Source of the DNA: Archangium gephyra | GTDB lineage: Bacteria; Myxococcota; Myxococcia; Myxococcales; Myxococcaceae | Assembly: GCF_001027285.1 (NCBI RefSeq) | Contig: NZ_CP011509.1 | Location: 4,472,501 to 4,536,500, forward strand | DNA: 64,000 bases | Direction: 5' to 3' | Shown here: positions 1 to 64,000 of the stretch, piece by piece | Position numbering within the stretch: position 1 is the first letter of the stretch | Layout: each line of letters starts with the position of its first letter | Notes under the pieces: generated by a model | Told to the model about the DNA's origin: nothing | Seen by the model: only the letters and a program-made list of their open reading frames with translations | The model's database searches: none | Made by a program: the position numbers and the translations under genes

Positions 1-555
1 CTCGGCCTTGCACCCGGCGTAGGCGGTGAGAAAGGTGCCGCCGTCCGCCCGCGTGCGCTGGCTGGCGACGTAGAAGCCTTGGCTGTCCACCTGCTTCTGG
101 ACGATGGGGTCTCCGTCGTGGCTCTCCCGGCCGCCGTCGGCGGAAATCGTGAAGTTGGTCGTGAGGAGAAAGAGGTTGATGACGTCGCCACGCTGGGCCG
201 CCGCGTAGATGCCGCTGGGCGAGAGCTGGCCGAGGGTGGAGGACTCGCACGAGGAGAGGTCGAAGGACTCGGGGCTGCCGCAGGCGGGGCCGGTGCCCCC
301 GTCGCCGGGGAAGATGAAGCCACAGGCGGCGAAGCGGCCCGGGTCGAGGTAGTCCCATTCATCCGTCTCCTCGAGGGGGACGTAGGTGCCGTCCCAGTCC
401 TCGGACACGGAGGCGTCCGGCACGGAGGCGTCCGGCACGGAGGCATCTGGCGGGGTGCCCGCGTCTGGGTTCCGCGGGGTGTTGGACTCGCAGCCCATCC
501 AGGTGGTGCACACGGCCAGCACGGCGAGCAGACATCGGGTTCGATGTGTTGTCAT
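1..555 (-). CDS. Lipoprotein, 3' end beyond the window
   Basis: An open frame of 185 codons starts with ATG at 555 and runs off the left edge without a stop, so the C-terminus is missing. The N-terminus is a lipoprotein signal peptide ending in the lipobox TTWMGC, which predicts lipidation at Cys22 and an envelope location. It is followed by an Asp/Pro-rich linker with three tandem PDASV pentapeptides, encoded by 15-bp direct repeats near 408-452. The rest (FAACGFIFPGDGGTGPAC and onward) has several Cys and matches no family I can name. Codon use is typical of the window. The function is unknown; a surface lipoprotein is the safest description. Confidence 0.75.
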   Translation of the reverse strand, partial: MTTHRTRCLLAVLAVCTTWMGCESNTPRNPDAGTPPDASVPDASVPDASVSEDWDGTYVPLEETDEWDYLDPGRFAACGFIFPGDGGTGPACGSPESFDLSSCESSTLGQLSPSGIYAAAQRGDVINLFLLTTNFTISADGGRESHDGDPIVQKQVDSQGFYVASQRTRADGGTFLTAYAGCKAE

Positions 556-714
556 AGGTGGAGGATCTCCCTTTTGATGCCACAGGCGGACAGGGCTCCC
601 TGGCTGGGACCCTTCTCGGGCTTGCGACTGACAGTAGCGCTACGGCCCAGACAGTAAAGCAGACATCGGGGAACCCGAACCCGGCCGGGATGTGGGCGGT
701 GCCCTGTATGGGCA

Positions 715-728
715 AGCACGTACGTGCT
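715..728. repeat. 14-bp perfect palindrome
   Basis: agcacgtacgtgct is fully self-complementary and lies in the non-coding stretch between the partial lipoprotein (start 555) and the kelch gene (end 1044). It could be a regulator half-site pair or chance. A 13-bp direct repeat (agcagacatcggg) also occurs at about 528 and 658. I see no convincing promoter or RNA gene in the rest of 556-810. Confidence 0.35.
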
Positions 729-813
729 GCGGGGAACTCACGGGGTGACACAGCACCCGGTGGCCACGGCCAATACAGTCAGTCGGCAAAAAATTACCTG
801 TGCGGGGTATTCA

Positions 814-1032
814 GTCCTGGGGGCGCGCGCCGCAAGGGCACAGCACCCGCCTACCCGACCCGAACACCTCAAGCGCAGCCCGAGGCCGGTGGGGCATGCC
901 TCCACGCCCCAGGCGCTACGGGAATTGCGCGAGCAGTACCGTCCCTTCGTCGCGGCGTTCCGAGAGGCGGCGGCTTGGTTTTTCTCCTTGCCGCCGCGTG
1001 GTGTGCCGGGTCGCGTCGCTCGAATTTTTTGA
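814..1032 (+). pseudogene. C-terminal remnant of a REP-associated (Y1-like) transposase
   Basis: The frame through 814-1032 encodes a short tail with HLKRSPRPVGHAS and LREQYRPFVAAFREAA. This resembles, from memory, the C-terminal end of the myxobacterial transposase family whose N-terminal half is seen at 5908-6306. No upstream catalytic part is present and the last 20 residues look out of register, so this is a decayed fragment. The identification rests on motif recollection and not on an alignment. It matters because REP-like palindromes of the kind such transposases act on are scattered over the window. Confidence 0.45.
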
Positions 1033-1043
1033 CACCTTCCCGG

Positions 1044-4000
1044 TCAGGGCCTGGAACGGCTGTGGGGAGGCCTGAGCCGGCGCCTGCCAAGAGACAGGAC
1101 CAGCGCCAGCAATGCCCAGGAGGCAGGGGAGGCGGGGGCTGTGGTGCAACTCCAGCCGTAATGGCTCTTCTTGAGGAAGAAAGAATACTCTTCTGAGAGT
1201 TGGCTGATATTCCCGATGGCATCAGTGGCTCGGGCTTTGACTTCGTGGTGCCCGGGTCCTAGCGCGGTGGTCAAGACAAAGCTCCAATTCCCCTCCTCGT
1301 CCACGACGATGTCTGTACCTGGAATTTCCTTGCCATCCAACCACACTGTCACCGTGCTACCAGCCTCCGCCAGGCCGCCAAGGGTTGGCTTCGGATTGCT
1401 GATGAAGGACCCATCCTCAGGTGCTGTCACCCTGGGCGGTGCCGGGGCCTCCGTGTCCACGGTGAAGTCACTGGGCTCGGATTGGGGACTGACATTGCCT
1501 GCTTCATCCATGGCGGTGGCCTGGGCCTGGTGGCGTCCCTCCGTCAGTGCGGTGCTCGGGGTGAAGCTCCAGTTCCCCTGCGGGTCCGTCCTGGTTGTTG
1601 TCCCCGCCATGGCGCCATCCAGCCACACCGTCACCGTGCTGCCGAGCTCCGCGGTGCCGCGAATGGCTGGCCGCGGGTTGTTGACGAAGGCACCCTCCGC
1701 AGGTGCGGTCACCTTGGGCATCTCCGGCGCATCCATGTCCACGGTGAAGTTGCGGGGCTCGGATGAAGGGCTGACATTGGCCACCGCATCCGTAGCGATA
1801 GCTGTCACCTGGTGGTTGCCTGAAGTCAGCGGGGTGGTCAGCTCTATCATCCATTTCCCATCCTCGGCGGTCTCGGTTGTCCCCGCCATGGCGCCATCCA
1901 GCCACACCCGCACCGTGTTACGGGCCTCCGCGGTGCCGTGAATGGCTGGCTTCGGGTTGTTGATGAAGGCTCCCTCCGCGGGTGCTGTCACCTTGGGGGC
2001 TGCCAGATGAGGCCCATCCACGCGTACCATCTGCCCACCGTGTAGGGCATTCGCCATCACGGAAAGGATGTAGTAGCCGTTCGGCACGTTCGGCGTCTGT
2101 ACATTGACTTCCGTGTCAGAGAACGAATCCAGGGCCGTTACACGTGTCATTGCCCCTCCCTCCAGCGCAAACAGGCCAACCAGGGGGAAATTCGTAGCGG
2201 AACTCTGGGTATTTCCGCTGCTCGCCTCCGAGAGACCTCGTAAGCGGCTGCCAGTGATGCGGAGTTTTTGAGCCCGTTGTTGCGTGGCGGGTGGAGTGAT
2301 ATCGGGACGCCACATCTGGAGAGCTCTCGTGTCGTCGTACAGCTCCGCGCTGGCCAGGGAGCCAGTGATGCTCCCTCCACCGGAGACCAGCACCCTGCCC
2401 GAGGGCAACAGCGTCGCCGTGTGATTGCCACGGGCCGTGGTCAGGGGGGCCGTGGGGCTCCACGCCCCCGTGGCCGGGTCGTATACCTCCGCGTTGTTGA
2501 GAGGCGCGGAGCTCGAGTTCCAGCCACCGGAGACCAGCACCGTGCCGGAGGGCAACAGCGTCGCCGTGTGACTCTCGCGGGCCGTGGTCAGAGGGGCCGC
2601 AGGGCTCCACGCCCCCGTGGCCGGGTCGTATACCTCCGCGCTGGACAGGGAGCCACTCGAGTTCCAGCCACCGGAGACCAGCACCGTGCCGGAGGGCAAC
2701 AGCGTCGCCGTGTGACTCTCGCGGGCCGTGGCCAGGGCGGCCGTGGGGCTCCACGTCCGCGTGGCCGGGTCATACACCTCCGCGCTCGCGAGGCGGCCAC
2801 CCGGGCCAGAGCCACCCGAGACGAGCACCTTGCCGGAGGGCAACAGTGTTGCCGTGTGGCCGTAGCGGGCCGTGGTCAGGGGGGCCGTGGAGCTCCATTT
2901 CCCCGTGGCCGGTTCGTAAACCTCCGCGCTATGGAGGAAGCCATTTGGACCAAGGCCACCGGAGACCAGGACCGCGCCGGAGGGCAACAGCGTCGCGGTG
3001 TGTCTGTAGCGGGCCGTGGTCAGAAAACCCGTGGGGTTCCACCCCCCCGTGGCCGGGTCGTACACCTCCGCGCTGTTGAGGGGGCCACTCGAGTTCCAGC
3101 CACCGGAGACCAGCACCGTGCCGGAGGGCAACAGCGTCGCCGTGTGTTTGTAGCGGGCCGTGGTCAGAAAACCCGTGGGGCTCCACGTCCCCGTGGCCGG
3201 GTCGTACACCTCCGCGCTGTTGAGGGGGCCACTTGAATTCCTGCCACCGGAGAGCAGCACCTTGCCGGAGGGCAGCAGCGTCGCCGTGTGGTTGTCGTTG
3301 CGGGCCGTGGCCAGCGGGGCCGCGGGACTCCACGCCCCCGTGGCCGGGTCGTACACCTCCGTGCTGGCGAGAAGGCCTCCCGAGCCAGAGCCACCGGAGA
3401 CCAGCACCTTGCTGGAGGGCAGCAGCGTCGCCGTGTGGTTGGTGCGGGCCGAGGTCAGGGGACCCGTGGGGCTCCACTTCCCCGTGGCCGGGTCGTACAC
3501 CTCCGCGCTGGCCAGGACGCCACTCGGGACATCCCCACAGGAGAGCAGCACCTTGCCGGAGGGCAACAGCGTCGCCATGTGGTTGGCGCGGGCCGAGGTC
3601 AGCGAGCCCGTGGGGCTCCACTTCCCCGTGGCCGGGTCGTACACCTCCGCGCTGGCCAGGGAGCCACTCGAGTCCTCTCCACCGGAGAGCAGCACCTTGC
3701 CGGAGGGCAGCAGCGTCGCCGTGTGTCTGTAGCGAGTCGTGGCCAGGGGAGCCGTGGGGCTCCACGTCCCCGTGGCCGGGTCGTACACCTCCGCGCTGGC
3801 GAAGATGCTGCCAGCGCCAGCGCCACCGGAGAGCAGCACCTTGCCGGAGGGCAACAGCGTCGCCGTGTGGCTGTAGCGGGTCGTGAGCAGAGGGCCCGTG
3901 GGGCTCCACGTCCCCGTGGCCGGGTCGTACACCTCCGCGCTGGCGAATGAGGAGCCACTTGGAAAAAGGCCACCGGAGAGCAGCACCTTGCCGGAGGGCA

Positions 4001-5537
4001 ACAGCGTCGCCGTGTGGCTATAGCGGGCCGTGGTCAGAGAGCCCGTGGGGCTCCACGTCCCCGTGGCCGGGTCGTACACCTCCGCGCTGTTGAGGGGGCC
4101 ACTTGTAACCAGGCCACCGGAGACCAGTACCTTGCCGGAGGGCAACAGCGTCGCCGTGTGGCTGTAGCGGGCAGTGTTCAGCGAGCCCGTGAGGCTCCAC
4201 TTCCCCGTGGCCGGGTCGTACACCTCCGCGCTGTTGAGGGGGCCACTTGCGTTCCTGCCACCGGAGAGCAGCACCTTGCCAGAGGGCAACAGCGTCGCCG
4301 TGTGACTTCTGCGAGCCGCGTTCAGAGAGTTCGTGGGGCTCCACTCCCCCATGGGGTTCCGCTCCCCCGTCACCGGGTTGTATAGCTCCGCGCTGGCGAG
4401 GCGGCCGGTTGAGCCCTCCCCACCGGAGATCAGCACCGTGCCGGAGGGCAGCAACAGTGTCGCCGTGTGGTTGGCGCGGGCCGTGGCCATGGGGGCCGTG
4501 GGGCTCCACGTCCCCGTAGCCGGGTCGTACACATCCGCACTGGCGAGGTAGCCATCAGGGCCAAAGCCACCCGAGACCAGCACCTTGCCGGAGGGCAACA
4601 GCGTCGCCGTGTGGGAATAGCGGCCCTTGGCCAGAGAGTCCGTGGGGCTCCACGCTCCCGTGGCCGGGTCGTACACCTCCACGGTGTAGAGGGAGCCATC
4701 TGCGCTCCAACCACCGGAGAGCAGCACCTTGCCGGAGGGCAACAGCGTCGCCGTGTGGCTGTAGCGGGCAGTGGCCAGAGAGCCCGTGGGGCTCCACGTC
4801 CCCGTGGCCGGGTCGTACACCTCCGCGCTGTTCAAGAAGCTGACCTCGTTCTGCCCACCGGAGACCAGCACCTTGCCGGAGGGCAACAGCGTCGCCGTGT
4901 GGGAATAGCGGCCCTTGGCCAGAGAGCCCGTGGGGCTCCACTCCCCCGTGGCCGGGTCGTAGACCTCCACCCTGTTGATGACGCGGCCTGAGCCATCCCA
5001 GCCACCGGAGACCAGCACCTTGCCGGAGAGCAACAGCGTCGCCGTATGGCCGGCGCGGGCCGTGCTCAGAGAGGCCGTGGGGCTCCACGTTCCCGAGGCC
5101 GGGTCGTACTCCTCCACGCTGCCCAATGATGTGCTTGAATTCTTGCCGCCGGAGACCAACACCTTGCCGGAGGACAACGGTGTCGCCGTGTGCCAGGAAC
5201 GAGGCGTGGACAGACGGCCCGTGAGGCTCCACTTCCCTGTGGCCGGGTCGTACACCTCCGCGCTGTCGAGGTAGCCATCAGGGCTCTGCCCACCGGAGAC
5301 CAGCACCTTGCCGGAGGACAACGGTGTCGCCGTGTGGTGATAACGGGCAATGGTCAGAGGGTCCGTGGGGCTCCACTGCTCACCAGTCGTGGCCAGGAGG
5401 GCCTTGGGTTCAAGCCAGTCCTGGTGCAACGTTTCGTCTCCGCTCTGCGATACCTTGCCGCAGGCGATGCATAGCAGCGCCGAGGTCATGGCCAGTCTGG
5501 CAATTGCTGCCACCCCAAGCCTGGAGATAGAGGTCAT
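1044..5537 (-). CDS. Large kelch-repeat lipoprotein with Ig-like domains and MYXO-CTERM-like tail
   Basis: The 1497-residue protein starts at ATG 5537, just upstream of a lipoprotein signal (LLCIAC) and with aaggaa 5' of the start. The frame is open to 5729, but that extension lacks signal-peptide character. Residues of roughly 50-1080 form 21 tandem kelch-type repeats of about 48 residues. The unit reads LxTARxxHTATLLPSGKVL, then VSGG, then AEVYDPATGxWSPT, and 21 equals three seven-bladed propellers. A linker and three Ig-like domains with TAPAEGAF-type starts and VWLDG cores follow. The end is a Cys-containing hydrophobic segment plus Arg-rich tail (SLGRRRLRP), like MYXO-CTERM sorting tails. 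A surface adhesion or carbohydrate-binding role is inferred. The 144-bp units are similar enough to recombine. Confidence 0.85.
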   Translation of the reverse strand: MTSISRLGVAAIARLAMTSALLCIACGKVSQSGDETLHQDWLEPKALLATTGEQWSPTDPLTIARYHHTATPLSSGKVLVSGGQSPDGYLDSAEVYDPATGKWSLTGRLSTPRSWHTATPLSSGKVLVSGGKNSSTSLGSVEEYDPASGTWSPTASLSTARAGHTATLLLSGKVLVSGGWDGSGRVINRVEVYDPATGEWSPTGSLAKGRYSHTATLLPSGKVLVSGGQNEVSFLNSAEVYDPATGTWSPTGSLATARYSHTATLLPSGKVLLSGGWSADGSLYTVEVYDPATGAWSPTDSLAKGRYSHTATLLPSGKVLVSGGFGPDGYLASADVYDPATGTWSPTAPMATARANHTATLLLPSGTVLISGGEGSTGRLASAELYNPVTGERNPMGEWSPTNSLNAARRSHTATLLPSGKVLLSGGRNASGPLNSAEVYDPATGKWSLTGSLNTARYSHTATLLPSGKVLVSGGLVTSGPLNSAEVYDPATGTWSPTGSLTTARYSHTATLLPSGKVLLSGGLFPSGSSFASAEVYDPATGTWSPTGPLLTTRYSHTATLLPSGKVLLSGGAGAGSIFASAEVYDPATGTWSPTAPLATTRYRHTATLLPSGKVLLSGGEDSSGSLASAEVYDPATGKWSPTGSLTSARANHMATLLPSGKVLLSCGDVPSGVLASAEVYDPATGKWSPTGPLTSARTNHTATLLPSSKVLVSGGSGSGGLLASTEVYDPATGAWSPAAPLATARNDNHTATLLPSGKVLLSGGRNSSGPLNSAEVYDPATGTWSPTGFLTTARYKHTATLLPSGTVLVSGGWNSSGPLNSAEVYDPATGGWNPTGFLTTARYRHTATLLPSGAVLVSGGLGPNGFLHSAEVYEPATGKWSSTAPLTTARYGHTATLLPSGKVLVSGGSGPGGRLASAEVYDPATRTWSPTAALATARESHTATLLPSGTVLVSGGWNSSGSLSSAEVYDPATGAWSPAAPLTTARESHTATLLPSGTVLVSGGWNSSSAPLNNAEVYDPATGAWSPTAPLTTARGNHTATLLPSGRVLVSGGGSITGSLASAELYDDTRALQMWRPDITPPATQQRAQKLRITGSRLRGLSEASSGNTQSSATNFPLVGLFALEGGAMTRVTALDSFSDTEVNVQTPNVPNGYYILSVMANALHGGQMVRVDGPHLAAPKVTAPAEGAFINNPKPAIHGTAEARNTVRVWLDGAMAGTTETAEDGKWMIELTTPLTSGNHQVTAIATDAVANVSPSSEPRNFTVDMDAPEMPKVTAPAEGAFVNNPRPAIRGTAELGSTVTVWLDGAMAGTTTRTDPQGNWSFTPSTALTEGRHQAQATAMDEAGNVSPQSEPSDFTVDTEAPAPPRVTAPEDGSFISNPKPTLGGLAEAGSTVTVWLDGKEIPGTDIVVDEEGNWSFVLTTALGPGHHEVKARATDAIGNISQLSEEYSFFLKKSHYGWSCTTAPASPASWALLALVLSLGRRRLRPPHSRSRP

Positions 5538-5796
5538 GTGCTTTTCCTTGTTGCCTTTGTCCTTGTTCCCACCCCATGGCTGTGCGGGCTCGGGGGAACA
5601 GGAGTGTGAGGGCCTCAGCAAGCGAGGACAGGTACGTGCTCGTGGCAGCGCGAGATGGCCGTGAGAGAATTTCGACAGCGTTGCCACTGGGAGTGCCTGT
5701 TGGCTTGCTGTGCATGGCCACGTTGCCACGCGAACCGTCTTGGCTCGGTGACATGCCTCACACCCGGAGGGTGAGATGCGTCACTGCGCCTCTGGA

Positions 5797-5822
5797 ACTG
5801 AGACGGTGTCCTGAGACGGTGT
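5797..5822. repeat. Two tandem 13-bp repeats (ctgagacggtgtc)
   Basis: Two adjacent copies of a 13-bp unit lie in the 370-bp gap between the kelch gene start (5537) and the transposase remnant (5908). Nothing else in that gap is recognisable apart from the presumed promoter region of the kelch gene. Confidence 0.4.
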
Positions 5823-5907
5823 CAAAGGACTCGAAACGAGGGACTCGAGCGAGAACAAGGCTCGGCGTAGACGGGTAACCGACCCCTCTTCACGTCCTTC
5901 TGAGGAC

Positions 5908-6306
5908 TTGGAGCTGGCCCACAGGGTGCATCCGGCCCGGCGGAGCGCACGCAGGGAATGGGGATGGAGGTGCTTCCAAGGGCGGTTGCTGCTGCGCCCC
6001 AGTGCGGAGGTGAACGAGGTCGTGGGCGGCGTGCTGGCGCGAGCCGTCCAGCAGAACTCCGGCACCATACGGCTACATGCCTTCACCTTCGCTTCCAATC
6101 ACTTCCACCTGCTGGTGTGGGCGCGGGGTGCCGCGCTCGCCTCCTTCAAGTGGTTCAACTGGACGAAGCGCTGGATCAAGAGGGGGCGCGAAGACATGGC
6201 AGGAGCGCAGGGACTCTTCGCGCAGCACTGGGCCGAGCTGCCTATACGCCGAGCTGGACGCGAAGCTGCGTCAACGGTTTCATTGATCTCGCCACTGCGG
6301 GCCTGA
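5908..6306 (+). pseudogene. N-terminal remnant of a REP-associated tyrosine transposase
   Basis: From about 5965 the frame encodes FQGRLLLRPSAEVNEVV and then LHAFTFASNHFHLLVWARG. The NHFHLL segment is the HUH metal-binding motif of Y1 (IS200/REP-associated) transposases, and the flanking sequence matches the myxobacterial version of this family as I remember it. Homology fades after the WFNWTKRWIKRG segment, and neither the catalytic Tyr region nor the C-terminal half is present, so the gene is truncated. It lies directly upstream of the lipoprotein at 6343. Confidence 0.6.
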
Positions 6307-6342
6307 GATGGTGCGGCCCGACATTTCCCAAGAGGGGGACAG

Positions 6343-8193
6343 ATGAAGATGCAGTCGATATGCGGGCTGGCGCTCGCCGCGTTGGTGTTGTTCGGATGCC
6401 CGGGGGAACAGACGCAGCCGGAGGAGGAGGCCAGCCTGGCCTTTACCACCCAGCCCTCGAACACCCCCGCGGGCTCCCCGCTCACCGTGAGCGTCACCGT
6501 GCGGGATGCGCAGGGCAATGCGCTCTCGGATTCCAGTGCCGCCGTGACGCTGGGCCTCGCGGCCAATCCGGCCGGTGGCGAGTTGCTCGGCACCACCACG
6601 GTGAACGCCACCCAGGGCGTGGCCACCTTCTCCCTCCACATCGACAAGGTGGGCACCGGCTATGCGCTCTCCGCCAGCGCCTCGGGCCTGAACGGCGCCA
6701 CCAGCGAGACCTTCGAGATCCTGCCTCCCCAGGTCGCCGGCACCCGGACGTTGCACTACGTCACCGACACCGGGGAGGTGGCGCGGCCGTCCGACCTCTC
6801 CAGCGCCCAGGTGGGGGCGTACGTCGCCGAGGAGGATGGCGGCTTCACCTATTACGCGGGCACGGGCACCGACGCGGGCACCTTCTCCATCCCGGGCGTC
6901 CCGCTCCAGAGCTACTACCTGCGGTTCGGCAACGACTACGTGCTCACCTCGGAGCGCGACCCCGACCTGTCCACCTATCAGCAGGGCCGCCCGGACGTGC
7001 AGCGCGGCGACGCCGGGACGCTGGTGCACACCACGCTGACCGGCATGAGCCCGTGGCAGAACGATCACAGCGGCAACTCGGACGACCTCCAGATGTACTC
7101 GTCGAACGCGGGTGCGTGGTTCATCCAGTTGCACTTGTACGATACGAATGGCTTCAGCAGCCCGGCCATTCCCGACCCCGGCGACACCACGTTCGACCAG
7201 CTGACCGACTATGGGCGCATCGCGGGGAGCGGCTTCCCCCCGAAGCTGGTGGATGCGGCCAAGGGGGACACGGCTGTCTTCACCCAACTCTCCACGCATG
7301 ACGCGGGAGTCGTCGATGATGCCGGCGTCTCGATGGGGTTCACCTATCAGTCCGTCGCGAGGGTCTTCACCACCTCGAGCCTGACCGTGCGTGACGGCCA
7401 GACCTCGAACGTCTCTGGCGTGCTCTCCTCCGTGCCGCAGGACCAGAGCTACGCGGTGGACTGGAAGGTGGACGAGGGCACTCCGGGCTCGTTCGGGAGC
7501 TACCGCACGGCGGTGAACCCCCACGCGCTCCTCAACTACAACAACTTCTACCTGGACGTGATCCCCACGGCGGCCTACGGCTCCTATGCGTCCACGCCGG
7601 ACCTCGTGTCGTACGTCGGCGGCCAGCCGGATCATTCGTTCCAATTCGTCTACGGCAACCCGTTTCCGGCGAGCTACGCGAAGTTCCTCGTTGCGGAGAC
7701 GCTCTTCTCCGTGCCCTACACGTTCTCCAAGCCGGAGGGCGGGACGGCCCAAACGACCGTCAACGGCCGCATCGTCACCCGTGAGCTGGTGAGCGGCCCG
7801 CGGGTCGAGCCGCTGGTGCCGGGGGTGAGCCCGGTCCGCGAGCCCCAGTTGGACGGCGCGAGCGCCTGGCTCGACCAGTCCATCCATCCCACGCCGCTCG
7901 TCTCGTGGACGCCGCCCGCGGTGGGCACCCCGACGCACTACGAGGTCCGCTTCACCGAGCTCGTCTACAACCCCGCCACGGGTCGCCTCTCGCGCGGCTC
8001 CGGCGTGGGACGGGTGCTGACGGGGGGCACCCGCGTGCAGGTTCCGCCCGGTCTCCTGCGGTCCGGCAAGCACTACTTCATGAGCATCACCGCCCACCAG
8101 CAGCCGGGCCACTCGGTCCAGAGCGCGCCGTACCTGCTCCAGTGGCCGCACTATTACGCGGAAGCCCTTAGTGGGCTGCTCACCGTGCCGTAG
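6343..8193 (+). CDS. Large secreted lipoprotein with Ig-like and Fn3-like regions
   Basis: A 616-residue protein with ATG at 6343 preceded by gaggggg. The signal peptide ends in LVLFGC, a lipobox. Residues of about 28-130 form a bacterial Ig-like (invasin-type) domain (FTTQPSNTPAGSPLTVSV, then VRDAQGNAL). The middle, about 140-500, is a Tyr/Gly-rich region without a family I recognise. The last 100 residues (SWTPPAVGTPTHYEVRF to the end) look like a fibronectin-III-type beta sandwich. It is probably anchored to the outer membrane or exported. It sits between two transposase remnants, which suggests a variable accessory locus. The function is unknown. Confidence 0.8.
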   Translation: MKMQSICGLALAALVLFGCPGEQTQPEEEASLAFTTQPSNTPAGSPLTVSVTVRDAQGNALSDSSAAVTLGLAANPAGGELLGTTTVNATQGVATFSLHIDKVGTGYALSASASGLNGATSETFEILPPQVAGTRTLHYVTDTGEVARPSDLSSAQVGAYVAEEDGGFTYYAGTGTDAGTFSIPGVPLQSYYLRFGNDYVLTSERDPDLSTYQQGRPDVQRGDAGTLVHTTLTGMSPWQNDHSGNSDDLQMYSSNAGAWFIQLHLYDTNGFSSPAIPDPGDTTFDQLTDYGRIAGSGFPPKLVDAAKGDTAVFTQLSTHDAGVVDDAGVSMGFTYQSVARVFTTSSLTVRDGQTSNVSGVLSSVPQDQSYAVDWKVDEGTPGSFGSYRTAVNPHALLNYNNFYLDVIPTAAYGSYASTPDLVSYVGGQPDHSFQFVYGNPFPASYAKFLVAETLFSVPYTFSKPEGGTAQTTVNGRIVTRELVSGPRVEPLVPGVSPVREPQLDGASAWLDQSIHPTPLVSWTPPAVGTPTHYEVRFTELVYNPATGRLSRGSGVGRVLTGGTRVQVPPGLLRSGKHYFMSITAHQQPGHSVQSAPYLLQWPHYYAEALSGLLTVP

Positions 8194-8410
8194 CGCCCGG
8201 GAGCCTCGCGGCGCCGGAGGATGCCTGGAAGCCAGGCCTCCTCCCCGGCCGGGCACATCTCTGGAGGGGACCCGAGCGCGGCGACGGGTGCGCTCGGGCC
8301 GGTTCCGGCCCGACGTGATACGAGGGTGGCATGTCGCCATCCTCCAAGCAGGGGCGGAGCCGGGGCTGGAGGAGAGCCCCGCCTTTGCCGCGACGGTGGA
8401 GGAGCGGAGG

Positions 8411-8626
8411 AAGGAGCCCACACCCCGTTTGGACCAGGCCGGGCTGCTGCGCAGGACGTTCGCCCTGGAGGTGTTCGCGTGCTTGAGGTGTGGAGGCAGG
8501 CGGCGGGTGTTGGCGTACGTGAAGGGAGCAGGAGGGGTGAGAGCGATTCTGGAGCACCTGGGGTTGCCCACGGCGAGTGCGCACCTGGCCCCTGCGCGAG
8601 GGCCGCCCCAGAGCGCGTGGTGTTGA
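8411..8626 (+). pseudogene. C-terminal remnant of an IS91-family-type transposase
   Basis: The frame ending at 8626 encodes LDQAGLLRRTFALEVFAC, then CGGRRRVLAYV and ILEHLGLPTA. This is the conserved tail of IS91-like transposases (a short Cys-rich motif, then RVLA and ILxHLGLP). One expected Cys appears changed (ACLRC instead of ACPRC), and no catalytic Tyr domain lies upstream: the preceding 200 bp in this frame are unrelated. It is a relic and not an active element. The call rests on motif recognition only. Confidence 0.6.
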
Positions 8627-8840
8627 AGCTCAAGCCGCCACAGCCAGCCAAGAGAGCCAGGCACCTGCCGCGCCCCTCCTGGGAAGGCGGCTGGGGTAGG
8701 CGTGTACCCCAAAGTGGCTGCGCGGCCTCTCCACCGGCTTGGCACACAGCCCACATGTCCCCCTCTGCGGTCGTCCTCGGCCCTCCTTGGCCCCTCTGCA
8801 CCAGCCCTCTCCCTCAACCTCAACGGCCTCTATCCTGCCT

Positions 8841-8870
8841 ATACGCATGCGCATACGCATACGCATACGC
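8841..8870. repeat. Hexanucleotide microsatellite (atacgc)n
   Basis: Five tandem hexamers (atacgc, one of them atgcgc) form a 30-bp microsatellite. Three copies of atttggtcc follow immediately, at 8871, 8882 and 8902. The stretch is non-coding, between the IS91 remnant and the aminopeptidase gene. Nothing else is recognisable in 8627-8970. Confidence 0.7.
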
Positions 8871-8974
8871 ATTTGGTCCAAATTTGGTCCGACAAGAACC
8901 GATTTGGTCCCCCAAGATGCTCCACGCCTCCTCGTTAGGAGTGGGTTCGACTCAAGGCGGCGGGCAAACTCTAT

Positions 8975-9006
8975 TGGAAGCGGCGGGAATCGAACCCGCC
9001 GCCTCC
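8975..9006 (-). other. tRNA 3'-end-like fragment (T-arm plus acceptor strand)
   Basis: Read on the minus strand this is a 5-bp stem gcggg, the loop ttcgatt, then cccgc and cgcttcca. That is a textbook tRNA T-arm followed by a 3' acceptor strand. No matching acceptor 5' strand (ggaagcg) or anticodon arm lies in the 70 bases upstream, which instead are the end of the aminopeptidase gene. It is therefore only a fragment, of the sort left by tRNA-targeting integrases (an att scar). The same hairpin, 14 bases past the aminopeptidase stop, could also help end its transcript, although no U-tract follows. Confidence 0.45.
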
Positions 9007-9019
9007 GTGAGCCTCGCGG

Positions 9020-10774
9020 CTACGCGCGGTTGAGGATGGACTCGACCGCGTTCCGGGCGATGGGGTGGTAGCGCTCGGCGTAGCGGTTGAACACGCTGCG
9101 CGCCAGCGCCTTGCCCTCGGACGTGGCCGCCAGCGCCCCGTACAGCGGCTTGAGGTACTTCATGCGGCCCACCTCGCCCAGGAAGGCCTCCGTGCGTCCC
9201 AGGGCCGGCGCCCAGCCCGCCCGCAGCGACGCCACCAGCCACGACACCAGCACCTCCGCGTTCTGGCTCTTCGTCAGCTGGAAGCGATCGTCCAACTGCC
9301 GGAACACGTCCTTCGACGTCCCGTGCGGCAGCGACTGCAGGTAGAGCTGCCACTCCGCTGGCGTCCAGTCCTTCACCTCGTCCTTCGTGGGCACCTTGGC
9401 CTTGTAGCTCGCCATCCGCTCCAGCCGCTCCGAGCGCGGCACCGGCGCGCTGCCCGGAATGCCCGGCTTGTTCAGGTACGCCTCCGCGTCCACCTTCGCC
9501 AGCGCCCCCGGCAGGTGCTTCTCCACGAACGCCGTGAACTGCTCCGTGGTGAGCGCCTGGAAACGGTGCGCCTCCAGGTAGCGCTTCAGGAAGGCATCGA
9601 ACGCCGGCCGGCCCACCGCCTCCTCCAGCGCCCTCAGCAGCAGGTACCCCTTCTCGTAGGGAATCTGCGAGAAGGCCTCGTCCGGATCCACCCCCGTCAG
9701 GTGCGTGCGCAGCGCGGTGAGCTGGGGATGCGCCTTGAAGTGCTGCATGGCGTCCTCCAGCACGCGCCGGCCCAGGGCCGCGTGCAGCTTGGCCACCTCT
9801 TCCCCGTAGAGCGCCTCGATGATGCGCCGCTCGGCGAAGACGGTGAAGCCCTCGTTCAGCCAGAAGTGCTCGGCCGTTGCGTTCGTCACCAGGTTGCCCG
9901 TCCACGAGTGCGCCAGCTCGTGCGCCACCACGCTCACCAGGCTCTTGTCCCCCGCCAGCAGCGAGGGCGTCAGGAACGTCAGCCGCGGGTTCTCCATGCC
10001 CCCGTACGGGAACGACGGCGGCATCGTCAGCAGATCGAACCGCTCCCAGTCATACGTCCCGAAGAGCTCCTCCGCGGCGCGCAGCATGGCGTCCACGTCC
10101 TCGAACTCCTCGGCCGCCTCCTCCAGCACCTCGGGCTCGGCCCACACGCGCGAGCGCGACCCCAGCTCCTTCGCCGCCAGCCTCCCCACCGCGAAGGCCA
10201 GCAGGTAGGGCGGAATCGGCTGCGGCATCTCGTAGCGCTCCACCGCCTCCACGCCCTGCTCCTCGCGCCCCACGAAGCCCGCCGCCATCACCGCCTTGAG
10301 CTCCTTGGGCACCGTCAGCTCCGCCTTGTAGCGGATGCGGATTCGCGGCGTGTCCTGGAGCGGTACCACCGAGCGTGCGTGGATGGCCTGGCACTGGCTG
10401 AAGAGGTACGGGTACTGGCCTCCCGCCGTCTGCGCCGGCGTCAGCCACTGCAGCGCGCTCGCCTGCGGGGATGTCCGGTAGCGGATGGTGAGCTGCTTCG
10501 TTCCCGGGCTCAGCTCCACCCGCAGGCGGCTGCCGAAGATGGGCTCGGGCGGTGACAGCAGGAAGGGCAGGGGCTTGCCCTGGGCGTCCACCACCGAGCG
10601 GATCTCCAAATCCCTCGTGTCCAGGTCCAGCGGGCCGGCGGAGGCTTCCTTCAGGGTGAGGGTGGCCTCCGCGTGCAGCCGGCGCGTGCGGAAGTCCACG
10701 CGCGCCTTCCAGGTGAGGCTCTCGGTCTCGGGTTGGGTGTCGTCGTTGTACGAGTGAGGATCAGGTCGGGCCAT
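9020..10774 (-). CDS. M1-family zinc aminopeptidase (LTA4H/aminopeptidase B-like)
   Basis: A 584-residue metallopeptidase that removes N-terminal amino acids from peptides. It has the substrate-binding motif PYGGMEN (about residues 256-262), the zinc site HELAHSWTGN (from about 285) and the third ligand in LNEGFTVF 18 residues on. The order of N-terminal beta domain, thermolysin-like domain and C-terminal helical domain, and the length near 600, fit the leukotriene-A4-hydrolase/aminopeptidase-B branch. There is no signal peptide, so it is cytoplasmic. ATG 10774 (MARPDPHSY) is preferred; an in-frame ATG lies at 10798. It is divergent from fadN with about 120 bp between them. Confidence 0.92.
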   Translation of the reverse strand: MARPDPHSYNDDTQPETESLTWKARVDFRTRRLHAEATLTLKEASAGPLDLDTRDLEIRSVVDAQGKPLPFLLSPPEPIFGSRLRVELSPGTKQLTIRYRTSPQASALQWLTPAQTAGGQYPYLFSQCQAIHARSVVPLQDTPRIRIRYKAELTVPKELKAVMAAGFVGREEQGVEAVERYEMPQPIPPYLLAFAVGRLAAKELGSRSRVWAEPEVLEEAAEEFEDVDAMLRAAEELFGTYDWERFDLLTMPPSFPYGGMENPRLTFLTPSLLAGDKSLVSVVAHELAHSWTGNLVTNATAEHFWLNEGFTVFAERRIIEALYGEEVAKLHAALGRRVLEDAMQHFKAHPQLTALRTHLTGVDPDEAFSQIPYEKGYLLLRALEEAVGRPAFDAFLKRYLEAHRFQALTTEQFTAFVEKHLPGALAKVDAEAYLNKPGIPGSAPVPRSERLERMASYKAKVPTKDEVKDWTPAEWQLYLQSLPHGTSKDVFRQLDDRFQLTKSQNAEVLVSWLVASLRAGWAPALGRTEAFLGEVGRMKYLKPLYGALAATSEGKALARSVFNRYAERYHPIARNAVESILNRA

Positions 10775-10825
10775 GGGGGCTCGCACCTTACCCTCCACCC
10801 ACCGGTGACAGGGGCCTCAAGAGCG

Positions 10826-10845
10826 GGTTGACTTTTGAATCAACC
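10826..10845. promoter_or_regulatory. Inverted repeat between divergent aminopeptidase and fadN genes
   Basis: ggttga and tcaacc flank an 8-bp centre. The left arm overlaps a -35-like ttgact (10828-10833), with a weak -10 about 17 bp on. It is a plausible operator for a regulator of the beta-oxidation genes, since such operons are often repressed by TetR-type acyl-CoA sensors. The sequence does not match a FadR box I can name, so this is inference. Confidence 0.3.
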
Positions 10846-10892
10846 GGCGCAATGTCTGGTGCCATCCTTTTTCAATCTGGGAGCCTCTTTCG

Positions 10893-13283
10893 ATGACGAT
10901 GCGGATCCGCAAAGTGGCAGTTCTGGGCGCGGGCGTGATGGGCAGCGGCATCGCCGCGCACCTGGCCAACTCGGGTGTGCGCGCCCTGCTGCTGGACATC
11001 GTTCCGCCCAAGGCCGCTCCGGGCGAGGACACGGCCTCCAAGGCCTTCCGGAACAAGTTCGCCCAGGGGGCCCTGGCGAACATGCGCAAGCAGAAGCCCA
11101 GCCCCATCGTGTCCGAGCAGGTGTTCACGGCCATCGAGGTGGGCAACTTCGAGGACGACCTGGGCCGGCTGGCCGAGTGTGACTGGGTCATCGAGGTGGT
11201 GAAGGAGGACATGGCCGTCAAGCAGGCCCTGTTCGCCAAGGTGGAGCAGCACGCGCGCAAGGGCACCATCATCAGCTCCAACACCTCGGGCCTGTCCATC
11301 AAGGGCATGCTGGAGGGCCGTGGCGCCGAGTTCCGCAAGAACTTCCTCGTCACCCACTTCTTCAACCCCGTGCGCTACATGAAGCTGCTGGAGCTGGTGG
11401 CGGGCCCGGAGACGGACCCCGAGGTGGTGAAGAGCATCCACCGCTTTGGCGAGGAGGTGCTCGGCAAGGGCATCGTCTACGGCAAGGACACCACCAACTT
11501 CATCGCCAACCGCGTGGGCACCTACGGGATGATGCGCACCATCTCGGAGATGCAGAAGGCGGAGCTGTCCATCGAGGAGGTGGACAAGATCTTCGGCCCC
11601 GCCATGGGCCGCCCCAAGTCCGCCGTGTTCCGCACCGCGGACATCGTTGGCCTGGACACCTTCAGCCACGTGGCGAAGAACTGCTACGACACGCTCACCC
11701 AGGACGAGGAGCGTGAGGTCTTCGCCATCCCCGACTTCCTCCAGAAGATGGTCGCCAAGGGGATGCTCGGCGACAAGAGCGGCGGCGGCTTCTACAAGAA
11801 GGACAAGAGCGCCGGCGGCAAGGACATCCTCGCGCTGGATCTGAAGACGCTGGAGTACCGGCCGCAGGTGAAGGTGCGCTACGAGTCGCTGGGCGCCGCC
11901 AAGGACGTGGAGAACGTGCGCGAGCGCGTGGCCACGGTGCTCAACGGCCAGGACAAGGCCGCGAAGTTCGCCGAGCGGATTACCCTCGACGTGCTCGCCT
12001 ACGCCAGCCGCCGGATTCCGGAGATCGCCGATGACGTGGTCAACATCGACCGCGGCATGCGCTGGGGCTTCGCGTGGGACCTGGGGCCCTTCGAGACCTG
12101 GGATGCGTACGGCGTGAAGAAGGGCCTGGAGCGCATGAAGGAGCTGGGCCTCAAGCCCGCCGCCTGGGTGGAGGAGATGCTCGCCAAGGGCCGCACGTCC
12201 TTCTACGGCGTGGAGGGCGGCAAGGACACGTACTGGGACATCCCCAGCAAGTCCGTGAAGGTGGTGCCGGAGAACGCCCGCACGTCGCGCGTGGAGTACC
12301 TCAAGCGCGGCAACAAGAAGATCACCGGCAACGAGTCCGCCAGCCTGTGGGACATGGGTGATGGGGTGACGCTGCTGGAGTTCCACTCGAAGATGAACTC
12401 CATCGACGACAGCATCATCGCGATGATGAACACGGCGCTGGACGAGACGGAGAAGAACTTCCGCGGGCTCGTGGTCGGCAACGATGGGGCGAACTTCTCG
12501 GCGGGCGCCAACATCATGGCGCTGCTGATGGCGGCCAAGAGCGACGAGTTCGAGGCCATCCGCAAGATGGCGTCGGGCTTCCAGGCGGCCAACCAGCGCA
12601 TGCGCTACAGCCCGGTGCCGGTGGTGACGGCGCCCTTCAACCTGACGCTCGGCGGCGGCGCCGAGTCGGCCATGGGCGGCAACGCCATCCAGGCCTCGGC
12701 CGAGCTGTACATGGGCCTCGTCGAGGTGGGCGTGGGCCTCATCCCCGGCGGCGGCGGCACCATGCAGCTGTTGCGCAACGTGTACGGCGCGTACTCGGCG
12801 GACAAGGACTTCGACGCCTTCCCCTTCATCAAGAAGGTGTTCCTGGCCATCGGCACCGCGAAGGTGGCCACCAGCGCCGAGGAGGCACGCGAGTTGGGCT
12901 TCCTCAACGCCAACGACGGCATCAGCGCCAACCGCGACTTCCTGCTGTCGGATGCCAAGCAGCGGGTGATCGGCATGGCCAACGCGGGCTTCCGCGCGCC
13001 GCGCCCCACGCGCTTCCGCCTGCCCGGCGCCAGCGGCTACGCCACCATCGACATGATGCTCTACGACATGCAGCTCAACGGACAGGTGTCCGCGCATGAC
13101 CGGAAGATCGCCCAGAAGCTGGCCCGGGTGCTGACGGGTGGCGACACCAGCCCGCAGGTGCTCGTCACCGAGGAGCGGCTGCTGGAGCTGGAGCTGGAGG
13201 CGTTCCTCAGCCTGTGCGGCGAGGAGAAGACGCAGGACCGGCTGATGTTCATGCTCGAGAAGGGCAAGCCGCTGCGCAACTGA
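10893..13283 (+). CDS. fadN: 3-hydroxyacyl-CoA dehydrogenase/enoyl-CoA hydratase, FadN-type
   Basis: A 796-residue bifunctional beta-oxidation enzyme. The N-terminus is a Rossmann NAD-binding fold (VLGAGVMGSGIAAHLA, residues 8-24), followed by the 3-hydroxyacyl-CoA dehydrogenase domain (THFFNPVRYMKLLEL). The C-terminal 300 residues are a crotonase-type enoyl-CoA hydratase domain (NFSAGANIMALL and GLIPGGGGT). The dehydrogenase-first order is that of Bacillus FadN and the reverse of FadB/FadJ. It converts enoyl-CoA to 3-ketoacyl-CoA in the cytoplasm. fadA follows 88 bp downstream on the same strand and completes the cycle, so the two are very likely one operon. Confidence 0.9.
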   Translation: MTMRIRKVAVLGAGVMGSGIAAHLANSGVRALLLDIVPPKAAPGEDTASKAFRNKFAQGALANMRKQKPSPIVSEQVFTAIEVGNFEDDLGRLAECDWVIEVVKEDMAVKQALFAKVEQHARKGTIISSNTSGLSIKGMLEGRGAEFRKNFLVTHFFNPVRYMKLLELVAGPETDPEVVKSIHRFGEEVLGKGIVYGKDTTNFIANRVGTYGMMRTISEMQKAELSIEEVDKIFGPAMGRPKSAVFRTADIVGLDTFSHVAKNCYDTLTQDEEREVFAIPDFLQKMVAKGMLGDKSGGGFYKKDKSAGGKDILALDLKTLEYRPQVKVRYESLGAAKDVENVRERVATVLNGQDKAAKFAERITLDVLAYASRRIPEIADDVVNIDRGMRWGFAWDLGPFETWDAYGVKKGLERMKELGLKPAAWVEEMLAKGRTSFYGVEGGKDTYWDIPSKSVKVVPENARTSRVEYLKRGNKKITGNESASLWDMGDGVTLLEFHSKMNSIDDSIIAMMNTALDETEKNFRGLVVGNDGANFSAGANIMALLMAAKSDEFEAIRKMASGFQAANQRMRYSPVPVVTAPFNLTLGGGAESAMGGNAIQASAELYMGLVEVGVGLIPGGGGTMQLLRNVYGAYSADKDFDAFPFIKKVFLAIGTAKVATSAEEARELGFLNANDGISANRDFLLSDAKQRVIGMANAGFRAPRPTRFRLPGASGYATIDMMLYDMQLNGQVSAHDRKIAQKLARVLTGGDTSPQVLVTEERLLELELEAFLSLCGEEKTQDRLMFMLEKGKPLRN

Positions 13284-13335
13284 GACGGCGGCGTTAAGCG
13301 AGTTCCCAAGTCATCCAGTGATTCGAGATTTTGAA

Positions 13336-13357
13336 GCCCGGGGGTCGCTCCCCGGGC
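13336..13357 (+). promoter_or_regulatory. Intercistronic hairpin just before the fadA ribosome-binding site
   Basis: gcccgggg pairs with ccccgggc over a 6-nt loop, ending directly upstream of the gaggag Shine-Dalgarno and 14 nt before the fadA ATG. With no U-tract it is unlikely to terminate. It may stabilise the downstream mRNA or tune fadA translation relative to fadN. Confidence 0.45.
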
Positions 13358-13371
13358 GAGGAGACAGACAG

Positions 13372-14544
<1,173 letters not shown>

Positions 14545-14561
14545 TCACGGGTTGAAGCCCG

Positions 14562-17500
14562 TCACGAGGCCTCTCCTGGCTCACGCCGGGAGGGGCCTTC
14601 GTGTTCATGCTGCTTCCGCTTGCCGGGGCGCCACGCGACGAGCGCGTGCAGGCTGACGTAGAGGCACGGCACCACGAAGAGCGTGAGCAGCGTGCCCAGG
14701 CTCAGCCCGGACAGGGTGACGAGCGCGAGTGGACGCAGCAGCTCGGTGCCCTCGCCGAAGCCGAGCGCGATGGGCACCAGGCCCAGCGTGGCCAGCAGCG
14801 TGGTGATGAGGATGGGGCGCAGGCGCAGGGGGGCGGCGCGGTGCATCGCCTCCAGGCGCGACAGGCCCGGGGACTCCTCGCGCAGCTGGTTGGCCAGCTC
14901 CACCAGGATGATGCCGTTGCCGACGATGACGCCCACCAGCATCACCATGCCGATGAGCGCGGTGGCACCCATCGCCACGCCCGTCACCACCAACCCCACC
15001 GTCCCTCCCACCAGCGCGAGCGGGATGGTGAAGAGGATGACGAGCGGATCCACCAGCGAGTCGTACTGCACGGCCATCACGGTGAGCACCAGGAAGACGG
15101 CAAGCGCTCCCAGCACGAACAGCGAGCGCTGAAGCTCCCGGTTGCTCCGGGCCGCGTTGCTCTCCATGAGAGACACGCCTGGTGGCAGCTCCACGTCGGA
15201 GAGGATCCGCTCCGTCTCCGCGAGGGCATCGCCGAGGCTCGCACCCTCCGTCAGGTCTCCCGCGATGATGAACACCTGCCGCTGGTTGATGCGTTGGATC
15301 TCCGCGGGCGTGGTGCCCTCGGACACGCTCGCCACCTCGGAGAGCCGCACGGGCGCCTGCCCCGCGTAGACGAGCGGCAGTTGCTCGAGCTCGGAGCGGG
15401 TGCGGAGTGCCTCGCGTGCCAGCTTCACCCGCACGTCCACCAGACGCTCCCCGCGCTGAAGCTGCGTGGCGATGGTGCCCTCCAGCGCCGTCTGCACCGC
15501 CTGCCCGATGTCCCCGGAGGACAGTCCGAGCAGCCCCGCGCGCTCCGGATCCCTCCGCACCTGCACCTCGGGCTGTACGGGGTCCGCGTCCGGGCGGAAG
15601 CGCGCGAGCTTCGCCTTCTCGTCGAGCGCGGCCACCACCTGCCGTCCCGCCCGCTCCAGGGCCTGGGGATCCTCGCCCTCGAGCACCACGTCCACCTCGG
15701 CGCGCACCGGGGAGTTGCTGGTGATGAGGCCGCGGATCTGCTCCGGCGCCAGTCTCAAGCGGATGCCCACCAGGTTGAGCTTCGCCATCTCCGCGTTGAC
15801 GCGGGAGACATAGGCCTGCACGTCCGTGCCCGGCTCCAGGGTGATGGTGCTCGAGGAGCGCAGCGCGTTCTCCGACGTGGCCGTGCCGAAGAGGAAGCCG
15901 CCCACCGTGGTGAAGACGTAGCGCGTCTCCGGCTGGCGCATCAGCAGCGCGTCCACCTGCTTCATCAACCGCTGGTTGTCCGCGAGCGGAAGGCCCGGCG
16001 GGAGCTGGACGACGAGGCGCGCCTGGCCCGTGCCCACGCGCGGGAGGAGCTCCGTGGAGAGCAAGGGCAGCAGAAGCGCCGCGAGCAGCCCGAGCCCCAC
16101 GAACACCGCGGCGAGCACCGCCAGCCGGTGGGCCAGCGCACGCGCGAGGAGCGAGCCATAGCCCTGGGTGAGGCGCTCCACCCGGGCGCCGAACCAGCGC
16201 ACCGGCTTCAGCCGGGACAGGCCACTCGTCTTCCGGATGGCGAGCAGCCGCGCCGCGAGCGAGGGGATGACCGTGAGCGCGGTGACGAGCGAGGCGCCCA
16301 CCGTGAAGAGCACGGTGAGGATGAGCTCGTTGAAGAGCAGCGCCACGAAGCCGCCGATGAGCAGGAAGGGCACCACGGCGACGAGGTTGGTCGTGGTGGA
16401 GGCCACCAGGGCCGACTCCAGCTCGGTGGCGCGCGCCTGGGTGAGGGGGATGAGCTCGGAGAGGGGCAGGGTGTCCGCCCCACCGTTGCCCTCCGCGCGC
16501 CGGCGCCGCTCCTCCACGCCTCGCACGATGTTCTCCAGCACCACGATGCAGCTGTCCACCGCGCCAATGCCCACCGCCAGCCCGCCGAGGCTGAAGATGT
16601 TGAGCGAGGCATCCGCGAGCGACAGCAGGCTCACCGCCATCAGCGTGCCGAGCGGAATGGACAGCACCACGATGAAGGTCTGCCGCAGCGAGCCCAGGAA
16701 GAGCAGCACCATGAGGCTCGCCAGCGCCGCGCCGATCAGGCCAGAGACAGCCACGTCCTGGATGGAGCGCTTGATGAAGACGGACTCGTCCAGCGTGGCG
16801 GTGAGCACCGTGCCCTCCGGGAGCTGTCCCCGGCGCCGCAGTTCCTCCACCCGCGCCTTCACCGCGTCGACGACCTCCACCGTGTTGGCGTCCGGCTGCT
16901 TCTGGACGCTCACCTTCACCGCGGGCTGGCCGTTGAGCGTGACGAAGACGCGCTCATCCTCCGTTCCGTCCACCACCGTGGCGAAGTCTCCCAGCAGGAT
17001 CTTGCGCTGCTGGGGTGGCGCCACGGGCGGCGCCGGTGTTCCGGTGGCGCCCGGTGGCGCTGGCGCGCTTTCCACGAGGAAGGTGAGGCGCTCGAGCTCG
17101 GAGGCGTCGCGGAAGCGTCCCACCGTGCGCACGAGCGACTCGGCCCGCCGGCCCTCCAGCCGCCCTGCGGAGATGTCCTGGTTCTCCGCCGCCAGTGCTT
17201 GCAGTACCTCCACGAGCCCCAGCCGCGAGGACTGCAGCCGTTGCAGGTCCACGAGCACCTGGACCTCCTCGACCGCGCCACCGGACACGTCCACCGCCGC
17301 CACGCCGGGCACCACCGCCAGCTCGCGCGCCAGCCCCTCGTCCGCGAAGATGCGCAGCGCCCGGCCCGAGAGTCCGGGGGAGGTGAGGGCGAACTCCACG
17401 ACGGGCTGCTGCGACGGGTCCACCTTGAAGAGGCGCGGCTGCTCGAGGGTGTCCGGCAGGTTGCCGCGGGCCCGGTTGACGGCCGCCGTGGCGTCGTTGA

Positions 17501-17888
17501 GCGCCTGGTCCACGTCGCCGCCCGGCTGGAAGAACAGGTTGATGCTGACCTGCCCCTCGCGCGTCTGCGAGTAGACCTGCACCACGCCCTCCGTCGCCGC
17601 GAGCGCCTCCTCCAGCGGGCGGGTGATCTCCTCCACCGCCACCGAGGGGGCCACGCCGGGCGCATCCACCCGTACGCCGATGCGCGGGTAGGTGATGGCG
17701 GGCAGCAGGTCCACCGGCAGGCGGAAGAGGAAGAAGAGCCCGAGCACCACCACCGTGGCCGCGAGCATCAGGGTGCCCACCGGACGCCGCACCGCGAGCG
17801 CGCTCAGGCCTCCCCGCTGGCGTGGCGCTCCTCCCGTGCCCTCGGAGGGCTCCCGTCCGCTCTCACTCACGGCCACCTCCGCCGCCAC
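14562..17888 (-). CDS. RND efflux pump inner-membrane transporter (HAE family)
   Basis: A 1108-residue proton-driven pump of the AcrB/MdtB superfamily. It has an N-terminal membrane helix (LMLAATVVVLGLFFLF), the periplasmic porter segments (AITYPRIGVRVDAPG) and two halves of six membrane helices. In TM4 the proton-relay region reads AVDSCIVVLENI: one of the two classical adjacent Asp residues is kept and the second is Ser. It pairs with the adaptor and outer-membrane factor encoded upstream. Its ATG lies 26 nt inside the end of the adaptor gene, implying translational coupling. The substrate cannot be read from the sequence; lipophilic toxins are the family norm. Confidence 0.92.
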   Translation of the reverse strand: MAAEVAVSESGREPSEGTGGAPRQRGGLSALAVRRPVGTLMLAATVVVLGLFFLFRLPVDLLPAITYPRIGVRVDAPGVAPSVAVEEITRPLEEALAATEGVVQVYSQTREGQVSINLFFQPGGDVDQALNDATAAVNRARGNLPDTLEQPRLFKVDPSQQPVVEFALTSPGLSGRALRIFADEGLARELAVVPGVAAVDVSGGAVEEVQVLVDLQRLQSSRLGLVEVLQALAAENQDISAGRLEGRRAESLVRTVGRFRDASELERLTFLVESAPAPPGATGTPAPPVAPPQQRKILLGDFATVVDGTEDERVFVTLNGQPAVKVSVQKQPDANTVEVVDAVKARVEELRRRGQLPEGTVLTATLDESVFIKRSIQDVAVSGLIGAALASLMVLLFLGSLRQTFIVVLSIPLGTLMAVSLLSLADASLNIFSLGGLAVGIGAVDSCIVVLENIVRGVEERRRRAEGNGGADTLPLSELIPLTQARATELESALVASTTTNLVAVVPFLLIGGFVALLFNELILTVLFTVGASLVTALTVIPSLAARLLAIRKTSGLSRLKPVRWFGARVERLTQGYGSLLARALAHRLAVLAAVFVGLGLLAALLLPLLSTELLPRVGTGQARLVVQLPPGLPLADNQRLMKQVDALLMRQPETRYVFTTVGGFLFGTATSENALRSSSTITLEPGTDVQAYVSRVNAEMAKLNLVGIRLRLAPEQIRGLITSNSPVRAEVDVVLEGEDPQALERAGRQVVAALDEKAKLARFRPDADPVQPEVQVRRDPERAGLLGLSSGDIGQAVQTALEGTIATQLQRGERLVDVRVKLAREALRTRSELEQLPLVYAGQAPVRLSEVASVSEGTTPAEIQRINQRQVFIIAGDLTEGASLGDALAETERILSDVELPPGVSLMESNAARSNRELQRSLFVLGALAVFLVLTVMAVQYDSLVDPLVILFTIPLALVGGTVGLVVTGVAMGATALIGMVMLVGVIVGNGIILVELANQLREESPGLSRLEAMHRAAPLRLRPILITTLLATLGLVPIALGFGEGTELLRPLALVTLSGLSLGTLLTLFVVPCLYVSLHALVAWRPGKRKQHEHEGPSRREPGEAS
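14567..14598 (+). terminator. Hairpin terminator between convergent fadA and RND genes
   Basis: A 14-bp stem (aggcctctcctggc paired with gccgggaggggcct, two G-U pairs) has the loop tcac and lies 23 bp past the fadA stop. It overlaps the last codons of the convergent RND pump gene. Only a short T run follows. It could end both transcripts. Confidence 0.5.
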
Positions 17889-19245
17889 CCTCCGGCTCGG
17901 GCCCGTCCGACAGGGCGCTGGGACGCACCTCGCTGCCCGGCTTCAGCGGCCGCTCGCTGCGGACCACCACGCGCTCGCCCTCTCGCAGTCCGGAGAGGAT
18001 CTCCACCTGTTTGTCGGCACGCGCGCCCAGGCGCACCCGCCGCTCCTCCACCCGCGCTCCACCGCCATCGGTCCCGTCCGTCACGACGAAGACGCGGCCC
18101 TCGTCCGGTGGCGCCTCCGGGAGGCCGTCACCGGTACCGGCTCCAGAGCCGCCCTGTGCTCCGGAGAGGCCGCCGGGCGTGCCCGGCTGGTCCACCCGGA
18201 GGGCGGATTCGAGCACCAGCAGTTGAGCCTGGCCTCCATTGTCGAGCCGCACCCGGGCGAGCAGTCCGCCGCCGATGCGGCCCTCGGGGTTGTCCAGCAC
18301 CACCTCCACGGGCACCAGCCGGCTCCGCGGATCCGCCTGGGGAGACACCCGTGCCACCGTGCCGCTGAAGGGTGTGTCTCCAAAGGCATCGAGGCGGACG
18401 GAGACCCGTTGTCCGCGCTTCACCCGCGAGAGCTCCAGCTCGGACACGGAGACGGCCACCTCCACCCGCGAGAAGTCTCCCACGCGCAGCACCTCGTTGC
18501 CGGCCAGCACCACGTCTCCCAGCGAGTGCATCCGCTCCATCACGCGTCCGTCCACCGGCGAGCGCAGGCTGGCGAACGAGCGACGCTCCCGTGAGGCCGC
18601 GAGCAGGGCCGACTGGGCGCGCACCCGGGCCTTCGCCGCCGTCACGAGGCTGCGCTGCGTGCGCACCTGCTCGGACGCGGCTCGGACGGCCTGCCGCGCG
18701 GTGCGGGCCTGGGTGGCGCGCTGCTCCGCCTCCTGCCGGCTGGCGATGCCGCGCTGGGCGAGCCGCTGGTAGCGCCGGGCCTCCACCTGCGCCTGGGCCA
18801 GCGCGAGCCGTGCCTGTTCGAGGGCGCTCTTCGCCTGGGCCACACCGGCCTCCGCGCTCGCCACCTCCGAGCGGGCCTCCGCCAGTCCCGCCTCCGTCTG
18901 GTGCACCTCCGCGTCGAGGAGCGCGGTGCTCAGCCTCCCCAACTCCTGGCCCTCCTTCACGGCGTCGCCCACGTCCACCGTCAGCCGCTCCAGGTGGCCC
19001 TCCACCCGTGCGCGGATCGCCACCTGCTCCACCGGCTGCGTGGTGCCCACCAACGTGAGGGGCGCGCGCAGCTGTCCCCGCCGCGCTTCCTTCACATCCA
19101 CGGCCACCGCGCCCTGGCCTCCGTCGCCCGGACCGCCCTGGCGTCCGCCTTCCGGTCCACGGGCACAGGCCCCGAGCACCAGCAGCAGTGCGAGCCCCAC
19201 CGCTCGCGGCGCATGTGGGGTCCGTCCATTCCTCAGAGAGGACAT
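17863..19245 (-). CDS. RND efflux periplasmic adaptor (membrane fusion protein)
   Basis: A 460-residue HlyD/AcrA-type adaptor linking the pump to the outer-membrane channel. The N-terminal signal ends in LLVLGAC, so it is a lipoprotein. A lipoyl half-motif (ARVEGHLERLTVDVGDAVKEG), a long alpha-hairpin rich in Ala, Glu and Gln (about residues 110-215), the second lipoyl half (LRSPVDGRV) and beta-barrel regions follow. The Gly-rich C-terminal linker is unusual. The start at 19245 overlaps the upstream outer-membrane factor gene by 13 nt. Confidence 0.92.
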   Translation of the reverse strand: MSSLRNGRTPHAPRAVGLALLLVLGACARGPEGGRQGGPGDGGQGAVAVDVKEARRGQLRAPLTLVGTTQPVEQVAIRARVEGHLERLTVDVGDAVKEGQELGRLSTALLDAEVHQTEAGLAEARSEVASAEAGVAQAKSALEQARLALAQAQVEARRYQRLAQRGIASRQEAEQRATQARTARQAVRAASEQVRTQRSLVTAAKARVRAQSALLAASRERRSFASLRSPVDGRVMERMHSLGDVVLAGNEVLRVGDFSRVEVAVSVSELELSRVKRGQRVSVRLDAFGDTPFSGTVARVSPQADPRSRLVPVEVVLDNPEGRIGGGLLARVRLDNGGQAQLLVLESALRVDQPGTPGGLSGAQGGSGAGTGDGLPEAPPDEGRVFVVTDGTDGGGARVEERRVRLGARADKQVEILSGLREGERVVVRSERPLKPGSEVRPSALSDGPEPEGGGGGGRE

Positions 19246-20612
19246 GCCGCCTCCACCATCAACGCCTCCACCCGCGCCTGCACCAGGTCCAGCTCCCGCA
19301 GGGCGAGCGTGCGTTCTGCCTCGCGCAGCTCCTCGGCGCTCTGCACCAGCTCCAGGCTGGTGCCCACGCCCTCGCGGAAGGACTCCTGGGTGAGGGCATC
19401 CGTTCGGGCCGCCGCATCCCTCGCGCGCCGCGCCGCCACCCGCAGGGCCTCCGCCAGTGCCACGCCCCGGCGCGCCTGCTCCACCTCCACGTCCAGCGTC
19501 CTCCGTACGGACTCGAGCTGTTGCCCGGCCACGTCGAGGTTGGCCCGCTCCGCGCGCACCGTGGCGCCCCGCACGCCTCCGTCCCACAAGGGCACCTCCA
19601 GCACCGCGGCGATGTTCCACACGCTCACCCGCGCCACTCCCGGGTCCACCGAGAGCGCCGTCAGGGAGCTCTGCACTCCCAGCCTGGGGACGTAGGCGGC
19701 GCGCGCTCCGGCGACCTCGCGTTCGGCCGCCTGAAGGGCCTCGTTCGCGGCCACGAGGTCCGCACGGGACTCTCCCTTGAGCGGGCGGCATAGCGCGGCC
19801 AGCTCGTGACTCAGGCCATCCAGGCGGAAGCCGGGAGCCAGTCCCACCTCCGCGTCCGCGCCGAGCGCCAGCCCCAGCCCGGCCCGTGCGCGGCGCAGGG
19901 ACTCCACGCTGGAGAGCAGCTCGGCGCGCGCCACTTCCAGGTCCCTCGCCGTGCGCAGCGCATCCAGCTTGCGCCCGGAGCCCAGCCGCTCCGCTTCCAC
20001 GGTGAGCCGGTGCCGCTCCTGGGCCTGTTCGAGGCCCATGCGGTTGAGCTCCACCACCCGCTCGGCCGCCACCACGGACACGAGGCCGAGCGCGAGCTCT
20101 CGCACCAGGAGCCTCCAGGTGTCCCGCGCGGAGGCACTCGCCGCACGCTCCCGCGCCCGCGCCGCGGACAGCTGTTGCCAGGCCGGCACGTTGAGCACCG
20201 ACTGGCTCGCACTGGCCCGCAGCGCCAGCAGGGGAGAGGTGGGTCTCGACTCTCCTTCGCCGCCTCCTCCCACGTTGATACCGCCGCCACCGCCGCCCTC
20301 GACGACGAGCGAGCCTCCGCCTCCCGCCAGGCGCTCCTGGAGGGACAGGGAGGCGCTGACGGTGGGCAGCAGGGGCGCGAGTGCCAGCCGGCCCTGGGCC
20401 CCGGCCAGCTCGAGCTGGGCGAGCGCGGTCCGAAGCTCCACCGAGCGCGCCCGGAGCCGCTCCACCGCCTCGCTCCAACCGGTGAGCAGCACCTCGGGGG
20501 CGGGGGGGACCGTCAACTCCGCGACGGGCTCGGGCTCGGTGTTCGCCGACGAGGGCACTCCGGCATCACCGGGAGCGGGGACGGCGGCGAGCAGGAAGAG
20601 GGCCAGCAGCAT
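19233..20612 (-). CDS. TolC-like outer-membrane efflux protein
   Basis: This is the first gene of the tripartite efflux operon. The chosen start, ATG 20612, gives a signal peptide (MLLALFLLAAVPAPGDAG); the frame is open upstream to 20699 without a better start. The 459-residue protein has the internal repeat of long helices typical of outer-membrane efflux proteins. Examples are the LGSGRKLDALRTARDLEVA segment and, in the second half, GVGTSLELVQSAEELREAE. A Gly-rich insertion (about residues 100-120) is odd. It should form the trimeric exit duct for the adjacent adaptor and pump. Confidence 0.88.
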   Translation of the reverse strand: MLLALFLLAAVPAPGDAGVPSSANTEPEPVAELTVPPAPEVLLTGWSEAVERLRARSVELRTALAQLELAGAQGRLALAPLLPTVSASLSLQERLAGGGGSLVVEGGGGGGINVGGGGEGESRPTSPLLALRASASQSVLNVPAWQQLSAARARERAASASARDTWRLLVRELALGLVSVVAAERVVELNRMGLEQAQERHRLTVEAERLGSGRKLDALRTARDLEVARAELLSSVESLRRARAGLGLALGADAEVGLAPGFRLDGLSHELAALCRPLKGESRADLVAANEALQAAEREVAGARAAYVPRLGVQSSLTALSVDPGVARVSVWNIAAVLEVPLWDGGVRGATVRAERANLDVAGQQLESVRRTLDVEVEQARRGVALAEALRVAARRARDAAARTDALTQESFREGVGTSLELVQSAEELREAERTLALRELDLVQARVEALMVEAACPL

Positions 20613-20783
20613 GCGCGAGAAGGAGATGGGCTCCTGATGCTCGATCCGGAGCCCCCTCGCACGCCCGAGCGGACGTTGTGACGCGGCAGGGTAGGGCATC
20701 CAACGCTTTCCCTGCCCGATCGCTCACAGAATCCCTGGTCTGGGGGGCATGTCCCGGGCACTGTTGGCTTTCGGGTGAACGGC

Positions 20784-21251
20784 ATGCTCTATCAGGTGGT
20801 CATCTCCCTCCATTCCTGGTTGCGCTGGGGCGTGTTGCTCGTCGGCGCGCTCACGCTCGGACGTGCGGCGCTGGGCTGGGCGCGAGGCCGGGATTGGACC
20901 CGGACGGATCGGCGCGTGCAGCAGCTCTTCGTCGCCCTGTTCGACAGCCAGGTGCTGCTCGGGCTGACGCTCTACTTCGCGCTCAGCCCGTTGACGCCCA
21001 GGAGCCTGGACGGCTTCCGGATGGCCATGTCCAACTCCGTCCTCCGCTTCTTCTCCATCGAGCATGCGACGGCGATGGTGTTGGCGCTCGTCGTCGCGCA
21101 CGGCGCCTCGGTCTCGAGCCGCCGGGCCGAGGGCTCCACGGCGAAGCACCGCCGGTGGGTGGTGGGACTGCTCATCGCGCTCCTGTTCATTCTCGTGGGC
21201 ATTCCCTGGCCCGCGTTGCCCTATGGAAGGCCCCTGCTGCGGACGTTCTGA
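20784..21251 (+). CDS. Small four-helix membrane protein, cytochrome-b-like
   Basis: About 155 residues with four predicted membrane helices: VISLHSWLRWGVLLVGAL, the DSQVLLGLTLYFAL segment, IEHATAMVLALVVAHGA and VVGLLIALLFILVGIPW. Membrane-embedded His residues (SLHSW, IEH, VAHG) would suit haem binding, and similar small proteins in Bacteroidota are often labelled cytochrome B. ATG 20784 is preferred over GTG 20775. It is divergent from the efflux operon. The function is otherwise unknown. Confidence 0.65.
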   Translation: MLYQVVISLHSWLRWGVLLVGALTLGRAALGWARGRDWTRTDRRVQQLFVALFDSQVLLGLTLYFALSPLTPRSLDGFRMAMSNSVLRFFSIEHATAMVLALVVAHGASVSSRRAEGSTAKHRRWVVGLLIALLFILVGIPWPALPYGRPLLRTF

Positions 21252-21381
21252 ACCCTGGGCGCCGTCGTCTCGTGCCAGGGATGCCGTGCAGGCCTCGGGA
21301 CACTTCTGGAGCGGCCGCTTCTCGCAAGGGCTCGAAATGACGGAGCGCCGCCGTGGCCCGTGACTTGCCCTGTCCGCGGGC

Positions 21382-22611
21382 ATGACCATGAACAGCGTTG
21401 GCCCGCGGCGGAACGATGACACCCTCGTGCTCGGGATGAACCCGCACGTCCAGGCGGAGGCCGAGGCCCTCCAGAAGTCCAACCCCAGTGCCCGGGTGAG
21501 CACCCTCCGGGACTCCTTCCAGAATGATCAGGTCCGGGCCAGCGGTCCGGATGGCGTGACGCGGGTTCATGACCTGAGGACCCAGGACGGCATCCGGAGC
21601 TTCGTGGCCACCCTGGGGCTGCCGCTCGCCCAGGGGCAACAGGTGGCGGCGGCCATCGCGAGCGCGGGTGAGGATGCCCGTGACGAGCTGGCGCAGCTGG
21701 CGCTGGTGTGGGCCCGGGCGGAGAAGGGTGGGGTGATTCCTTCGCGCCTCGTGCTCTCCGGGCACAGTGGGGGCACGAGCCTGTGGGGCGAGGAGGGGAG
21801 TTTCGTGAACGGGGTGCTCACCCGTCGTGACTTCGCCCGGCTCGCGGAGGCCCTGCCCAGGGCCGCGGCGGGGGTCGAGGACCTGTGCATCGCGGCTTGT
21901 TACAACGGTGGCGAGACCACGATGGAGGCGTGGCGCGCGCTCTTCCCCAACCTCCGGACGATGTGGGCCTACGACGGCAGTGCGCCCGGTACGTTCTCCG
22001 GTGCGACGGCGCATCTGGCCCGCTGGGAGAAGGCGACTCGCGGCGAGGTGGAGTCGCTTCGGCCCGAGCTGCTCCGGGGGTTACGCAAGGGCGAGAACCT
22101 CGCGGTCTGGTCGCGCCTGCAGGGGCACCAGACCGCCTCCGTGCGCGCGAGCACCGCTGACCTGCGTGCCCGTCTCTCCGCGGGTCATGTGCCCTTCGAG
22201 CGGTATTTCCAGGGGAATGAGGTGGTGCGTGATACCCAGCACGGCCCGCTGCGGGAGCACTACAACACCCTCCAGGCCCTGTTGGGCCGGCCGGAGCTCT
22301 CCGCCTCCGAGCGGACCGGGCTCGAACGGGCGCGGGAGCAGACCCTCCGGTTGCTCTTCTATGGGAATGTCTCCGCTCGCTTCCAGGAGACGCACCGCTC
22401 CAGCATCCAGCGGGGGTTCACGGCGCTGGGGTTGAATGCTCCTGACTTCTCCCGGCTCGGCCGGAAGGAGGCGCTGGCGCTCATCCGCTCCTTTGAAACC
22501 GAGCTGGGCCGGCGCAATCCCCGGCCCCTGGAGGCACAGCGGTTGTTGCCTCTGCTCACGGAGGGGTTGAGAGACCTTCAGCGCTCGCACATCCCGGATA
22601 ACTGGTTGTGA
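21382..22611 (+). CDS. Caspase-fold (clan CD-like) candidate cysteine peptidase
   Basis: 409 residues, no signal peptide or membrane segment. The middle carries two strand-ending motifs in the order and spacing of clan CD peptidases (caspase, gingipain, CHAT). The first is SRLVLSGHSGG with His128; 45 residues later comes EDLCIAACYNGGET with Cys173. The following MWAYDGSAPG resembles the post-catalytic strand. The first 100 residues and the last 200 (helical, Arg/Glu-rich) are unassigned. I do not know a named family, so enzymatic activity is inferred from the dyad. No clear ribosome-binding site precedes ATG 21382; ATG 21388 is an alternative. It ends convergent with the MutS-like gene. Confidence 0.65.
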   Translation: MTMNSVGPRRNDDTLVLGMNPHVQAEAEALQKSNPSARVSTLRDSFQNDQVRASGPDGVTRVHDLRTQDGIRSFVATLGLPLAQGQQVAAAIASAGEDARDELAQLALVWARAEKGGVIPSRLVLSGHSGGTSLWGEEGSFVNGVLTRRDFARLAEALPRAAAGVEDLCIAACYNGGETTMEAWRALFPNLRTMWAYDGSAPGTFSGATAHLARWEKATRGEVESLRPELLRGLRKGENLAVWSRLQGHQTASVRASTADLRARLSAGHVPFERYFQGNEVVRDTQHGPLREHYNTLQALLGRPELSASERTGLERAREQTLRLLFYGNVSARFQETHRSSIQRGFTALGLNAPDFSRLGRKEALALIRSFETELGRRNPRPLEAQRLLPLLTEGLRDLQRSHIPDNWL

Positions 22612-22637
22612 CAGTGGGGTGGGGCACGGTGGCGGGC

Positions 22638-22672
22638 ACCCTCACCCCGTCCCTCTCCCGGGGGGAGAGGGG
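22638..22672. repeat. REP-like palindrome, read as the 3' end of the MutS-like gene
   Basis: accctcacccc followed by the hairpin ccctctcccggggggagaggg. The copy provides the stop codon and last residues (a PSPPGRGTG tail) of the MutS-like gene and lies between two convergent genes. Other copies are at 24727, 45392, 51858 and 51957. Confidence 0.8.
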
Positions 22673-24531
22673 AGGTTGGGCAGCGAGGGGGACTCGGTGT
22701 CCTCCACCGGCACTCCCGCCATCCGCAGCACTCGCAATGCGTTAGTCGTGTCCACCACCCCCGGCCTCAGCTGGTAGTCGAACACCATCTTCCCGTTCTC
22801 CAGGTGGTCACGGAAGTGCATGTTCACCACCTTCCCGCCGTGCTCCTCCGCCAGGCTCGCCAGCGACAAGTCGTGCGTCGTCACCCCGCCGATCGCCCCC
22901 GTGGCCAGCAGCAGCCGCAGCACCTCTCGCGAGGCGATCTGCCGCTCCCGCGTGTTCGTCCCCAGGAGGATCTCATCCAGCAGGAACATCGCGTGTCCCT
23001 TCGCCGCCGCCGCCGCGTCCAGCACCGCCTTGATGCGCTGCACCTCCGCGTAGAAGTACGACACGCCCCGCTCCAACGAGTCCTTCACCCGCATGCTCGT
23101 CAGCACCTGCAGCGGTGACACCGAGAAGCTCCTCGCGCACACCGGCGCTCCCGCCAGCGCGAGCACCGTGTTCAGCCCCACCGCTCGCAGCAGCGTCGTC
23201 TTCCCCGACATGTTCGAGCCCGTCAGCAGCAACGCGCTGCCCGGCCCCGGCAGCTCCACGTCGTTCAGCACCGGCTCGTCCAGCAGCGGGTGGCCCACCC
23301 CGACCGTCTTCACCTTCGGCCCGTCCGCCTCCAGCGTGGGCCACATGAAGCCCGGCCGATCAAAGGCCAGCCCCGCCAGGCACGAGAGCGCCTCCAGCTC
23401 CGCCAGCGCCTCGAACCAGCCCCGTACCCGCGCCGCGTGCTGCGCCTTCCAGCGCTCCAGCGCGAACAGCGCGTGCACGTCCCACAGCGTGAACAGATGC
23501 ACGATGGGGTGGAACTGGTGCCGCTTGAACTCCACGAATGAATACAGCCAGCTGAAGCGCTTCAGGTGCGTGGAGACCGGCGGCTCTCCCTCGTGCTGCA
23601 TCCCCGCCTGCACCCGCCGCAGCTCCGGGTGCTCGAAACGCTCCCGCTCCACCCGCTCGAAGATGGGGGCGTAGCGCACGAAGCCGTGCTCGCCCGCGCT
23701 CATCTTCTCCTCCATGGCGCGCAGCGGACCCCGCGTCGCCCGCACCACCGCCAGTTGCACCAGCACGCCGCCCCACCACGCCCGCCCGTGCACCACCCCG
23801 AAGCTCCCCAGCACCATCAACGTGAGCGTCACCAGCGGCAGCACCACCGCCACCGGCCTCGCCCACCGGATGCTCGTGAGCGACGGCCCGCTCTCCGCCC
23901 ACTGGATGAAGAGACCCGGATCCGCCTTCTCCTTCGCCACCGTGCGCGCCTCCACGCACACGTCCTGGCGGAACTCCACCCGCGGCACCAGCTCGCGCGC
24001 CGCTCCCTGCCGGGCCCTCACCGCCTCCGCCTGCGCCGGCCAGGACAGCCACGCCGCGAGCCGCTCCTCGCCCGCACGCGTCGCCGTCTCGTTCATGAGC
24101 TGGAAGACGCTGCCCTGCCCGAAGACGTCCAGGTCCGCCGCGTACAGGTGCGAGCCCGTCAGGAAGCGCTCCCCCCGCTCGGCGAAGTCGTGCCAGCCCC
24201 GCGTCAGCCGCGCCAGCCCCCGCTCGTTGAGCTGCACGTACAGCCGCTGCCGCTCCTCGCGCAGGAACACCTGGTGGTGCAGCACCGCCAGCACGAGATA
24301 CACGGCGAACGCCGCTCCCGCCCCCCACCACCCCGTCTTCGGCAGCCGGTTGAACAGGACGAGCCCCGCCACCGCCGCTCCCGCCAGGAACACCAGGGCG
24401 CGCAGGTTGGCGTAACGGGCGCTGACATCATCCAGCCGCTTCAGCTCCGCCTCGGCGGCGGCGCGGCGCTCGGTGTACGTGCGGTGCGGGGAGGAGGACT
24501 CGGGCAGGGGAGTGGTCACGGGCGCGCGCAT
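22642..24531 (-). CDS. Membrane-anchored MutS-family ATPase
   Basis: A 629-residue protein with MutS core and ATPase domains. The Walker A motif is LLTGSNMSGKTTLLRAVG, Walker B is AMFLLDEILLGTN, and the signature region GVSYFYAEVQRIK and switch TTHDLSLA follow. The mismatch-recognition domain I of true MutS is absent. Two hydrophobic segments near the N-terminus (FLAGAAVAGLVLF and AFAVYLVLAVLHH) and another at about 220-245 suggest membrane attachment, as in uncharacterised MutS-related proteins. Post-replicative mismatch repair is therefore unlikely. ATG 24531 is chosen by the start of similarity. The last 15 residues derive from a REP repeat. Confidence 0.8.
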   Translation of the reverse strand: MRAPVTTPLPESSSPHRTYTERRAAAEAELKRLDDVSARYANLRALVFLAGAAVAGLVLFNRLPKTGWWGAGAAFAVYLVLAVLHHQVFLREERQRLYVQLNERGLARLTRGWHDFAERGERFLTGSHLYAADLDVFGQGSVFQLMNETATRAGEERLAAWLSWPAQAEAVRARQGAARELVPRVEFRQDVCVEARTVAKEKADPGLFIQWAESGPSLTSIRWARPVAVVLPLVTLTLMVLGSFGVVHGRAWWGGVLVQLAVVRATRGPLRAMEEKMSAGEHGFVRYAPIFERVERERFEHPELRRVQAGMQHEGEPPVSTHLKRFSWLYSFVEFKRHQFHPIVHLFTLWDVHALFALERWKAQHAARVRGWFEALAELEALSCLAGLAFDRPGFMWPTLEADGPKVKTVGVGHPLLDEPVLNDVELPGPGSALLLTGSNMSGKTTLLRAVGLNTVLALAGAPVCARSFSVSPLQVLTSMRVKDSLERGVSYFYAEVQRIKAVLDAAAAAKGHAMFLLDEILLGTNTRERQIASREVLRLLLATGAIGGVTTHDLSLASLAEEHGGKVVNMHFRDHLENGKMVFDYQLRPGVVDTTNALRVLRMAGVPVEDTESPSLPNLPSPPGRGTG

Positions 24532-24726
24532 GCTGGGTCGCCCGGGCGGACAGGGCAAGCCCGGACACGCACGCGGTGCCCGGAAAATGGCGAACCCCGG
24601 CACCAGGCCCGTGGAACGGGTGGCGGCCGGGGCTCTCGGGTGTCGTGCCCGTTCAACCGGGACACGTGGGGGCGGCACTTCGGGTGCTCACCGCGGCGAC
24701 CCGGCGACGGTTGTCTCCACCCCCGT

Positions 24727-24747
24727 CCCTCTCCTCGCCGGAGAGGG
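24727..24747. terminator. REP-like hairpin 24 bp downstream of mrpC
   Basis: ccctctcc and ggagaggg form an 8-bp stem over the loop tcgcc. Located just past the mrpC stop, it is well placed to end or protect the mrpC transcript. It belongs to the window-wide REP-like family. The rest of the 239-bp gap to the MutS-like gene start shows nothing recognisable. Confidence 0.55.
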
Positions 24748-24770
24748 AAGACAGCCGCTCTACGGCCGAA

Positions 24771-25517
24771 TCACTTCTCCTTGGAGGCCAGCTTGCGCAG
24801 CGCCTTCTGGTCGCGGATGCAGAGGATGCGGCCCACGTTGCCCAGCACGCCGTCGCGCTTCATCTCGTTGATGAGCGTGGAGACGAACGAGCGGGAGGCG
24901 CCCACCAGATCCGCCAGGTCCTGCTGCGTGATCCCGCGCAGGTCGGTCTCGCCGCCGTGCGGGCAGCGCTCGCCGTGGGCCTCGGCCAGGGTGAGCAGGG
25001 TGTCGGCCAGACGGGCCGGCACTTCCTTGAAGGTCAGACCCAGCACGCGCTTGCGCAGGGAGCGCACGCGCTCGGCGTAGGCGCGAACCACGTCCACCGC
25101 CAGGGCCGGCCGGGCCTCGAGCTGCGCGCGGAAGTCGCGGCCCTCGATGCTCCACACCTCGGCCTCACCGGAGGCGATGGCCATCTCCTCCACCGGCGTG
25201 CCCTCGGGGCGGAACAGCTCGCCGAACAGGTCGCCCGGGCGCAGGATGCTCACCACCGAGCGCGAGCTGTTCTTGCCCAGCCGCATCAGGCGCACCCGGC
25301 CGCTCTTGAGCAGGTACACGCGGTCCGTCGTGTCGCCCGGGCGGTAGATGACCGAGTTGTGCGGGAAGCTCTCGACCTTGAAGTAGCCCTTGAAGTCGAT
25401 CGCCTCCTGACCGGGGATCAGCTTGTTCGCCGTGACGAGCATCCCGGAGCTGGTGGTCTGGATGGGGGCGACGACGTTGGAGCCGATAGGACCGAGGGGA
25501 CGATTGAAACCGTGCAT
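24771..25517 (-). CDS. mrpC: MrpC, Crp/Fnr-family regulator of fruiting-body development
   Basis: A 248-residue protein whose start (MHGFNRPLGPIGSN) and end (ALRKLASKEK) I recognise as MrpC of Myxococcus. ATG 25517 is fixed by this match and by ggag 9 nt upstream; the longer frame to 25613 overlaps the promoter. It has an N-terminal cyclic-nucleotide-binding beta-roll (IYRPGDTTDRVYLLKSG, GDLFGELF) and a C-terminal winged helix (ITQQDLADLVGASRSFVS). In M. xanthus MrpC activates fruA and other developmental genes and represses its own promoter. The linked mrpA and mrpB and the promoter elements below support orthology. Confidence 0.97.
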   Translation of the reverse strand: MHGFNRPLGPIGSNVVAPIQTTSSGMLVTANKLIPGQEAIDFKGYFKVESFPHNSVIYRPGDTTDRVYLLKSGRVRLMRLGKNSSRSVVSILRPGDLFGELFRPEGTPVEEMAIASGEAEVWSIEGRDFRAQLEARPALAVDVVRAYAERVRSLRKRVLGLTFKEVPARLADTLLTLAEAHGERCPHGGETDLRGITQQDLADLVGASRSFVSTLINEMKRDGVLGNVGRILCIRDQKALRKLASKEK

Positions 25518-25578
25518 GTGGGCACTCCTGCAGGCGGTTGAAGGTTGGGTTGCTGTGCTGCGGACGGAACAGTCCCTC

Positions 25579-25594
25579 TCCAAGCTTTGTGCCA
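25579..25594 (-). promoter_or_regulatory. Sigma-54 (-24/-12) promoter of mrpC
   Basis: On the minus strand TGGCAC, five bases, then TTGGA. This fits the consensus TGGCAC-N5-TTGCW except for one base at -12. It predicts a transcript start near 25568 and a leader of about 50 nt to the mrpC ATG. A sigma-54 promoter agrees with control by MrpB, an NtrC-type activator encoded next door. Confidence 0.75.
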
Positions 25595-25694
25595 ACCCGA
25601 ACGCTTCTCCCAAGTCCTGAAAAAGCCTGCAATGACGGCTACTTGGCGCTACACCCCCCGTTTCTCACCTTCCGAATGTCCGAAACCTGAAACA

Positions 25695-25734
25695 GAACGT
25701 TCAAACAGTCTGATCAAGGTGAACGTTTCGTTCA
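25695..25734 (-). promoter_or_regulatory. Two palindromic activator sites upstream of mrpC (candidate MrpB sites)
   Basis: A perfect inverted repeat TGAACG-aaa-CGTTCA (25720-25734) and a related 8-bp palindrome GAACGTTC (25695-25702) share the half-site GAACG. Their centres are about 28 bp apart, and they lie roughly 110-140 bp upstream of the -24/-12 element, the usual place for enhancer-binding-protein sites. Assignment to MrpB is inference. Confidence 0.6.
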
Positions 25735-25748
25735 ATTCGTGCGGGGAG

Positions 25749-25766
25749 TTGTCGGACGGCTGACAC
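25749..25766 (-). promoter_or_regulatory. Candidate MrpC autoregulatory site
   Basis: GTGTC-N8-GACAA on the minus strand matches the MrpC consensus as I recall it (GTGTY-N8-RACAC) at all but the last base. It lies beside the candidate MrpB sites, as expected if MrpC represses its own gene by competing with MrpB. Confidence 0.55.
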
Positions 25767-25790
25767 TGTCCGGAAAGCATCCTTCGACGC

Positions 25791-27245
<1,455 letters not shown>

Positions 27246-27250
27246 GTTCC

Positions 27251-28258
27251 TCAGGCGGCGAAGGTGAGCGTGAACACGGTGCCGGTCTCGGGGCTCGTCT
27301 CGGCGGAGACCTCACCCCCCTGGTGCTGCAGCACGCGGCGCAGGGCCGCCAGCGACAGGCCCGCCCCCCGCGCCAGGTGGCACTCGTACGGCTTGAAGAG
27401 CGAGTCGCGCTTCTCCTCGGGCAGCAGGCCGCCGGGCTCCACCAGCTCCATCACCACCCGTCCCTCGGAGCCGGGGCGGATGGCCACCTTCACGGCACCC
27501 CCCTCCGACGACATCCCCATGGCCACGTTGAGCAGCACCTGGGCCAGCACCGGCCGCAGCCTGCCCGCGTCCACCCGGACCCGGGGCACGTCCGGGGCCT
27601 CGTCTATCTGGACCTCGACGCGGCGCTCGGTCAGCTCCGGGGCCACCATGGCCATGGCCTCCTGGACGAGGGTGCGCGGCGCGTGCTGCTCCAGGTTGGG
27701 CGTGGTGCCCCGGCCGTACTCGGACAGCTGCCAGAGCATCCGCTCCAGGGTGCGGATCTCCCGGTTGGCGATGGTCAGCCGGCGCTGGTCCCTCTCGGAC
27801 AGGCCGGTGTTGCGCGCCAGCGTCTGCACCGCCATCTTCACCGAGCTGAGCGGGTTGCGCAGCTCATGGCTCAGCTGCGAGGCCAGCCCGGAGAGCTGCA
27901 CCGGGGGCGCGCCCTCCATCAGGGTGCGCAGGTCCACGATGACGGCGGAGGCCTCGCCCTCCTCCATGAGGAGCGTCAGCCGCAGGGGCACCGGATCTCC
28001 CCCGCCGAGCGAGGCATAGAGGAACTCCACGGCCCGCCGGTCCTCGCGGGCCAGGGCATCCAGCTGCCGGACCTTCTCCGGGGTGGTTCCCAGCACCACG
28101 TGGAGTGGCCGCTCCATCAACTCCGGGGCGGGGCGATGCAGCGCGCTCTCACCATCTCCCACGACGCGAGTCACGCGCAGGCTGGGAGACCATGAAATCT
28201 GGACGGCTTGCAGCAAGTGGAGGTTCATGGGCAGGTGCGAAACATAACGAATCGCCAT
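27251..28258 (-). CDS. mrpA: MrpA, cytoplasmic sensor histidine kinase
   Basis: A 335-residue kinase without membrane helices. A PAS-like N-terminal sensor region (about residues 1-125) is followed by the H-box SQLSHELRNPLSSV and an ATPase region ending in GAGLSLAALRRVL. ATG 28258 is preferred because cggagggg lies about 11 nt upstream; MNLHLL at 28228 is an alternative without a ribosome-binding site. It forms an operon with mrpB. In M. xanthus MrpA is thought to act partly as a phosphatase on MrpB. The 269-bp gap to the divergent pilin gene should hold the mrpAB promoter, but I see no clear motif. Confidence 0.9.
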   Translation of the reverse strand: MAIRYVSHLPMNLHLLQAVQISWSPSLRVTRVVGDGESALHRPAPELMERPLHVVLGTTPEKVRQLDALAREDRRAVEFLYASLGGGDPVPLRLTLLMEEGEASAVIVDLRTLMEGAPPVQLSGLASQLSHELRNPLSSVKMAVQTLARNTGLSERDQRRLTIANREIRTLERMLWQLSEYGRGTTPNLEQHAPRTLVQEAMAMVAPELTERRVEVQIDEAPDVPRVRVDAGRLRPVLAQVLLNVAMGMSSEGGAVKVAIRPGSEGRVVMELVEPGGLLPEEKRDSLFKPYECHLARGAGLSLAALRRVLQHQGGEVSAETSPETGTVFTLTFAA

Positions 28259-28527
28259 CCCGGATGTCCCCTCCGGGGGGGTGGGTTCTCCTTTAGAATC
28301 CGATACTTGGCGCTCTGGGCCCCCATGGTGCCGCCCTGGCGGGCGCCTATCTGTCCGCCAGGTAACATTCCGGCCGTCATGGAAGTCCGCCAGGTGCCAG
28401 GTCCATGGAATCCGAGGGAAGTGCGATCATCCTCCCGATGACGGATGGAGGTGCGGTGGGGAGCCATGTAGGTTGCACATCGTCGTTGGTGGCTGACCCC
28501 CGCCACCTGCCACCCCCGGAGATTTCA

Positions 28528-28788
28528 ATGATCGCCACCAAGAAGAACCTGAAGAAGCTGGGCAAGCGCCGTGGTCAGGGTATGACCGAGTACATCATCA
28601 TCGTGGCCCTGATCGCCATCGCGGCGATCGGCGTCATCACCCTCTTCGGCAACAACATCCGCAAGCTCTTCGGCGCCTCCGCCGAGGCCCTGGCCGGTAA
28701 CGAGGAAGTGAAGAACACGGGACAGACGGCCACCAACCAGCTGCAGCGCAAGTCGCTGGCGAACTTCGGCGCCAACAAGGCCGACTGA
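28528..28788 (+). CDS. Flp-family type IVb pilin
   Basis: An 86-residue prepilin with a basic leader (MIATKKNLKKLGKRRG), cleavage expected after Gly16, and mature start QGMTEY with Glu at +5, followed by one hydrophobic helix (IIIVALIAIAAIGVITLFG). These are the hallmarks of Flp/Tad pilins. ATG 28528 has ggag 8 nt upstream. It should be processed by a TadV-type prepilin peptidase and assembled by Tad machinery encoded elsewhere; none is in this window. A strong terminator follows. The gene is divergent from mrpA and just upstream of an STT3-like glycosyltransferase. Confidence 0.9.
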   Translation: MIATKKNLKKLGKRRGQGMTEYIIIVALIAIAAIGVITLFGNNIRKLFGASAEALAGNEEVKNTGQTATNQLQRKSLANFGANKAD

Positions 28789-28811
28789 AGCAGCGCGCGC
28801 CGCTTCTCGCG

Positions 28812-30980
28812 GTGCAACCCAGCCCCGCGTGGCCCGAGAGGCCGCGTGGGGCTGTCGCTTTTTCTGGGGAGCGTCATCTGAAGGCGACTGGACTCACCTG
28901 GCGCAAGGCCGCGTTCTGGCTGGCCTGGGCCGCGTTGCTGGCGCTCGCGCTCGCCGCCCGCACCGCGGACTGGCGCCATGTGCTCGGCGGCGGCTTCGTG
29001 GAGCTCGTCCCCACCGACTCGCACTACTACCTCCGCTTCGCCCGCCTCCAGCAGCTCGCCTTCCCCCGTTTCGAGCCCTTCGACCCGTACATCAACCACC
29101 CCACCGGGGCCTCCATCATCTGGCCCCCGCTGCATACGTGGGGCGTGGCCCTGTTCCTCGCGCTCGGCCCCGCGCAGCCCGAGCGTGCCGCCGCGTGGGT
29201 GGGCCCGGGGGTCTCCCTGCTCGAGCTGGGGCTGCTCTCCCTGCTCCTTCGCCGCTGGTGGGGGAGGGGCGTGGCGCTGGGTTCCCTCGCGCTGCTGGCC
29301 CTGGTGCCCGCGGCGGTGATGGCCGGGACGCTCGGCACCGCGGATCATCACGTCCACGAGCCCACCCTCGCCGCCCTCTGCGCCCTCCTGCTGGGCCGGG
29401 CCCTGGAGCAGCGAAGCGTCAGGCTCGGCGCGGCCACGGGCGTGGTGCTGGGGCTCGCGCCGCTCTTCACCACCAGCGGGTTCGTCCTGCTGCCGGGCCT
29501 CGCCGCCTCCCTCCCGCTGGCCGCATGGCTGGGCCGGGACACGCCGGGCCCCGGTGTGGGCCGCGTGGGGTTCGCCATGGGTCTGGGCGCCGCCGCGGTG
29601 CTCGCCCTGGGCGTGGTGCTGTTCGGCGCGCCCGCGTCCCTCACCTATTACGGCCTGACTTCCTTCCAGCCCCTGCTCGCCCTGGCCCTGCTCTCCGGGG
29701 CCTCGGGTCTCGCCACTCTCCTCGAGCGCCGCCGGGGCGGGCTCCTCCAGCTCGGCCTCGCCCTGCCTTGCGCCCTCCCGCTCGTTCCGGAGCTGGCCCG
29801 CGCCTTCCAGCACCTCCTGCTCGGGGATCCGCTCCTCGCCGTCGTCATGGAGTCCATTCCCCTCTGGAAGGATCCGGACTTCGCTCGCGAGCTGCTCGGC
29901 CCGGTGCTCCTCCTGCTCCCGGTGGCACTCGTCACCGCGGGCGTGCGCCTGTGGCGGGAGCGGGAGAGCTCCCTGGCCCCCGTCTTCCTCGTCGCGCTCT
30001 CGCTCACCGCCGCCTCGCTCCTCCAGGCGCGCTTCACGCAGGCCCTCGTGGGGAGCGCCGCGCTGCTCATCGCCTCCGCGCTGGGAGGCGTCCTTCCCGC
30101 ATTGCGGCCGTTGCCACGGCGCGCCTCGGTGGCCGTCCTCGCGCTCGTGGGGCTGCCCCTGCTCGGTGAGGCCGTGCCCCGTCCGGCCTCCGCGGAGCCG
30201 AGTCCCATTGCCCCCGTGCGCTCCACCCTCATGTGGATGCGCGAGCACACCCCTCCGCCCTCTCCGCCCTGGGACGTGAGTGTTCGCCCCGCCTGGGGCG
30301 TCGTCGCGCAGTACGACATGGGGCACCTGCTGGTCCTCTGGGCCGAGCGTCCCGCGGTGGCCACGCCCTTCTCCCAGGTGCCCGTGCACCAGAGCGCCAA
30401 CGCCCAGGCCGCCGCCGTTCTCGGCGCCACCGCCGAGGTGGATGCCTATGTCCTGGCCCGGGCGTTGACCGCGCGCTACCTCCTGCTCACCCCGTTCAAC
30501 GAGCTGCTCGGCCGTCCCGGCCAGTCGCTGGACGGCACCGTCTCGCCCTGGCTCCACGAGCACGCGGGTCTGGCCACCGGAGACCGTGCCGCGAGCAGCC
30601 ACTTCCGCCTCGTGCACGATTCGGCCGAGTCACGCAGGAAGAAGCCCGGGCTCCCCTATGCCCGCCTGTTCGAGGTGGTGCCCGGCGCCGTGTTGCACGG
30701 CCGCTGCGGCCCCCATGCGCCCGTGACGGCCGTGCTGGAGTTGGAGACGGCTCGCGGCCAGACGCTCCGGTATGAGCTGCGTACCACCAGCGGGCCGGAC
30801 GGTTCCTTCGCCTTGCGCGTGGCCTATCCCACGACCCGTGACACCCGTGAGGCGGACGTGCTCGCCCGGGGGCCCTACCGCCTCGACTGCCCCGGTGGCG
30901 GTGGTACCGCCCTCGTCTCCGAGCAGGCCGTGCGCGAGGGCCTGGCGGTGGAAGGGGCCGTGGATCTCACCGAGAGGTGA
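28812..30980 (+). CDS. STT3/PglB-like oligosaccharyltransferase
   Basis: A membrane protein of up to 722 residues with about a dozen hydrophobic segments and a soluble C-terminus. It shows STT3-superfamily marks: DSHYYLRFARLQ (first acidic motif, D69), INHPTGASIIWPP, GTADHHVHE (second acidic motif) and, at the start of the C-terminal domain, GVVAQYDMGHLLVLW. The last stands where the family has WWDYG, so the motif is degenerate but keeps the Asp. GTG 28812 overlaps the pilin terminator; the codon CTG 28878, behind ggggag, may be the real start. Transfer of lipid-linked glycans to protein is inferred. The adjacent pilin lacks an N-x-S/T sequon, so it is not an obvious N-glycosylation target. 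Confidence 0.7.
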   Translation: MQPSPAWPERPRGAVAFSGERHLKATGLTWRKAAFWLAWAALLALALAARTADWRHVLGGGFVELVPTDSHYYLRFARLQQLAFPRFEPFDPYINHPTGASIIWPPLHTWGVALFLALGPAQPERAAAWVGPGVSLLELGLLSLLLRRWWGRGVALGSLALLALVPAAVMAGTLGTADHHVHEPTLAALCALLLGRALEQRSVRLGAATGVVLGLAPLFTTSGFVLLPGLAASLPLAAWLGRDTPGPGVGRVGFAMGLGAAAVLALGVVLFGAPASLTYYGLTSFQPLLALALLSGASGLATLLERRRGGLLQLGLALPCALPLVPELARAFQHLLLGDPLLAVVMESIPLWKDPDFARELLGPVLLLLPVALVTAGVRLWRERESSLAPVFLVALSLTAASLLQARFTQALVGSAALLIASALGGVLPALRPLPRRASVAVLALVGLPLLGEAVPRPASAEPSPIAPVRSTLMWMREHTPPPSPPWDVSVRPAWGVVAQYDMGHLLVLWAERPAVATPFSQVPVHQSANAQAAAVLGATAEVDAYVLARALTARYLLLTPFNELLGRPGQSLDGTVSPWLHEHAGLATGDRAASSHFRLVHDSAESRRKKPGLPYARLFEVVPGAVLHGRCGPHAPVTAVLELETARGQTLRYELRTTSGPDGSFALRVAYPTTRDTREADVLARGPYRLDCPGGGGTALVSEQAVREGLAVEGAVDLTER
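28821..28863 (+). terminator. Intrinsic terminator of the pilin gene
   Basis: A 14-bp stem (28821-28834 with 28840-28853, two G-U pairs) has the loop cgaga and is followed by a run of five T (28859-28863). It lies 33 nt after the pilin stop. Some transcription may read through to the next gene, whose start overlaps this element if GTG 28812 is used. Confidence 0.8.
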
Positions 30981-31046
30981 GTCCGTAGGTTCTTTCAGGG
31001 GTGCTCTTGTCGCAAGGCACGGGCGCCTTCCGGTCGCGCGGCGTAC

Positions 31047-31073
31047 CAACTGGTCCGACAGTCGGACCAGTTG
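31047..31073. terminator. 12-bp perfect inverted repeat between convergent genes
   Basis: caactggtccga and tcggaccagttg are separated by cag. The repeat lies midway between the STT3-like gene end (30980) and the convergent YfhO-type gene end (31112). Position favours a bidirectional terminator, but there is no T-tract on either side. The clean palindrome could equally be a protein-binding site. Confidence 0.45.
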
Positions 31074-31111
31074 CTCCCCATCGCGGCCGGAACCTTGCTC
31101 CCTGACAGGAG

Positions 31112-33369
31112 CTAACCCTCCTGGCTTTGTCCACGGGGCCGGAGCGCCAGGGCCAGCGCGCCGAGCGCGAGCACGGAGAGCAGTGCCCCCAGCCGGAAGC
31201 TGAGCGGGCGGTAATCGAAGCGGACCGAATGCGCCCCCGGAGGCACCCGCACCGCGCGCATGACGGCGTTGGCTCGCAGCACGGGCACGGGCGCTCCGTC
31301 CAGCGTGGCCTCCCAGCCGGGGTAGTGCGAGTCGCTCAGGAGCAGGTAGCCCGGACCGCACGCCTCCAGCGCCACCTCCACCCGGGACAGGCCCGTCTCC
31401 GTCACGCGGGCCGTCGAGCCCTCGCAGCCAGGGCCCTCCATGAGTTCGCCCTCGGCGAGCAAGGCGGTGCGGCGCAGCGGTTGGGCGGGGTCCACGAAGG
31501 CCGCCTGGGCCTCGGCGTCGCTGGCCACGCGTGCGGTGTGCACCACGAAGGCCCTCGGCACGGCGGTGTCCGAGCGGTACAGCGTGGGCAGCCCCGGCAA
31601 CGCGAGCACGGGCACCAGGTCCTCGAAGGGCGGCGCGCCCCGACGCACGTAGTAGCCCACCCCGGCCAGGTCGAAGGCCGCGCGCGCTCCCGACTCGTAG
31701 AGGGACTCGATGCGCAGGGGCTCCGGCGCGCCATAGCCCTCGAAGACGCGCAGCCGCTCCTCGACGAAGCGGTTGGGCACCAGGGCGTCCCGGCTGAGCG
31801 CGATGTACGAGCCTTCCTCTCCGGGTAGGGGCGCGGCGGTGGTGCTCGGGGTGGTGGGGACCTCGGAGAGCTCGTCCGAGCCGAGGTCCACGCTGACGCG
31901 GCCCGCATACCCGGAGGGAAGGGCGGCGGCGAGCCGGGAGGCGCGGCGGAGTGACGCGAGGGGCGCGCTGCCCGTGCCCCCTGCAACAGGTGGAAGGCAC
32001 CCAGCTCCACGAGGGCCACCACGGCCAGCGTTCGGCGGACGCGGAGTCCCCGGCCCGGGCCGGCCGCGGGGAGGATGAAGGCCAGGGCCCCCGCGCCGAG
32101 CGCCAGCACCACCCAGGGCAGTCCGGCCTCCACGCCGGAGCGGAAGAGGGGGAGCTTCGCGACGGGAGGGCCCAGGAGCAGGGCGGCGAAGAGGGCGGCC
32201 ACCACGGCGGCCACGTGCACCAGGGAGCGGCGTCCCCTCCGGGCGCGGCGGGCGAGCACGTCCAGCCCGAAGGCGGCGAGCACCGCGACGCAGAAGGCCG
32301 CTCCGACGAAGTACTTCACCGGGTAGCGGAAGAGGTGGAAGGGCGGCAGTTGGAGGACGAGCGCGGCCGGGGGGAAGTGCGCGCCGAGCGCGAGCAGGGT
32401 GAGCACGAGCGCCCCCAGGCCGAAGGGCAAAGCCCGCCGCGAGCGCCCCAGGCCCACGAGCGCCAGGACGCAGACGAGGGTGCCCAGGAAGAGGACGAGG
32501 ATGAAGAACTGATCCTCCCCCGCCCAGTAGCGCGAGCGCGGGTGCTCGGCGAAGGGCCACGCCACCGAGAGGAGCTGGGGCCAGGAGAGGGACCACTCGA
32601 GCTGATCCGTCCGTCCGGCGCCCCGGGTGGAGTTCCGGGCGAACTCGAGCGCGGGCAGGGCCACCAGCGCTCCGAGCGCGAAGCCCCAGGCGAGCCCCGT
32701 CCCCGTGGCCACCACCGTGCGCACCTCACGCCGCGCGGCGAGCGCCACGGCGAGGGCGAGCGGGGCCTGCCACAGCCACGTCTCCGGGGAGCCCGCGAGG
32801 AAGGCGAGGCCCGCGACGAGCGCCACCTGCGCGGCGCGGCGCGGAGAAGGCTGGAGCGCGGCCCGGCGCGAGGCCAGCAGGAGGAGGCCCGTCCACGCGG
32901 CGGCGCTGACCACGTTCTGCTGCGCGGACAAATCCGCGAAGGGCGCCGAGAGCGCGAAGGCGGCGGCGCCCAGCAGGGCCGCGGGGCGGGAGGCGCGCAG
33001 GTGGCGCAGCAGCAGGAAGGTGCCCGCGGCGGCGAGCACCACATGGAGCAGGTGCTGCAGGGTGAAGCCGAGCTCCGGGCCCGCGAGCAGCACGGTGAGC
33101 AGCCGGGGTGGATAGAAGACCTGCGAGTACAACGTGGCGGCGAAGGGCTGCCCCAACCGGAGGTAGGGATTCCACAGGGGCAGCTCCCCGGAGCGCAGCG
33201 CCTCCAGGAGGAAGGCCGAGTCCGGGATGAAGATGCGGAAGGCATCGCGCCCCGCCAGCACCCGCCCCTGGAGGACGGAGCGGTACACGAGGCCCATGCC
33301 GGCGAGGAGTCCCAACCCGGGGAGGAGCCACCCGGGGATTGCCCGGCGCATCGGACTCGACGGCGTCAT
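31112..33369 (-). pseudogene. YfhO-family multi-spanning membrane protein, broken by one frameshift
   Basis: The first 460 residues (from MTPSSPMRRAIPGWLLP, open until the frame break near 31977) encode about a dozen membrane helices. They include AGRDAFRIFIPDSAFLLEAL, LWNPYLRLGQPFAA and FHLFRYPVKYFVG, typical of YfhO-like glycosyltransferase-related proteins. The C-terminal part continues in another frame from LASLRRASRLAAALP to the stop at 31112 (YLLLSDSHYPGWEATLDG, then RLGALLSVLAL). Adding one C to the C5 run at 31977-31981 joins the two into about 752 residues. This is either a true slippage mutation or a sequencing error. The role is probably in surface glycan assembly, beside the STT3-like gene. 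Confidence 0.75.
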
Positions 33370-33395
33370 CGCGCCGGCAGCCTAGCAGATGCGCG

Positions 33396-34679
33396 TCAGA
33401 AGCTCGCCTGGACCAGCAACCGCGCTTCGATGACGTTCTGCCGCGAGATGGGCGCGCCCTTCTTGAGCAGACTGGTCTGGTCCGGCTGCTCGGTGAGGAG
33501 GTACGAGCCCACCGCCTCCTCGAAGATGACCGGAGTGCCGAGCTGGATGGGCAGATCCGCGATGATCTTCGCGCCGAAGCCCTTGAACGAGTAGGTGATC
33601 GCCGGAGTCACCTCCTGGATGGCGCGCTTGCCGGTGATGCGTGTCTCCCCCACGGCGAACTGCTCGTCCGGGAGCACGAGCGCGTACCGGAGCGCGACCT
33701 GCACCGGATTCCACTGGTACGCCACCTGGGCCCGGCCACCCGCCACCCGGATGTCGCCGTAGTCATTCTGGTAGACGCCGAAGTTGCCCTCCACCTCGCC
33801 CGACAACACACCCGGGCCCACGGGCGCGCGCGCCGCGGCGTCCGCGCCCACCTGCCACAGCCTGCCCAGGGTGAACGGCGCCTGGGCGATGAACGGGTTC
33901 CAGTTCGCGTTGATGAGCAGCGGCTTCTCCGACGACTTGGTGTTGAACACCGTCGAGTGGCCCACCAGCGAGTCCTTCACGTAGAAGCCGTTCACGAAGA
34001 ACGCCAGCTGGAGCTTGTCGGGAACGGCCTGGAGGTCGCGGGTCGCGAAGACGTCCTCGCCGATGCCGGTGTCGACGCCCGCGCGCAACACCATCATGGG
34101 GGTGCCGAGGGTCTGCGGCAGGTAGCGCTCGGGGATGTCCCGGCCGCCGCCCGTGAAGATGCCGACGCCCGCCACCAGCGGGCCCGCCTGGGTGTGGAAG
34201 GTCGCGCCCACGTCCCGGCCCACCCGGAAGGCCAGGTTCTGGATGGAGCGATCCGCGAAGAGCAGGGTGCCCGACTCCGTCAGGCGCTCGCGGCCGTAGG
34301 GCACGCGGAACTGGCCCACCCTCACGTACGAGTTGCCGAGGAACTTCACCGGGACGTCCACGTACATGTCCAGCAGACCCAGCGAGATGCCCGGAGTCGG
34401 CGCCTTGATCTCGTCCTCACCACCGAAGGCGAGCATCACCCCGTAGCGCCAGTCCTCCACGTTGCCCGAGAGGGTGAGCCGGCCCTGCTTGAGGAAGAGG
34501 TAGAGCCGCTCGTTGTTCCGGGCGCCATCATCGAGCTTCTGGGCGAAGCCGAGCAGCTGCAACCGGCCTCCCACGTTCATGCTCGCGTTCTCCGTCTTGA
34601 GGACTTCCGCGGCCTGGGCCGCGCCCGACACGCCAAGGAGTGCGGCGGCAAGGGTTGCTGCCAGATTCTTGAGCTTCAT
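33396..34679 (-). CDS. Outer-membrane porin (phosphate-selective porin O/P type)
   Basis: A 427-residue beta-barrel protein. The start at 34679 gives a signal peptide MKLKNLAATLAAALLGVSG with cleavage after AQA. Alternating amphipathic strands (GRLTLSGNVEDWRYGVMLAF, VRVGQFRVPYGRERL) and a C-terminal Phe fit an outer-membrane barrel. The GQFRVPYGRE segment is typical of the OprO/OprP family. Substrate selectivity cannot be told from sequence. The 262 bp between it and the divergent DUF3108 gene hold the promoters; I see no defined motif there. Confidence 0.82.
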   Translation of the reverse strand: MKLKNLAATLAAALLGVSGAAQAAEVLKTENASMNVGGRLQLLGFAQKLDDGARNNERLYLFLKQGRLTLSGNVEDWRYGVMLAFGGEDEIKAPTPGISLGLLDMYVDVPVKFLGNSYVRVGQFRVPYGRERLTESGTLLFADRSIQNLAFRVGRDVGATFHTQAGPLVAGVGIFTGGGRDIPERYLPQTLGTPMMVLRAGVDTGIGEDVFATRDLQAVPDKLQLAFFVNGFYVKDSLVGHSTVFNTKSSEKPLLINANWNPFIAQAPFTLGRLWQVGADAAARAPVGPGVLSGEVEGNFGVYQNDYGDIRVAGGRAQVAYQWNPVQVALRYALVLPDEQFAVGETRITGKRAIQEVTPAITYSFKGFGAKIIADLPIQLGTPVIFEEAVGSYLLTEQPDQTSLLKKGAPISRQNVIEARLLVQASF

Positions 34680-34941
34680 GGGGTGTTTCCTCTCCGCGCC
34701 GTGCTCTTCACGGCTTTCGTCGAGCACCGCGAGTGCTCGAGGGCGCCTGGACCCGGCCGCCTCATGCCGTGAGCACAGAGCAAGCCGCGCGCCAACACGC
34801 CTTCCAGGCGGAGGAGGGGTGAAAGGCCTGCATCATCTGCGCACACACCCCCGTCCGCGCAGGACTTGCACGGCGATGAAGTCCGCTCCTCGCCGTGGAC
34901 CGCTCGCGGCACATGGCTTGAAAGAGGGTGGGGCGTACCCG

Positions 34942-35757
34942 ATGGAGACCTCGATGCCCAACCCCTCCCAATGGAGCAGAAGCCGCCCCGCGGGCCTTCT
35001 CCGAGCGGCGCTCCTCCTCCTGATGTCGTGGGGGCTGGCGCCGGCGGCACGCGCCCAGCAAGCGCGGGCGGGTGGCGAGCGGCCCTTCCTGGAAGGAGAG
35101 GTGCTCGCCTACCAGGTCTCGCTGGGAAAGCACGGGCGGAGCGGGACGGGGTGGCTGCGCGTTCAACCCGCCCAGCCGTTGCGTGAGGAGCCGGTGGTGC
35201 TGCTGCGCTTCGACTTCGAGACAACGCTGGGGCCCTTCCACATCCAGCACCACTCGCGCTCGTGGCTGAGCTCCCGGCGCATGGCGGCCCTGCGCTACGA
35301 GGTGGACGAGCGCATCCCGCTCAAGTCCGTGCGCGAGCGGGTGGAGATCTTCCCCGAGGAGGGGCGCTGGGAACGGCCGAAGAGCCGGGGACGGAGCAGC
35401 TCGCTGGAGCCGCTGGACGAACTGTCCTTCCTCTATGCGCTGCGCATGATGGACCTGAAGCCCGGGCTCATCCACCGGATGGACCGGCACTTCGATGCGC
35501 GGCGCAACCCGGTGGTGGTGCGCGTGCTGCGGCGCGAGCCGTTGCGCGTCCCGGCCGGAGAGTTTTCCACCGTGGTGGTGGAGATGGAAGTGCGCGACCC
35601 CGAGCGCTTCGGTGGCCGGGGGCTACTGCGTCTGTACCTCACCGATGATGAACGCCGGCTGCCGGTGCGCATCGAGTCGCAGGTGCCCGTTGCCGGGCAG
35701 CTGGTCCTCGAGCTCGAGCCGCGCCCGCCGGACAACCAGAGGAGCACCGAACCATGA
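34942..35757 (+). CDS. DUF3108 periplasmic protein
   Basis: A 271-residue exported protein. The signal peptide runs through LLRAALLLLMSWGLAPAARA, and the mature part begins with EGEVLAYQVSLGKHGRSGTG, the hallmark start of DUF3108 proteins. LDELSFLYALRMMDLKPG and the ending LPVRIESQVPVAG also fit. A beta-sheet lipid- or ligand-binding fold is usual, but the function is unknown. ATG 34942 has gaggg about 12 nt upstream. Its stop overlaps the YceI gene start by 4 nt, so the two are co-translated. Confidence 0.8.
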   Translation: METSMPNPSQWSRSRPAGLLRAALLLLMSWGLAPAARAQQARAGGERPFLEGEVLAYQVSLGKHGRSGTGWLRVQPAQPLREEPVVLLRFDFETTLGPFHIQHHSRSWLSSRRMAALRYEVDERIPLKSVRERVEIFPEEGRWERPKSRGRSSSLEPLDELSFLYALRMMDLKPGLIHRMDRHFDARRNPVVVRVLRREPLRVPAGEFSTVVVEMEVRDPERFGGRGLLRLYLTDDERRLPVRIESQVPVAGQLVLELEPRPPDNQRSTEP

Positions 35758-36347
35758 GACGCCTTGTTCCGCTGCTGATGATGACGCTGGGCTGGCCGGG
35801 GATGGCCGCCGCGCAGACCGCCGTGGAGTTGCAGCCGGGTGGAGAGCTGGCCATCGACGGCACCTCCACGGTGCGTGACTTCACCTGCAAGGCAAAGGGG
35901 GTGGAGGCCCGGTTCACTCCGGGCGAGGCCGGCGGTGAGCTCACGTTGGAGCAACTGGCCGGAGCGCTGCGCGAGGCCCAGCTGGAGATTCCCACCGGCA
36001 AGCTGGACTGCGCCAACGGGACGATGAACGAGCACATGTATGCCGCCCTGCAGCTGCCGCAACACCCCACCATCCGCTTCCGGATGAGTGGCTACGAGGC
36101 GGGTGCTCCGAAGGACGGCCAGGTGCCCCTGCGCCTCCGCGGCGAGCTCACGATGGCGGGGGTGACGAAGCCGGTGGACCTGGTGGCCCGCGCCTCGTCC
36201 ACGCCCGAGGGCAAGCTGCGGGTGCAGGGCCGGTACCTGCTGCGCATGACGGATTGGGGCGTGCGCCCTCCCACCCTGATGCTGGGCACCCTGAAGGTGG
36301 GTGACGCCGTGGTCATCCGCTTCGACCTCGCCCTCGGGCGGAAGTAG
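35754..36347 (+). CDS. YceI-family periplasmic lipocalin-like protein
   Basis: A 197-residue protein with a signal peptide (LLMMTLGWPGMAAAQ). The YceI fold shows in IDGTSTVRDFTCKAKG, in LDCANGTMNEHMYAALQ and in ELTMAGVTKPVDL. The family binds amphipathic molecules such as isoprenoids in the periplasm. It overlaps the DUF3108 gene by ATGA. Two Cys (TCKA and LDCAN) may form a disulfide. It is convergent with the sensor kinase gene, 17 bp away. Confidence 0.88.
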   Translation: MRRLVPLLMMTLGWPGMAAAQTAVELQPGGELAIDGTSTVRDFTCKAKGVEARFTPGEAGGELTLEQLAGALREAQLEIPTGKLDCANGTMNEHMYAALQLPQHPTIRFRMSGYEAGAPKDGQVPLRLRGELTMAGVTKPVDLVARASSTPEGKLRVQGRYLLRMTDWGVRPPTLMLGTLKVGDAVVIRFDLALGRK

Positions 36348-36364
36348 GCAGCCGGCACCACCGC

Positions 36365-38281
36365 TCAGGCGGACTTCACCTTGCCGCCGGCCTGCTCGCC
36401 CTTGTCGGCCACGGGCATGAAGACGCGGAAGGTGGTGCCCTTGCCCACTTCGCTGGACACCTCGATGCGCCCACCCATCGCCGTGACGATGCCGTGGCAG
36501 ATGGACAGGCCCAGCCCCGTTCCCACCCCCACCGGCTTGGTGGTGAAGAAGGGTTTGAACAGCCGCTGGAGGTTCTCCGGCGGAATCCCCACGCCCGTGT
36601 CCCGCACCGACACCACCACCCAGCGCTCGTCCGCGCGCTCCGTGGTGACGCGGACGCTGTTCGCCTTCGCGTCTCCCTCGGGGATGGCCTGGCCGGCGTT
36701 GACGAGCAGGTTCAGGAACAGCTGCCCGAGCCGCGACTCGTTGGCGAGCACCCGCGGCACCTCCCCGTACTCCTTCACCAGCTGTGCGCGGTGGCGGATC
36801 GTGGTGCGCGCCAGGCTCGCGCACGAGTCGAGCACCGCGTGGATGTCCACCGGGCCGAAGTGCTCGTCCTCCCTGCGCGAGAAGCTCCGCAGGTCATGCA
36901 CGATGTTGCGCATGCGCTCGCCGCCCTCGAGCGCCTCGCGCAGCGCCTGCTGAATCTCCTGGGACTGCTCGTCCGAGAGCGGCTTGCCCGCCTCGCCCGC
37001 CTCCCCCAGCTCGTCCACCGCGAAGCGCAGGTTGCTCAGCACGTAGGAGATGGGGTTGTTGAGCTCGTGGGCCACCCCCGCCGCCAGCGTGCCCAGCGAC
37101 ACCATGCGGTCCGTGGTGCGCAGCTTCTCCTGCACCTGCTTGCGCTCGGTGACGTCGCGCGCGATGGACACCTCCGCCGGCTGGCCATCGAAGGGAATGG
37201 AGAACGTCACCACCTCGCCCAGCACCTGCTGGCCTTCCCGGTGCCGGAAGCGCACCTCCCGGGCCGAGCCGGGCAGGGAGCTCTCGGCGAGGGGATCCTG
37301 CTCCCCCGGCAGGAGGAGCTCCTCCACCGCGCGGCCCCGCAGCTCCTCCTCGCGCGTGTAGCCCAGCAGGGTGACGGCCGCGGGGTTGGTGAAGAGCAGC
37401 ATCCGGTCGCGATGGACGAAGACGGCGTCCGGCGTGCGCTCGATGAGGGTGCGGAAGCTGGCCTCCGAGCGCCGCAGCGCCTCGCGGTCCTGGCTGAGGC
37501 GCTCGGCCATCTCGTCGAAGGCGCGGCCCAGCGTCCCCAGCTCGTCCACCCCGCGCAACCCGGCGCGTGCGCTCAGCTCGCCTCCCGCGAGCCGGTGGGC
37601 GGCGAGCTCCAGGCGCCGCACGCGCCGCCCCAGCGCGAAGTGGAAGAAGAGCCCCAGCAACCCGGCGATCAGCATGAGCAGCAGGCTCGAGCGCAGCGCG
37701 GAGCGCTCGGCCCGGTAGCGCTGCGCGGCCTTGAGCTGCGTCAGGTCATGCTGGAGGTAGAGGATGCCCACCTGGCTCCCCAGGGGCTGCGGGGTGAGCT
37801 GGATGGGGTAATAGCCCTCCACCCGCGACCCGTCCTCGCTCACCCGCACGTCCCCACTCATCCGCACCCGCGCGGTCTTCATGCGGGTGAGCGCCGCCGG
37901 ATGGATGAGCTCCGGCCAGGCCTCCCATACCGGATGGCCGAGCAGGGCGAGCCGGGTGGCGGCCAGCACGTTGCGCTGGTCGTCCAGGAGCAGTCCCACC
38001 GTCAGGTGGGGACTGGAGCCGAGGTCGGCGAGCTCCTCGCGCACGGCTTCGAGTTGCCCGGTGCGCAGCAGGTACTCGAGTGTCCCCTGCAGGTGCGTCA
38101 TCCGCTGGGTGACGTCCTCGCGCACGTGCTCTTCCACCTGCTGCTCGCGGTGCGCCATCTCGCGCCCCAGGGTGTAGAGGCCGAAGAAGCACGCATACGC
38201 GAGCAGCAGCAGCGGGACGAGCACCCGCATGGACAGCAACCGGTGCCACCCGGCGCGCCGTGCTGGGACGGACGGCTTCAT
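36365..38281 (-). CDS. Membrane sensor histidine kinase (HAMP-PAS-HisKA)
   Basis: 638 residues. One N-terminal membrane helix (VLVPLLLLAYACFFGLYTL), a periplasmic sensor region of about 150 residues and a second helix (LLLMLIAGLLGLFFHFALG) lead to HAMP (LAGGELSARAGL). A PAS domain (RTPDAVFVHRDRML), the H-box AAGVAHELNNPIS and an ATPase domain (DTGVGIPPENLQRLFKPFF, GTGLGLSICHGIV) complete it. No response regulator is adjacent. Its ATG overlaps the stop of the substrate-binding lipoprotein gene by 4 nt, which suggests that protein presents a ligand to this kinase. Confidence 0.93.
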   Translation of the reverse strand: MKPSVPARRAGWHRLLSMRVLVPLLLLAYACFFGLYTLGREMAHREQQVEEHVREDVTQRMTHLQGTLEYLLRTGQLEAVREELADLGSSPHLTVGLLLDDQRNVLAATRLALLGHPVWEAWPELIHPAALTRMKTARVRMSGDVRVSEDGSRVEGYYPIQLTPQPLGSQVGILYLQHDLTQLKAAQRYRAERSALRSSLLLMLIAGLLGLFFHFALGRRVRRLELAAHRLAGGELSARAGLRGVDELGTLGRAFDEMAERLSQDREALRRSEASFRTLIERTPDAVFVHRDRMLLFTNPAAVTLLGYTREEELRGRAVEELLLPGEQDPLAESSLPGSAREVRFRHREGQQVLGEVVTFSIPFDGQPAEVSIARDVTERKQVQEKLRTTDRMVSLGTLAAGVAHELNNPISYVLSNLRFAVDELGEAGEAGKPLSDEQSQEIQQALREALEGGERMRNIVHDLRSFSRREDEHFGPVDIHAVLDSCASLARTTIRHRAQLVKEYGEVPRVLANESRLGQLFLNLLVNAGQAIPEGDAKANSVRVTTERADERWVVVSVRDTGVGIPPENLQRLFKPFFTTKPVGVGTGLGLSICHGIVTAMGGRIEVSSEVGKGTTFRVFMPVADKGEQAGGKVKSA

Positions 38282-39252
38282 GGCGACACCCGCAGCAGCG
38301 GCGCCGCATCGATCATCCGCGAGGACTCCGTACGCCCCGGGAGCCCGGGGAGGAGCTGGTGGTGCCGCAGCACCTCTCCCATTCGCTCGAGGGTCTCTCG
38401 CAGGCCGGGCTGGGCGCCGGTGAGCAGGGAATGCTGGGCCTGCTCGTCCATGAAGCGCACGCCGGACAGGGCCTCCTGGAAGTGCTGAGGATCCAGGCCG
38501 AGCCGCCCCGCCATCCGTTGCGTCGCCTCCTGGGGATGCTGCTGCTTCCAGGCGAGGGTGGCGAACCAGCCGTGCAGCAGCGTGTCCACGTGCCGCGGCC
38601 AGGCCTCGAGGAATTCCTTGCGGACCACCACGACGTCGACGATCTCCCCGGGGAGGCGGGAGCTGTCGAAGAGCTTGCGGGCGCCCACGCTGGCGAGCCG
38701 CTGGCAGTACGGCTCGGAGGTCACCACCGCATCCAGCTCGCCGCGCTGCCAGGCGGCCACCTGGGGCTCCATGGGGCTGATGTCCAGCCGCACGTCCTCG
38801 CGCCGCAGCCCGGCCTGCTCGAGCACCCGGGTGAGCATGTACATCCCGAGCAGCGACTCCTCGGTTCTGATCCGCCGGCCCTTGAGCGCGGCGAGGGACT
38901 CCATGTCGGGCCGGGCCATCACACAGTCCGCTCCGACGGAGATGTCGAGCACCAGCACCACCTTCGGCTCATGGCCGAGCTGCTCGAGGGACAGCACATC
39001 CTCGAGGGTGGTGGTCACCGCGTCGATGGCGCCATTGCGGAACGCCCGCATGAGCTGGGCGGAGGACATGTACTCGACCAGGTGGACGCGTCCGGCGGGG
39101 AGCAGGCCCAGTTGCTGGCCGAGGAAGAGGGGCTCGTTGCCGGGCCAGGGAGTCGTGCCCAACCGGAGCCGGGGCTCGGGGGTTGGCGTGCAGGCGCACA
39201 GCAGCAGGAGCAGTGCCGCGAGCATCCAGCTCTGGGGTCTGGGCGCGTTCAT
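38278..39252 (-). CDS. Substrate-binding lipoprotein (NMT1/SsuA-like)
   Basis: A 324-residue periplasmic binding protein with lipobox LLLCAC. The fold resembles nitrate/taurine/thiamine-precursor binding proteins: LGTTPWPGNEPLFLGQQLG, RAFRNGAIDAVTTTLEDV and GELDAVVTSEPYC. No ABC permease or ATPase genes are nearby. Instead the gene overlaps the downstream histidine kinase by ATGA, so a sensory role is more likely than transport. The ligand is unknown. Confidence 0.88.
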   Translation of the reverse strand: MNAPRPQSWMLAALLLLLCACTPTPEPRLRLGTTPWPGNEPLFLGQQLGLLPAGRVHLVEYMSSAQLMRAFRNGAIDAVTTTLEDVLSLEQLGHEPKVVLVLDISVGADCVMARPDMESLAALKGRRIRTEESLLGMYMLTRVLEQAGLRREDVRLDISPMEPQVAAWQRGELDAVVTSEPYCQRLASVGARKLFDSSRLPGEIVDVVVVRKEFLEAWPRHVDTLLHGWFATLAWKQQHPQEATQRMAGRLGLDPQHFQEALSGVRFMDEQAQHSLLTGAQPGLRETLERMGEVLRHHQLLPGLPGRTESSRMIDAAPLLRVSP

Positions 39253-39338
39253 CGTGGGTCCAGAACCAGGATATCAGGGAAAGTCCCTCCGTCGCGACGG
39301 TCCTCCGGACTGCTTGCTCTCCAAACAGCCAGGCGCGC

Positions 39339-40244
39339 TCAATCGAGGAACCGGCGCTCCCAGCGGCGCGTCGTCTCGGGGACCTCGAGCCCCGGACGGC
39401 CCGGTTCCTCGCGATAGAGCCAGGGCTCCAGGACGCGTGCGAGTTCCCGGTACGCGGGCAAGAGCTGGCCCTGCTCGGTGTCTCCGGCCTCGGGCCAGGG
39501 GCCCAGGGTGACGACGGCACGCTCTCCGTTCAACTCCTGCACCGTGGTGCCGGGAGAAGACAGGCGGGCCCGCAGCGCAGTTACACCTCCCAACGCACCC
39601 AGGACCTGCTGGCCCAGGAAGGTGAGCCAGGCGGGACCTCGCACGCGGGTGCCGAGCTTCAATGCGAGGTGCTCCAACTCCGGGATGTCCAGGCCCGGGT
39701 AGCGGAAGCAGTACTCGTGGAGCTTGTCTCTCACGCCCGCCACGTGGATCTCACTGTGGAAGGAGAGACCGGCATGGCCGGAACAGAAGGGCAAGGCACT
39801 CGCCAGTTCCAAGGCAAGCTCACGAACCCTGCCAGGTCCATGTTCCTCCAGGTACTCGGTGGGCAGCCAGATGCTCAAGGCGCAGACTTCCCCTGTGTTT
39901 CCTGGCCGGATGGGATCATCAGGGTTCTTTCCCCGATAGATGAACCCATACCGTTGGTCACCCGTCCATCCCAGGAGCTCGACACCCATCCGAGGTCTAT
40001 CGAGCAGCTTGCGCCGTGTGAGTTTCCAACCTGCTTCGTCGAGGTCCTGCCACTCACCTTCGGGGTCCAGATACCGTTGGAGCGTCTGGGCTCCCACCAC
40101 GCGGAGGTATGTGTCGAGGCACTGCATCACCTCCTGCACCATGTCCACGTGAGGGCGCTTCATGTAGAAGCTCAGGCTCAGCCCTTCGCGGATGGGAAGT
40201 CCATTCCGTGCCTGGGTGCGAATTCTCGGGTAACGCTCGCTCAT
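39339..40244 (-). CDS. DUF3396 (type VI immunity-like) protein
   Basis: 301 residues from ATG 40244. The sequence follows the DUF3396 family as I know it in myxobacteria: REGLSLSFYMKRPHVDMV, LPTEYLEEHGPGRV, LPFCSGHAGLSFHSE and GPAWLTFLGQQVLGALGG. Members include immunity proteins against secreted effectors. The start overlaps the stop of the upstream nuclease-like gene by ATGA, which supports a toxin-immunity pair. No secretion signal is present, so it should act in the cytoplasm. Confidence 0.82.
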   Translation of the reverse strand: MSERYPRIRTQARNGLPIREGLSLSFYMKRPHVDMVQEVMQCLDTYLRVVGAQTLQRYLDPEGEWQDLDEAGWKLTRRKLLDRPRMGVELLGWTGDQRYGFIYRGKNPDDPIRPGNTGEVCALSIWLPTEYLEEHGPGRVRELALELASALPFCSGHAGLSFHSEIHVAGVRDKLHEYCFRYPGLDIPELEHLALKLGTRVRGPAWLTFLGQQVLGALGGVTALRARLSSPGTTVQELNGERAVVTLGPWPEAGDTEQGQLLPAYRELARVLEPWLYREEPGRPGLEVPETTRRWERRFLD

Positions 40245-41047
40245 GGGAGGACTCCCCATCGTGGAAAGATGAGCACGGGCTCTACCTTCAGGGCGTCTGT
40301 GTACACTTGTCCCTGATTGCAACCATGATGGGGGGAGGTGTCGGGGTAGTCCCTCCATCTTGGTGCTTCTTTGTTGTCGTTCACGCAGGGGAACTTGAAG
40401 TCAAAGACAGCCTGGATATCCAGCGGGTTGCCTGAGTGGAGGACGACATCGGGCCGGAGGGTGCCCACCAGCTCGTCGCCACACCCTCTCTCAAGAAGGT
40501 CTTTCACCTCCTCACAGCTCACGAACGTCGTCTTCCCTGTTTTCTTGTCATAGCGGTAGCACGGATCCAGGCTGAAGCCTCCCCGGCGCACCCGGTTCAG
40601 GATGTCCGTGGCGCAATCGAGCGCCACCGTGTGCATCTCCGTCCCCAAACGCATGGCCCACGTCACGCGTCTGCCCTTTCGGTCCTCCGTCCATTGCTTG
40701 CATTCGGCATCCGAAGGACTTGGGTCTTTGAACTGCGTCGGGTAGCGAAGGAGGACCTCCGAGCGCGCCAGGTTCGCGCAGCGCTCCAACTCCTCCGAGA
40801 GTTCCTTTCGCGTCGTCTCGGTCAACACCCGAAGCACCGCGGCCCCCGAGGCCACGGCCGAGCCCACCGTCTGCACGGGCCCGCTGGGGATCTCCCTGCC
40901 CGCCAGGGTGGCGCAGTACTTCGGATCCCTCAGGCAGGTGTTCGACAACGAGTCCAGCGCGTACTGACTCGGAGCCCCTCGGCCCGGGACGATCACGCAC
41001 GCCCCGAGCCACACGCTTCCCAGCAGCGCCAGCCATGGCTTCGGCAT
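40241..41047 (-). CDS. Lipoprotein with PD-(D/E)xK nuclease-like C-terminus, candidate toxin
   Basis: 268 residues. A lipoprotein signal (LLGSVWLGAC) is followed by about 110 variable residues. The C-terminal half has the acidic pattern of restriction-endonuclease folds: Glu137 (GTEMHTVA), Asp200 (LRPDVVLH), Asp216 and Lys218 (VFDFKFPC), and GQVYTDAL. The stop overlaps the DUF3396 gene. The combination suggests a secreted or surface-delivered nuclease toxin with its cognate immunity protein, as in myxobacterial kin competition. Family membership is inferred from residues only. The start lies 8 bp after the MFS/methyltransferase-like gene. Confidence 0.6.
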   Translation of the reverse strand: MPKPWLALLGSVWLGACVIVPGRGAPSQYALDSLSNTCLRDPKYCATLAGREIPSGPVQTVGSAVASGAAVLRVLTETTRKELSEELERCANLARSEVLLRYPTQFKDPSPSDAECKQWTEDRKGRRVTWAMRLGTEMHTVALDCATDILNRVRRGGFSLDPCYRYDKKTGKTTFVSCEEVKDLLERGCGDELVGTLRPDVVLHSGNPLDIQAVFDFKFPCVNDNKEAPRWRDYPDTSPHHGCNQGQVYTDALKVEPVLIFPRWGVLP

Positions 41048-41055
41048 GGGCGCGC

Positions 41056-43308
41056 TCAGTTGTTGGAGTAGAAGAGCCCCACCTTGCCGGGCAGCCGCCG
41101 GAACTCCAGCGTCGGCATGTCGTCGCTGTTGCGGAACTCCGGGGCGCGCGAGGCCAGCTCCTGGAGCTTCTCGTCACCCAGGGCGATCAGCTCCTCGAAA
41201 CCGGCGAGCCCGTTGTCCAGGCCAATCGGCCCGAACAGCGCCCGGCCCTCGTCGTACTGCCGCAGGAACACCTCGCGCTGGTGCGGCCGCAGCGGCTCCG
41301 CCGAGGCGATCAGCGTGAGCCCGTTGCCGTACGCCGGAATGGCCTTCACGTGGGGAAACACCTCGTGGATGCCGTGGTACAGCGACGCGATGTCCGGCCC
41401 GAAGATGTGCTGCGCCAGCACGCCTCCCGGCTTCAGGCGCGAGCGCGCCATCTCGTAGAACTCGCGGCTGAACAGGCTGGAGGAGCCCGGCAGGTACGGA
41501 TCCGAGACGTTGATGGAGATGATGTCGTAGCGCTCCGGCGTGGTGGCCAGGAAGTGCCGCCCGTCGGTGACGTGCACCTGGATGCGCGGGTTGTCGAAGT
41601 AGCGGTGGTTGCCCGGGCTGAACAGGTTGGCGTGCTCGACGAGCGCCGGGACGATCTCCACCGCCTCGATGGCGCGCACCTCGGCGACACGCGAGAACGC
41701 CCCCGCCGTAATCCCGTAGCCCGAGCCAATGTTGAGCACCCGCTCCAGCTGCGGCGCGTACAGGATGGGCAGGTACGCCTGGGACTCCTGCACGTACTGG
41801 GTGGTGGGATCGCCGTACAGGTAGACCAGGTCCGTGCGGTTGTTGAGCACCCGCAGCCGGCCCGCGTCCATGCGCACCACGCTGAAGATGCCGTGCGCGT
41901 CCTCGCTGCTCACCACCGCGCTCGTCGCGTCCACCACCGGTGGCACCTCGGTGCTGCGCGGGAGGATGACGGCGAGGAAGCCCAAGCCCGCCACCGCCGC
42001 CAGCGCATGGTCCGACGGCTTGAAGTGCTGGCGGAAGGCATACACCAGCCCCAGCAGCGACAGCACCAGCAGCGCCGAGTTGAAGGCGATGAGCCCGTTG
42101 GAGCCGATGAGGTTGATGAGCACGTAGCCGCTGGCCAGTGAGCCCACGAGGCTGGCCAGGGTGTTGAAGCCATACACGAGGCCCACCCAGCTCGCCGGGT
42201 TGTCCACTCCGGCCGGCCGGGCGGCGAGCGTCAGCGGGAAGAGCAGCCCGAGCGCCGTGGCCGGGAACACCACCATGACGAGGATGAAGAGGACGACGAT
42301 GCCCGGGTGGCTCGCCTGCAGGGCCGGACGCTCCAGCAGGAACGCGGCCGAGAAGGAGATGAGCGTGAAGGCGCACGAGTAGAGCAGGATGCGCCACAGT
42401 GGATTGGGGCCGCGCAGCAGGGCGCTGCTCATGCGCGCCGCCTGTCCCATGAAGAGCAGGATGAGCGCCAGCGCGATGCTCGTCACGTAGACGCGGTTGC
42501 CGAACGCCAGCGACAGGAAGCGCGTCCAGGTGATCTCACACGACAGCGCGATGAAGCCCGAGAAGACCGCCAGCGTCAGCAGCAACGGACGCCCGAGCAG
42601 CCTGTTTTCGGCGGCGAGCGTGGCCGCCGGGGCTCCGTCGTCCGTCTCTTCAGCCCCCGCGGGGACGGGCGGGAAGTAGCGGCTGGTCAGCACGGCGGCG
42701 CAGAAGATGAGGCCATTGAGCGCCGCGGCCACCGCACCGGCCCGGACACAGCCCAGGTAGTAGATGAGGACGAAGCTGGCGACGATGCTTCCCGTGGCGC
42801 CGCCGATGGTGTTGATGCCGTAGAGCGCGGACACCTGCCGGCGATCCGTGACGAGCTGGCTCACCAGCGGCAGCGTCATGCCCATGAGCGTCGTGGGCAC
42901 CGCGATGAGCGCGGCACAGACCGTGAACTGCGTGGCCAGCAGCTTCAGCAATGGCGCCGTGGGCGAGCCGGAGAGCGACAGGTAGAAGCCCTGGTGCGTG
43001 AAGAGCGTCCAGGTGACGAGCAGGGCGCTGAGGCCCACCAGCAACTCCACGCTCCCGTAGGCCGCCAACGGATGGGCCGCCAGCCACCGGCCGCGCTTGA
43101 GCAACTGGGACATCAGGAAGCTGCCGAGCGCCAGACCGAGCATGAACACGGTGATGACGCTCGACATGGAATAGATGGTGCTGCCGAGGATGATGCCGAA
43201 CCCGCGCAGCCAGATGATCTGGAACACGAGCGACGTCATGCCCGTGCAGAACAGGAGCGCGCAGAGGAAGCGGAATCGGGAGCGGCTGAGCGTCGTCGGG
43301 GCGGTCAT
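41056..43308 (-). CDS. Membrane-anchored spermidine-synthase-like protein (second of pair)
   Basis: 750 residues. The first 470 form 10-12 membrane helices in two halves (FRFLCALLFCTGMTSLVFQI; PLLLTLAVFSGFIALSCEI), each starting like an MFS/speE-associated module. The last 250 are an aminopropyltransferase-like Rossmann domain: RVLNIGSGYGITAG, VHVTDGRHFL and YDIISINVSDPYLPG. The glycine loop reads GSGYG instead of GGGDG, so polyamine synthesis is doubtful. ATG 43308 overlaps the stop of the upstream paralogue by 4 nt. The likely location is the inner membrane; the substrate is unknown. Confidence 0.82.
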   Translation of the reverse strand: MTAPTTLSRSRFRFLCALLFCTGMTSLVFQIIWLRGFGIILGSTIYSMSSVITVFMLGLALGSFLMSQLLKRGRWLAAHPLAAYGSVELLVGLSALLVTWTLFTHQGFYLSLSGSPTAPLLKLLATQFTVCAALIAVPTTLMGMTLPLVSQLVTDRRQVSALYGINTIGGATGSIVASFVLIYYLGCVRAGAVAAALNGLIFCAAVLTSRYFPPVPAGAEETDDGAPAATLAAENRLLGRPLLLTLAVFSGFIALSCEITWTRFLSLAFGNRVYVTSIALALILLFMGQAARMSSALLRGPNPLWRILLYSCAFTLISFSAAFLLERPALQASHPGIVVLFILVMVVFPATALGLLFPLTLAARPAGVDNPASWVGLVYGFNTLASLVGSLASGYVLINLIGSNGLIAFNSALLVLSLLGLVYAFRQHFKPSDHALAAVAGLGFLAVILPRSTEVPPVVDATSAVVSSEDAHGIFSVVRMDAGRLRVLNNRTDLVYLYGDPTTQYVQESQAYLPILYAPQLERVLNIGSGYGITAGAFSRVAEVRAIEAVEIVPALVEHANLFSPGNHRYFDNPRIQVHVTDGRHFLATTPERYDIISINVSDPYLPGSSSLFSREFYEMARSRLKPGGVLAQHIFGPDIASLYHGIHEVFPHVKAIPAYGNGLTLIASAEPLRPHQREVFLRQYDEGRALFGPIGLDNGLAGFEELIALGDEKLQELASRAPEFRNSDDMPTLEFRRLPGKVGLFYSNN

Positions 43309-46148
43309 GGAATCTCGAGGGCGAGCCGGGAGTAGGGGGAGAGCGCGCGGAGCCGCGCGAGGTATTTGTTGGCTTCGTCCTGGGCTCCGCGTTGGAGCGC
43401 CAGGCGCGCGAGCGCTTCGGTGGCGGCGAGGTCCGTGGGGTTGTGGCGGAGGGCCTCCTCGAGCAGCGCCCGGGTCCGTTCGGGCTCCAGCGGAGGCTCC
43501 ACGCGAGCGGCCAGTCCCAGCACCTGCCCCGTCCACACCGCGGCGGCCGGGTGCGCCGGGTACACCTCCAGCGCCTCGCGGAAGCCCGCCGTGAGGGACT
43601 CGGCGTTCTCCAGCACCTCCGCGGGAGGCCGTGCGCCGAACGCGTCGAGGGCCGCCACTCCCTTCAGGAAGTGCTGATCCGCCTCGTGCACCCGCTGGAC
43701 GCTGGCACGCAGCGACTCCAGCGACTCCTGCCCTCCCGGAGGCGCGCGCAGGTGCTCGAAGATGAAGCCCGGCTCGTAGGCGACGAGCCGCTCGACGGTG
43801 GCGGCGATCTCCCTGGACGGATCCTGCGGCAGGAAGTCCAGCACCGGGTTCATGTCCCGGTTGATGAGCGGCACGCGCGAGGCGATCTCCGCCAGCCGCT
43901 CGGGTCCCGCCCGGAAGCTCGCGAAGAAGACGGCCGGGTCTCCCCAACCGAAGCCCTCCAGGTCCGCTCGCGCCACCCGCTCGAACTTCTCCCGCCACGC
44001 TTCCCAGTCGATGCGGGCCTCGTCGCGGAAGCCGATGAGGAAGGCCTCCTGCGTGTTGAGGCCCAGCGGCAGCCACAGCAGGCTCTGCGGAAAGATCTCC
44101 TGGAACGTCTTCAGGATGACCAGCGCCTTGGTGGTGCCCGCGTTGAGCGGCAGCCACGCGAGCACCACGCCTCCGGGATTCAGGTGCCGGCGCGCCTCGC
44201 GGAAGTGCTCCTGCGTGTAGAGCCGCAGGCTGCCCTCGCTCGCGAGGATCATCGAGTCCGACATGATGACGTCGTACGTGTCGGGGCTCATCTTCAAGAA
44301 GTGCCGGCCGTCCATCACGTCCACGCGCACGTTGGCGCGGCGGCTGGCCTTCTCGTTGAGGGCCTCGAAGTACTGCTCGGCCATCGGAATCATGTGCTCG
44401 TCGAGCTCGGCGATGTGCAGCAGCTCGGGCTCGTAGAGCTGGAGCGTCCGGGCGAGCTCGCCCACGCCGTAGCCGATCTCCAACACGCGGCGCGGCGCGG
44501 AGTGCACGAGCATGGGCAGGTGGGCCTGCAACCGCTGCGTCTGGCGGCGCGCGGGCACCGTCTCGCCGGACTGGAAGGGGCCTCCCATGAGCACCCGCTC
44601 CCCGTGCGCGTCCTCGGCCACCAGCACCGGCTGCAGGCTGCCCTCGCTCTGGGCGATGATGTGGAAGCCGGGCCGGAGCCCCGCGCGCTCGTAGAATCGC
44701 GTGAGCCAGTCCCCGCTGAACCATCCCACCAGGCCCACGGCCGCGAGCCCCACGCCCACCGCCAGGTGGCGCCGGGGCAGCGGCCGGAGCGCGAGCCCCG
44801 CCACACTCGCGGCGATCACCAGGTTGAGCCCCGCGGTGAGCAGGAGCGCGTGCGACGTGCCCACCCAGGGAATGAGGACGAAGCCCGTGAGGCACGAGCC
44901 CAGCACCGAGCCGAGGGTATTGGCCGAGTAGAGGTTGCCAACGGTCCGCCCCAGCAGCCGCAGGGGCCCCGCGTACAGCTTGCCGGCGAGGGGGAAGAGG
45001 CCTCCCAGCAGGAGCGTCATCCCGAAGAGCAGCAGGAAGGCGGTGGCGATGGTGAGGGGCCGCTGGCCGAGGCCGCTGACCAGCGACAGCACGGGCAGGG
45101 TGATGAGCCCGAGCAGTCCCAGGAGGAGCTCGAAGAGGACGAAGAGCTGGAGCTCACCCAGGCGGGGGGGACTCCAGCGGCTGAGCACGAGGCTGCCGAG
45201 GCTGATGCCCAGCAGGTACACGGAGAGGACGCAGGCGAAGGTGGCCAGCTTGCCCAGCAGCAGGAAGTCGAGCGTGCGGAACCAGATGACCTCATAGGCG
45301 AGCGCGCAGAAACCCGAGAGCGCGAAGGCCGGCAGGAGCACCCGGGCGGAAGCCCCCTGCGCAGGGGGCCCACCCATTCCCTCCGTGCCAGACCTCCCCT
45401 CGCCCTCCGGGAGAGGGACGGGGTGAGGGTAGCGCGCGTCCGTGCTCTCCCCCCGTGCCTCCCGCCGTGCCATCACCAATGCGGCAATGCCCGTGACGGA
45501 GTTGAGCAGGAGGGCCACGTGGTAGCTGGCCTCGTAGCCAATGGCCCACACCAGCCCCAGCATGAGGATGGCGCCGGCGGAGGAGCCCAGGGAGTTGATG
45601 GCATACAGCCGCCCGAGCGCGGACTTCACGCCCTCGGCGCGAGTCACCGCGTGCCGGACGATGGCGGGCAGCGTGCCGCCGATGAGGGTGGCGGGGATGG
45701 AGATGAAGACGAAGGCGATGAGGAAGACGAGCCACTTCACGGTGGCCTGGGGCGCCCGGGTGTACAGGGCCTCGTAGAGCGCTCCGGTGTGCTGGAACGC
45801 GTAGAAGGCGGCGAGCCCGCTCAGGGCGACACCGAGCTCCAGCACCCCATAGAGGAGCAGGGGCCGGCGGGCGGGGCCGTCCACGAGCCTGCCGAAGAGG
45901 TACGAGCCCACCCCGAGCCCGAGCATGAAGGCCGTGATGACGGCGCTCACGCTCTGGGTGGTGCCGCCCAGCAGGTACGTGAAGATGCGGGTCCAGAGGA
46001 CCTGGAAGAGGATCCCCGACAGCCCCGAGAGGAAGAAGAGACGCAGCACCCAGGGCCGGAGACCGGGCACGGGGGCGGAGGCGTCATCGCTCGTCGGGAG
46101 GTCGGGAGGATCGGGCGGACGGAGCACCGTGGCCGTGGTCTGTCTCAT
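43305..46148 (-). CDS. Membrane-anchored spermidine-synthase-like protein with TPR-like tail (first of pair)
   Basis: About 947 residues from ATG 46148 (a GTG lies at 46175). Two membrane halves (VLRLFFLSGLSGILFQVLW; LLPAFALSGFCALAYEVIW) are followed by a methyltransferase/aminopropyltransferase-like domain (RVLEIGYGVGELAR, VDVMDGRHFL). The last 200 residues contain helical repeats (RALLEEALRHNPTDLAATEAL) resembling TPRs. The segment linking the membrane halves (YPHPVPLPEGEG) is translated from an in-frame REP-like repeat. It is a paralogue of, and translationally coupled to, the next gene, so the pair may act as a heteromer. Confidence 0.82.
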   Translation of the reverse strand: MRQTTATVLRPPDPPDLPTSDDASAPVPGLRPWVLRLFFLSGLSGILFQVLWTRIFTYLLGGTTQSVSAVITAFMLGLGVGSYLFGRLVDGPARRPLLLYGVLELGVALSGLAAFYAFQHTGALYEALYTRAPQATVKWLVFLIAFVFISIPATLIGGTLPAIVRHAVTRAEGVKSALGRLYAINSLGSSAGAILMLGLVWAIGYEASYHVALLLNSVTGIAALVMARREARGESTDARYPHPVPLPEGEGRSGTEGMGGPPAQGASARVLLPAFALSGFCALAYEVIWFRTLDFLLLGKLATFACVLSVYLLGISLGSLVLSRWSPPRLGELQLFVLFELLLGLLGLITLPVLSLVSGLGQRPLTIATAFLLLFGMTLLLGGLFPLAGKLYAGPLRLLGRTVGNLYSANTLGSVLGSCLTGFVLIPWVGTSHALLLTAGLNLVIAASVAGLALRPLPRRHLAVGVGLAAVGLVGWFSGDWLTRFYERAGLRPGFHIIAQSEGSLQPVLVAEDAHGERVLMGGPFQSGETVPARRQTQRLQAHLPMLVHSAPRRVLEIGYGVGELARTLQLYEPELLHIAELDEHMIPMAEQYFEALNEKASRRANVRVDVMDGRHFLKMSPDTYDVIMSDSMILASEGSLRLYTQEHFREARRHLNPGGVVLAWLPLNAGTTKALVILKTFQEIFPQSLLWLPLGLNTQEAFLIGFRDEARIDWEAWREKFERVARADLEGFGWGDPAVFFASFRAGPERLAEIASRVPLINRDMNPVLDFLPQDPSREIAATVERLVAYEPGFIFEHLRAPPGGQESLESLRASVQRVHEADQHFLKGVAALDAFGARPPAEVLENAESLTAGFREALEVYPAHPAAAVWTGQVLGLAARVEPPLEPERTRALLEEALRHNPTDLAATEALARLALQRGAQDEANKYLARLRALSPYSRLALEIP
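45392..45430. repeat. REP-like palindrome inside a coding sequence
   Basis: The hairpin ccctccgggagaggg with flanking cggggtgagggt is in the opposite orientation to the copies at 22638 and 51957. It lies in-frame within the membrane/spermidine-synthase-like gene and codes for PHPVPLPEGEG between two membrane modules. Confidence 0.8.
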
Positions 46149-46260
46149 CGGGGTGTAGATGCGAGGATGCCACACCCCCAGCGACCTTCCATCGGACGGA
46201 CGCCCGGCAGGCGGGCCAGCGCACCACGTCGAAGCAGGTCAACCCCGATTTCGTGAGAAG

Positions 46261-46323
46261 CCGGATAAACGGATATTTTTTACTGGATTACTGGATAATT
46301 CCAGCTTAGCTGGCAATTGGCGC
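46261..46323. other. AT-rich intergenic island with small hairpin
   Basis: This is the most AT-rich stretch I noticed here. It carries repeated ggat words (ggataaac, ggatattt, ggattact, ggataatt) and a hairpin ccagc-tta-gctgg at 46301-46313. It lies between the divergent membrane-protein gene (start 46148) and the SDR gene (46378) and presumably holds their promoters. Confidence 0.4.
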
Positions 46324-46377
46324 ACTTTCCCTGACATGGGCTGGTGCCCAAAAGGTGCTTATGAAACGAGGGTTGCC

Positions 46378-47220
46378 ATGACGAAGGACTTCCTGAAGGA
46401 CCAGGTGTGCCTGGTGACGGGTGGGGCTCAGGGAATCGGCTGGGCGACGGCGCGGGGGCTCGTGGCTGCCGGTGGCACGGTGTACGTGTGCGACATCTCC
46501 GAGGAGCACCTGAAGACGGCCTCGGCGAAGGCGGCGGAGCTGCCCTGGCCCGAGCGCTTCCACTTCGCCCGCTGTGACGTGTCGGATCGCCAGCAGGTGG
46601 AGGCGTGGTGCGCGGGCATCCTGGAGAAGGAGGGCCGGATCGACGTCCTCGTGAACAACGCCGCCTTCGTGCGGTGGGAGACCGTGCTCGACATGTCCGT
46701 GGAGGACGTGGAGCGGACGATGGCGGTGGGCTTCAACGCCATCGTCTACAGCACGCGCAAGGTGCTGCCCTCCATGCTGGAGAAGGGGCGGGGTTACATC
46801 GTCAACGTGGGCTCTTCCGCGGGGCGCGTCTTCGCGGGCAACTCGTCCGCGGCCTATGCGGCGGTGAAGGCGGCGGTGGACGGGTACACGCAGATCCTCC
46901 AGAGCGAGCTGCTGGGCACGCCCGTGCACGCGATGCTCGTGCGCCCGGGGACGGTGGCCGGGACGGAGTTCTTCGGCAAGCACGTGCCCTCCTCGCGGAT
47001 GCCGCGGCTGGCGGACTTCGTGAAGCCCCTGAGCCCCGATGAGGTGGCGGAGGCCATCCTGGAGGGAATCGAGCGGCGCAGGCCCATCGTGGATGTGCCC
47101 CGCTCGCTGGGCGTCTTCTATGCGCTCTTCGAGCACGCGCCGGGCGTCATGCGCTGGTTGATGCGCGTGGGTGGCAGTGCCCGGAGCGATTTCAGCATCC
47201 TGCCGAGCCGCTCCACCTGA
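46378..47220 (+). CDS. Short-chain dehydrogenase/reductase
   Basis: A 280-residue NAD(P)-dependent oxidoreductase of the classical SDR type. It has the nucleotide-binding motif TGGAQGIG (residues 14-21), the NNAA motif (VLVNNAAFV) and catalytic Ser and Tyr-x-x-x-Lys (GSSAG, YAAVKAAV). ATG 46378 has gaggg upstream. The C-terminal 60 residues (FYALFEHAPGVMRWLMRVG) resemble SDRs with an amphipathic membrane-associating tail. The substrate is unknown. It is convergent with the next gene, 21 bp apart. Confidence 0.9.
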   Translation: MTKDFLKDQVCLVTGGAQGIGWATARGLVAAGGTVYVCDISEEHLKTASAKAAELPWPERFHFARCDVSDRQQVEAWCAGILEKEGRIDVLVNNAAFVRWETVLDMSVEDVERTMAVGFNAIVYSTRKVLPSMLEKGRGYIVNVGSSAGRVFAGNSSAAYAAVKAAVDGYTQILQSELLGTPVHAMLVRPGTVAGTEFFGKHVPSSRMPRLADFVKPLSPDEVAEAILEGIERRRPIVDVPRSLGVFYALFEHAPGVMRWLMRVGGSARSDFSILPSRST

Positions 47221-47241
47221 CGAGGACGCGGGGGCGTGGCG

Positions 47242-47907
47242 TCACCCGGTGGAGCGCAGGCGTTGGGCGAGGACGCTCTGGACCGACTCCGCGACCCGCT
47301 CGGTGTCGGGCTGGAGCTCCTCGGGCAGCCAGTAGAAGAGCGTCCGGCCCTCGGCCTCCACCTGGGTGCGGAGGAAGGACATGCCTCCCGCCTCGGCCCG
47401 CTCGCCGCTCCGGGGAAGGCAGTGGCGGCACAGGCAGGGCAGGGGCCCCTGCGCATCGTGGGCCGTGAGGTTGATGATGCGTGGCGCCTCGACGGTGCCT
47501 CCCTCCGTGCCGCCCACCGCTCCCAGCAGCAGCGCCACGTCTCCGGCCGCCAGCGCCCGCGGTGTCTGCAGGGACATGCCCAGGGCTCCCTTCGCCGCCT
47601 GGATGCCCTTGCCCGACTCGAAGCGGATGCGCGGGATGAGGGCGGTGACGTCCGTGATGGGCATGCGGTTGGGTGAGGCGCGCCACTCGCCGTCCTCGAA
47701 CCGGAGCCCCTCGAGCACCGCCACCACCCAGAGCGCCTCCGAGGGGGGCCGCACGGTGACGAGGAAGAGCCGCCCTCCGGCACGCAGCGGCTCCAGGTGC
47801 TTGCTGGCGCTGCGGTAGCGCTCGATGGGGAGCACCTCGCCGGGGGCACGGCCGGCCGCTTCCTTCTCGAACACGGCCTTGCTGATGATCGCCAGCATGT
47901 CGGGCAT
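47242..47907 (-). CDS. Conserved myxobacterial hypothetical protein
   Basis: 221 residues from ATG 47907 (ATG 47898 is possible). The frame is open to 48027, but that part overlaps the divergent gene. No signal peptide or membrane helix. Features are EPLRAGGRLFLVTVRPPSE near the N-terminus, a middle ITDVTALIPRIRFESGKGI and a Cys cluster PCLCRHCLP that could bind metal. I do not recognise a named family. The divergent HEAT/AKR gene starts 38 bp away, so the two may share a promoter region. Confidence 0.6.
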   Translation of the reverse strand: MPDMLAIISKAVFEKEAAGRAPGEVLPIERYRSASKHLEPLRAGGRLFLVTVRPPSEALWVVAVLEGLRFEDGEWRASPNRMPITDVTALIPRIRFESGKGIQAAKGALGMSLQTPRALAAGDVALLLGAVGGTEGGTVEAPRIINLTAHDAQGPLPCLCRHCLPRSGERAEAGGMSFLRTQVEAEGRTLFYWLPEELQPDTERVAESVQSVLAQRLRSTG

Positions 47908-47944
47908 GTCCCCGATTCTACCAGGGCGCGTAGAGTCCGCGGGC

Positions 47945-50809
47945 ATGGGCCTCCTGGATCCCGCCGCCGTGCGGCTGCTCGACGAGAACGCCGAGGTGCG
48001 CCGCGACGCGGTGGAGGCCGTGGACACCTCGGCCGCGCCGGGCCGCTTCGCCCTGCGTCAGGCGCTGCTGACGGACGAGGACGCCGAGGTCCGCGTCTCC
48101 GCCGCGCGCCGGTTGGGGGAGGTCCGGGATGGGCGCTTCGTCCCGGCGCTGCTCGAGACCCTGGGAGATCCAATGCCCAGTGTGCGCGACCGGGCCTGGC
48201 GCGCCCTGGCCCGGCTGGGCACGGAGGCGCTGCTGCCACGGGTGCCGCGTGCCCTTCGCGAGGAGCCGGTCTGGTGGGTGCGCCGCGCGGCGATCCGGGC
48301 CGCGGCCTCGGTGGCGGGCTCGGGCGCCCTGGCGCTCCTGCTGGAGGCGCTGGAGGATCCCTTCTGGCGGGTGCGCAACGCGGCGGTGCAGGCACTGGCC
48401 TGGCTGGGCGAGGCGGACGCGCTCGTGCGGCAGCGGGTGCGCGCCGCGGCGGACGGCTCCCCGAAGGGCGCGGTGAGGGCCGCCGCCGCGTACCTCGAGG
48501 GCGTGTGGGGGGGAGCGGCTCCGGGTGAGCCCCTCCTGCCCGTGCCCGGGCAGTCCCAGGTTCCGGCGGGGCCTCTCGACAACGAGGATCCGGCGGTGGT
48601 GACGGCGCGGCTCGAGCGGATGCCCGCCTCGGACGTGCCCGTGTCCGAGCTGGTGAAGTGGCTCGGAGATCCCCATGAGCCGCTGCGGGCCCTGGCGCTG
48701 CGGCGTCTGCGCGAGCGGCGGGACCCGGAGGCCCTCCGGCTCGCGCTGCGCTGGTTGGACGAGCCGCGCGTTCCGCATGCCGCGGACGAGGTGCGCACGC
48801 TGCTCGAGCGGATGGACGTGGACGAGGTGGCGCTCGCTTCCCGGATTCTCGACGAGCCGCCGAGGCCGGGCGCGGTGGGGCTGGCGGCATGGGTGGCCGC
48901 GCGCAGGGCGCATCCCGGTCTGCTGGAGCGGGTCCGTCCACTGGCCCGGCACCCCGAGCCCTCGGTGCGGCGCGCGGCGCTCTCGGGGCTCGTGCATGAC
49001 CCGGAGAGCCGGGCCGTGGTCCTGGCCTCGCTCGAGGATTCGGATGAGACGGTGCGCGAGGGAGTGCTCGCCGCGTGGGAGCGGCGGCCGGTGGCCCCGG
49101 AGGCACTCGAGGCCCATGCCCGTGCGCTGGTGGCCTTCGCGCCGGGTGCCCGCTCCGCTCGTGAGCGCCGGGCGGTGGCGGAGGCGGCGGCCTTCCTGGA
49201 GGACGAGCTCCCGCTGGCCCGGGCCTTGGAGGATGAGGAGCCGTCCATCCGCGCGGTGGCGTTGGCGGCGCTCGCGCGGCTCGGACTGCTCTCCGAAGCG
49301 GAGCTGCGCGCGGCCTCCCTGCACGAGGATCCGTGGATCCGCGCCGCCGTGTTGGACACGGAGTCGGCGAAGGCCGCGTGTGCGAGCGACCCGGACCTGT
49401 CCGTGCGGCGCGTGGCGATGCGGCTCCTCGTGTCCCGCCGGCAGGAGCTGTCCGCCGCGGAGTCGCGCGCCGTGGCGCTCCTGGGCGCGGGGTCGCCGGA
49501 CCCGTGGATTCGCGCCCGTGCGGCCGGGCTGCTCCAGGCGGAGGGCGAGCGGGAGGAGCTGGGCGCGCTGCTGCGCTTGTCGCTGGACACCTCGCCCATG
49601 GTGAGGGCCGCGGCGGCCTCGGCGCTGGAGGCCTGTGACACGCTCGACGAGCGGCTGGCGGAGCTGCTGCACGGTCCTGGGGCGGAGCGGGCCGAGGACC
49701 TCCGTGTCTCCGCCTACACGTGGTTGCTCCGCCGGGCGGATGACGCCGCCTTCACGCGCCTGTGCGCCGCGTTGCGTGACGCCTCCGAGCCGGAGCGGGT
49801 GGCCTCGCACCTGGAGGCGCTGACGCTCGTCTTCCCCGACGAGGCCTTCGCGGAAGCTCCGGACCTCGAGCGGCGGCGGCCCACGCGTGCACAGCGGACG
49901 AAGGCGGGCCCGGTGCGCCTGGCACCCGAGTCCCCGGTGCACTCCTCGCGGCGGCTCCTGGGACGGACGGGGCTGAGCGTCTCGCCGCTCGTGCTGTCGG
50001 GGGCTCACGGCCTGCCGGTCAGCGCGCTGGCCGAGGCCCATGAGGCCGGTGTGAACGCGTTCTTCTGGGAGCCGCGCTACACGGAGCTCACGCGCTTCCT
50101 GCGCTCGGGCCGGACCCGGAGGGACGGGCTGGTGGTGGTGGCGGGGACGTACCACTCGGGCGCCGAGGCCATCCGCCGGGACGTGAAGGCCGCGCTGCGT
50201 CTGCTGCGCACGGACCAGTTGGACGTCTTCCTGTTGTTCTGGGTGCGCTCGCGCGAGCGCCTGGACGCGGAGAACTTCGAGGCGCTCGAGTCCCTGCGTG
50301 CGGAGGGCCGTATCCGCGCCTTCGGCTTCTCCACGCACCACCGGGAGCTCGCGCTGGAGGCCCTGGGCCAGCACCCCTGGCCGGTGGTGATGACACGCCA
50401 CAGCGCCGCGCACCCGGGCGCGGAGGCGGCGCTCCTTCCCGAGGCCGTTGCACGAGGCACGGGCGTGCTGACCTTCACCGCCACCTGCTATGGGCGTCTC
50501 TTGCGGCTCGCGCCGGGCGAGCCCCCGGACACGCTCCTTCCCAGCGCCGTGGACTGTTACCGCTATGCACTGTCTCAGCCCGGAGTGGGGGCGTGCCTCA
50601 GCGCGCCGCGCAACCACCGGGAGCTGAAGCAGAACCTGGAGGTGCTCGCGCGCCCCTGGATGATGCCGGACGTGCTGGCGGCGATGCGGGCCCACGGCGA
50701 GCGTGTGCGTGCGGTCAATCAGCGCTTCAACGCCCTCGTGCGTCAGGCCCCGGGCGGCACGCGCGACACCCTGCTGGCGCTGCTCGACGAGGAAGCCTCC
50801 GGCGTCTGA
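47945..50809 (+). CDS. HEAT-repeat protein fused to a degenerate aldo/keto-reductase domain
   Basis: 954 residues from ATG 47945. Residues of about 1-650 are HEAT-type helical repeats (EDAEVRVSAARRLGEVRD, PMPSVRDRAWRALARLG and many more), as in PBS-lyase-like scaffolds. From about 670 an aldo/keto-reductase barrel begins (LLGRTGLSVSPLVLSG) and continues with DQLDVFLLFWVRSRERLD and GRIRAFGFSTHHRELALEA. The usual catalytic Asp, Lys and His positions read FFWEPRY, VVVAGT and FLLFW, so only the Tyr is kept. The barrel is probably a pseudoenzyme. Cytoplasmic; a scaffold or sensor role is inferred. Confidence 0.82.
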   Translation: MGLLDPAAVRLLDENAEVRRDAVEAVDTSAAPGRFALRQALLTDEDAEVRVSAARRLGEVRDGRFVPALLETLGDPMPSVRDRAWRALARLGTEALLPRVPRALREEPVWWVRRAAIRAAASVAGSGALALLLEALEDPFWRVRNAAVQALAWLGEADALVRQRVRAAADGSPKGAVRAAAAYLEGVWGGAAPGEPLLPVPGQSQVPAGPLDNEDPAVVTARLERMPASDVPVSELVKWLGDPHEPLRALALRRLRERRDPEALRLALRWLDEPRVPHAADEVRTLLERMDVDEVALASRILDEPPRPGAVGLAAWVAARRAHPGLLERVRPLARHPEPSVRRAALSGLVHDPESRAVVLASLEDSDETVREGVLAAWERRPVAPEALEAHARALVAFAPGARSARERRAVAEAAAFLEDELPLARALEDEEPSIRAVALAALARLGLLSEAELRAASLHEDPWIRAAVLDTESAKAACASDPDLSVRRVAMRLLVSRRQELSAAESRAVALLGAGSPDPWIRARAAGLLQAEGEREELGALLRLSLDTSPMVRAAAASALEACDTLDERLAELLHGPGAERAEDLRVSAYTWLLRRADDAAFTRLCAALRDASEPERVASHLEALTLVFPDEAFAEAPDLERRRPTRAQRTKAGPVRLAPESPVHSSRRLLGRTGLSVSPLVLSGAHGLPVSALAEAHEAGVNAFFWEPRYTELTRFLRSGRTRRDGLVVVAGTYHSGAEAIRRDVKAALRLLRTDQLDVFLLFWVRSRERLDAENFEALESLRAEGRIRAFGFSTHHRELALEALGQHPWPVVMTRHSAAHPGAEAALLPEAVARGTGVLTFTATCYGRLLRLAPGEPPDTLLPSAVDCYRYALSQPGVGACLSAPRNHRELKQNLEVLARPWMMPDVLAAMRAHGERVRAVNQRFNALVRQAPGGTRDTLLALLDEEASGV

Positions 50810-50957
50810 GAATTCGAGAGCGCCTCCGTCCTCCTCCGGCATTCCACGCGGCGACTGTTCACCGGCAACGGCGCCAATGTGCGCTGAAGCATCCGCGTGG
50901 ACCCGAACGGCGACACTTCTTCTGGAGCCCATCTTTCGGACTCCAGAGGGAGACACC

Positions 50958-51851
50958 ATGAAAGCCACTGAAGCGCTCGGAGTGATGCTGCTGGTTCTCG
51001 CTGGGGGCTGTGGCCCGGTGGAAGAACCCGTGAATCCGTCCGGGGAGCCTGGCCACACGGTGGTCCAGGCGCTCGAGGATGGCAATGGCCTGGCCTTCAA
51101 CGGACTCGCCTTCAACGGGCTGGCTTTCAACGGGCTGGCCTTCAATGGACTCGCCTTCAACGGCCTGTCCAGCGCCAGCTTCTCCTCCTGGTTCCAGCAG
51201 CACCCGGCGGAGTCCAACCTCTTCATGAAGTACCTGGTCCATTGCTCCGTCCCGGCTGGGCAGACCCGGACGTACTCGGATGGCACGGCCAGCTATGTCT
51301 GGAGCGGCGGCCTCGGACTGGCGCCGGGCTGGTCCAACGGCTCGCCCGCGACGCTGAAGGAGCAGCAGGTTGTCTCCGCGTGCCTCGGCGCGCTCGTCAA
51401 CAAGTACGGGCGGACCGTGCAGATCTCCATCCTGGGCTCCAATGCGCTGGGGCAGTCCATTCCCACCACGCCCTCGGAGCTGGGCAGCTTCACCCTGCGG
51501 GAGGGGTGCTTCTTCGGCAACCTCTTCAACGGCGAGGGACTCTTCGTCGGAAACGACCAGGGGCTGCTGCCCCCGGCGCAGAGCAGCCTCCGGGCCTGTG
51601 CGCTCTCGGGCGGCAATGCGTGCCCGCCGCTCACCCACGTGGGGAGCTGCCACGGGCGTTGCCGGCACGACATCACGGGGTCTTACTTCACGCAGTGCAC
51701 CTTCAATGGTGTCACCTACCCCTCCCTCACCACCCGGCTCCGCCCCCAGGACATCTTCACGTGCGGTGATGGCATCTGCCAGCCCTCCGAGTCCTGTGGT
51801 ACCGGCACTCGCCCCGACAGCTGCCGGCGCGACTGCGGCTCCTGCGGATGA
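50958..51851 (+). CDS. Lipoprotein with NGLAF pentapeptide repeats and Cys-rich C-terminus
   Basis: 297 residues; ATG 50958 follows agggag. The lipobox is VLAGGC. Residues of about 43-70 are five tandem NGLAF units plus a final NGL, encoded by near-identical 15-bp repeats. The remaining 225 residues form a Gly/Ser/Cys-rich domain (NLFMKYLVHCSV, EGCFFGNLF) ending in CGDGICQPSESCGTGTRPD, a DUF4215-like Cys motif. Surface exposure is likely. Similar NGL-repeat lipoproteins are frequent in myxobacteria, of unknown function. A 7-bp inverted repeat (tctggag/ctccaga) precedes the ribosome-binding site. Confidence 0.8.
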   Translation: MKATEALGVMLLVLAGGCGPVEEPVNPSGEPGHTVVQALEDGNGLAFNGLAFNGLAFNGLAFNGLAFNGLSSASFSSWFQQHPAESNLFMKYLVHCSVPAGQTRTYSDGTASYVWSGGLGLAPGWSNGSPATLKEQQVVSACLGALVNKYGRTVQISILGSNALGQSIPTTPSELGSFTLREGCFFGNLFNGEGLFVGNDQGLLPPAQSSLRACALSGGNACPPLTHVGSCHGRCRHDITGSYFTQCTFNGVTYPSLTTRLRPQDIFTCGDGICQPSESCGTGTRPDSCRRDCGSCG

Positions 51852-51857
51852 CGACTC

Positions 51858-51892
51858 CCTCGCCCCTCGGGAGAGGGTGGGGGTGAGGGTAT
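51858..51892. repeat. REP-like palindrome, left arm of a REP pair
   Basis: ccctcgcccctcgggagaggg followed by tgggggtgagggt. With the inverted copy at 51957 it forms a larger imperfect palindrome whose 18-bp perfect arms meet at ggtatccgagc and gctcggatacc. It lies 7 bp past the NGLAF lipoprotein stop and probably ends that transcript. Confidence 0.8.
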
Positions 51893-51956
51893 CCGAGCCC
51901 GTTCTTCAACCCGTGGCCCACGGAGTGGACAGCGGGTTCAACCCGGGAGCTCGGAT

Positions 51957-51992
51957 ACCCTCACCCCGTCCCTCTCCCGGGGGGAGAGGGGA
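51957..51992. repeat. REP-like palindrome, right arm of a REP pair
   Basis: accctcaccccg followed by the hairpin ccctctcccggggggagaggg. It is nearly identical to the copy at 22638 and inverted relative to 51858, lying between two convergent genes. It probably terminates or protects the giant surface-protein transcript coming from the right. Confidence 0.8.
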
Positions 51993-52047
51993 AATGCCCG
52001 GGGGGGAAGTGCCCGCGGGGAAATGCCCGCGGGGAAATGCCCGTGGG
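51993..52047. repeat. Four short tandem repeats (ggggaaatgcccg-like)
   Basis: About four copies of a 14-15-bp unit (gaaatgcccg, gaagtgcccg, gaaatgcccg, gaaatgcccg with G-rich spacers) directly abut the REP pair and end at the stop of the giant surface-protein gene. Confidence 0.7.
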
Positions 52048-52049
52048 GC

Positions 52050-55000
52050 TCAGGCCCGCGAGCGACGGCGCCGGGTCGCCCCCAGCGCCAGCACGAGCAG
52101 GGCCATCAGCGGCGCCGAGGCATCGGCCGCGCTCGAGCAGCCGCAGCCACCCGGATCCGGCACATGCTGCCCGCCGTCTCCGCCATCCGTGCCGCCGTCT
52201 CCGCCGTCCGTGCCGCCCGACGAGAGCACCTTCACCGAGGTGGAGGCGCTCACCCCGTCGATCGTGCCGGTCACCGCGGTGGCGTAGTCACCCGCCACGC
52301 TGCTGGCGGTGAACACACCCTCCGAGGTGATGGAGCCAGCCTCGGGACGAGCGGTCCACGCCGGTACGCCGGAGCGCTGGTTGCCGTGGGCGTCCAGCGC
52401 GCGCGCGGTGAAGCGGACCGTGCCTCCGGTCCTCACCTCCGGTGCCAGCGGCGAGAGCTCCACGCGAGCCGTGGGGCCGGCCACCACCAGGACCTGGGCC
52501 ACGGCGGTGATGCCGCCGGTGCTCACGCGTACCGCCTCCGGGTAGCTCCCGGCCACGGTGCCCGCGGTGAAGGAGCCGTCGCCGTCGATCGTCCCCACCT
52601 CCGGCGTCGCGACGCTCCAGGTGAGCGGGGCGTCCACGCGGTTGCCGAACACGTCGAAGGCCTGGGCGGTGAAGCGCCGCACCTGGCCGGGCTCGAGCGT
52701 GACCTCCGTGGGCATCAGCTCGAGGCGGGAGACGGACCCGCTCTGGACGACGACGGTGGCGCTCGCCGTGAAGCCCGGGACCGCCGCCCGCACCGTGTCC
52801 GTGTACGTGCCAGCCGTGGAGCCCGCGGTGAACGCACCCGACGGCAGGATGCCGCCGCCGCCCGCCACCACGCTCCAGTCCGCGGAGACCGGAAGGGGGT
52901 TGCCGAAGCTGTCCGCGCCCTGGGCCGTGAAGGTCACCGTCCCGGCCGGGAGCAGCTCGACGCGCGCGGGAGTGACGGAGAGGGAGGCCAGCGGCCCGGG
53001 CAGCACGGTGAGGCTCGCGCTGGCGGACACGCCGCTCGCGCTCACCCGCAGGGTGTCGGCGTAGCTGCCCGCCGTGGTGCCCGCGGTGAACAACCCGGTG
53101 CCATTCACCGAGCCACCGCCGGACACCACCTCCCAGCTCACCGCCGGAGTCAGCGCGTTGCCGCACGTGTCGGCGCCCACCACCGAGAACTGCTTCGTCC
53201 CAGTGACGGCCACCTCGGCGGAGGCCGGGCTGAGGGAGAGCGTGGCCAGCGCGCCCGGCGTCACCGTGACGTTCGCCGTGGCGGACAGGCTCCCGAGCTG
53301 CGCCATCACCGCCGAGGGCAGGCTGCCCACGGAGCAAGGCGCTGTGTACTGACCCGCGGGGTTGATGGAGCCCGCGCCGCTCACCGTGCTCCACGTCACC
53401 GAGGGCGGGGGCAGCGCGTTACCGCACCGGTCCTCGGCGGAGGCGGTGAACGGGGTGGAGCCCTTGGCCGCCAGCGTGACGCTGGCGGGAGAGAGCGCCA
53501 GGGACGCGGCCGGGCCTGCGACGATGGTGACGTCCACGCTGCCGGAGATGCCCTCGGCGGTGGCCGTCACGGCCGCGGGAACGGTGGCCCGCGAGCACGC
53601 GACGGACAGCCGTCCGCTCGAGTCGATGCTGCCCGCGGACGTCAGGGCACTCCAGGTGAAGGCCACCTCGCTCACCTCCGCGCCCGTGGAGTCGAAGGCG
53701 CGGGCGGTGAAGGTGGCGGAGCCTCCCGCGGGCAGGGCCGAGGCGCTCGTGCTGGACACCTCCACCCGCGCGACGCGGCGGGAGAGCTCCACGCTCGTGG
53801 TGGCCTTCACGCCCTCCACCTCGACCTGGATGGCGTCCGAGTAGAAGCCGGGGACATTGCCCGCGGTGAACAGGCCGGTGCCGGTGATGGTGCCGGCGGA
53901 CGGGTGGGCCGACCAACCGCGCGGACTGGTGGCCAGCTCATTGCCGAAGGCATCCGTGGCCGTGGCGGTGAACTGCACCGTGCCACGGGTGGGCAGCGAG
54001 GGGCTGCCCGGCGCGAGGCTGACGCTCACGACGGGGCCCGGCTTCACCACCACGGTGGCCAGGGCGCTCATGCCCCCGGCGCTCACCCGGACGGTGTCGG
54101 TGTACGTGCCGGCCACGGTGCCCGCGGTGAAGGTGCCACCGGCGTTGATGGTGCCGCCGCCGCTGAGGATCTCCCAGGTGGGCAGGAGCGTCACCTCGTT
54201 GCCGTACTCATCCTGGCCCCGGACGGTGAAGGTCACGGACTCGCCCACGCCGAGCGAGGCCGACAGGGGGCTCAGCTCCAGCCTCGCCAGGGCACCGGGC
54301 TTGATGGTGACGGTGGCCAGGGCGGTGCGTCCGGCCGCCTCCGCGCGGATGACGTCCGTATAGGTACCGGCCAGGGTGCTCGCGGTGAAGTCACCCGTCT
54401 TGGAGTCGAGCGTTCCGGCCAGCGAGGACATCAGGCTCCAGGTGACCTCGTCCGTCCGGACGTTGCCGTGGACATCCAGCACCCGGGCGGTGAAGCGCAC
54501 CGTGCCGCCCGGAGCGAGCAGGGCGGGCGAGGGGCTCAGCTCGATCCGATCGGCGGGCCCGGGCACGACGGTGACGGTGGCGGTGGCCGACGCGCTGCCG
54601 GCCACGACGCGGACCGTGTTCGCATAGGTGCCGGCCACGGTGCCCGCGGTGAAGACACCCGAGGCGTCGATGGTGCCGCCCCCGCTGACAACCGACCACG
54701 TGGGATCGGCGGGGACCTCGTTGCCGAGCTCGTCACGCGCGATGACCGTGAAGGTCACCGTTCCCTTGGGCGCCACCGTGGGGGCGCTCGGCGAGAGCTC
54801 CAGCGAGGCGACCTCGCCACCCAGCACCGTGACGTCCGTCTGGGCCACCTTGGAGCCCGCGGTGGCCTGGATGGTGTTGGCGTAGAAGCCCGGAGCCGTG
54901 CCGGCGGTGAAGACGCCCGAGGTGCTGATGGTTCCGCCCCCGTTGACGACCGCCCAGGAGACGGTGTCCGTCCGGGTGTTGCCGCAGCTGTCGGTGGGCG

Positions 55001-58000
55001 TGGCGCTGAAGGTCTGAGAGCCGCCCTTCGCGAGCTTGGGGGACAGCGGCGAGAGGACGATCTTCGCGAGCGGGCCCGTGGAGACGAACACGTTCGCGGT
55101 GCCGGAGACGGCGCCCACGCGAGCGCTGACCGCGCCCGTGTAGTTCCCCGGCGAGCAGGTGGCGGTGTACTGGCCGGCGGAGGTGATGGTGCCGGTGCCG
55201 GGGGCGGTGCTCCAATCGATGGTGTCGCCGGTGCGGATGTTGCCGCAGCGATCCTTCACGGTGGTGAGGAAGAGGCGCGAGGCGCCGGCCTCGATCCCCG
55301 TCGCCGCGGGCGAGACGATGACCTGGGCCGCCGGGCCGGGAACGATGGTGACGTTCGCGCTGGCGCTCACGCCATTGGGACTGGTGGCGGTGACGGCCGA
55401 GGTGATGGTCGCGGGGGTGCAGGAGGCGGTCAGCACGCCATTGCCGTCGATGGTGCCGGCGGCGGACCTGGCGCTCCAGGTGAAGGCCACGTCGCTGATG
55501 GGGTTGCCCTCCGAGTTGTAGGCGCGGGCGATGAAGGCGGTGGTCCCGGAGGCGTCCACGGTGGTGCTGGCCGGAACGATCTGCACGGAGGTCACGGTCC
55601 TCTCGTCGTAGGGCAGGGCGCCGATGTCCGTGCCCGCGGTGCTGATGCGGCGGCAGGGCGAGGTGGCCTGCAGGTGGAAGTCGGAGGAAGAGACGAAGAG
55701 GGGGTTGGCGGAAATGCTGCTGGGACCCGCGGTAACGCCGGAGTAGTCGCTGGAGACGTTGTTCCACACGTCATTGTGGGAGAGCGTCACGGTGCCGGTG
55801 GAGGTGCCGGAGATGAAGCGGTAGACGCCGGTGTTGCCGTTGCTGGAGACGATGCTGTTCTGCAGCGAGAGGCTACCGGCGGTGCTGGAGACATAGACAC
55901 CGTAGGAGTTGTTGGAGACGACGGTGTTGTACTGGAGGTTGGCGGTGCCGCTGCTCACCTGGACGCCGTAGTTGGTGTTGGCGTGGGAGACGGTGTGGTC
56001 CATGGCCAGCGTGCCGTTGGAGCGGACGTAGGCGCCGGTGGAGTTACCGGTGAGGGTGCTGGAGGAGAGGGAGGCCGTGGTGCCGGAGTTGGTGACGTCC
56101 AGACCGTAGGTGGCATCGCGGATGAGGGCACCGGAGAGGGCGGTGGTGGTGCCCGCTTCCACGCGGATGCCGCGCCACCTGCCAGAGCCAGCGGTGGCGG
56201 CCTTGAAGGTGACGGGGCTGGAGTCGGTACCGAGCACCTGCAGGGAGCCGCGGGCGATGAGCTCCACCAGGCCCGTGTCGAGGCCGGACTGGAGCGCGTC
56301 GCTGGTGGAGACGGTGAAGGTGGTGCCCGGGGCGACGGTGACGGTGACACCGGTGGGAATGGTGAGGTCACCCGACAGGGTGTAGGCGCCCGAGAGGGTG
56401 GTGTTCTCGTGGATGGCACCCGCGAGGATGGGAGTGACATCTCCCGCGTAGGGCAGGGCGCCAATATCCGAGGACTTGTCGGAGGCGGCCTTGCGAGCGG
56501 GGGAGAGGGAGGTGAGGCGGAAGTTGGGGGAGGCGGTGGAGGTGGAGACGAAGAGCGGGTTGGCCGAGAAGCTGTTGGCGTCGGCGGTGACACCGGAGTA
56601 GTCGCCGGAGACGTTGTTCCACACGTCGTTGTGGGAGAGCGTCACGGTGCCGGTGGAGGTGCCGGAGATGAAGCGGTAGACGCCGGTGTTGCCGTTGCTG
56701 GAGACGATGCTGTTCTGCAGCGAGAGGCTACCGGCGGTGCTGGAGACGTAGACACCGTAGGAGCTGTTGGCGACGACGGTGTCGTACTGGAGATTGGCGG
56801 TGCCGCTGCTCACCTGGACGCCGTAGTTGGTGTTGGCGTGGGAGACGGTGTGGTCCATGACCAGCGTGCCACTGGAGCGGACATAGGCGCCGGTGGAGTT
56901 GCCGGTGAGGGTGCTGGAGGAGAGGCTGGCCGTGGTGCCGGAGTTGGTGACGTCCAGGCCGTAGGTGGCGTCGCGGATGAGGGCACCGGAGAGGGCGGTG
57001 GTGGTACCCGCCTCCACGCGGATGCCGCGCCACCTGCCGGAGCCAGCGGTGGCGGCCTTGAAGGTGACGGGACTGGAGTCGGTGCCGAGCACCTGCAGGG
57101 AGCCACGGGCGATGAGCTCCACCAGGCCCGTGTCGAGGCCAGACTGGAGCACGTCGCTGGTGGCGACGGTGAAGGTGGTGCCCGGGGCGACGGTGACGGT
57201 GACGCCGGTGGGGATGGTGAGGTCACCCGACAGGGTGTAGGCGCCCGAGAGGGTGGTGTTCTCGTGGATGGCACCCGCGAGGATGGGAGTGACATCCCCC
57301 GTGTAGGGCAGGGCGCCAATATCCGAGGACTTGTCGGAGGCAGCCTTGCGGGCAGGGGAGTAGGAGGTGAGGCGGAAGTTGGAGGAAGAGACGAAGAGTG
57401 GGTTGGCGGAGAAGCTGTTGGCGTCGGCGGTGACACCGGAGTAGTCGCCGGAGACGTTGTTCCACACGTCGTTGTGAGAGAGCGACACGGTGCCGGTGGA
57501 GGTGCCGGAGATGAAGCGGTAGACACCAGTGTTGCCGTTGCTGGAGACGATGCTGTTCTGCAGCGAGAGGCTACCGGCGGTGCTGGAGACGTAGACACCG
57601 TAGGAGCTGTTGGCGACGACGGTGTTGTACTGGAGGTTGGCGGTGCCGTTGCTCACCTGGACGCCGTAGTTGGTGTTGGCGTGGGAGACGGTGTGGTCCA
57701 TGACCAGCGTGCCGCTGGAGCGGACGTAGGCGCCGGTGGAGTTGCCGGTGAGGGTGCTGGAGGAGAGGGAGGCAGTGGTGCCGGAGTTGGTGACGTCCAG
57801 ACCGTAGGTGGCGTCGCGGATGAGGGCGCCGGAGAGGGCGGTGGTGGTGCCCGCTTCCACGCGGATGCCACGCCACTTGCCAGAGCCAGCGGTGGCGGCC
57901 TTGAAGGTGACGGGACTGGAGTCGGTGCCGAGCACCTGCAGGGAGCCACGGGCGATGAGCTCCACCAGGCCCGTGTCGAGGCCGGACTGGAGCACGTCGC

Positions 58001-59906
58001 TGGTGGCGACGGTGAAGGTGGTGCCCGGGGCGACGGTGACGGTGACACCGGTGGGAATGGTGAGGTCACCCGACAGGGTGTAGGCGCCCGAGAGGGTGGT
58101 GTTCTCGTGGATGGCACCCGCGAGGATGGGAGTGACATCTCCCGCGTAGGGCAGGGCGCCAATATCCGAGGACTTGTCGGAGGCGGCCTTGCGAGCGGGA
58201 GAAAGGGAGGTGAGGCGGAAGTTGGGGGAGGCGGTGGAGGTGGAGACGAAGAGCGGGTTGGCCGAGAAGCTGTTGGCGTCGGCGGTGACACCGGAGTAGT
58301 CGCCGGAGACGTTGTTCCACACGTCGTTGTGGGAAAGCGTCACGGTGCCGGTGGAGGTGCCGGAGATGAAGCGGTAGACGCCGGTGTTGCCGTTGCTGGA
58401 GACGATGCTGTTCTGCAGCGAGAGGCTACCGGCGGTGCTGGAGACGTAGACACCGTAGGAGCTGTTGGCGACGACGGTGTCGTACTGGAGATTGGCGGTG
58501 CCGCTGCTCACCTGGACGCCGTAGTTGGTGTTGGCGTGGGAGACAGTGTGGTCCATGACCAGCGTGCCGCTGGAGCGGACATAGGCGCCGGTGGAGTTGC
58601 CGGTGAGGGTGCTGGAGGAGAGGCTGGCCGTGGTGCCGGAGTTGGTGACGTCCAGGCCGTAGGTGGCGTCGCGGATGAGGGCACCGGAGAGGGCGGTGGT
58701 AGTGCCCGCCTCCACGCGGATGCCGCGCCACCTGCCGGAGCCAGCGGTGGCGGCCTTGAAGGTGACGGGGCTGGAGTCGGTGCCGAGCACCTGCAGGGAG
58801 CCGCGGGCGATGAGCTCCACCAGGCCCGTGTCGAGGCCAGACTGGAGCACGTCGCTGGTGGCGACGGTGAAGGTGGTGCCCGGGGCGACGGTGACGGTGA
58901 CGCCGGTGGGGATGGTGAGGTCACCCGACAGGGTGTAGGCGCCCGAGAGGGTGGTGTTCTCGTGGATGGAGCCAGCGAGGACGGGGGAGACATCTCCCGC
59001 GTAGGGCAGGGCGCCAAGGTCCGAGATCTTGTCGGAGGCGGCCTTGCGAGCGGGGGAGAGGGAGGTGAGGCGGAAGTTGGGGGAGGCGGTGGAGGTGGAG
59101 ACGAAGAGGGGGTTGGCGGAGAAGCTGTTGGCGTCGGCGGTGACACCGGAGTAGTCGCCGGAGACGTTGTTCCACACGTCGTTGTGGGAGAGCGTCACGG
59201 TGCCGGTGGAGGTGCCGGAGACGAAGCGGTAGACGCCGGTGTTGCCGTTGCTGGAGACGATGCTGTTCTGCAGCGAGAGGTTGCCGGCGGTGCTGGAGAC
59301 GTAGACACCGTAGGAGTTGTTGGAGACGACGGTGTTGTACCGGAGGTTGGCGGTGCCGCTGCTCACCTGGACGCCGTAGTTGGTGTTGGCGTGGGAGACG
59401 GTCTGGTACATGACCAGCGTGCCGCTGGAGCGGACATAGGCGCCGGTGGAGTTGCCGCTCAGGGTGCTGGTGCCCAGGATGGCGGAGGTGCCGGAGTTGG
59501 TGACATCCAGACCGTAGGTGGCGTCGCGGATGAGGGCACCGGCGAGGGTGGTGAGGGTGCCTGCCTCCACGCGGATGCCACGCCACCTGCCGGAGCCAGC
59601 AGTGGTGGCCTTGAAGGTGACGGGGGCGATGTCGGTGCCCTGCACCTGCAGGTTGCCCTGGACGATGAGCTCCACCAGGGTCGTATCGAGCCCCGAGCTC
59701 ATGGCATCCGAGGTGTTGGCGATGACCTGAACACCGGGCTCGATCGTCAGCGTCGCCCACGAGGGGACGGTCACGTCACCCGTCATCGTGTAGGGACTGC
59801 CGGCCGCGGTCCACGTCGTGTCACCGACGAGTGCTCCCTGAACGGGGGTGCCCGCCGAGGCGGCTCCCGCCGCCAACAGCATCACCACCCATGCGCCTCG
59901 TAGCAT
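52050..59906 (-). CDS. Giant surface protein: five beta-helix repeats, 13 Ig-like domains, MYXO-CTERM
   Basis: 2618 residues from ATG 59906 (gagg upstream), with signal peptide MLRGAWVVMLLAAGAASA. Residues of about 25-1430 are five tandem units of 281-285 residues, each a right-handed parallel beta-helix (GNSTGAYVRSSGTLVM, SYGVYVSSTAGSLSLQNS, HNDVWNNVSGDYSGV). Four copies are almost identical at DNA level, with period 855 or 843 bp. Residues of about 1430-2570 are 13 Ig-like domains (LELSPxxxTV, then TFTVxxxDxxGN, then GTYTDTVRV). The end, GGCGCSSAADAS plus a hydrophobic helix and RRRRSRA, is a MYXO-CTERM sorting tail. Likely a long surface fibre or adhesin; Asn/Ser/Thr-rich, glycosylation possible. 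Confidence 0.9.
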   Translation of the reverse strand: MLRGAWVVMLLAAGAASAGTPVQGALVGDTTWTAAGSPYTMTGDVTVPSWATLTIEPGVQVIANTSDAMSSGLDTTLVELIVQGNLQVQGTDIAPVTFKATTAGSGRWRGIRVEAGTLTTLAGALIRDATYGLDVTNSGTSAILGTSTLSGNSTGAYVRSSGTLVMYQTVSHANTNYGVQVSSGTANLRYNTVVSNNSYGVYVSSTAGNLSLQNSIVSSNGNTGVYRFVSGTSTGTVTLSHNDVWNNVSGDYSGVTADANSFSANPLFVSTSTASPNFRLTSLSPARKAASDKISDLGALPYAGDVSPVLAGSIHENTTLSGAYTLSGDLTIPTGVTVTVAPGTTFTVATSDVLQSGLDTGLVELIARGSLQVLGTDSSPVTFKAATAGSGRWRGIRVEAGTTTALSGALIRDATYGLDVTNSGTTASLSSSTLTGNSTGAYVRSSGTLVMDHTVSHANTNYGVQVSSGTANLQYDTVVANSSYGVYVSSTAGSLSLQNSIVSSNGNTGVYRFISGTSTGTVTLSHNDVWNNVSGDYSGVTADANSFSANPLFVSTSTASPNFRLTSLSPARKAASDKSSDIGALPYAGDVTPILAGAIHENTTLSGAYTLSGDLTIPTGVTVTVAPGTTFTVATSDVLQSGLDTGLVELIARGSLQVLGTDSSPVTFKAATAGSGKWRGIRVEAGTTTALSGALIRDATYGLDVTNSGTTASLSSSTLTGNSTGAYVRSSGTLVMDHTVSHANTNYGVQVSNGTANLQYNTVVANSSYGVYVSSTAGSLSLQNSIVSSNGNTGVYRFISGTSTGTVSLSHNDVWNNVSGDYSGVTADANSFSANPLFVSSSNFRLTSYSPARKAASDKSSDIGALPYTGDVTPILAGAIHENTTLSGAYTLSGDLTIPTGVTVTVAPGTTFTVATSDVLQSGLDTGLVELIARGSLQVLGTDSSPVTFKAATAGSGRWRGIRVEAGTTTALSGALIRDATYGLDVTNSGTTASLSSSTLTGNSTGAYVRSSGTLVMDHTVSHANTNYGVQVSSGTANLQYDTVVANSSYGVYVSSTAGSLSLQNSIVSSNGNTGVYRFISGTSTGTVTLSHNDVWNNVSGDYSGVTADANSFSANPLFVSTSTASPNFRLTSLSPARKAASDKSSDIGALPYAGDVTPILAGAIHENTTLSGAYTLSGDLTIPTGVTVTVAPGTTFTVSTSDALQSGLDTGLVELIARGSLQVLGTDSSPVTFKAATAGSGRWRGIRVEAGTTTALSGALIRDATYGLDVTNSGTTASLSSSTLTGNSTGAYVRSNGTLAMDHTVSHANTNYGVQVSSGTANLQYNTVVSNNSYGVYVSSTAGSLSLQNSIVSSNGNTGVYRFISGTSTGTVTLSHNDVWNNVSSDYSGVTAGPSSISANPLFVSSSDFHLQATSPCRRISTAGTDIGALPYDERTVTSVQIVPASTTVDASGTTAFIARAYNSEGNPISDVAFTWSARSAAGTIDGNGVLTASCTPATITSAVTATSPNGVSASANVTIVPGPAAQVIVSPAATGIEAGASRLFLTTVKDRCGNIRTGDTIDWSTAPGTGTITSAGQYTATCSPGNYTGAVSARVGAVSGTANVFVSTGPLAKIVLSPLSPKLAKGGSQTFSATPTDSCGNTRTDTVSWAVVNGGGTISTSGVFTAGTAPGFYANTIQATAGSKVAQTDVTVLGGEVASLELSPSAPTVAPKGTVTFTVIARDELGNEVPADPTWSVVSGGGTIDASGVFTAGTVAGTYANTVRVVAGSASATATVTVVPGPADRIELSPSPALLAPGGTVRFTARVLDVHGNVRTDEVTWSLMSSLAGTLDSKTGDFTASTLAGTYTDVIRAEAAGRTALATVTIKPGALARLELSPLSASLGVGESVTFTVRGQDEYGNEVTLLPTWEILSGGGTINAGGTFTAGTVAGTYTDTVRVSAGGMSALATVVVKPGPVVSVSLAPGSPSLPTRGTVQFTATATDAFGNELATSPRGWSAHPSAGTITGTGLFTAGNVPGFYSDAIQVEVEGVKATTSVELSRRVARVEVSSTSASALPAGGSATFTARAFDSTGAEVSEVAFTWSALTSAGSIDSSGRLSVACSRATVPAAVTATAEGISGSVDVTIVAGPAASLALSPASVTLAAKGSTPFTASAEDRCGNALPPPSVTWSTVSGAGSINPAGQYTAPCSVGSLPSAVMAQLGSLSATANVTVTPGALATLSLSPASAEVAVTGTKQFSVVGADTCGNALTPAVSWEVVSGGGSVNGTGLFTAGTTAGSYADTLRVSASGVSASASLTVLPGPLASLSVTPARVELLPAGTVTFTAQGADSFGNPLPVSADWSVVAGGGGILPSGAFTAGSTAGTYTDTVRAAVPGFTASATVVVQSGSVSRLELMPTEVTLEPGQVRRFTAQAFDVFGNRVDAPLTWSVATPEVGTIDGDGSFTAGTVAGSYPEAVRVSTGGITAVAQVLVVAGPTARVELSPLAPEVRTGGTVRFTARALDAHGNQRSGVPAWTARPEAGSITSEGVFTASSVAGDYATAVTGTIDGVSASTSVKVLSSGGTDGGDGGTDGGDGGQHVPDPGGCGCSSAADASAPLMALLVLALGATRRRRSRA

Positions 59907-60023
59907 TTGTACACACCCCTCTTGAGAATCCGGGGAGTGCTCTAAATCAGACAAAGCGCGAATGGCAAGCCGCGCCGCCAGTGTGGGCGGCCGAGCGGTG
60001 ACTCCGTACGGCGAGGCCGTGCG

Positions 60024-60839
60024 TCACGCGGCGGCGAGCAGGCGCGCGGTGGTGTCCCGCACCGCGCGCCGGGTGGCCTCGTCCTGGGCGACGGCGGGCC
60101 ACGGCTGTTCCTCCTCCTCGACGAGCCAGCGGGCCTCGCCAGCGGGGGACCACCGCTCCCGCGCGAGGATGCGGGCGAGGCGCGCGGCACACACCTCGGG
60201 AGCTTCCCAGCCGCGCTTCACGAGCGACAGCAGCCAGCCGAGCGGACCCGTGCGCACCCCGAGGTCCGTGCGCACCACACCCGGGTGCAGGACGAGGACA
60301 TCGAGCTCCGGGTGGGCGGCCGCCACGTCGCGCATGGCGAGGGCGAAGCAGAGCTTGGTGTTGCAGTAGGTGCGGATGCCGGAGAAGTCCTCGCCGGTGG
60401 GCGTGCGGGCCGCGTCGAAGTGCCCCTTCAGAATCAATCCGGCGCTCACCACCATGATGCGGCGCAGGCGTCCGGCCTCGAGCAGCGCCTGCTGCATCAC
60501 GAGCGGCGCCAGGTGATTGACGACGAAGGCGGCCTCGAGTCCCTCGGGGGTGAGCTCCCGCTTGGACGGCCACAGCCCGGCGTTGTGGACGAGCGTCGCG
60601 CCCGGGGCGACGGCCTCCGCGAGCCGCTGTCCGAGCGCCCGGGCCTCGGCCCTGGACGAGAGGTCCCCCGGTACGGCGATGGCACGGCCGCCCTTGCGCT
60701 CCACGTCGGCGACGAGGGCTTCCAGGCGGGCGCGGTCCCGGGCGACGAGGACGAGGCGCTCCGTGTGCTTCTCCGCGAGGGCGAGGGCCAGCGCGTGACC
60801 GATACCGCGCGAGGCGCCGGTGAGGATCAAGTCAGCCAT
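60024..60839 (-). CDS. Short-chain dehydrogenase/reductase
   Basis: A 271-residue SDR with the cofactor motif TGASRGIG (residues 7-14), LVHNAGLW in place of NNAG, VVSAGL with the catalytic Ser, and the YCNTK catalytic Tyr and Lys. The arrangement resembles retinol-dehydrogenase/WWOX-like SDRs. ATG 60839 is chosen because the TGxxxGIG motif must be near the N-terminus; the frame is open far upstream across the retron without similarity. It is divergent from the retron, with its promoter in 60840-60931. The substrate is unknown. Confidence 0.88.
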   Translation of the reverse strand: MADLILTGASRGIGHALALALAEKHTERLVLVARDRARLEALVADVERKGGRAIAVPGDLSSRAEARALGQRLAEAVAPGATLVHNAGLWPSKRELTPEGLEAAFVVNHLAPLVMQQALLEAGRLRRIMVVSAGLILKGHFDAARTPTGEDFSGIRTYCNTKLCFALAMRDVAAAHPELDVLVLHPGVVRTDLGVRTGPLGWLLSLVKRGWEAPEVCAARLARILARERWSPAGEARWLVEEEEQPWPAVAQDEATRRAVRDTTARLLAAA

Positions 60840-60931
60840 GGCCCGAGCCTGACAGGCACCCCCTCGAAGGGGAAGCTCCGGCTGCACGCGCGTGGCCTTC
60901 CCACCCCGTCCGGGTTGTGGTGAGCTTGCCG

Positions 60932-61094
60932 CCGGTGCTCCTGGGGCCGCGTGCAGCCAGCCTTCCGTCCGCGATGTCACGTCGCGGCTGCTGACGTTAC
61001 CCATTGAAGAACGATGCAGTACGAGGTCTGCCTGCGGGCCTCCCGACCTCGTCTGCCTCTGCCGTGCAGGTGGCGGCGGCTCCAGGAGCACCGG
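60932..61094 (+). ncRNA. Predicted retron msr-msd non-coding RNA
   Basis: The first 19 bases (60932-60950) are complementary to the last 19 (61076-61094) with a single G-U pair. This is the long a1/a2 repeat that closes a retron RNA. After a1 come two AGC triplets (60955-60957 and 60959-60961), where the 2'-5' priming G is expected. An msr-type hairpin ccgcga/tcgcgg (60969-60987, 7-nt loop) follows. Nearer a2 lies a 12-bp hairpin with one bulge (61016-61028 with 61045-61056; gcag and acgaggtc arms), suitable as the msd fold. The unit ends 24 bp before the reverse transcriptase ATG. A msDNA of roughly 60-70 nt is inferred; the fold is by eye. Confidence 0.72.
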
Positions 61095-61118
61095 TTTCCT
61101 CCTCGCCGGGTACAGCGC

Positions 61119-62543
61119 ATGAACCTCGCCAGCCTCCTCCTCGAGCTCAAGCCCCTGCTGGCGGACCCCGACACCCACTTCGAGCGCATCACGGAGTTGC
61201 TGGAGCGTCACCAGGGGCTCGCCGAGTACGAGGTGGCGCGCTTCTACGTGAGCCGTCACTGGCAGGCGCCCGTCGAGCGCAAGCTGCGCAGCGTGGACCC
61301 GCGCGAGCGGCTCAAGGGCGTGCGGCACCTCCCGCTGCTCTTCTCCAGCACCCTGGCGGCCCGGCTGCTCCGCCCGCGCGTGAAGGACCCCGACAACCGG
61401 GTGGCCCAGAGCGCGCGCGCCGCGGTGCGCAAGCTGGGGCTCGCGGACGTGGCGCCGCCGGATCTCCGGGGCGACCCTCGCTACCGCCATGGCGCCGTGG
61501 GCGGGTGGAACCCCACCGGCTGGAACTTCGGCCTCTTCGCGAACGAGCTTCGCGGCTACAGGTCCAGGCGGGTGAAGCGCCCGCCGCCCACCTCGGGCGA
61601 GCTGCCCGCGCTGCGCACCCGGGCCGAGGTGGCGGAGCTGGTGGGCGTGGAGGAGTCCGCGCTGGACGCGTTGATGCGTCCGGGCACGGAGGCGGGCTCG
61701 GGGTATGTGGACTTCGAGGTCCCCAAGCGCTCGGGTGGGGTGCGCCGCATCTCGGCGCCGCGCCAGGCGCTCAAGGAGGTGCAGCGGGCGCTCCTCGACA
61801 AGGTGCTCGCGCGCATGACGCCGCACCCGGCCGCGCACGGCTTCATCGAGGGCCGCTCCACGGTGAGCAACGCCGAGCCCCACGTGGGCGCCACGGCGGT
61901 GGTGCGGGTGGACCTCGAGGACTTCTTCCCCACGGTGCACTACCGCCGGGTGAAGGGCCTCTTCCTGTCGCACGGCTATGGGGACGAGGTGGCCGGAGTG
62001 CTCGCCGGGCTCACCACGCACCGCGCGAAGCTGCCGGACGGGACGGTGGTGTGGCCAGGGGTGCTGCCGCAGGGCGCGCCCACGTCGCCGGCCATCGCCA
62101 ACCTCGTCTGCCGGCGCATGGATGCGCGCCTCACCGCGCTGGCCGGGAAGTTCGGCGCCACCTACACCCGCTACGCGGACGACCTGTCCTTCTCCTTCCG
62201 CGCGCCTCCCGAGCGCCTGGGCCGCTTCTTCTGGTGGCTCAACGCCATCCTCCAGCAGGAGGGCTTCACCGAGAACGGTGCCAAGCGGCGGGTGATGCGC
62301 CAGGGCTCGCGCCAGCGGGTGACGGGCCTCACGGTGAACCAGAAGGTCTCCATCCCCCGCGAGGAGCGGCGCCGCTTCAAGGCCATCCTCGCCAACTGCC
62401 GTCAGCACGGGGTGGCCTCGCAGGCCCGGGGCCGGCCGGACTTCGAGCGCTGGCTGGAGGGCTACGCGGCCTATGTCCGCATGGTCCACCCGGAGCTGGG
62501 CGCCCGCTGGCAGGGCGAGGTGAAGGCGCTGCTCGGCCGATGA
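61119..62543 (+). CDS. Retron reverse transcriptase
   Basis: 474 residues. The fingers/palm region begins near residue 190 (YVDFEVPKRSGGVRRI). Retron marks are all present: region X NAEPH (251-255, NAxxH), catalytic Asp265 in VRVDLEDFFPTV, PQGAPTSP (317-324), YADD (352-355) and region Y VTGLTVN (401-407). Residues 1-160 are a helical extension (PDNRVAQSARAAVRKLGL is HEAT-like) without named similarity. ATG 61119 is chosen because the longer frame from 61014 would start inside the predicted msr-msd RNA. The enzyme should copy the msd part of that RNA into branched RNA-DNA. Most retrons studied are anti-phage toxin-antitoxin systems; no classical effector gene is next to it. Confidence 0.93.
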   Translation: MNLASLLLELKPLLADPDTHFERITELLERHQGLAEYEVARFYVSRHWQAPVERKLRSVDPRERLKGVRHLPLLFSSTLAARLLRPRVKDPDNRVAQSARAAVRKLGLADVAPPDLRGDPRYRHGAVGGWNPTGWNFGLFANELRGYRSRRVKRPPPTSGELPALRTRAEVAELVGVEESALDALMRPGTEAGSGYVDFEVPKRSGGVRRISAPRQALKEVQRALLDKVLARMTPHPAAHGFIEGRSTVSNAEPHVGATAVVRVDLEDFFPTVHYRRVKGLFLSHGYGDEVAGVLAGLTTHRAKLPDGTVVWPGVLPQGAPTSPAIANLVCRRMDARLTALAGKFGATYTRYADDLSFSFRAPPERLGRFFWWLNAILQQEGFTENGAKRRVMRQGSRQRVTGLTVNQKVSIPREERRRFKAILANCRQHGVASQARGRPDFERWLEGYAAYVRMVHPELGARWQGEVKALLGR

Positions 62544-62615
62544 CGGCCCGGCGCCCGCCGACTCCACGTGTAGGGTCGGGTACACGACGGCGGACGTAAT
62601 ACCGACTTCACTGGA

Positions 62616-62645
62616 CAGGTCCTCTGAGGTAGTACGCGGGACCTG
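62616..62645 (+). other. Hairpin upstream of the alkyltransferase-like gene
   Basis: caggtcc and ggacctg pair around a 16-nt centre in the 114-bp gap between the retron reverse transcriptase and the next gene. No T-tract follows. It may be a weak terminator or a leader structure. Confidence 0.35.
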
Positions 62646-62657
62646 ACTGGAGAAGAC

Positions 62658-63077
62658 ATGTCCACGACCGTTACGATCACCATGCAGGAGCGAAGGTTCT
62701 TCGAGCGCATCTACCAGGTCGTCGAGCAGGTGCCGCACGGCCAGGTGTCCACCTACGGGGACATCGCGATCATCGTCGGGGGCGGGTGCGATGCGCGCAT
62801 CGTGGGGCTGGCCATGGGGGACCTGGGGCCGCGCGCGGCCAAGGTGCCCTGGCAGCGGATCATCAACCGCTCGGGAGGCATCAGCACGCAGGGGTACAAC
62901 CAGCGCGAGCTGCTGGTGGCCGAGGGCGTCGAGTTCGACGACAAGGGCAAGGTGTACCTGGATCGCTTCCGCTGGGCCGGGCCGGGCCAGGAGTGGGCGG
63001 CGAAGCACGGCTTCACCCCGCTGCCCGCGCGCGGCTCGGGCAAGGAGGAGGACAAGTCCCAGATGCGCCTGTTCTGA
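62658..63077 (+). CDS. Alkyltransferase-like (ATL) DNA-damage-binding protein
   Basis: 139 residues of the MGMT C-terminal fold. The active-site PCHR of true alkyltransferases is replaced by PWQR (64-67, VPWQRIINRSG). This defines ATL proteins, which bind O6-alkylguanine, flip it out and hand the lesion to nucleotide excision repair. The flipping elements Tyr33 (STYGD) and Arg47 (DARIVGLAMG) are kept. The last five residues QMRLF (135-139), after a charged linker, resemble the beta-clamp-binding pentapeptide (QLxLF), unusual for this family. It lies 114 bp after the retron reverse transcriptase on the same strand. Confidence 0.9.
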   Translation: MSTTVTITMQERRFFERIYQVVEQVPHGQVSTYGDIAIIVGGGCDARIVGLAMGDLGPRAAKVPWQRIINRSGGISTQGYNQRELLVAEGVEFDDKGKVYLDRFRWAGPGQEWAAKHGFTPLPARGSGKEEDKSQMRLF

Positions 63078-63190
63078 GCCACCCGGGGGGCGGGCACACC
63101 CGGGTTCGCGGTCGGAGTCACTCTCAGTAACAGTCGTCAGCACACCTCGGCGATCCACCCGCCCGCTCCCTGCGTATACTCGGCCCCCCT

Positions 63191-64000
63191 ATGGAAGGCC
63201 GCCTGGTACTCAAGAATTGCTCCATCTTCCGCGCCGACGGCCGTGGACGTGCCGGCATGGCCGTCGTCATCGAAGACGGGCTCATCCGCCGGGTCGCTCC
63301 CGATGCCGAGGTCCCCGTGCTCCCCGGGGACTGGGAGGTGTCCTGCCGTGGTCGGCTGGTGATGCCCGGCCTCGTGGACTGCCATGCCCACCTCGTGGGG
63401 GACTTGCTGGTGCCCACCTCGGGCGAGCTCCTCCTGCACCCGCCCCAGGTCCGCCTGGAGCACGAGCGGCGTCTGGCCGCCCTGCTCACCGCCTCGGACG
63501 TGGAGGTGCTCTCCCGCTATGCCATGGCCCGCACGCTGCGCTCGGGAGTGACCCTGGTGGTGGATCACCTGTCCTGCCCGGGGGACGTGGCCGGGGGCCT
63601 CGATGCCCAGGCGCGCGCGGCGGAGCAGCTGGGCCTGCGGCTGGTGGCGAGCCATGCCACCACCAGCCTCGAGGGCACCACCGAGTCCCTGGCCCAGGCG
63701 GAGGCCAATGCCGACTTCGTGCGGCGCCGCGGCTCCCATCCGCTGGTGCGGGGCGCGCTCGGCTTCCATGCCTCGTGGACGTGCGCCAATCCCCTGTTGC
63801 AGAAGCTCAGCCGTCTGCGGGAGTCCTCCGGAGCGCCCGTCGTCTTCCACCTCTCCGAGGGGGACCACGACCTGGCCACCACCTGGGAGCAGCACTTCCA
63901 ACGGGTGGTGCCGCGGCTGGAGGGCTTCGGGCTGCTCGGGCCCCTGTCGGTGGCCGCGTACGCGCGCGCCGTGGACGACACCGAGTCCGTCCGTCTGGCG
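63191..64000 (+). CDS. Amidohydrolase-family protein (SsnA/Atz-Trz-like), 5' part
   Basis: The first 270 codons of a metal-dependent hydrolase; the 3' end is beyond the window. After a small beta-sandwich (LVLKNCSIFRADGRGR) comes the metal motif VMPGLVDCHAHL (HxH). A later His lies in VVFHLSEGDHDL. The layout fits the deaminase/SsnA branch that acts on amino- or guanidino-type substrates. Within MARTLRSGVTLVVDH the typical GVTLVVD segment is visible. ATG 63191 has no ribosome-binding site; a -10-like tatact lies 12 bp upstream, so the mRNA could have a very short leader. Confidence 0.85.
   Translation, partial: MEGRLVLKNCSIFRADGRGRAGMAVVIEDGLIRRVAPDAEVPVLPGDWEVSCRGRLVMPGLVDCHAHLVGDLLVPTSGELLLHPPQVRLEHERRLAALLTASDVEVLSRYAMARTLRSGVTLVVDHLSCPGDVAGGLDAQARAAEQLGLRLVASHATTSLEGTTESLAQAEANADFVRRRGSHPLVRGALGFHASWTCANPLLQKLSRLRESSGAPVVFHLSEGDHDLATTWEQHFQRVVPRLEGFGLLGPLSVAAYARAVDDTESVRLA

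Follow-up and report, generated by a model that had tools for sequence, protein, structure and literature searches.

A retron with a HEAT-like domain on its reverse transcriptase and an apparently deleted LRR partner gene in Archangium gephyra

Retrons produce a small DNA joined to RNA and generally serve in defence against viruses. They were first found in myxobacteria, and in studied retrons the complex of reverse transcriptase (RT), ncRNA and RT-DNA restrains a toxic effector (PMC12548924). A review from 2019 described the role of retrons, those of myxobacteria included, as poorly understood (PMC6868368). The same review places the priming guanosine of retrons directly after the stem and records a CAGC at the priming site of Mx162 and Sa163 (PMC6868368). 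Here we compare with these systems a locus found in a stretch of 64,000 nucleotides of Archangium gephyra (the window). The genome is a single contig of 12,489,432 bases, and its genus is shared by the genomes that we label G045 and G043.

A sequence-only reading of the window had proposed a complete candidate retron, in which a 163-nt segment closed by a 19-bp inverted repeat with one G-U pair stands immediately before an RT gene. Our analysis recovered this segment at 60932-61094, with its a1 arm pairing with its a2 arm as described and the RT ATG lying 24 nt beyond a2. The AGC triplets reported after the first arm are there (60955-60957 and 60959-60961), as is the bulged 12-bp hairpin near the second (61016-61019 plus 61021-61028 with 61045-61056, T61020 being bulged). 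The segment folds at -93.9 kcal/mol, compared to -69.8 +/- 4.1 for shuffled sequences (z -5.8), and none of 200 shuffles was as good. The features of this RNA are:

60932 to 60950, plus strand: a1 arm of the msr-msd RNA (fold; in its core of 14 pairs, 95.2% of the cells are paired and 9 pairs changed on both sides)
60956 to 60959, plus strand: inner extension of the a1-a2 stem, which pairs with 61071-61074 and stops right before the priming G (97% of the cells paired)
60958 to 60961, plus strand: CAGC motif with the predicted branching guanosine, G60960 (alignment of the copies; the CAGC/TAGC context is as in PMC6868368)
60970 to 60986, plus strand: msr hairpin CGCGATG-TCA-CGTCGCG, 7 of 7 pairs invariant in 33 sequences, conserved rather than covarying
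61016 to 61056, plus strand: msd hairpin of 12 bp with one bulge, from which the stem of the msDNA would be copied (double-sided changes in 8 of 12 pairs)
61059 to 61069, plus strand: small conserved hairpin CTGC-CGT-GCAG at the 3' end of the msd (0 pairs changed on both sides)
61076 to 61094, plus strand: a2 arm (fold and covariation)

The predicted primer is G60960, the G of an AGC triplet where the stem formed by a1 and a2 ends on its inner side. Its placement follows from a change of C-G to U-A at 60958:61072, just before the AG, which occurs in three sequences (both L073 copies and that of L052). Most copies carry CAGC at this site, and three loci, L073, L052 and L091, carry TAGC; note that the L091 motif lies one alignment column off and was scored as unpaired. 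The first templated base would be about 61070, and the predicted msDNA would measure about 55-65 nt. The RNAalifold consensus pairs 60953-60962 differently (41 pairs with 18 changed on both sides, versus 44 and 20 in the structure drawn here), so the pairing drawn at the inner junction is tentative.

Covariation of the arms across relatives had been proposed as a check, and it was found. Among 33 distinct copies of the ncRNA, 95.8% of the 1443 cells are paired in the structure drawn, and 20 of the 44 pairs changed on both sides; these changes involve 73 cells versus a shuffled mean of 14, with none of 500 shuffles as high. Covarying pairs occur in the core of the a1-a2 stem, in its inner extension and in the msd hairpin. 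When the partners were slid, 36-47% of the cells were paired, a control that is biased in favour of the structure because the latter was taken from the window fold and from inspection of the alignment; the shuffles are free of this bias but ignore relatedness. The three outermost pairs counted in the relatives (60934-60936) are not conserved, the core arm of the family being 14 bp, and pair 60947:61079 is unpaired in 10 of the 33 sequences. Note that the alignment holds 33 of 38 distinct copies: left out were the L040 copy and four from Polyangium, all nearly the same as rows that it does hold, and two L050 copies fell under the search threshold. In two Polyangium copies with a long msd, that part is misaligned, which lowers the counts there. 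An Rfam search of the window returned no family at gathering score, and the two lncRNA families seen at a relaxed threshold (E 1.4 and 2.4) were dismissed as noise.

The ncRNA also travels with the RT. It was matched within 1.2 kb before the RT in 33 of 36 loci, most matches ending 21-47 nt before the start, and farther upstream in the other three, all from Polyangium. Across the order the model matches 30 of 145 genomes, every one of which carries the HEAT-type RT described below. An msr-msd RNA with compensatory changes lies upstream of the RT, which is the mark of a retron.

61119 to 62543, plus strand: retron RT of 474 aa (RT_XIII, 374.5 bits; RVT_1, 70 bits; tree; PDB folds)

This ORF contains the three hallmarks that had been read from the translation, as NAEPH at aa 251, YADD at 352 and VTG at 401. 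Its start is shared by 34 aligned relatives (L049, cut by a contig end, stands outside this alignment, and the L091 sequence misses its first Met solely through the coordinates chosen). A longer ORF, 61014-62543, was rejected since it overlaps the msd and the relatives align from 61119. Among the best 25 PADLOC matches listed, the retron profiles score 149-374 bits, compared to 46 bits for the group II profile, whose cut-off is 300. The top profile, RT_XIII, is matched over positions 107-423 of 469, the RT part only, and the NCBIfam retron models reach 203-219 bits, under their own cut-offs. In the PDB fold search, ranks 1 to 18 are all retron RTs, and by sequence the nearest RTs of solved structure are those of Ec67 and Ec86. 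The placement in an RT tree that had been suggested was carried out with 88 RT domains: the window groups with 22 relatives in a clade of their own (SH-aLRT 99), separate from the Mx162-type (100) and Mx65-type (100) clades. This is a quick tree with DGR enzymes absent, rooted on one group II RT (L006) on a long branch; L006 is a group II RT by score (405 bits versus a cut-off of 300) and passes the group II maturase model.

Grouping with group II intron or DGR enzymes had been named as an outcome that would speak against a retron. Membership among the group II RTs failed on both profile score and tree position, and membership among the DGR RTs, judged by the fold search alone, failed as well, the first DGR chain appearing at rank 33, behind the 18 retron chains. 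That the RT belongs to a group II intron, a DGR or some other system, with a hairpin upstream by chance, is close to inconceivable: it can call on general RT similarity and nothing beyond, and it is contradicted by the covariation and the tree, and also by the retron profiles, the fold search and the co-occurrence of ncRNA and RT. The RT belongs among the retron RTs, far from group II, and the retron interpretation of the sequence-only reading is supported.

By its sequence relationships the RT defines a separate, mostly myxobacterial clade. It is carried by 31 of the 145 genomes of the order, nearly full length in 29, cut by a contig end in one and at 48% identity in G131. An obvious question is whether the locus could be an ortholog of the classical Mx162/Sa163 retron, which we take to be represented by loci chosen on RT length. 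Like that retron it is myxobacterial, has CAGC at the priming site and finds its best profile in RT_XIII, with which the Mx162-type RTs score 512 bits. However, the two clades are separate (99 and 100), the identity to six Mx162-type RTs is 38-40%, the window's genome has its own Mx162-type RT (L084), and none of the five Mx162-type loci searched matches the ncRNA model. Orthology is thus highly improbable.

The same genome holds another retron-like RT (L083) and a frame-broken one of a third type (L085). The latter lies in two pieces (L085 3754-4926 and 3768-3922), broken shortly after YADD, and at its upstream end there is a weak match (E 0.02) to the ncRNA model of the window's retron. Two sites of this genome, L006 and L007, match a group II RT with equal scores.

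The RT is fused to an N-terminal extension:

61119 to 61583, plus strand: HEAT-like helical domain (aa 1 to about 116) and a poorly modelled linker, fused to the RT (predicted model; HEAT_2 in relatives)

In the model (pTM 0.56), aa 1-116 are helical with pLDDT mostly 78-90, and aa 117-153 fall under 50. HEAT_2 was recognised in 11 of 24 family members (best 2.3e-7); the window's own copy gave no Pfam match for this region. A search of 195 genomes from the phylum returned the domain 31 times, always at the window-type RT (31/31), although one of these matches is a 30-residue fragment at a contig end. Searches of phages, plasmids and viral contigs returned relatives of the RT domain, and among the matches listed (30 of 33, 25 of 121 and 80 of 399) none begins before aa 120.

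In most relatives the gene order, as read from their sequences, is ncRNA, HEAT-RT and LRR partner. The RT is followed by an LRR gene in 26 of the 31 RT-bearing genomes of the order, and in all 26 the start of the partner overlaps the RT stop (ATGA). The partner is close in 25 of the 31 genomes, with 319-328 aa and LRRs; these 25 proteins score 371-534 bits with the partner profile, and across the 145 genomes each abuts the window-type RT. The next-best match in the order, at 195 bits, is an unrelated LRR paralog. Note that the profile was built from the close partners themselves and that 15 candidates per genome were scored, so distant partners lacking an RT could have been missed. G131 (L091) has a diverged partner (76 bits), also with the ATGA overlap. 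In Plesiocystis (L052) a diverged LRR partner of 99 bits lies at 7684-8757 on the minus strand, about 200 nt past the RT, on the opposite strand and convergent with it. None of the 25 close partners was found without the RT, while the RT stands without a partner in 5 of the 31 genomes; the claim that partners never occur alone is weakened by the diverged G131 and L052 proteins, which score below unrelated paralogs.

The partner of L064 passes TIGR02996 (35.8 bits, cut-off 29) and LRR_6, and a comparison with the STM4015 family gave 69.8 bits, under the cut-off of 275. PADLOC, run on the partner of a relative, returned just PtuA at E 0.037. The predicted model is confident (pLDDT 95.6) and was likened to the LRR arcs of NOD2, NLRP proteins and ribonuclease inhibitor. 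No toxic or catalytic domain was recognised in the profile and fold searches; the label of effector is thus a guess, and a sensor or an adaptor fits equally. The DNA downstream of the partner falls into 8 groups without mutual similarity at the threshold used. Only this downstream half was considered, because the clustering of the upstream context was too lax and chained unrelated loci.

In the window the partner is missing, and its place is taken by a scar:

62540 to 62657, plus strand: deletion scar, with the ATGA start overlap kept and the partner ORF (about 1 kb in relatives) missing

Starting 6 nt past the RT stop, 108 nt of the window can be aligned ungapped to L055, where the alignment begins about 25 nt past the end of the partner, so the gene was removed almost exactly. 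From the alignments, the RNA and the RT of the window are intact and the partner gene is cleanly lost. The earlier description of the retron as complete consequently holds for the RNA plus RT and fails for the system, since the partner of most relatives is deleted here. That no classical effector gene stands beside the retron in the window was borne out: the effector or partner gene, for which a candidate exists in 26 of the 31 RT genomes of the order, is absent, and neither the RT N-terminus nor any of the three flanking genes has a PADLOC match. To leave the defence logic open was fair from one window.

The five genomes with RT and without partner are that of the window, G045, G044, G081 and G082. 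At the partner site G045 has another ORF, glutathione-S-transferase-like by eye, and G044 a 27-aa remnant; by locus, a different ORF stands where the partner would be at L054, and a remnant of 27 aa at L056. In the four Polyangium loci no partner was seen within 6 kb after the RT, nor in the 2.3 kb examined after the RT of L050. On the RT tree, and taking the partner as ancestral, this pattern reads as at least five losses of the partner. The Archangium loci share their order, SDR, retron, partner if present and ATL (alkyltransferase-like) gene, except that the SDR is unmatched in two of the five loci and an amidohydrolase in one. The ATL gene was considered as a partner and rejected: it follows the retron in 5 of 5 Archangium loci and is unmatched in 25 others, in a comparison displaying matches at E 1e-8 and above 40% identity. 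Elsewhere in the window, a 2,634-aa ORF (52050-59954, minus strand) contains in its first half several near-identical repeats of about 285 aa, by eye.

Could the locus be a decaying leftover, functionless since the partner went and too young to show it? The deletion in the window, the other ORF at L054 and the remnant at L056 would suit this, as would the dS of only 0.11 between the RT of the window and that of L037, both without partner. Against it, the RNA helices and the RT motifs are intact, and the RT-domain dN/dS of this pair, 0.12, is no looser than in the partner-keeping Archangium and G083 pairs (0.14-0.26). Over the whole RT the values are 0.18 for window versus L037 and 0.24-0.36 for three partner-keeping pairs. 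We regard a leftover as improbable. Note that the partner may have disappeared from the window and from L037 in two separate, recent events, in which case dN/dS need not reflect life without it.

Some relatives carry more than one ncRNA. Two complete copies, 34-45 nt apart, precede one RT in four Polyangium loci and in L073, compared to the single copy of the window:

L045 2817-3201, L046 1378-1764, L047 2160-2545 and L053 4351-4736: tandem ncRNA pairs (ncRNA model matches)
L073 8446-8809, minus strand: tandem ncRNA pair (ncRNA model matches)
L046 4859-5932, L047 4816-5931 and L053 4840-5937: Rpn-like ORF between the ncRNA pair and the RT (Transposase_31 and DUF4351 in L053, the locus covered by the Pfam test)
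L045 4827-5324, L046 7482-7982, L047 7481-7975 and L053 7437-7934: conserved protein of about 166 aa with hydrophobic stretches (open reading frames)

Across the Polyangium species each copy keeps 93-98% identity, but within the pair identity is down to 69-73%, so the two were probably both present before these species diverged and have been retained since. The two ncRNAs of L073 are 89% identical. At three of the Polyangium loci the pair is located 1.3-4.5 kb upstream of the RT, and the Rpn-like ORF stands in this interval. A planctomycete MAG, L050, gave two weak ncRNA matches (E 0.0008 and 0.04). After the RT, each of the four Polyangium loci has the protein of about 166 aa, whose hydrophobic stretches are long and which in L053 had no Pfam or PADLOC match; it is a possible alternative partner.

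A solo ncRNA copy (149 bits) was seen in genome G083, at L114 5239-5401 on the minus strand, with no RT match in 11 kb. Next to it, the ORF at 3578-5092 (minus strand) encodes a PNP_UDP_1 phosphorylase protein, scored as an effector by PADLOC, and about 2 kb away in the other direction there is an ORF that looks integrase-like by eye. This copy may be what remains of a retron after the loss of its RT, or an RNA that acts in trans.

Our preferred reading, which we consider rather probable, is that the locus is a retron of a separate RT clade in which the LRR protein acts as an effector or recruiter restrained by the RT-msDNA, and that this partner was deleted in the window. By homology with the studied retrons, the 60932-61094 transcript would fold and the RT would prime on the 2'-OH of G60960, copying from about 61070 leftward through the 61016-61056 hairpin. 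The product would be a branched msDNA, about 55-65 nt long, from which the RT does not detach. The LRR protein, with its TIGR02996 helical N-terminus and LRR arc, would be the effector or an effector-recruiting subunit, kept inactive by the RT-msDNA, probably via the HEAT domain, for as long as no phage disturbs either the msDNA or the RT. The window's locus should still make msDNA, in this case without a cis-encoded response. The comparison establishes the conserved RNA structure, the retron RT, the linkage of the partner and its repeated loss; we infer the priming, the msDNA, the formation of the complex, the restraint of the partner and the phage trigger. The repeated loss of the partner, together with the fact that close partners were never found without the module, is what one would predict for a subunit that on its own is harmful or of no use. 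By analogy, such behaviour fits the studied retrons; it does not prove the LRR protein to be a toxin.

A different explanation is that RT, HEAT domain and msDNA are self-sufficient, with HEAT as the sensor or effector or with the msDNA in a housekeeping role, and that the LRR gene is an optional accessory. RT and RNA do stand without a partner in five genomes of the order and in the four Polyangium loci, the RT is under constraint (shown for Archangium pairs only), and the HEAT-like domain occurs only within the window-type RT. However, an ATGA overlap in 26 of 26 partner-bearing genomes exceeds what one would expect of a loose accessory, and we hold self-sufficiency to be doubtful, if worth keeping in mind. 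Equally speculative is a bolder reading, in which the HEAT-RT with one or two different msDNAs would guard an NLR-like LRR receptor or trigger that is not an enzyme, paired msDNAs (strongly diverged in Polyangium) would widen the sensing, and Archangium would have shed the LRR protein while keeping the RT-msDNA for a role independent of the partner.

The conserved, RT-tied LRR partner is a testable subunit, and the Archangium strains with and without it at the same locus are natural controls. The two diverged ncRNAs before one RT would allow a direct test of several msDNA baits per retron.

How does the locus compare with the known systems? As occurs with Mx162 and Sa163, from Myxococcus xanthus and Stigmatella aurantiaca, it is myxobacterial, its RT has an N-terminal extension and RT_XIII is its best PADLOC profile; the priming-site CAGC is likewise shared (PMC6868368). 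It differs from the Mx162 type in its RT clade and in its N-terminal part, which is unalignable (matches start at query aa 159-190), and its arms span 163 nt around a short msd, whereas those of the Mx162-type L084 span 280 nt around a 25-bp inner stem. With the loci that we presume to be of the Mx65 type it shares a compact msr-msd of similar size (the arms of L078 span 181 nt) and the presence of an N-terminal extension; unlike their RTs, that of the window has an intact NAxxH, a separate clade and a different best profile. The accessory proteins of PADLOC type XIII are ARM and WHSWIM, and PADLOC found neither beside the window RT, among the three flanking genes.

The RT fold is that of Ec86/Eco1 and Ec67/Eco2, the closest solved structures, but the effectors differ from the LRR protein: that of Ec86/Eco1 is a nucleoside deoxyribosyltransferase. 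That of Ec67/Eco2 is a Toprim fusion (PMC12405507). Among the TIGR02996/LRR proteins, which the L064 partner fits, the best paralog elsewhere in the order stays at 195 bits, compared to the 371-534 bits of the close partners. In PADLOC and in the portions of the searched literature available to us, we found no description of the HEAT-RT/LRR arrangement, the tandem ncRNAs or the pattern of loss; the RT clade may already be listed in the retron classification of Mestre and colleagues, which lies outside that literature. The retron itself is of a known kind, classical in myxobacteria, and it is the partner and its loss that merit follow-up.
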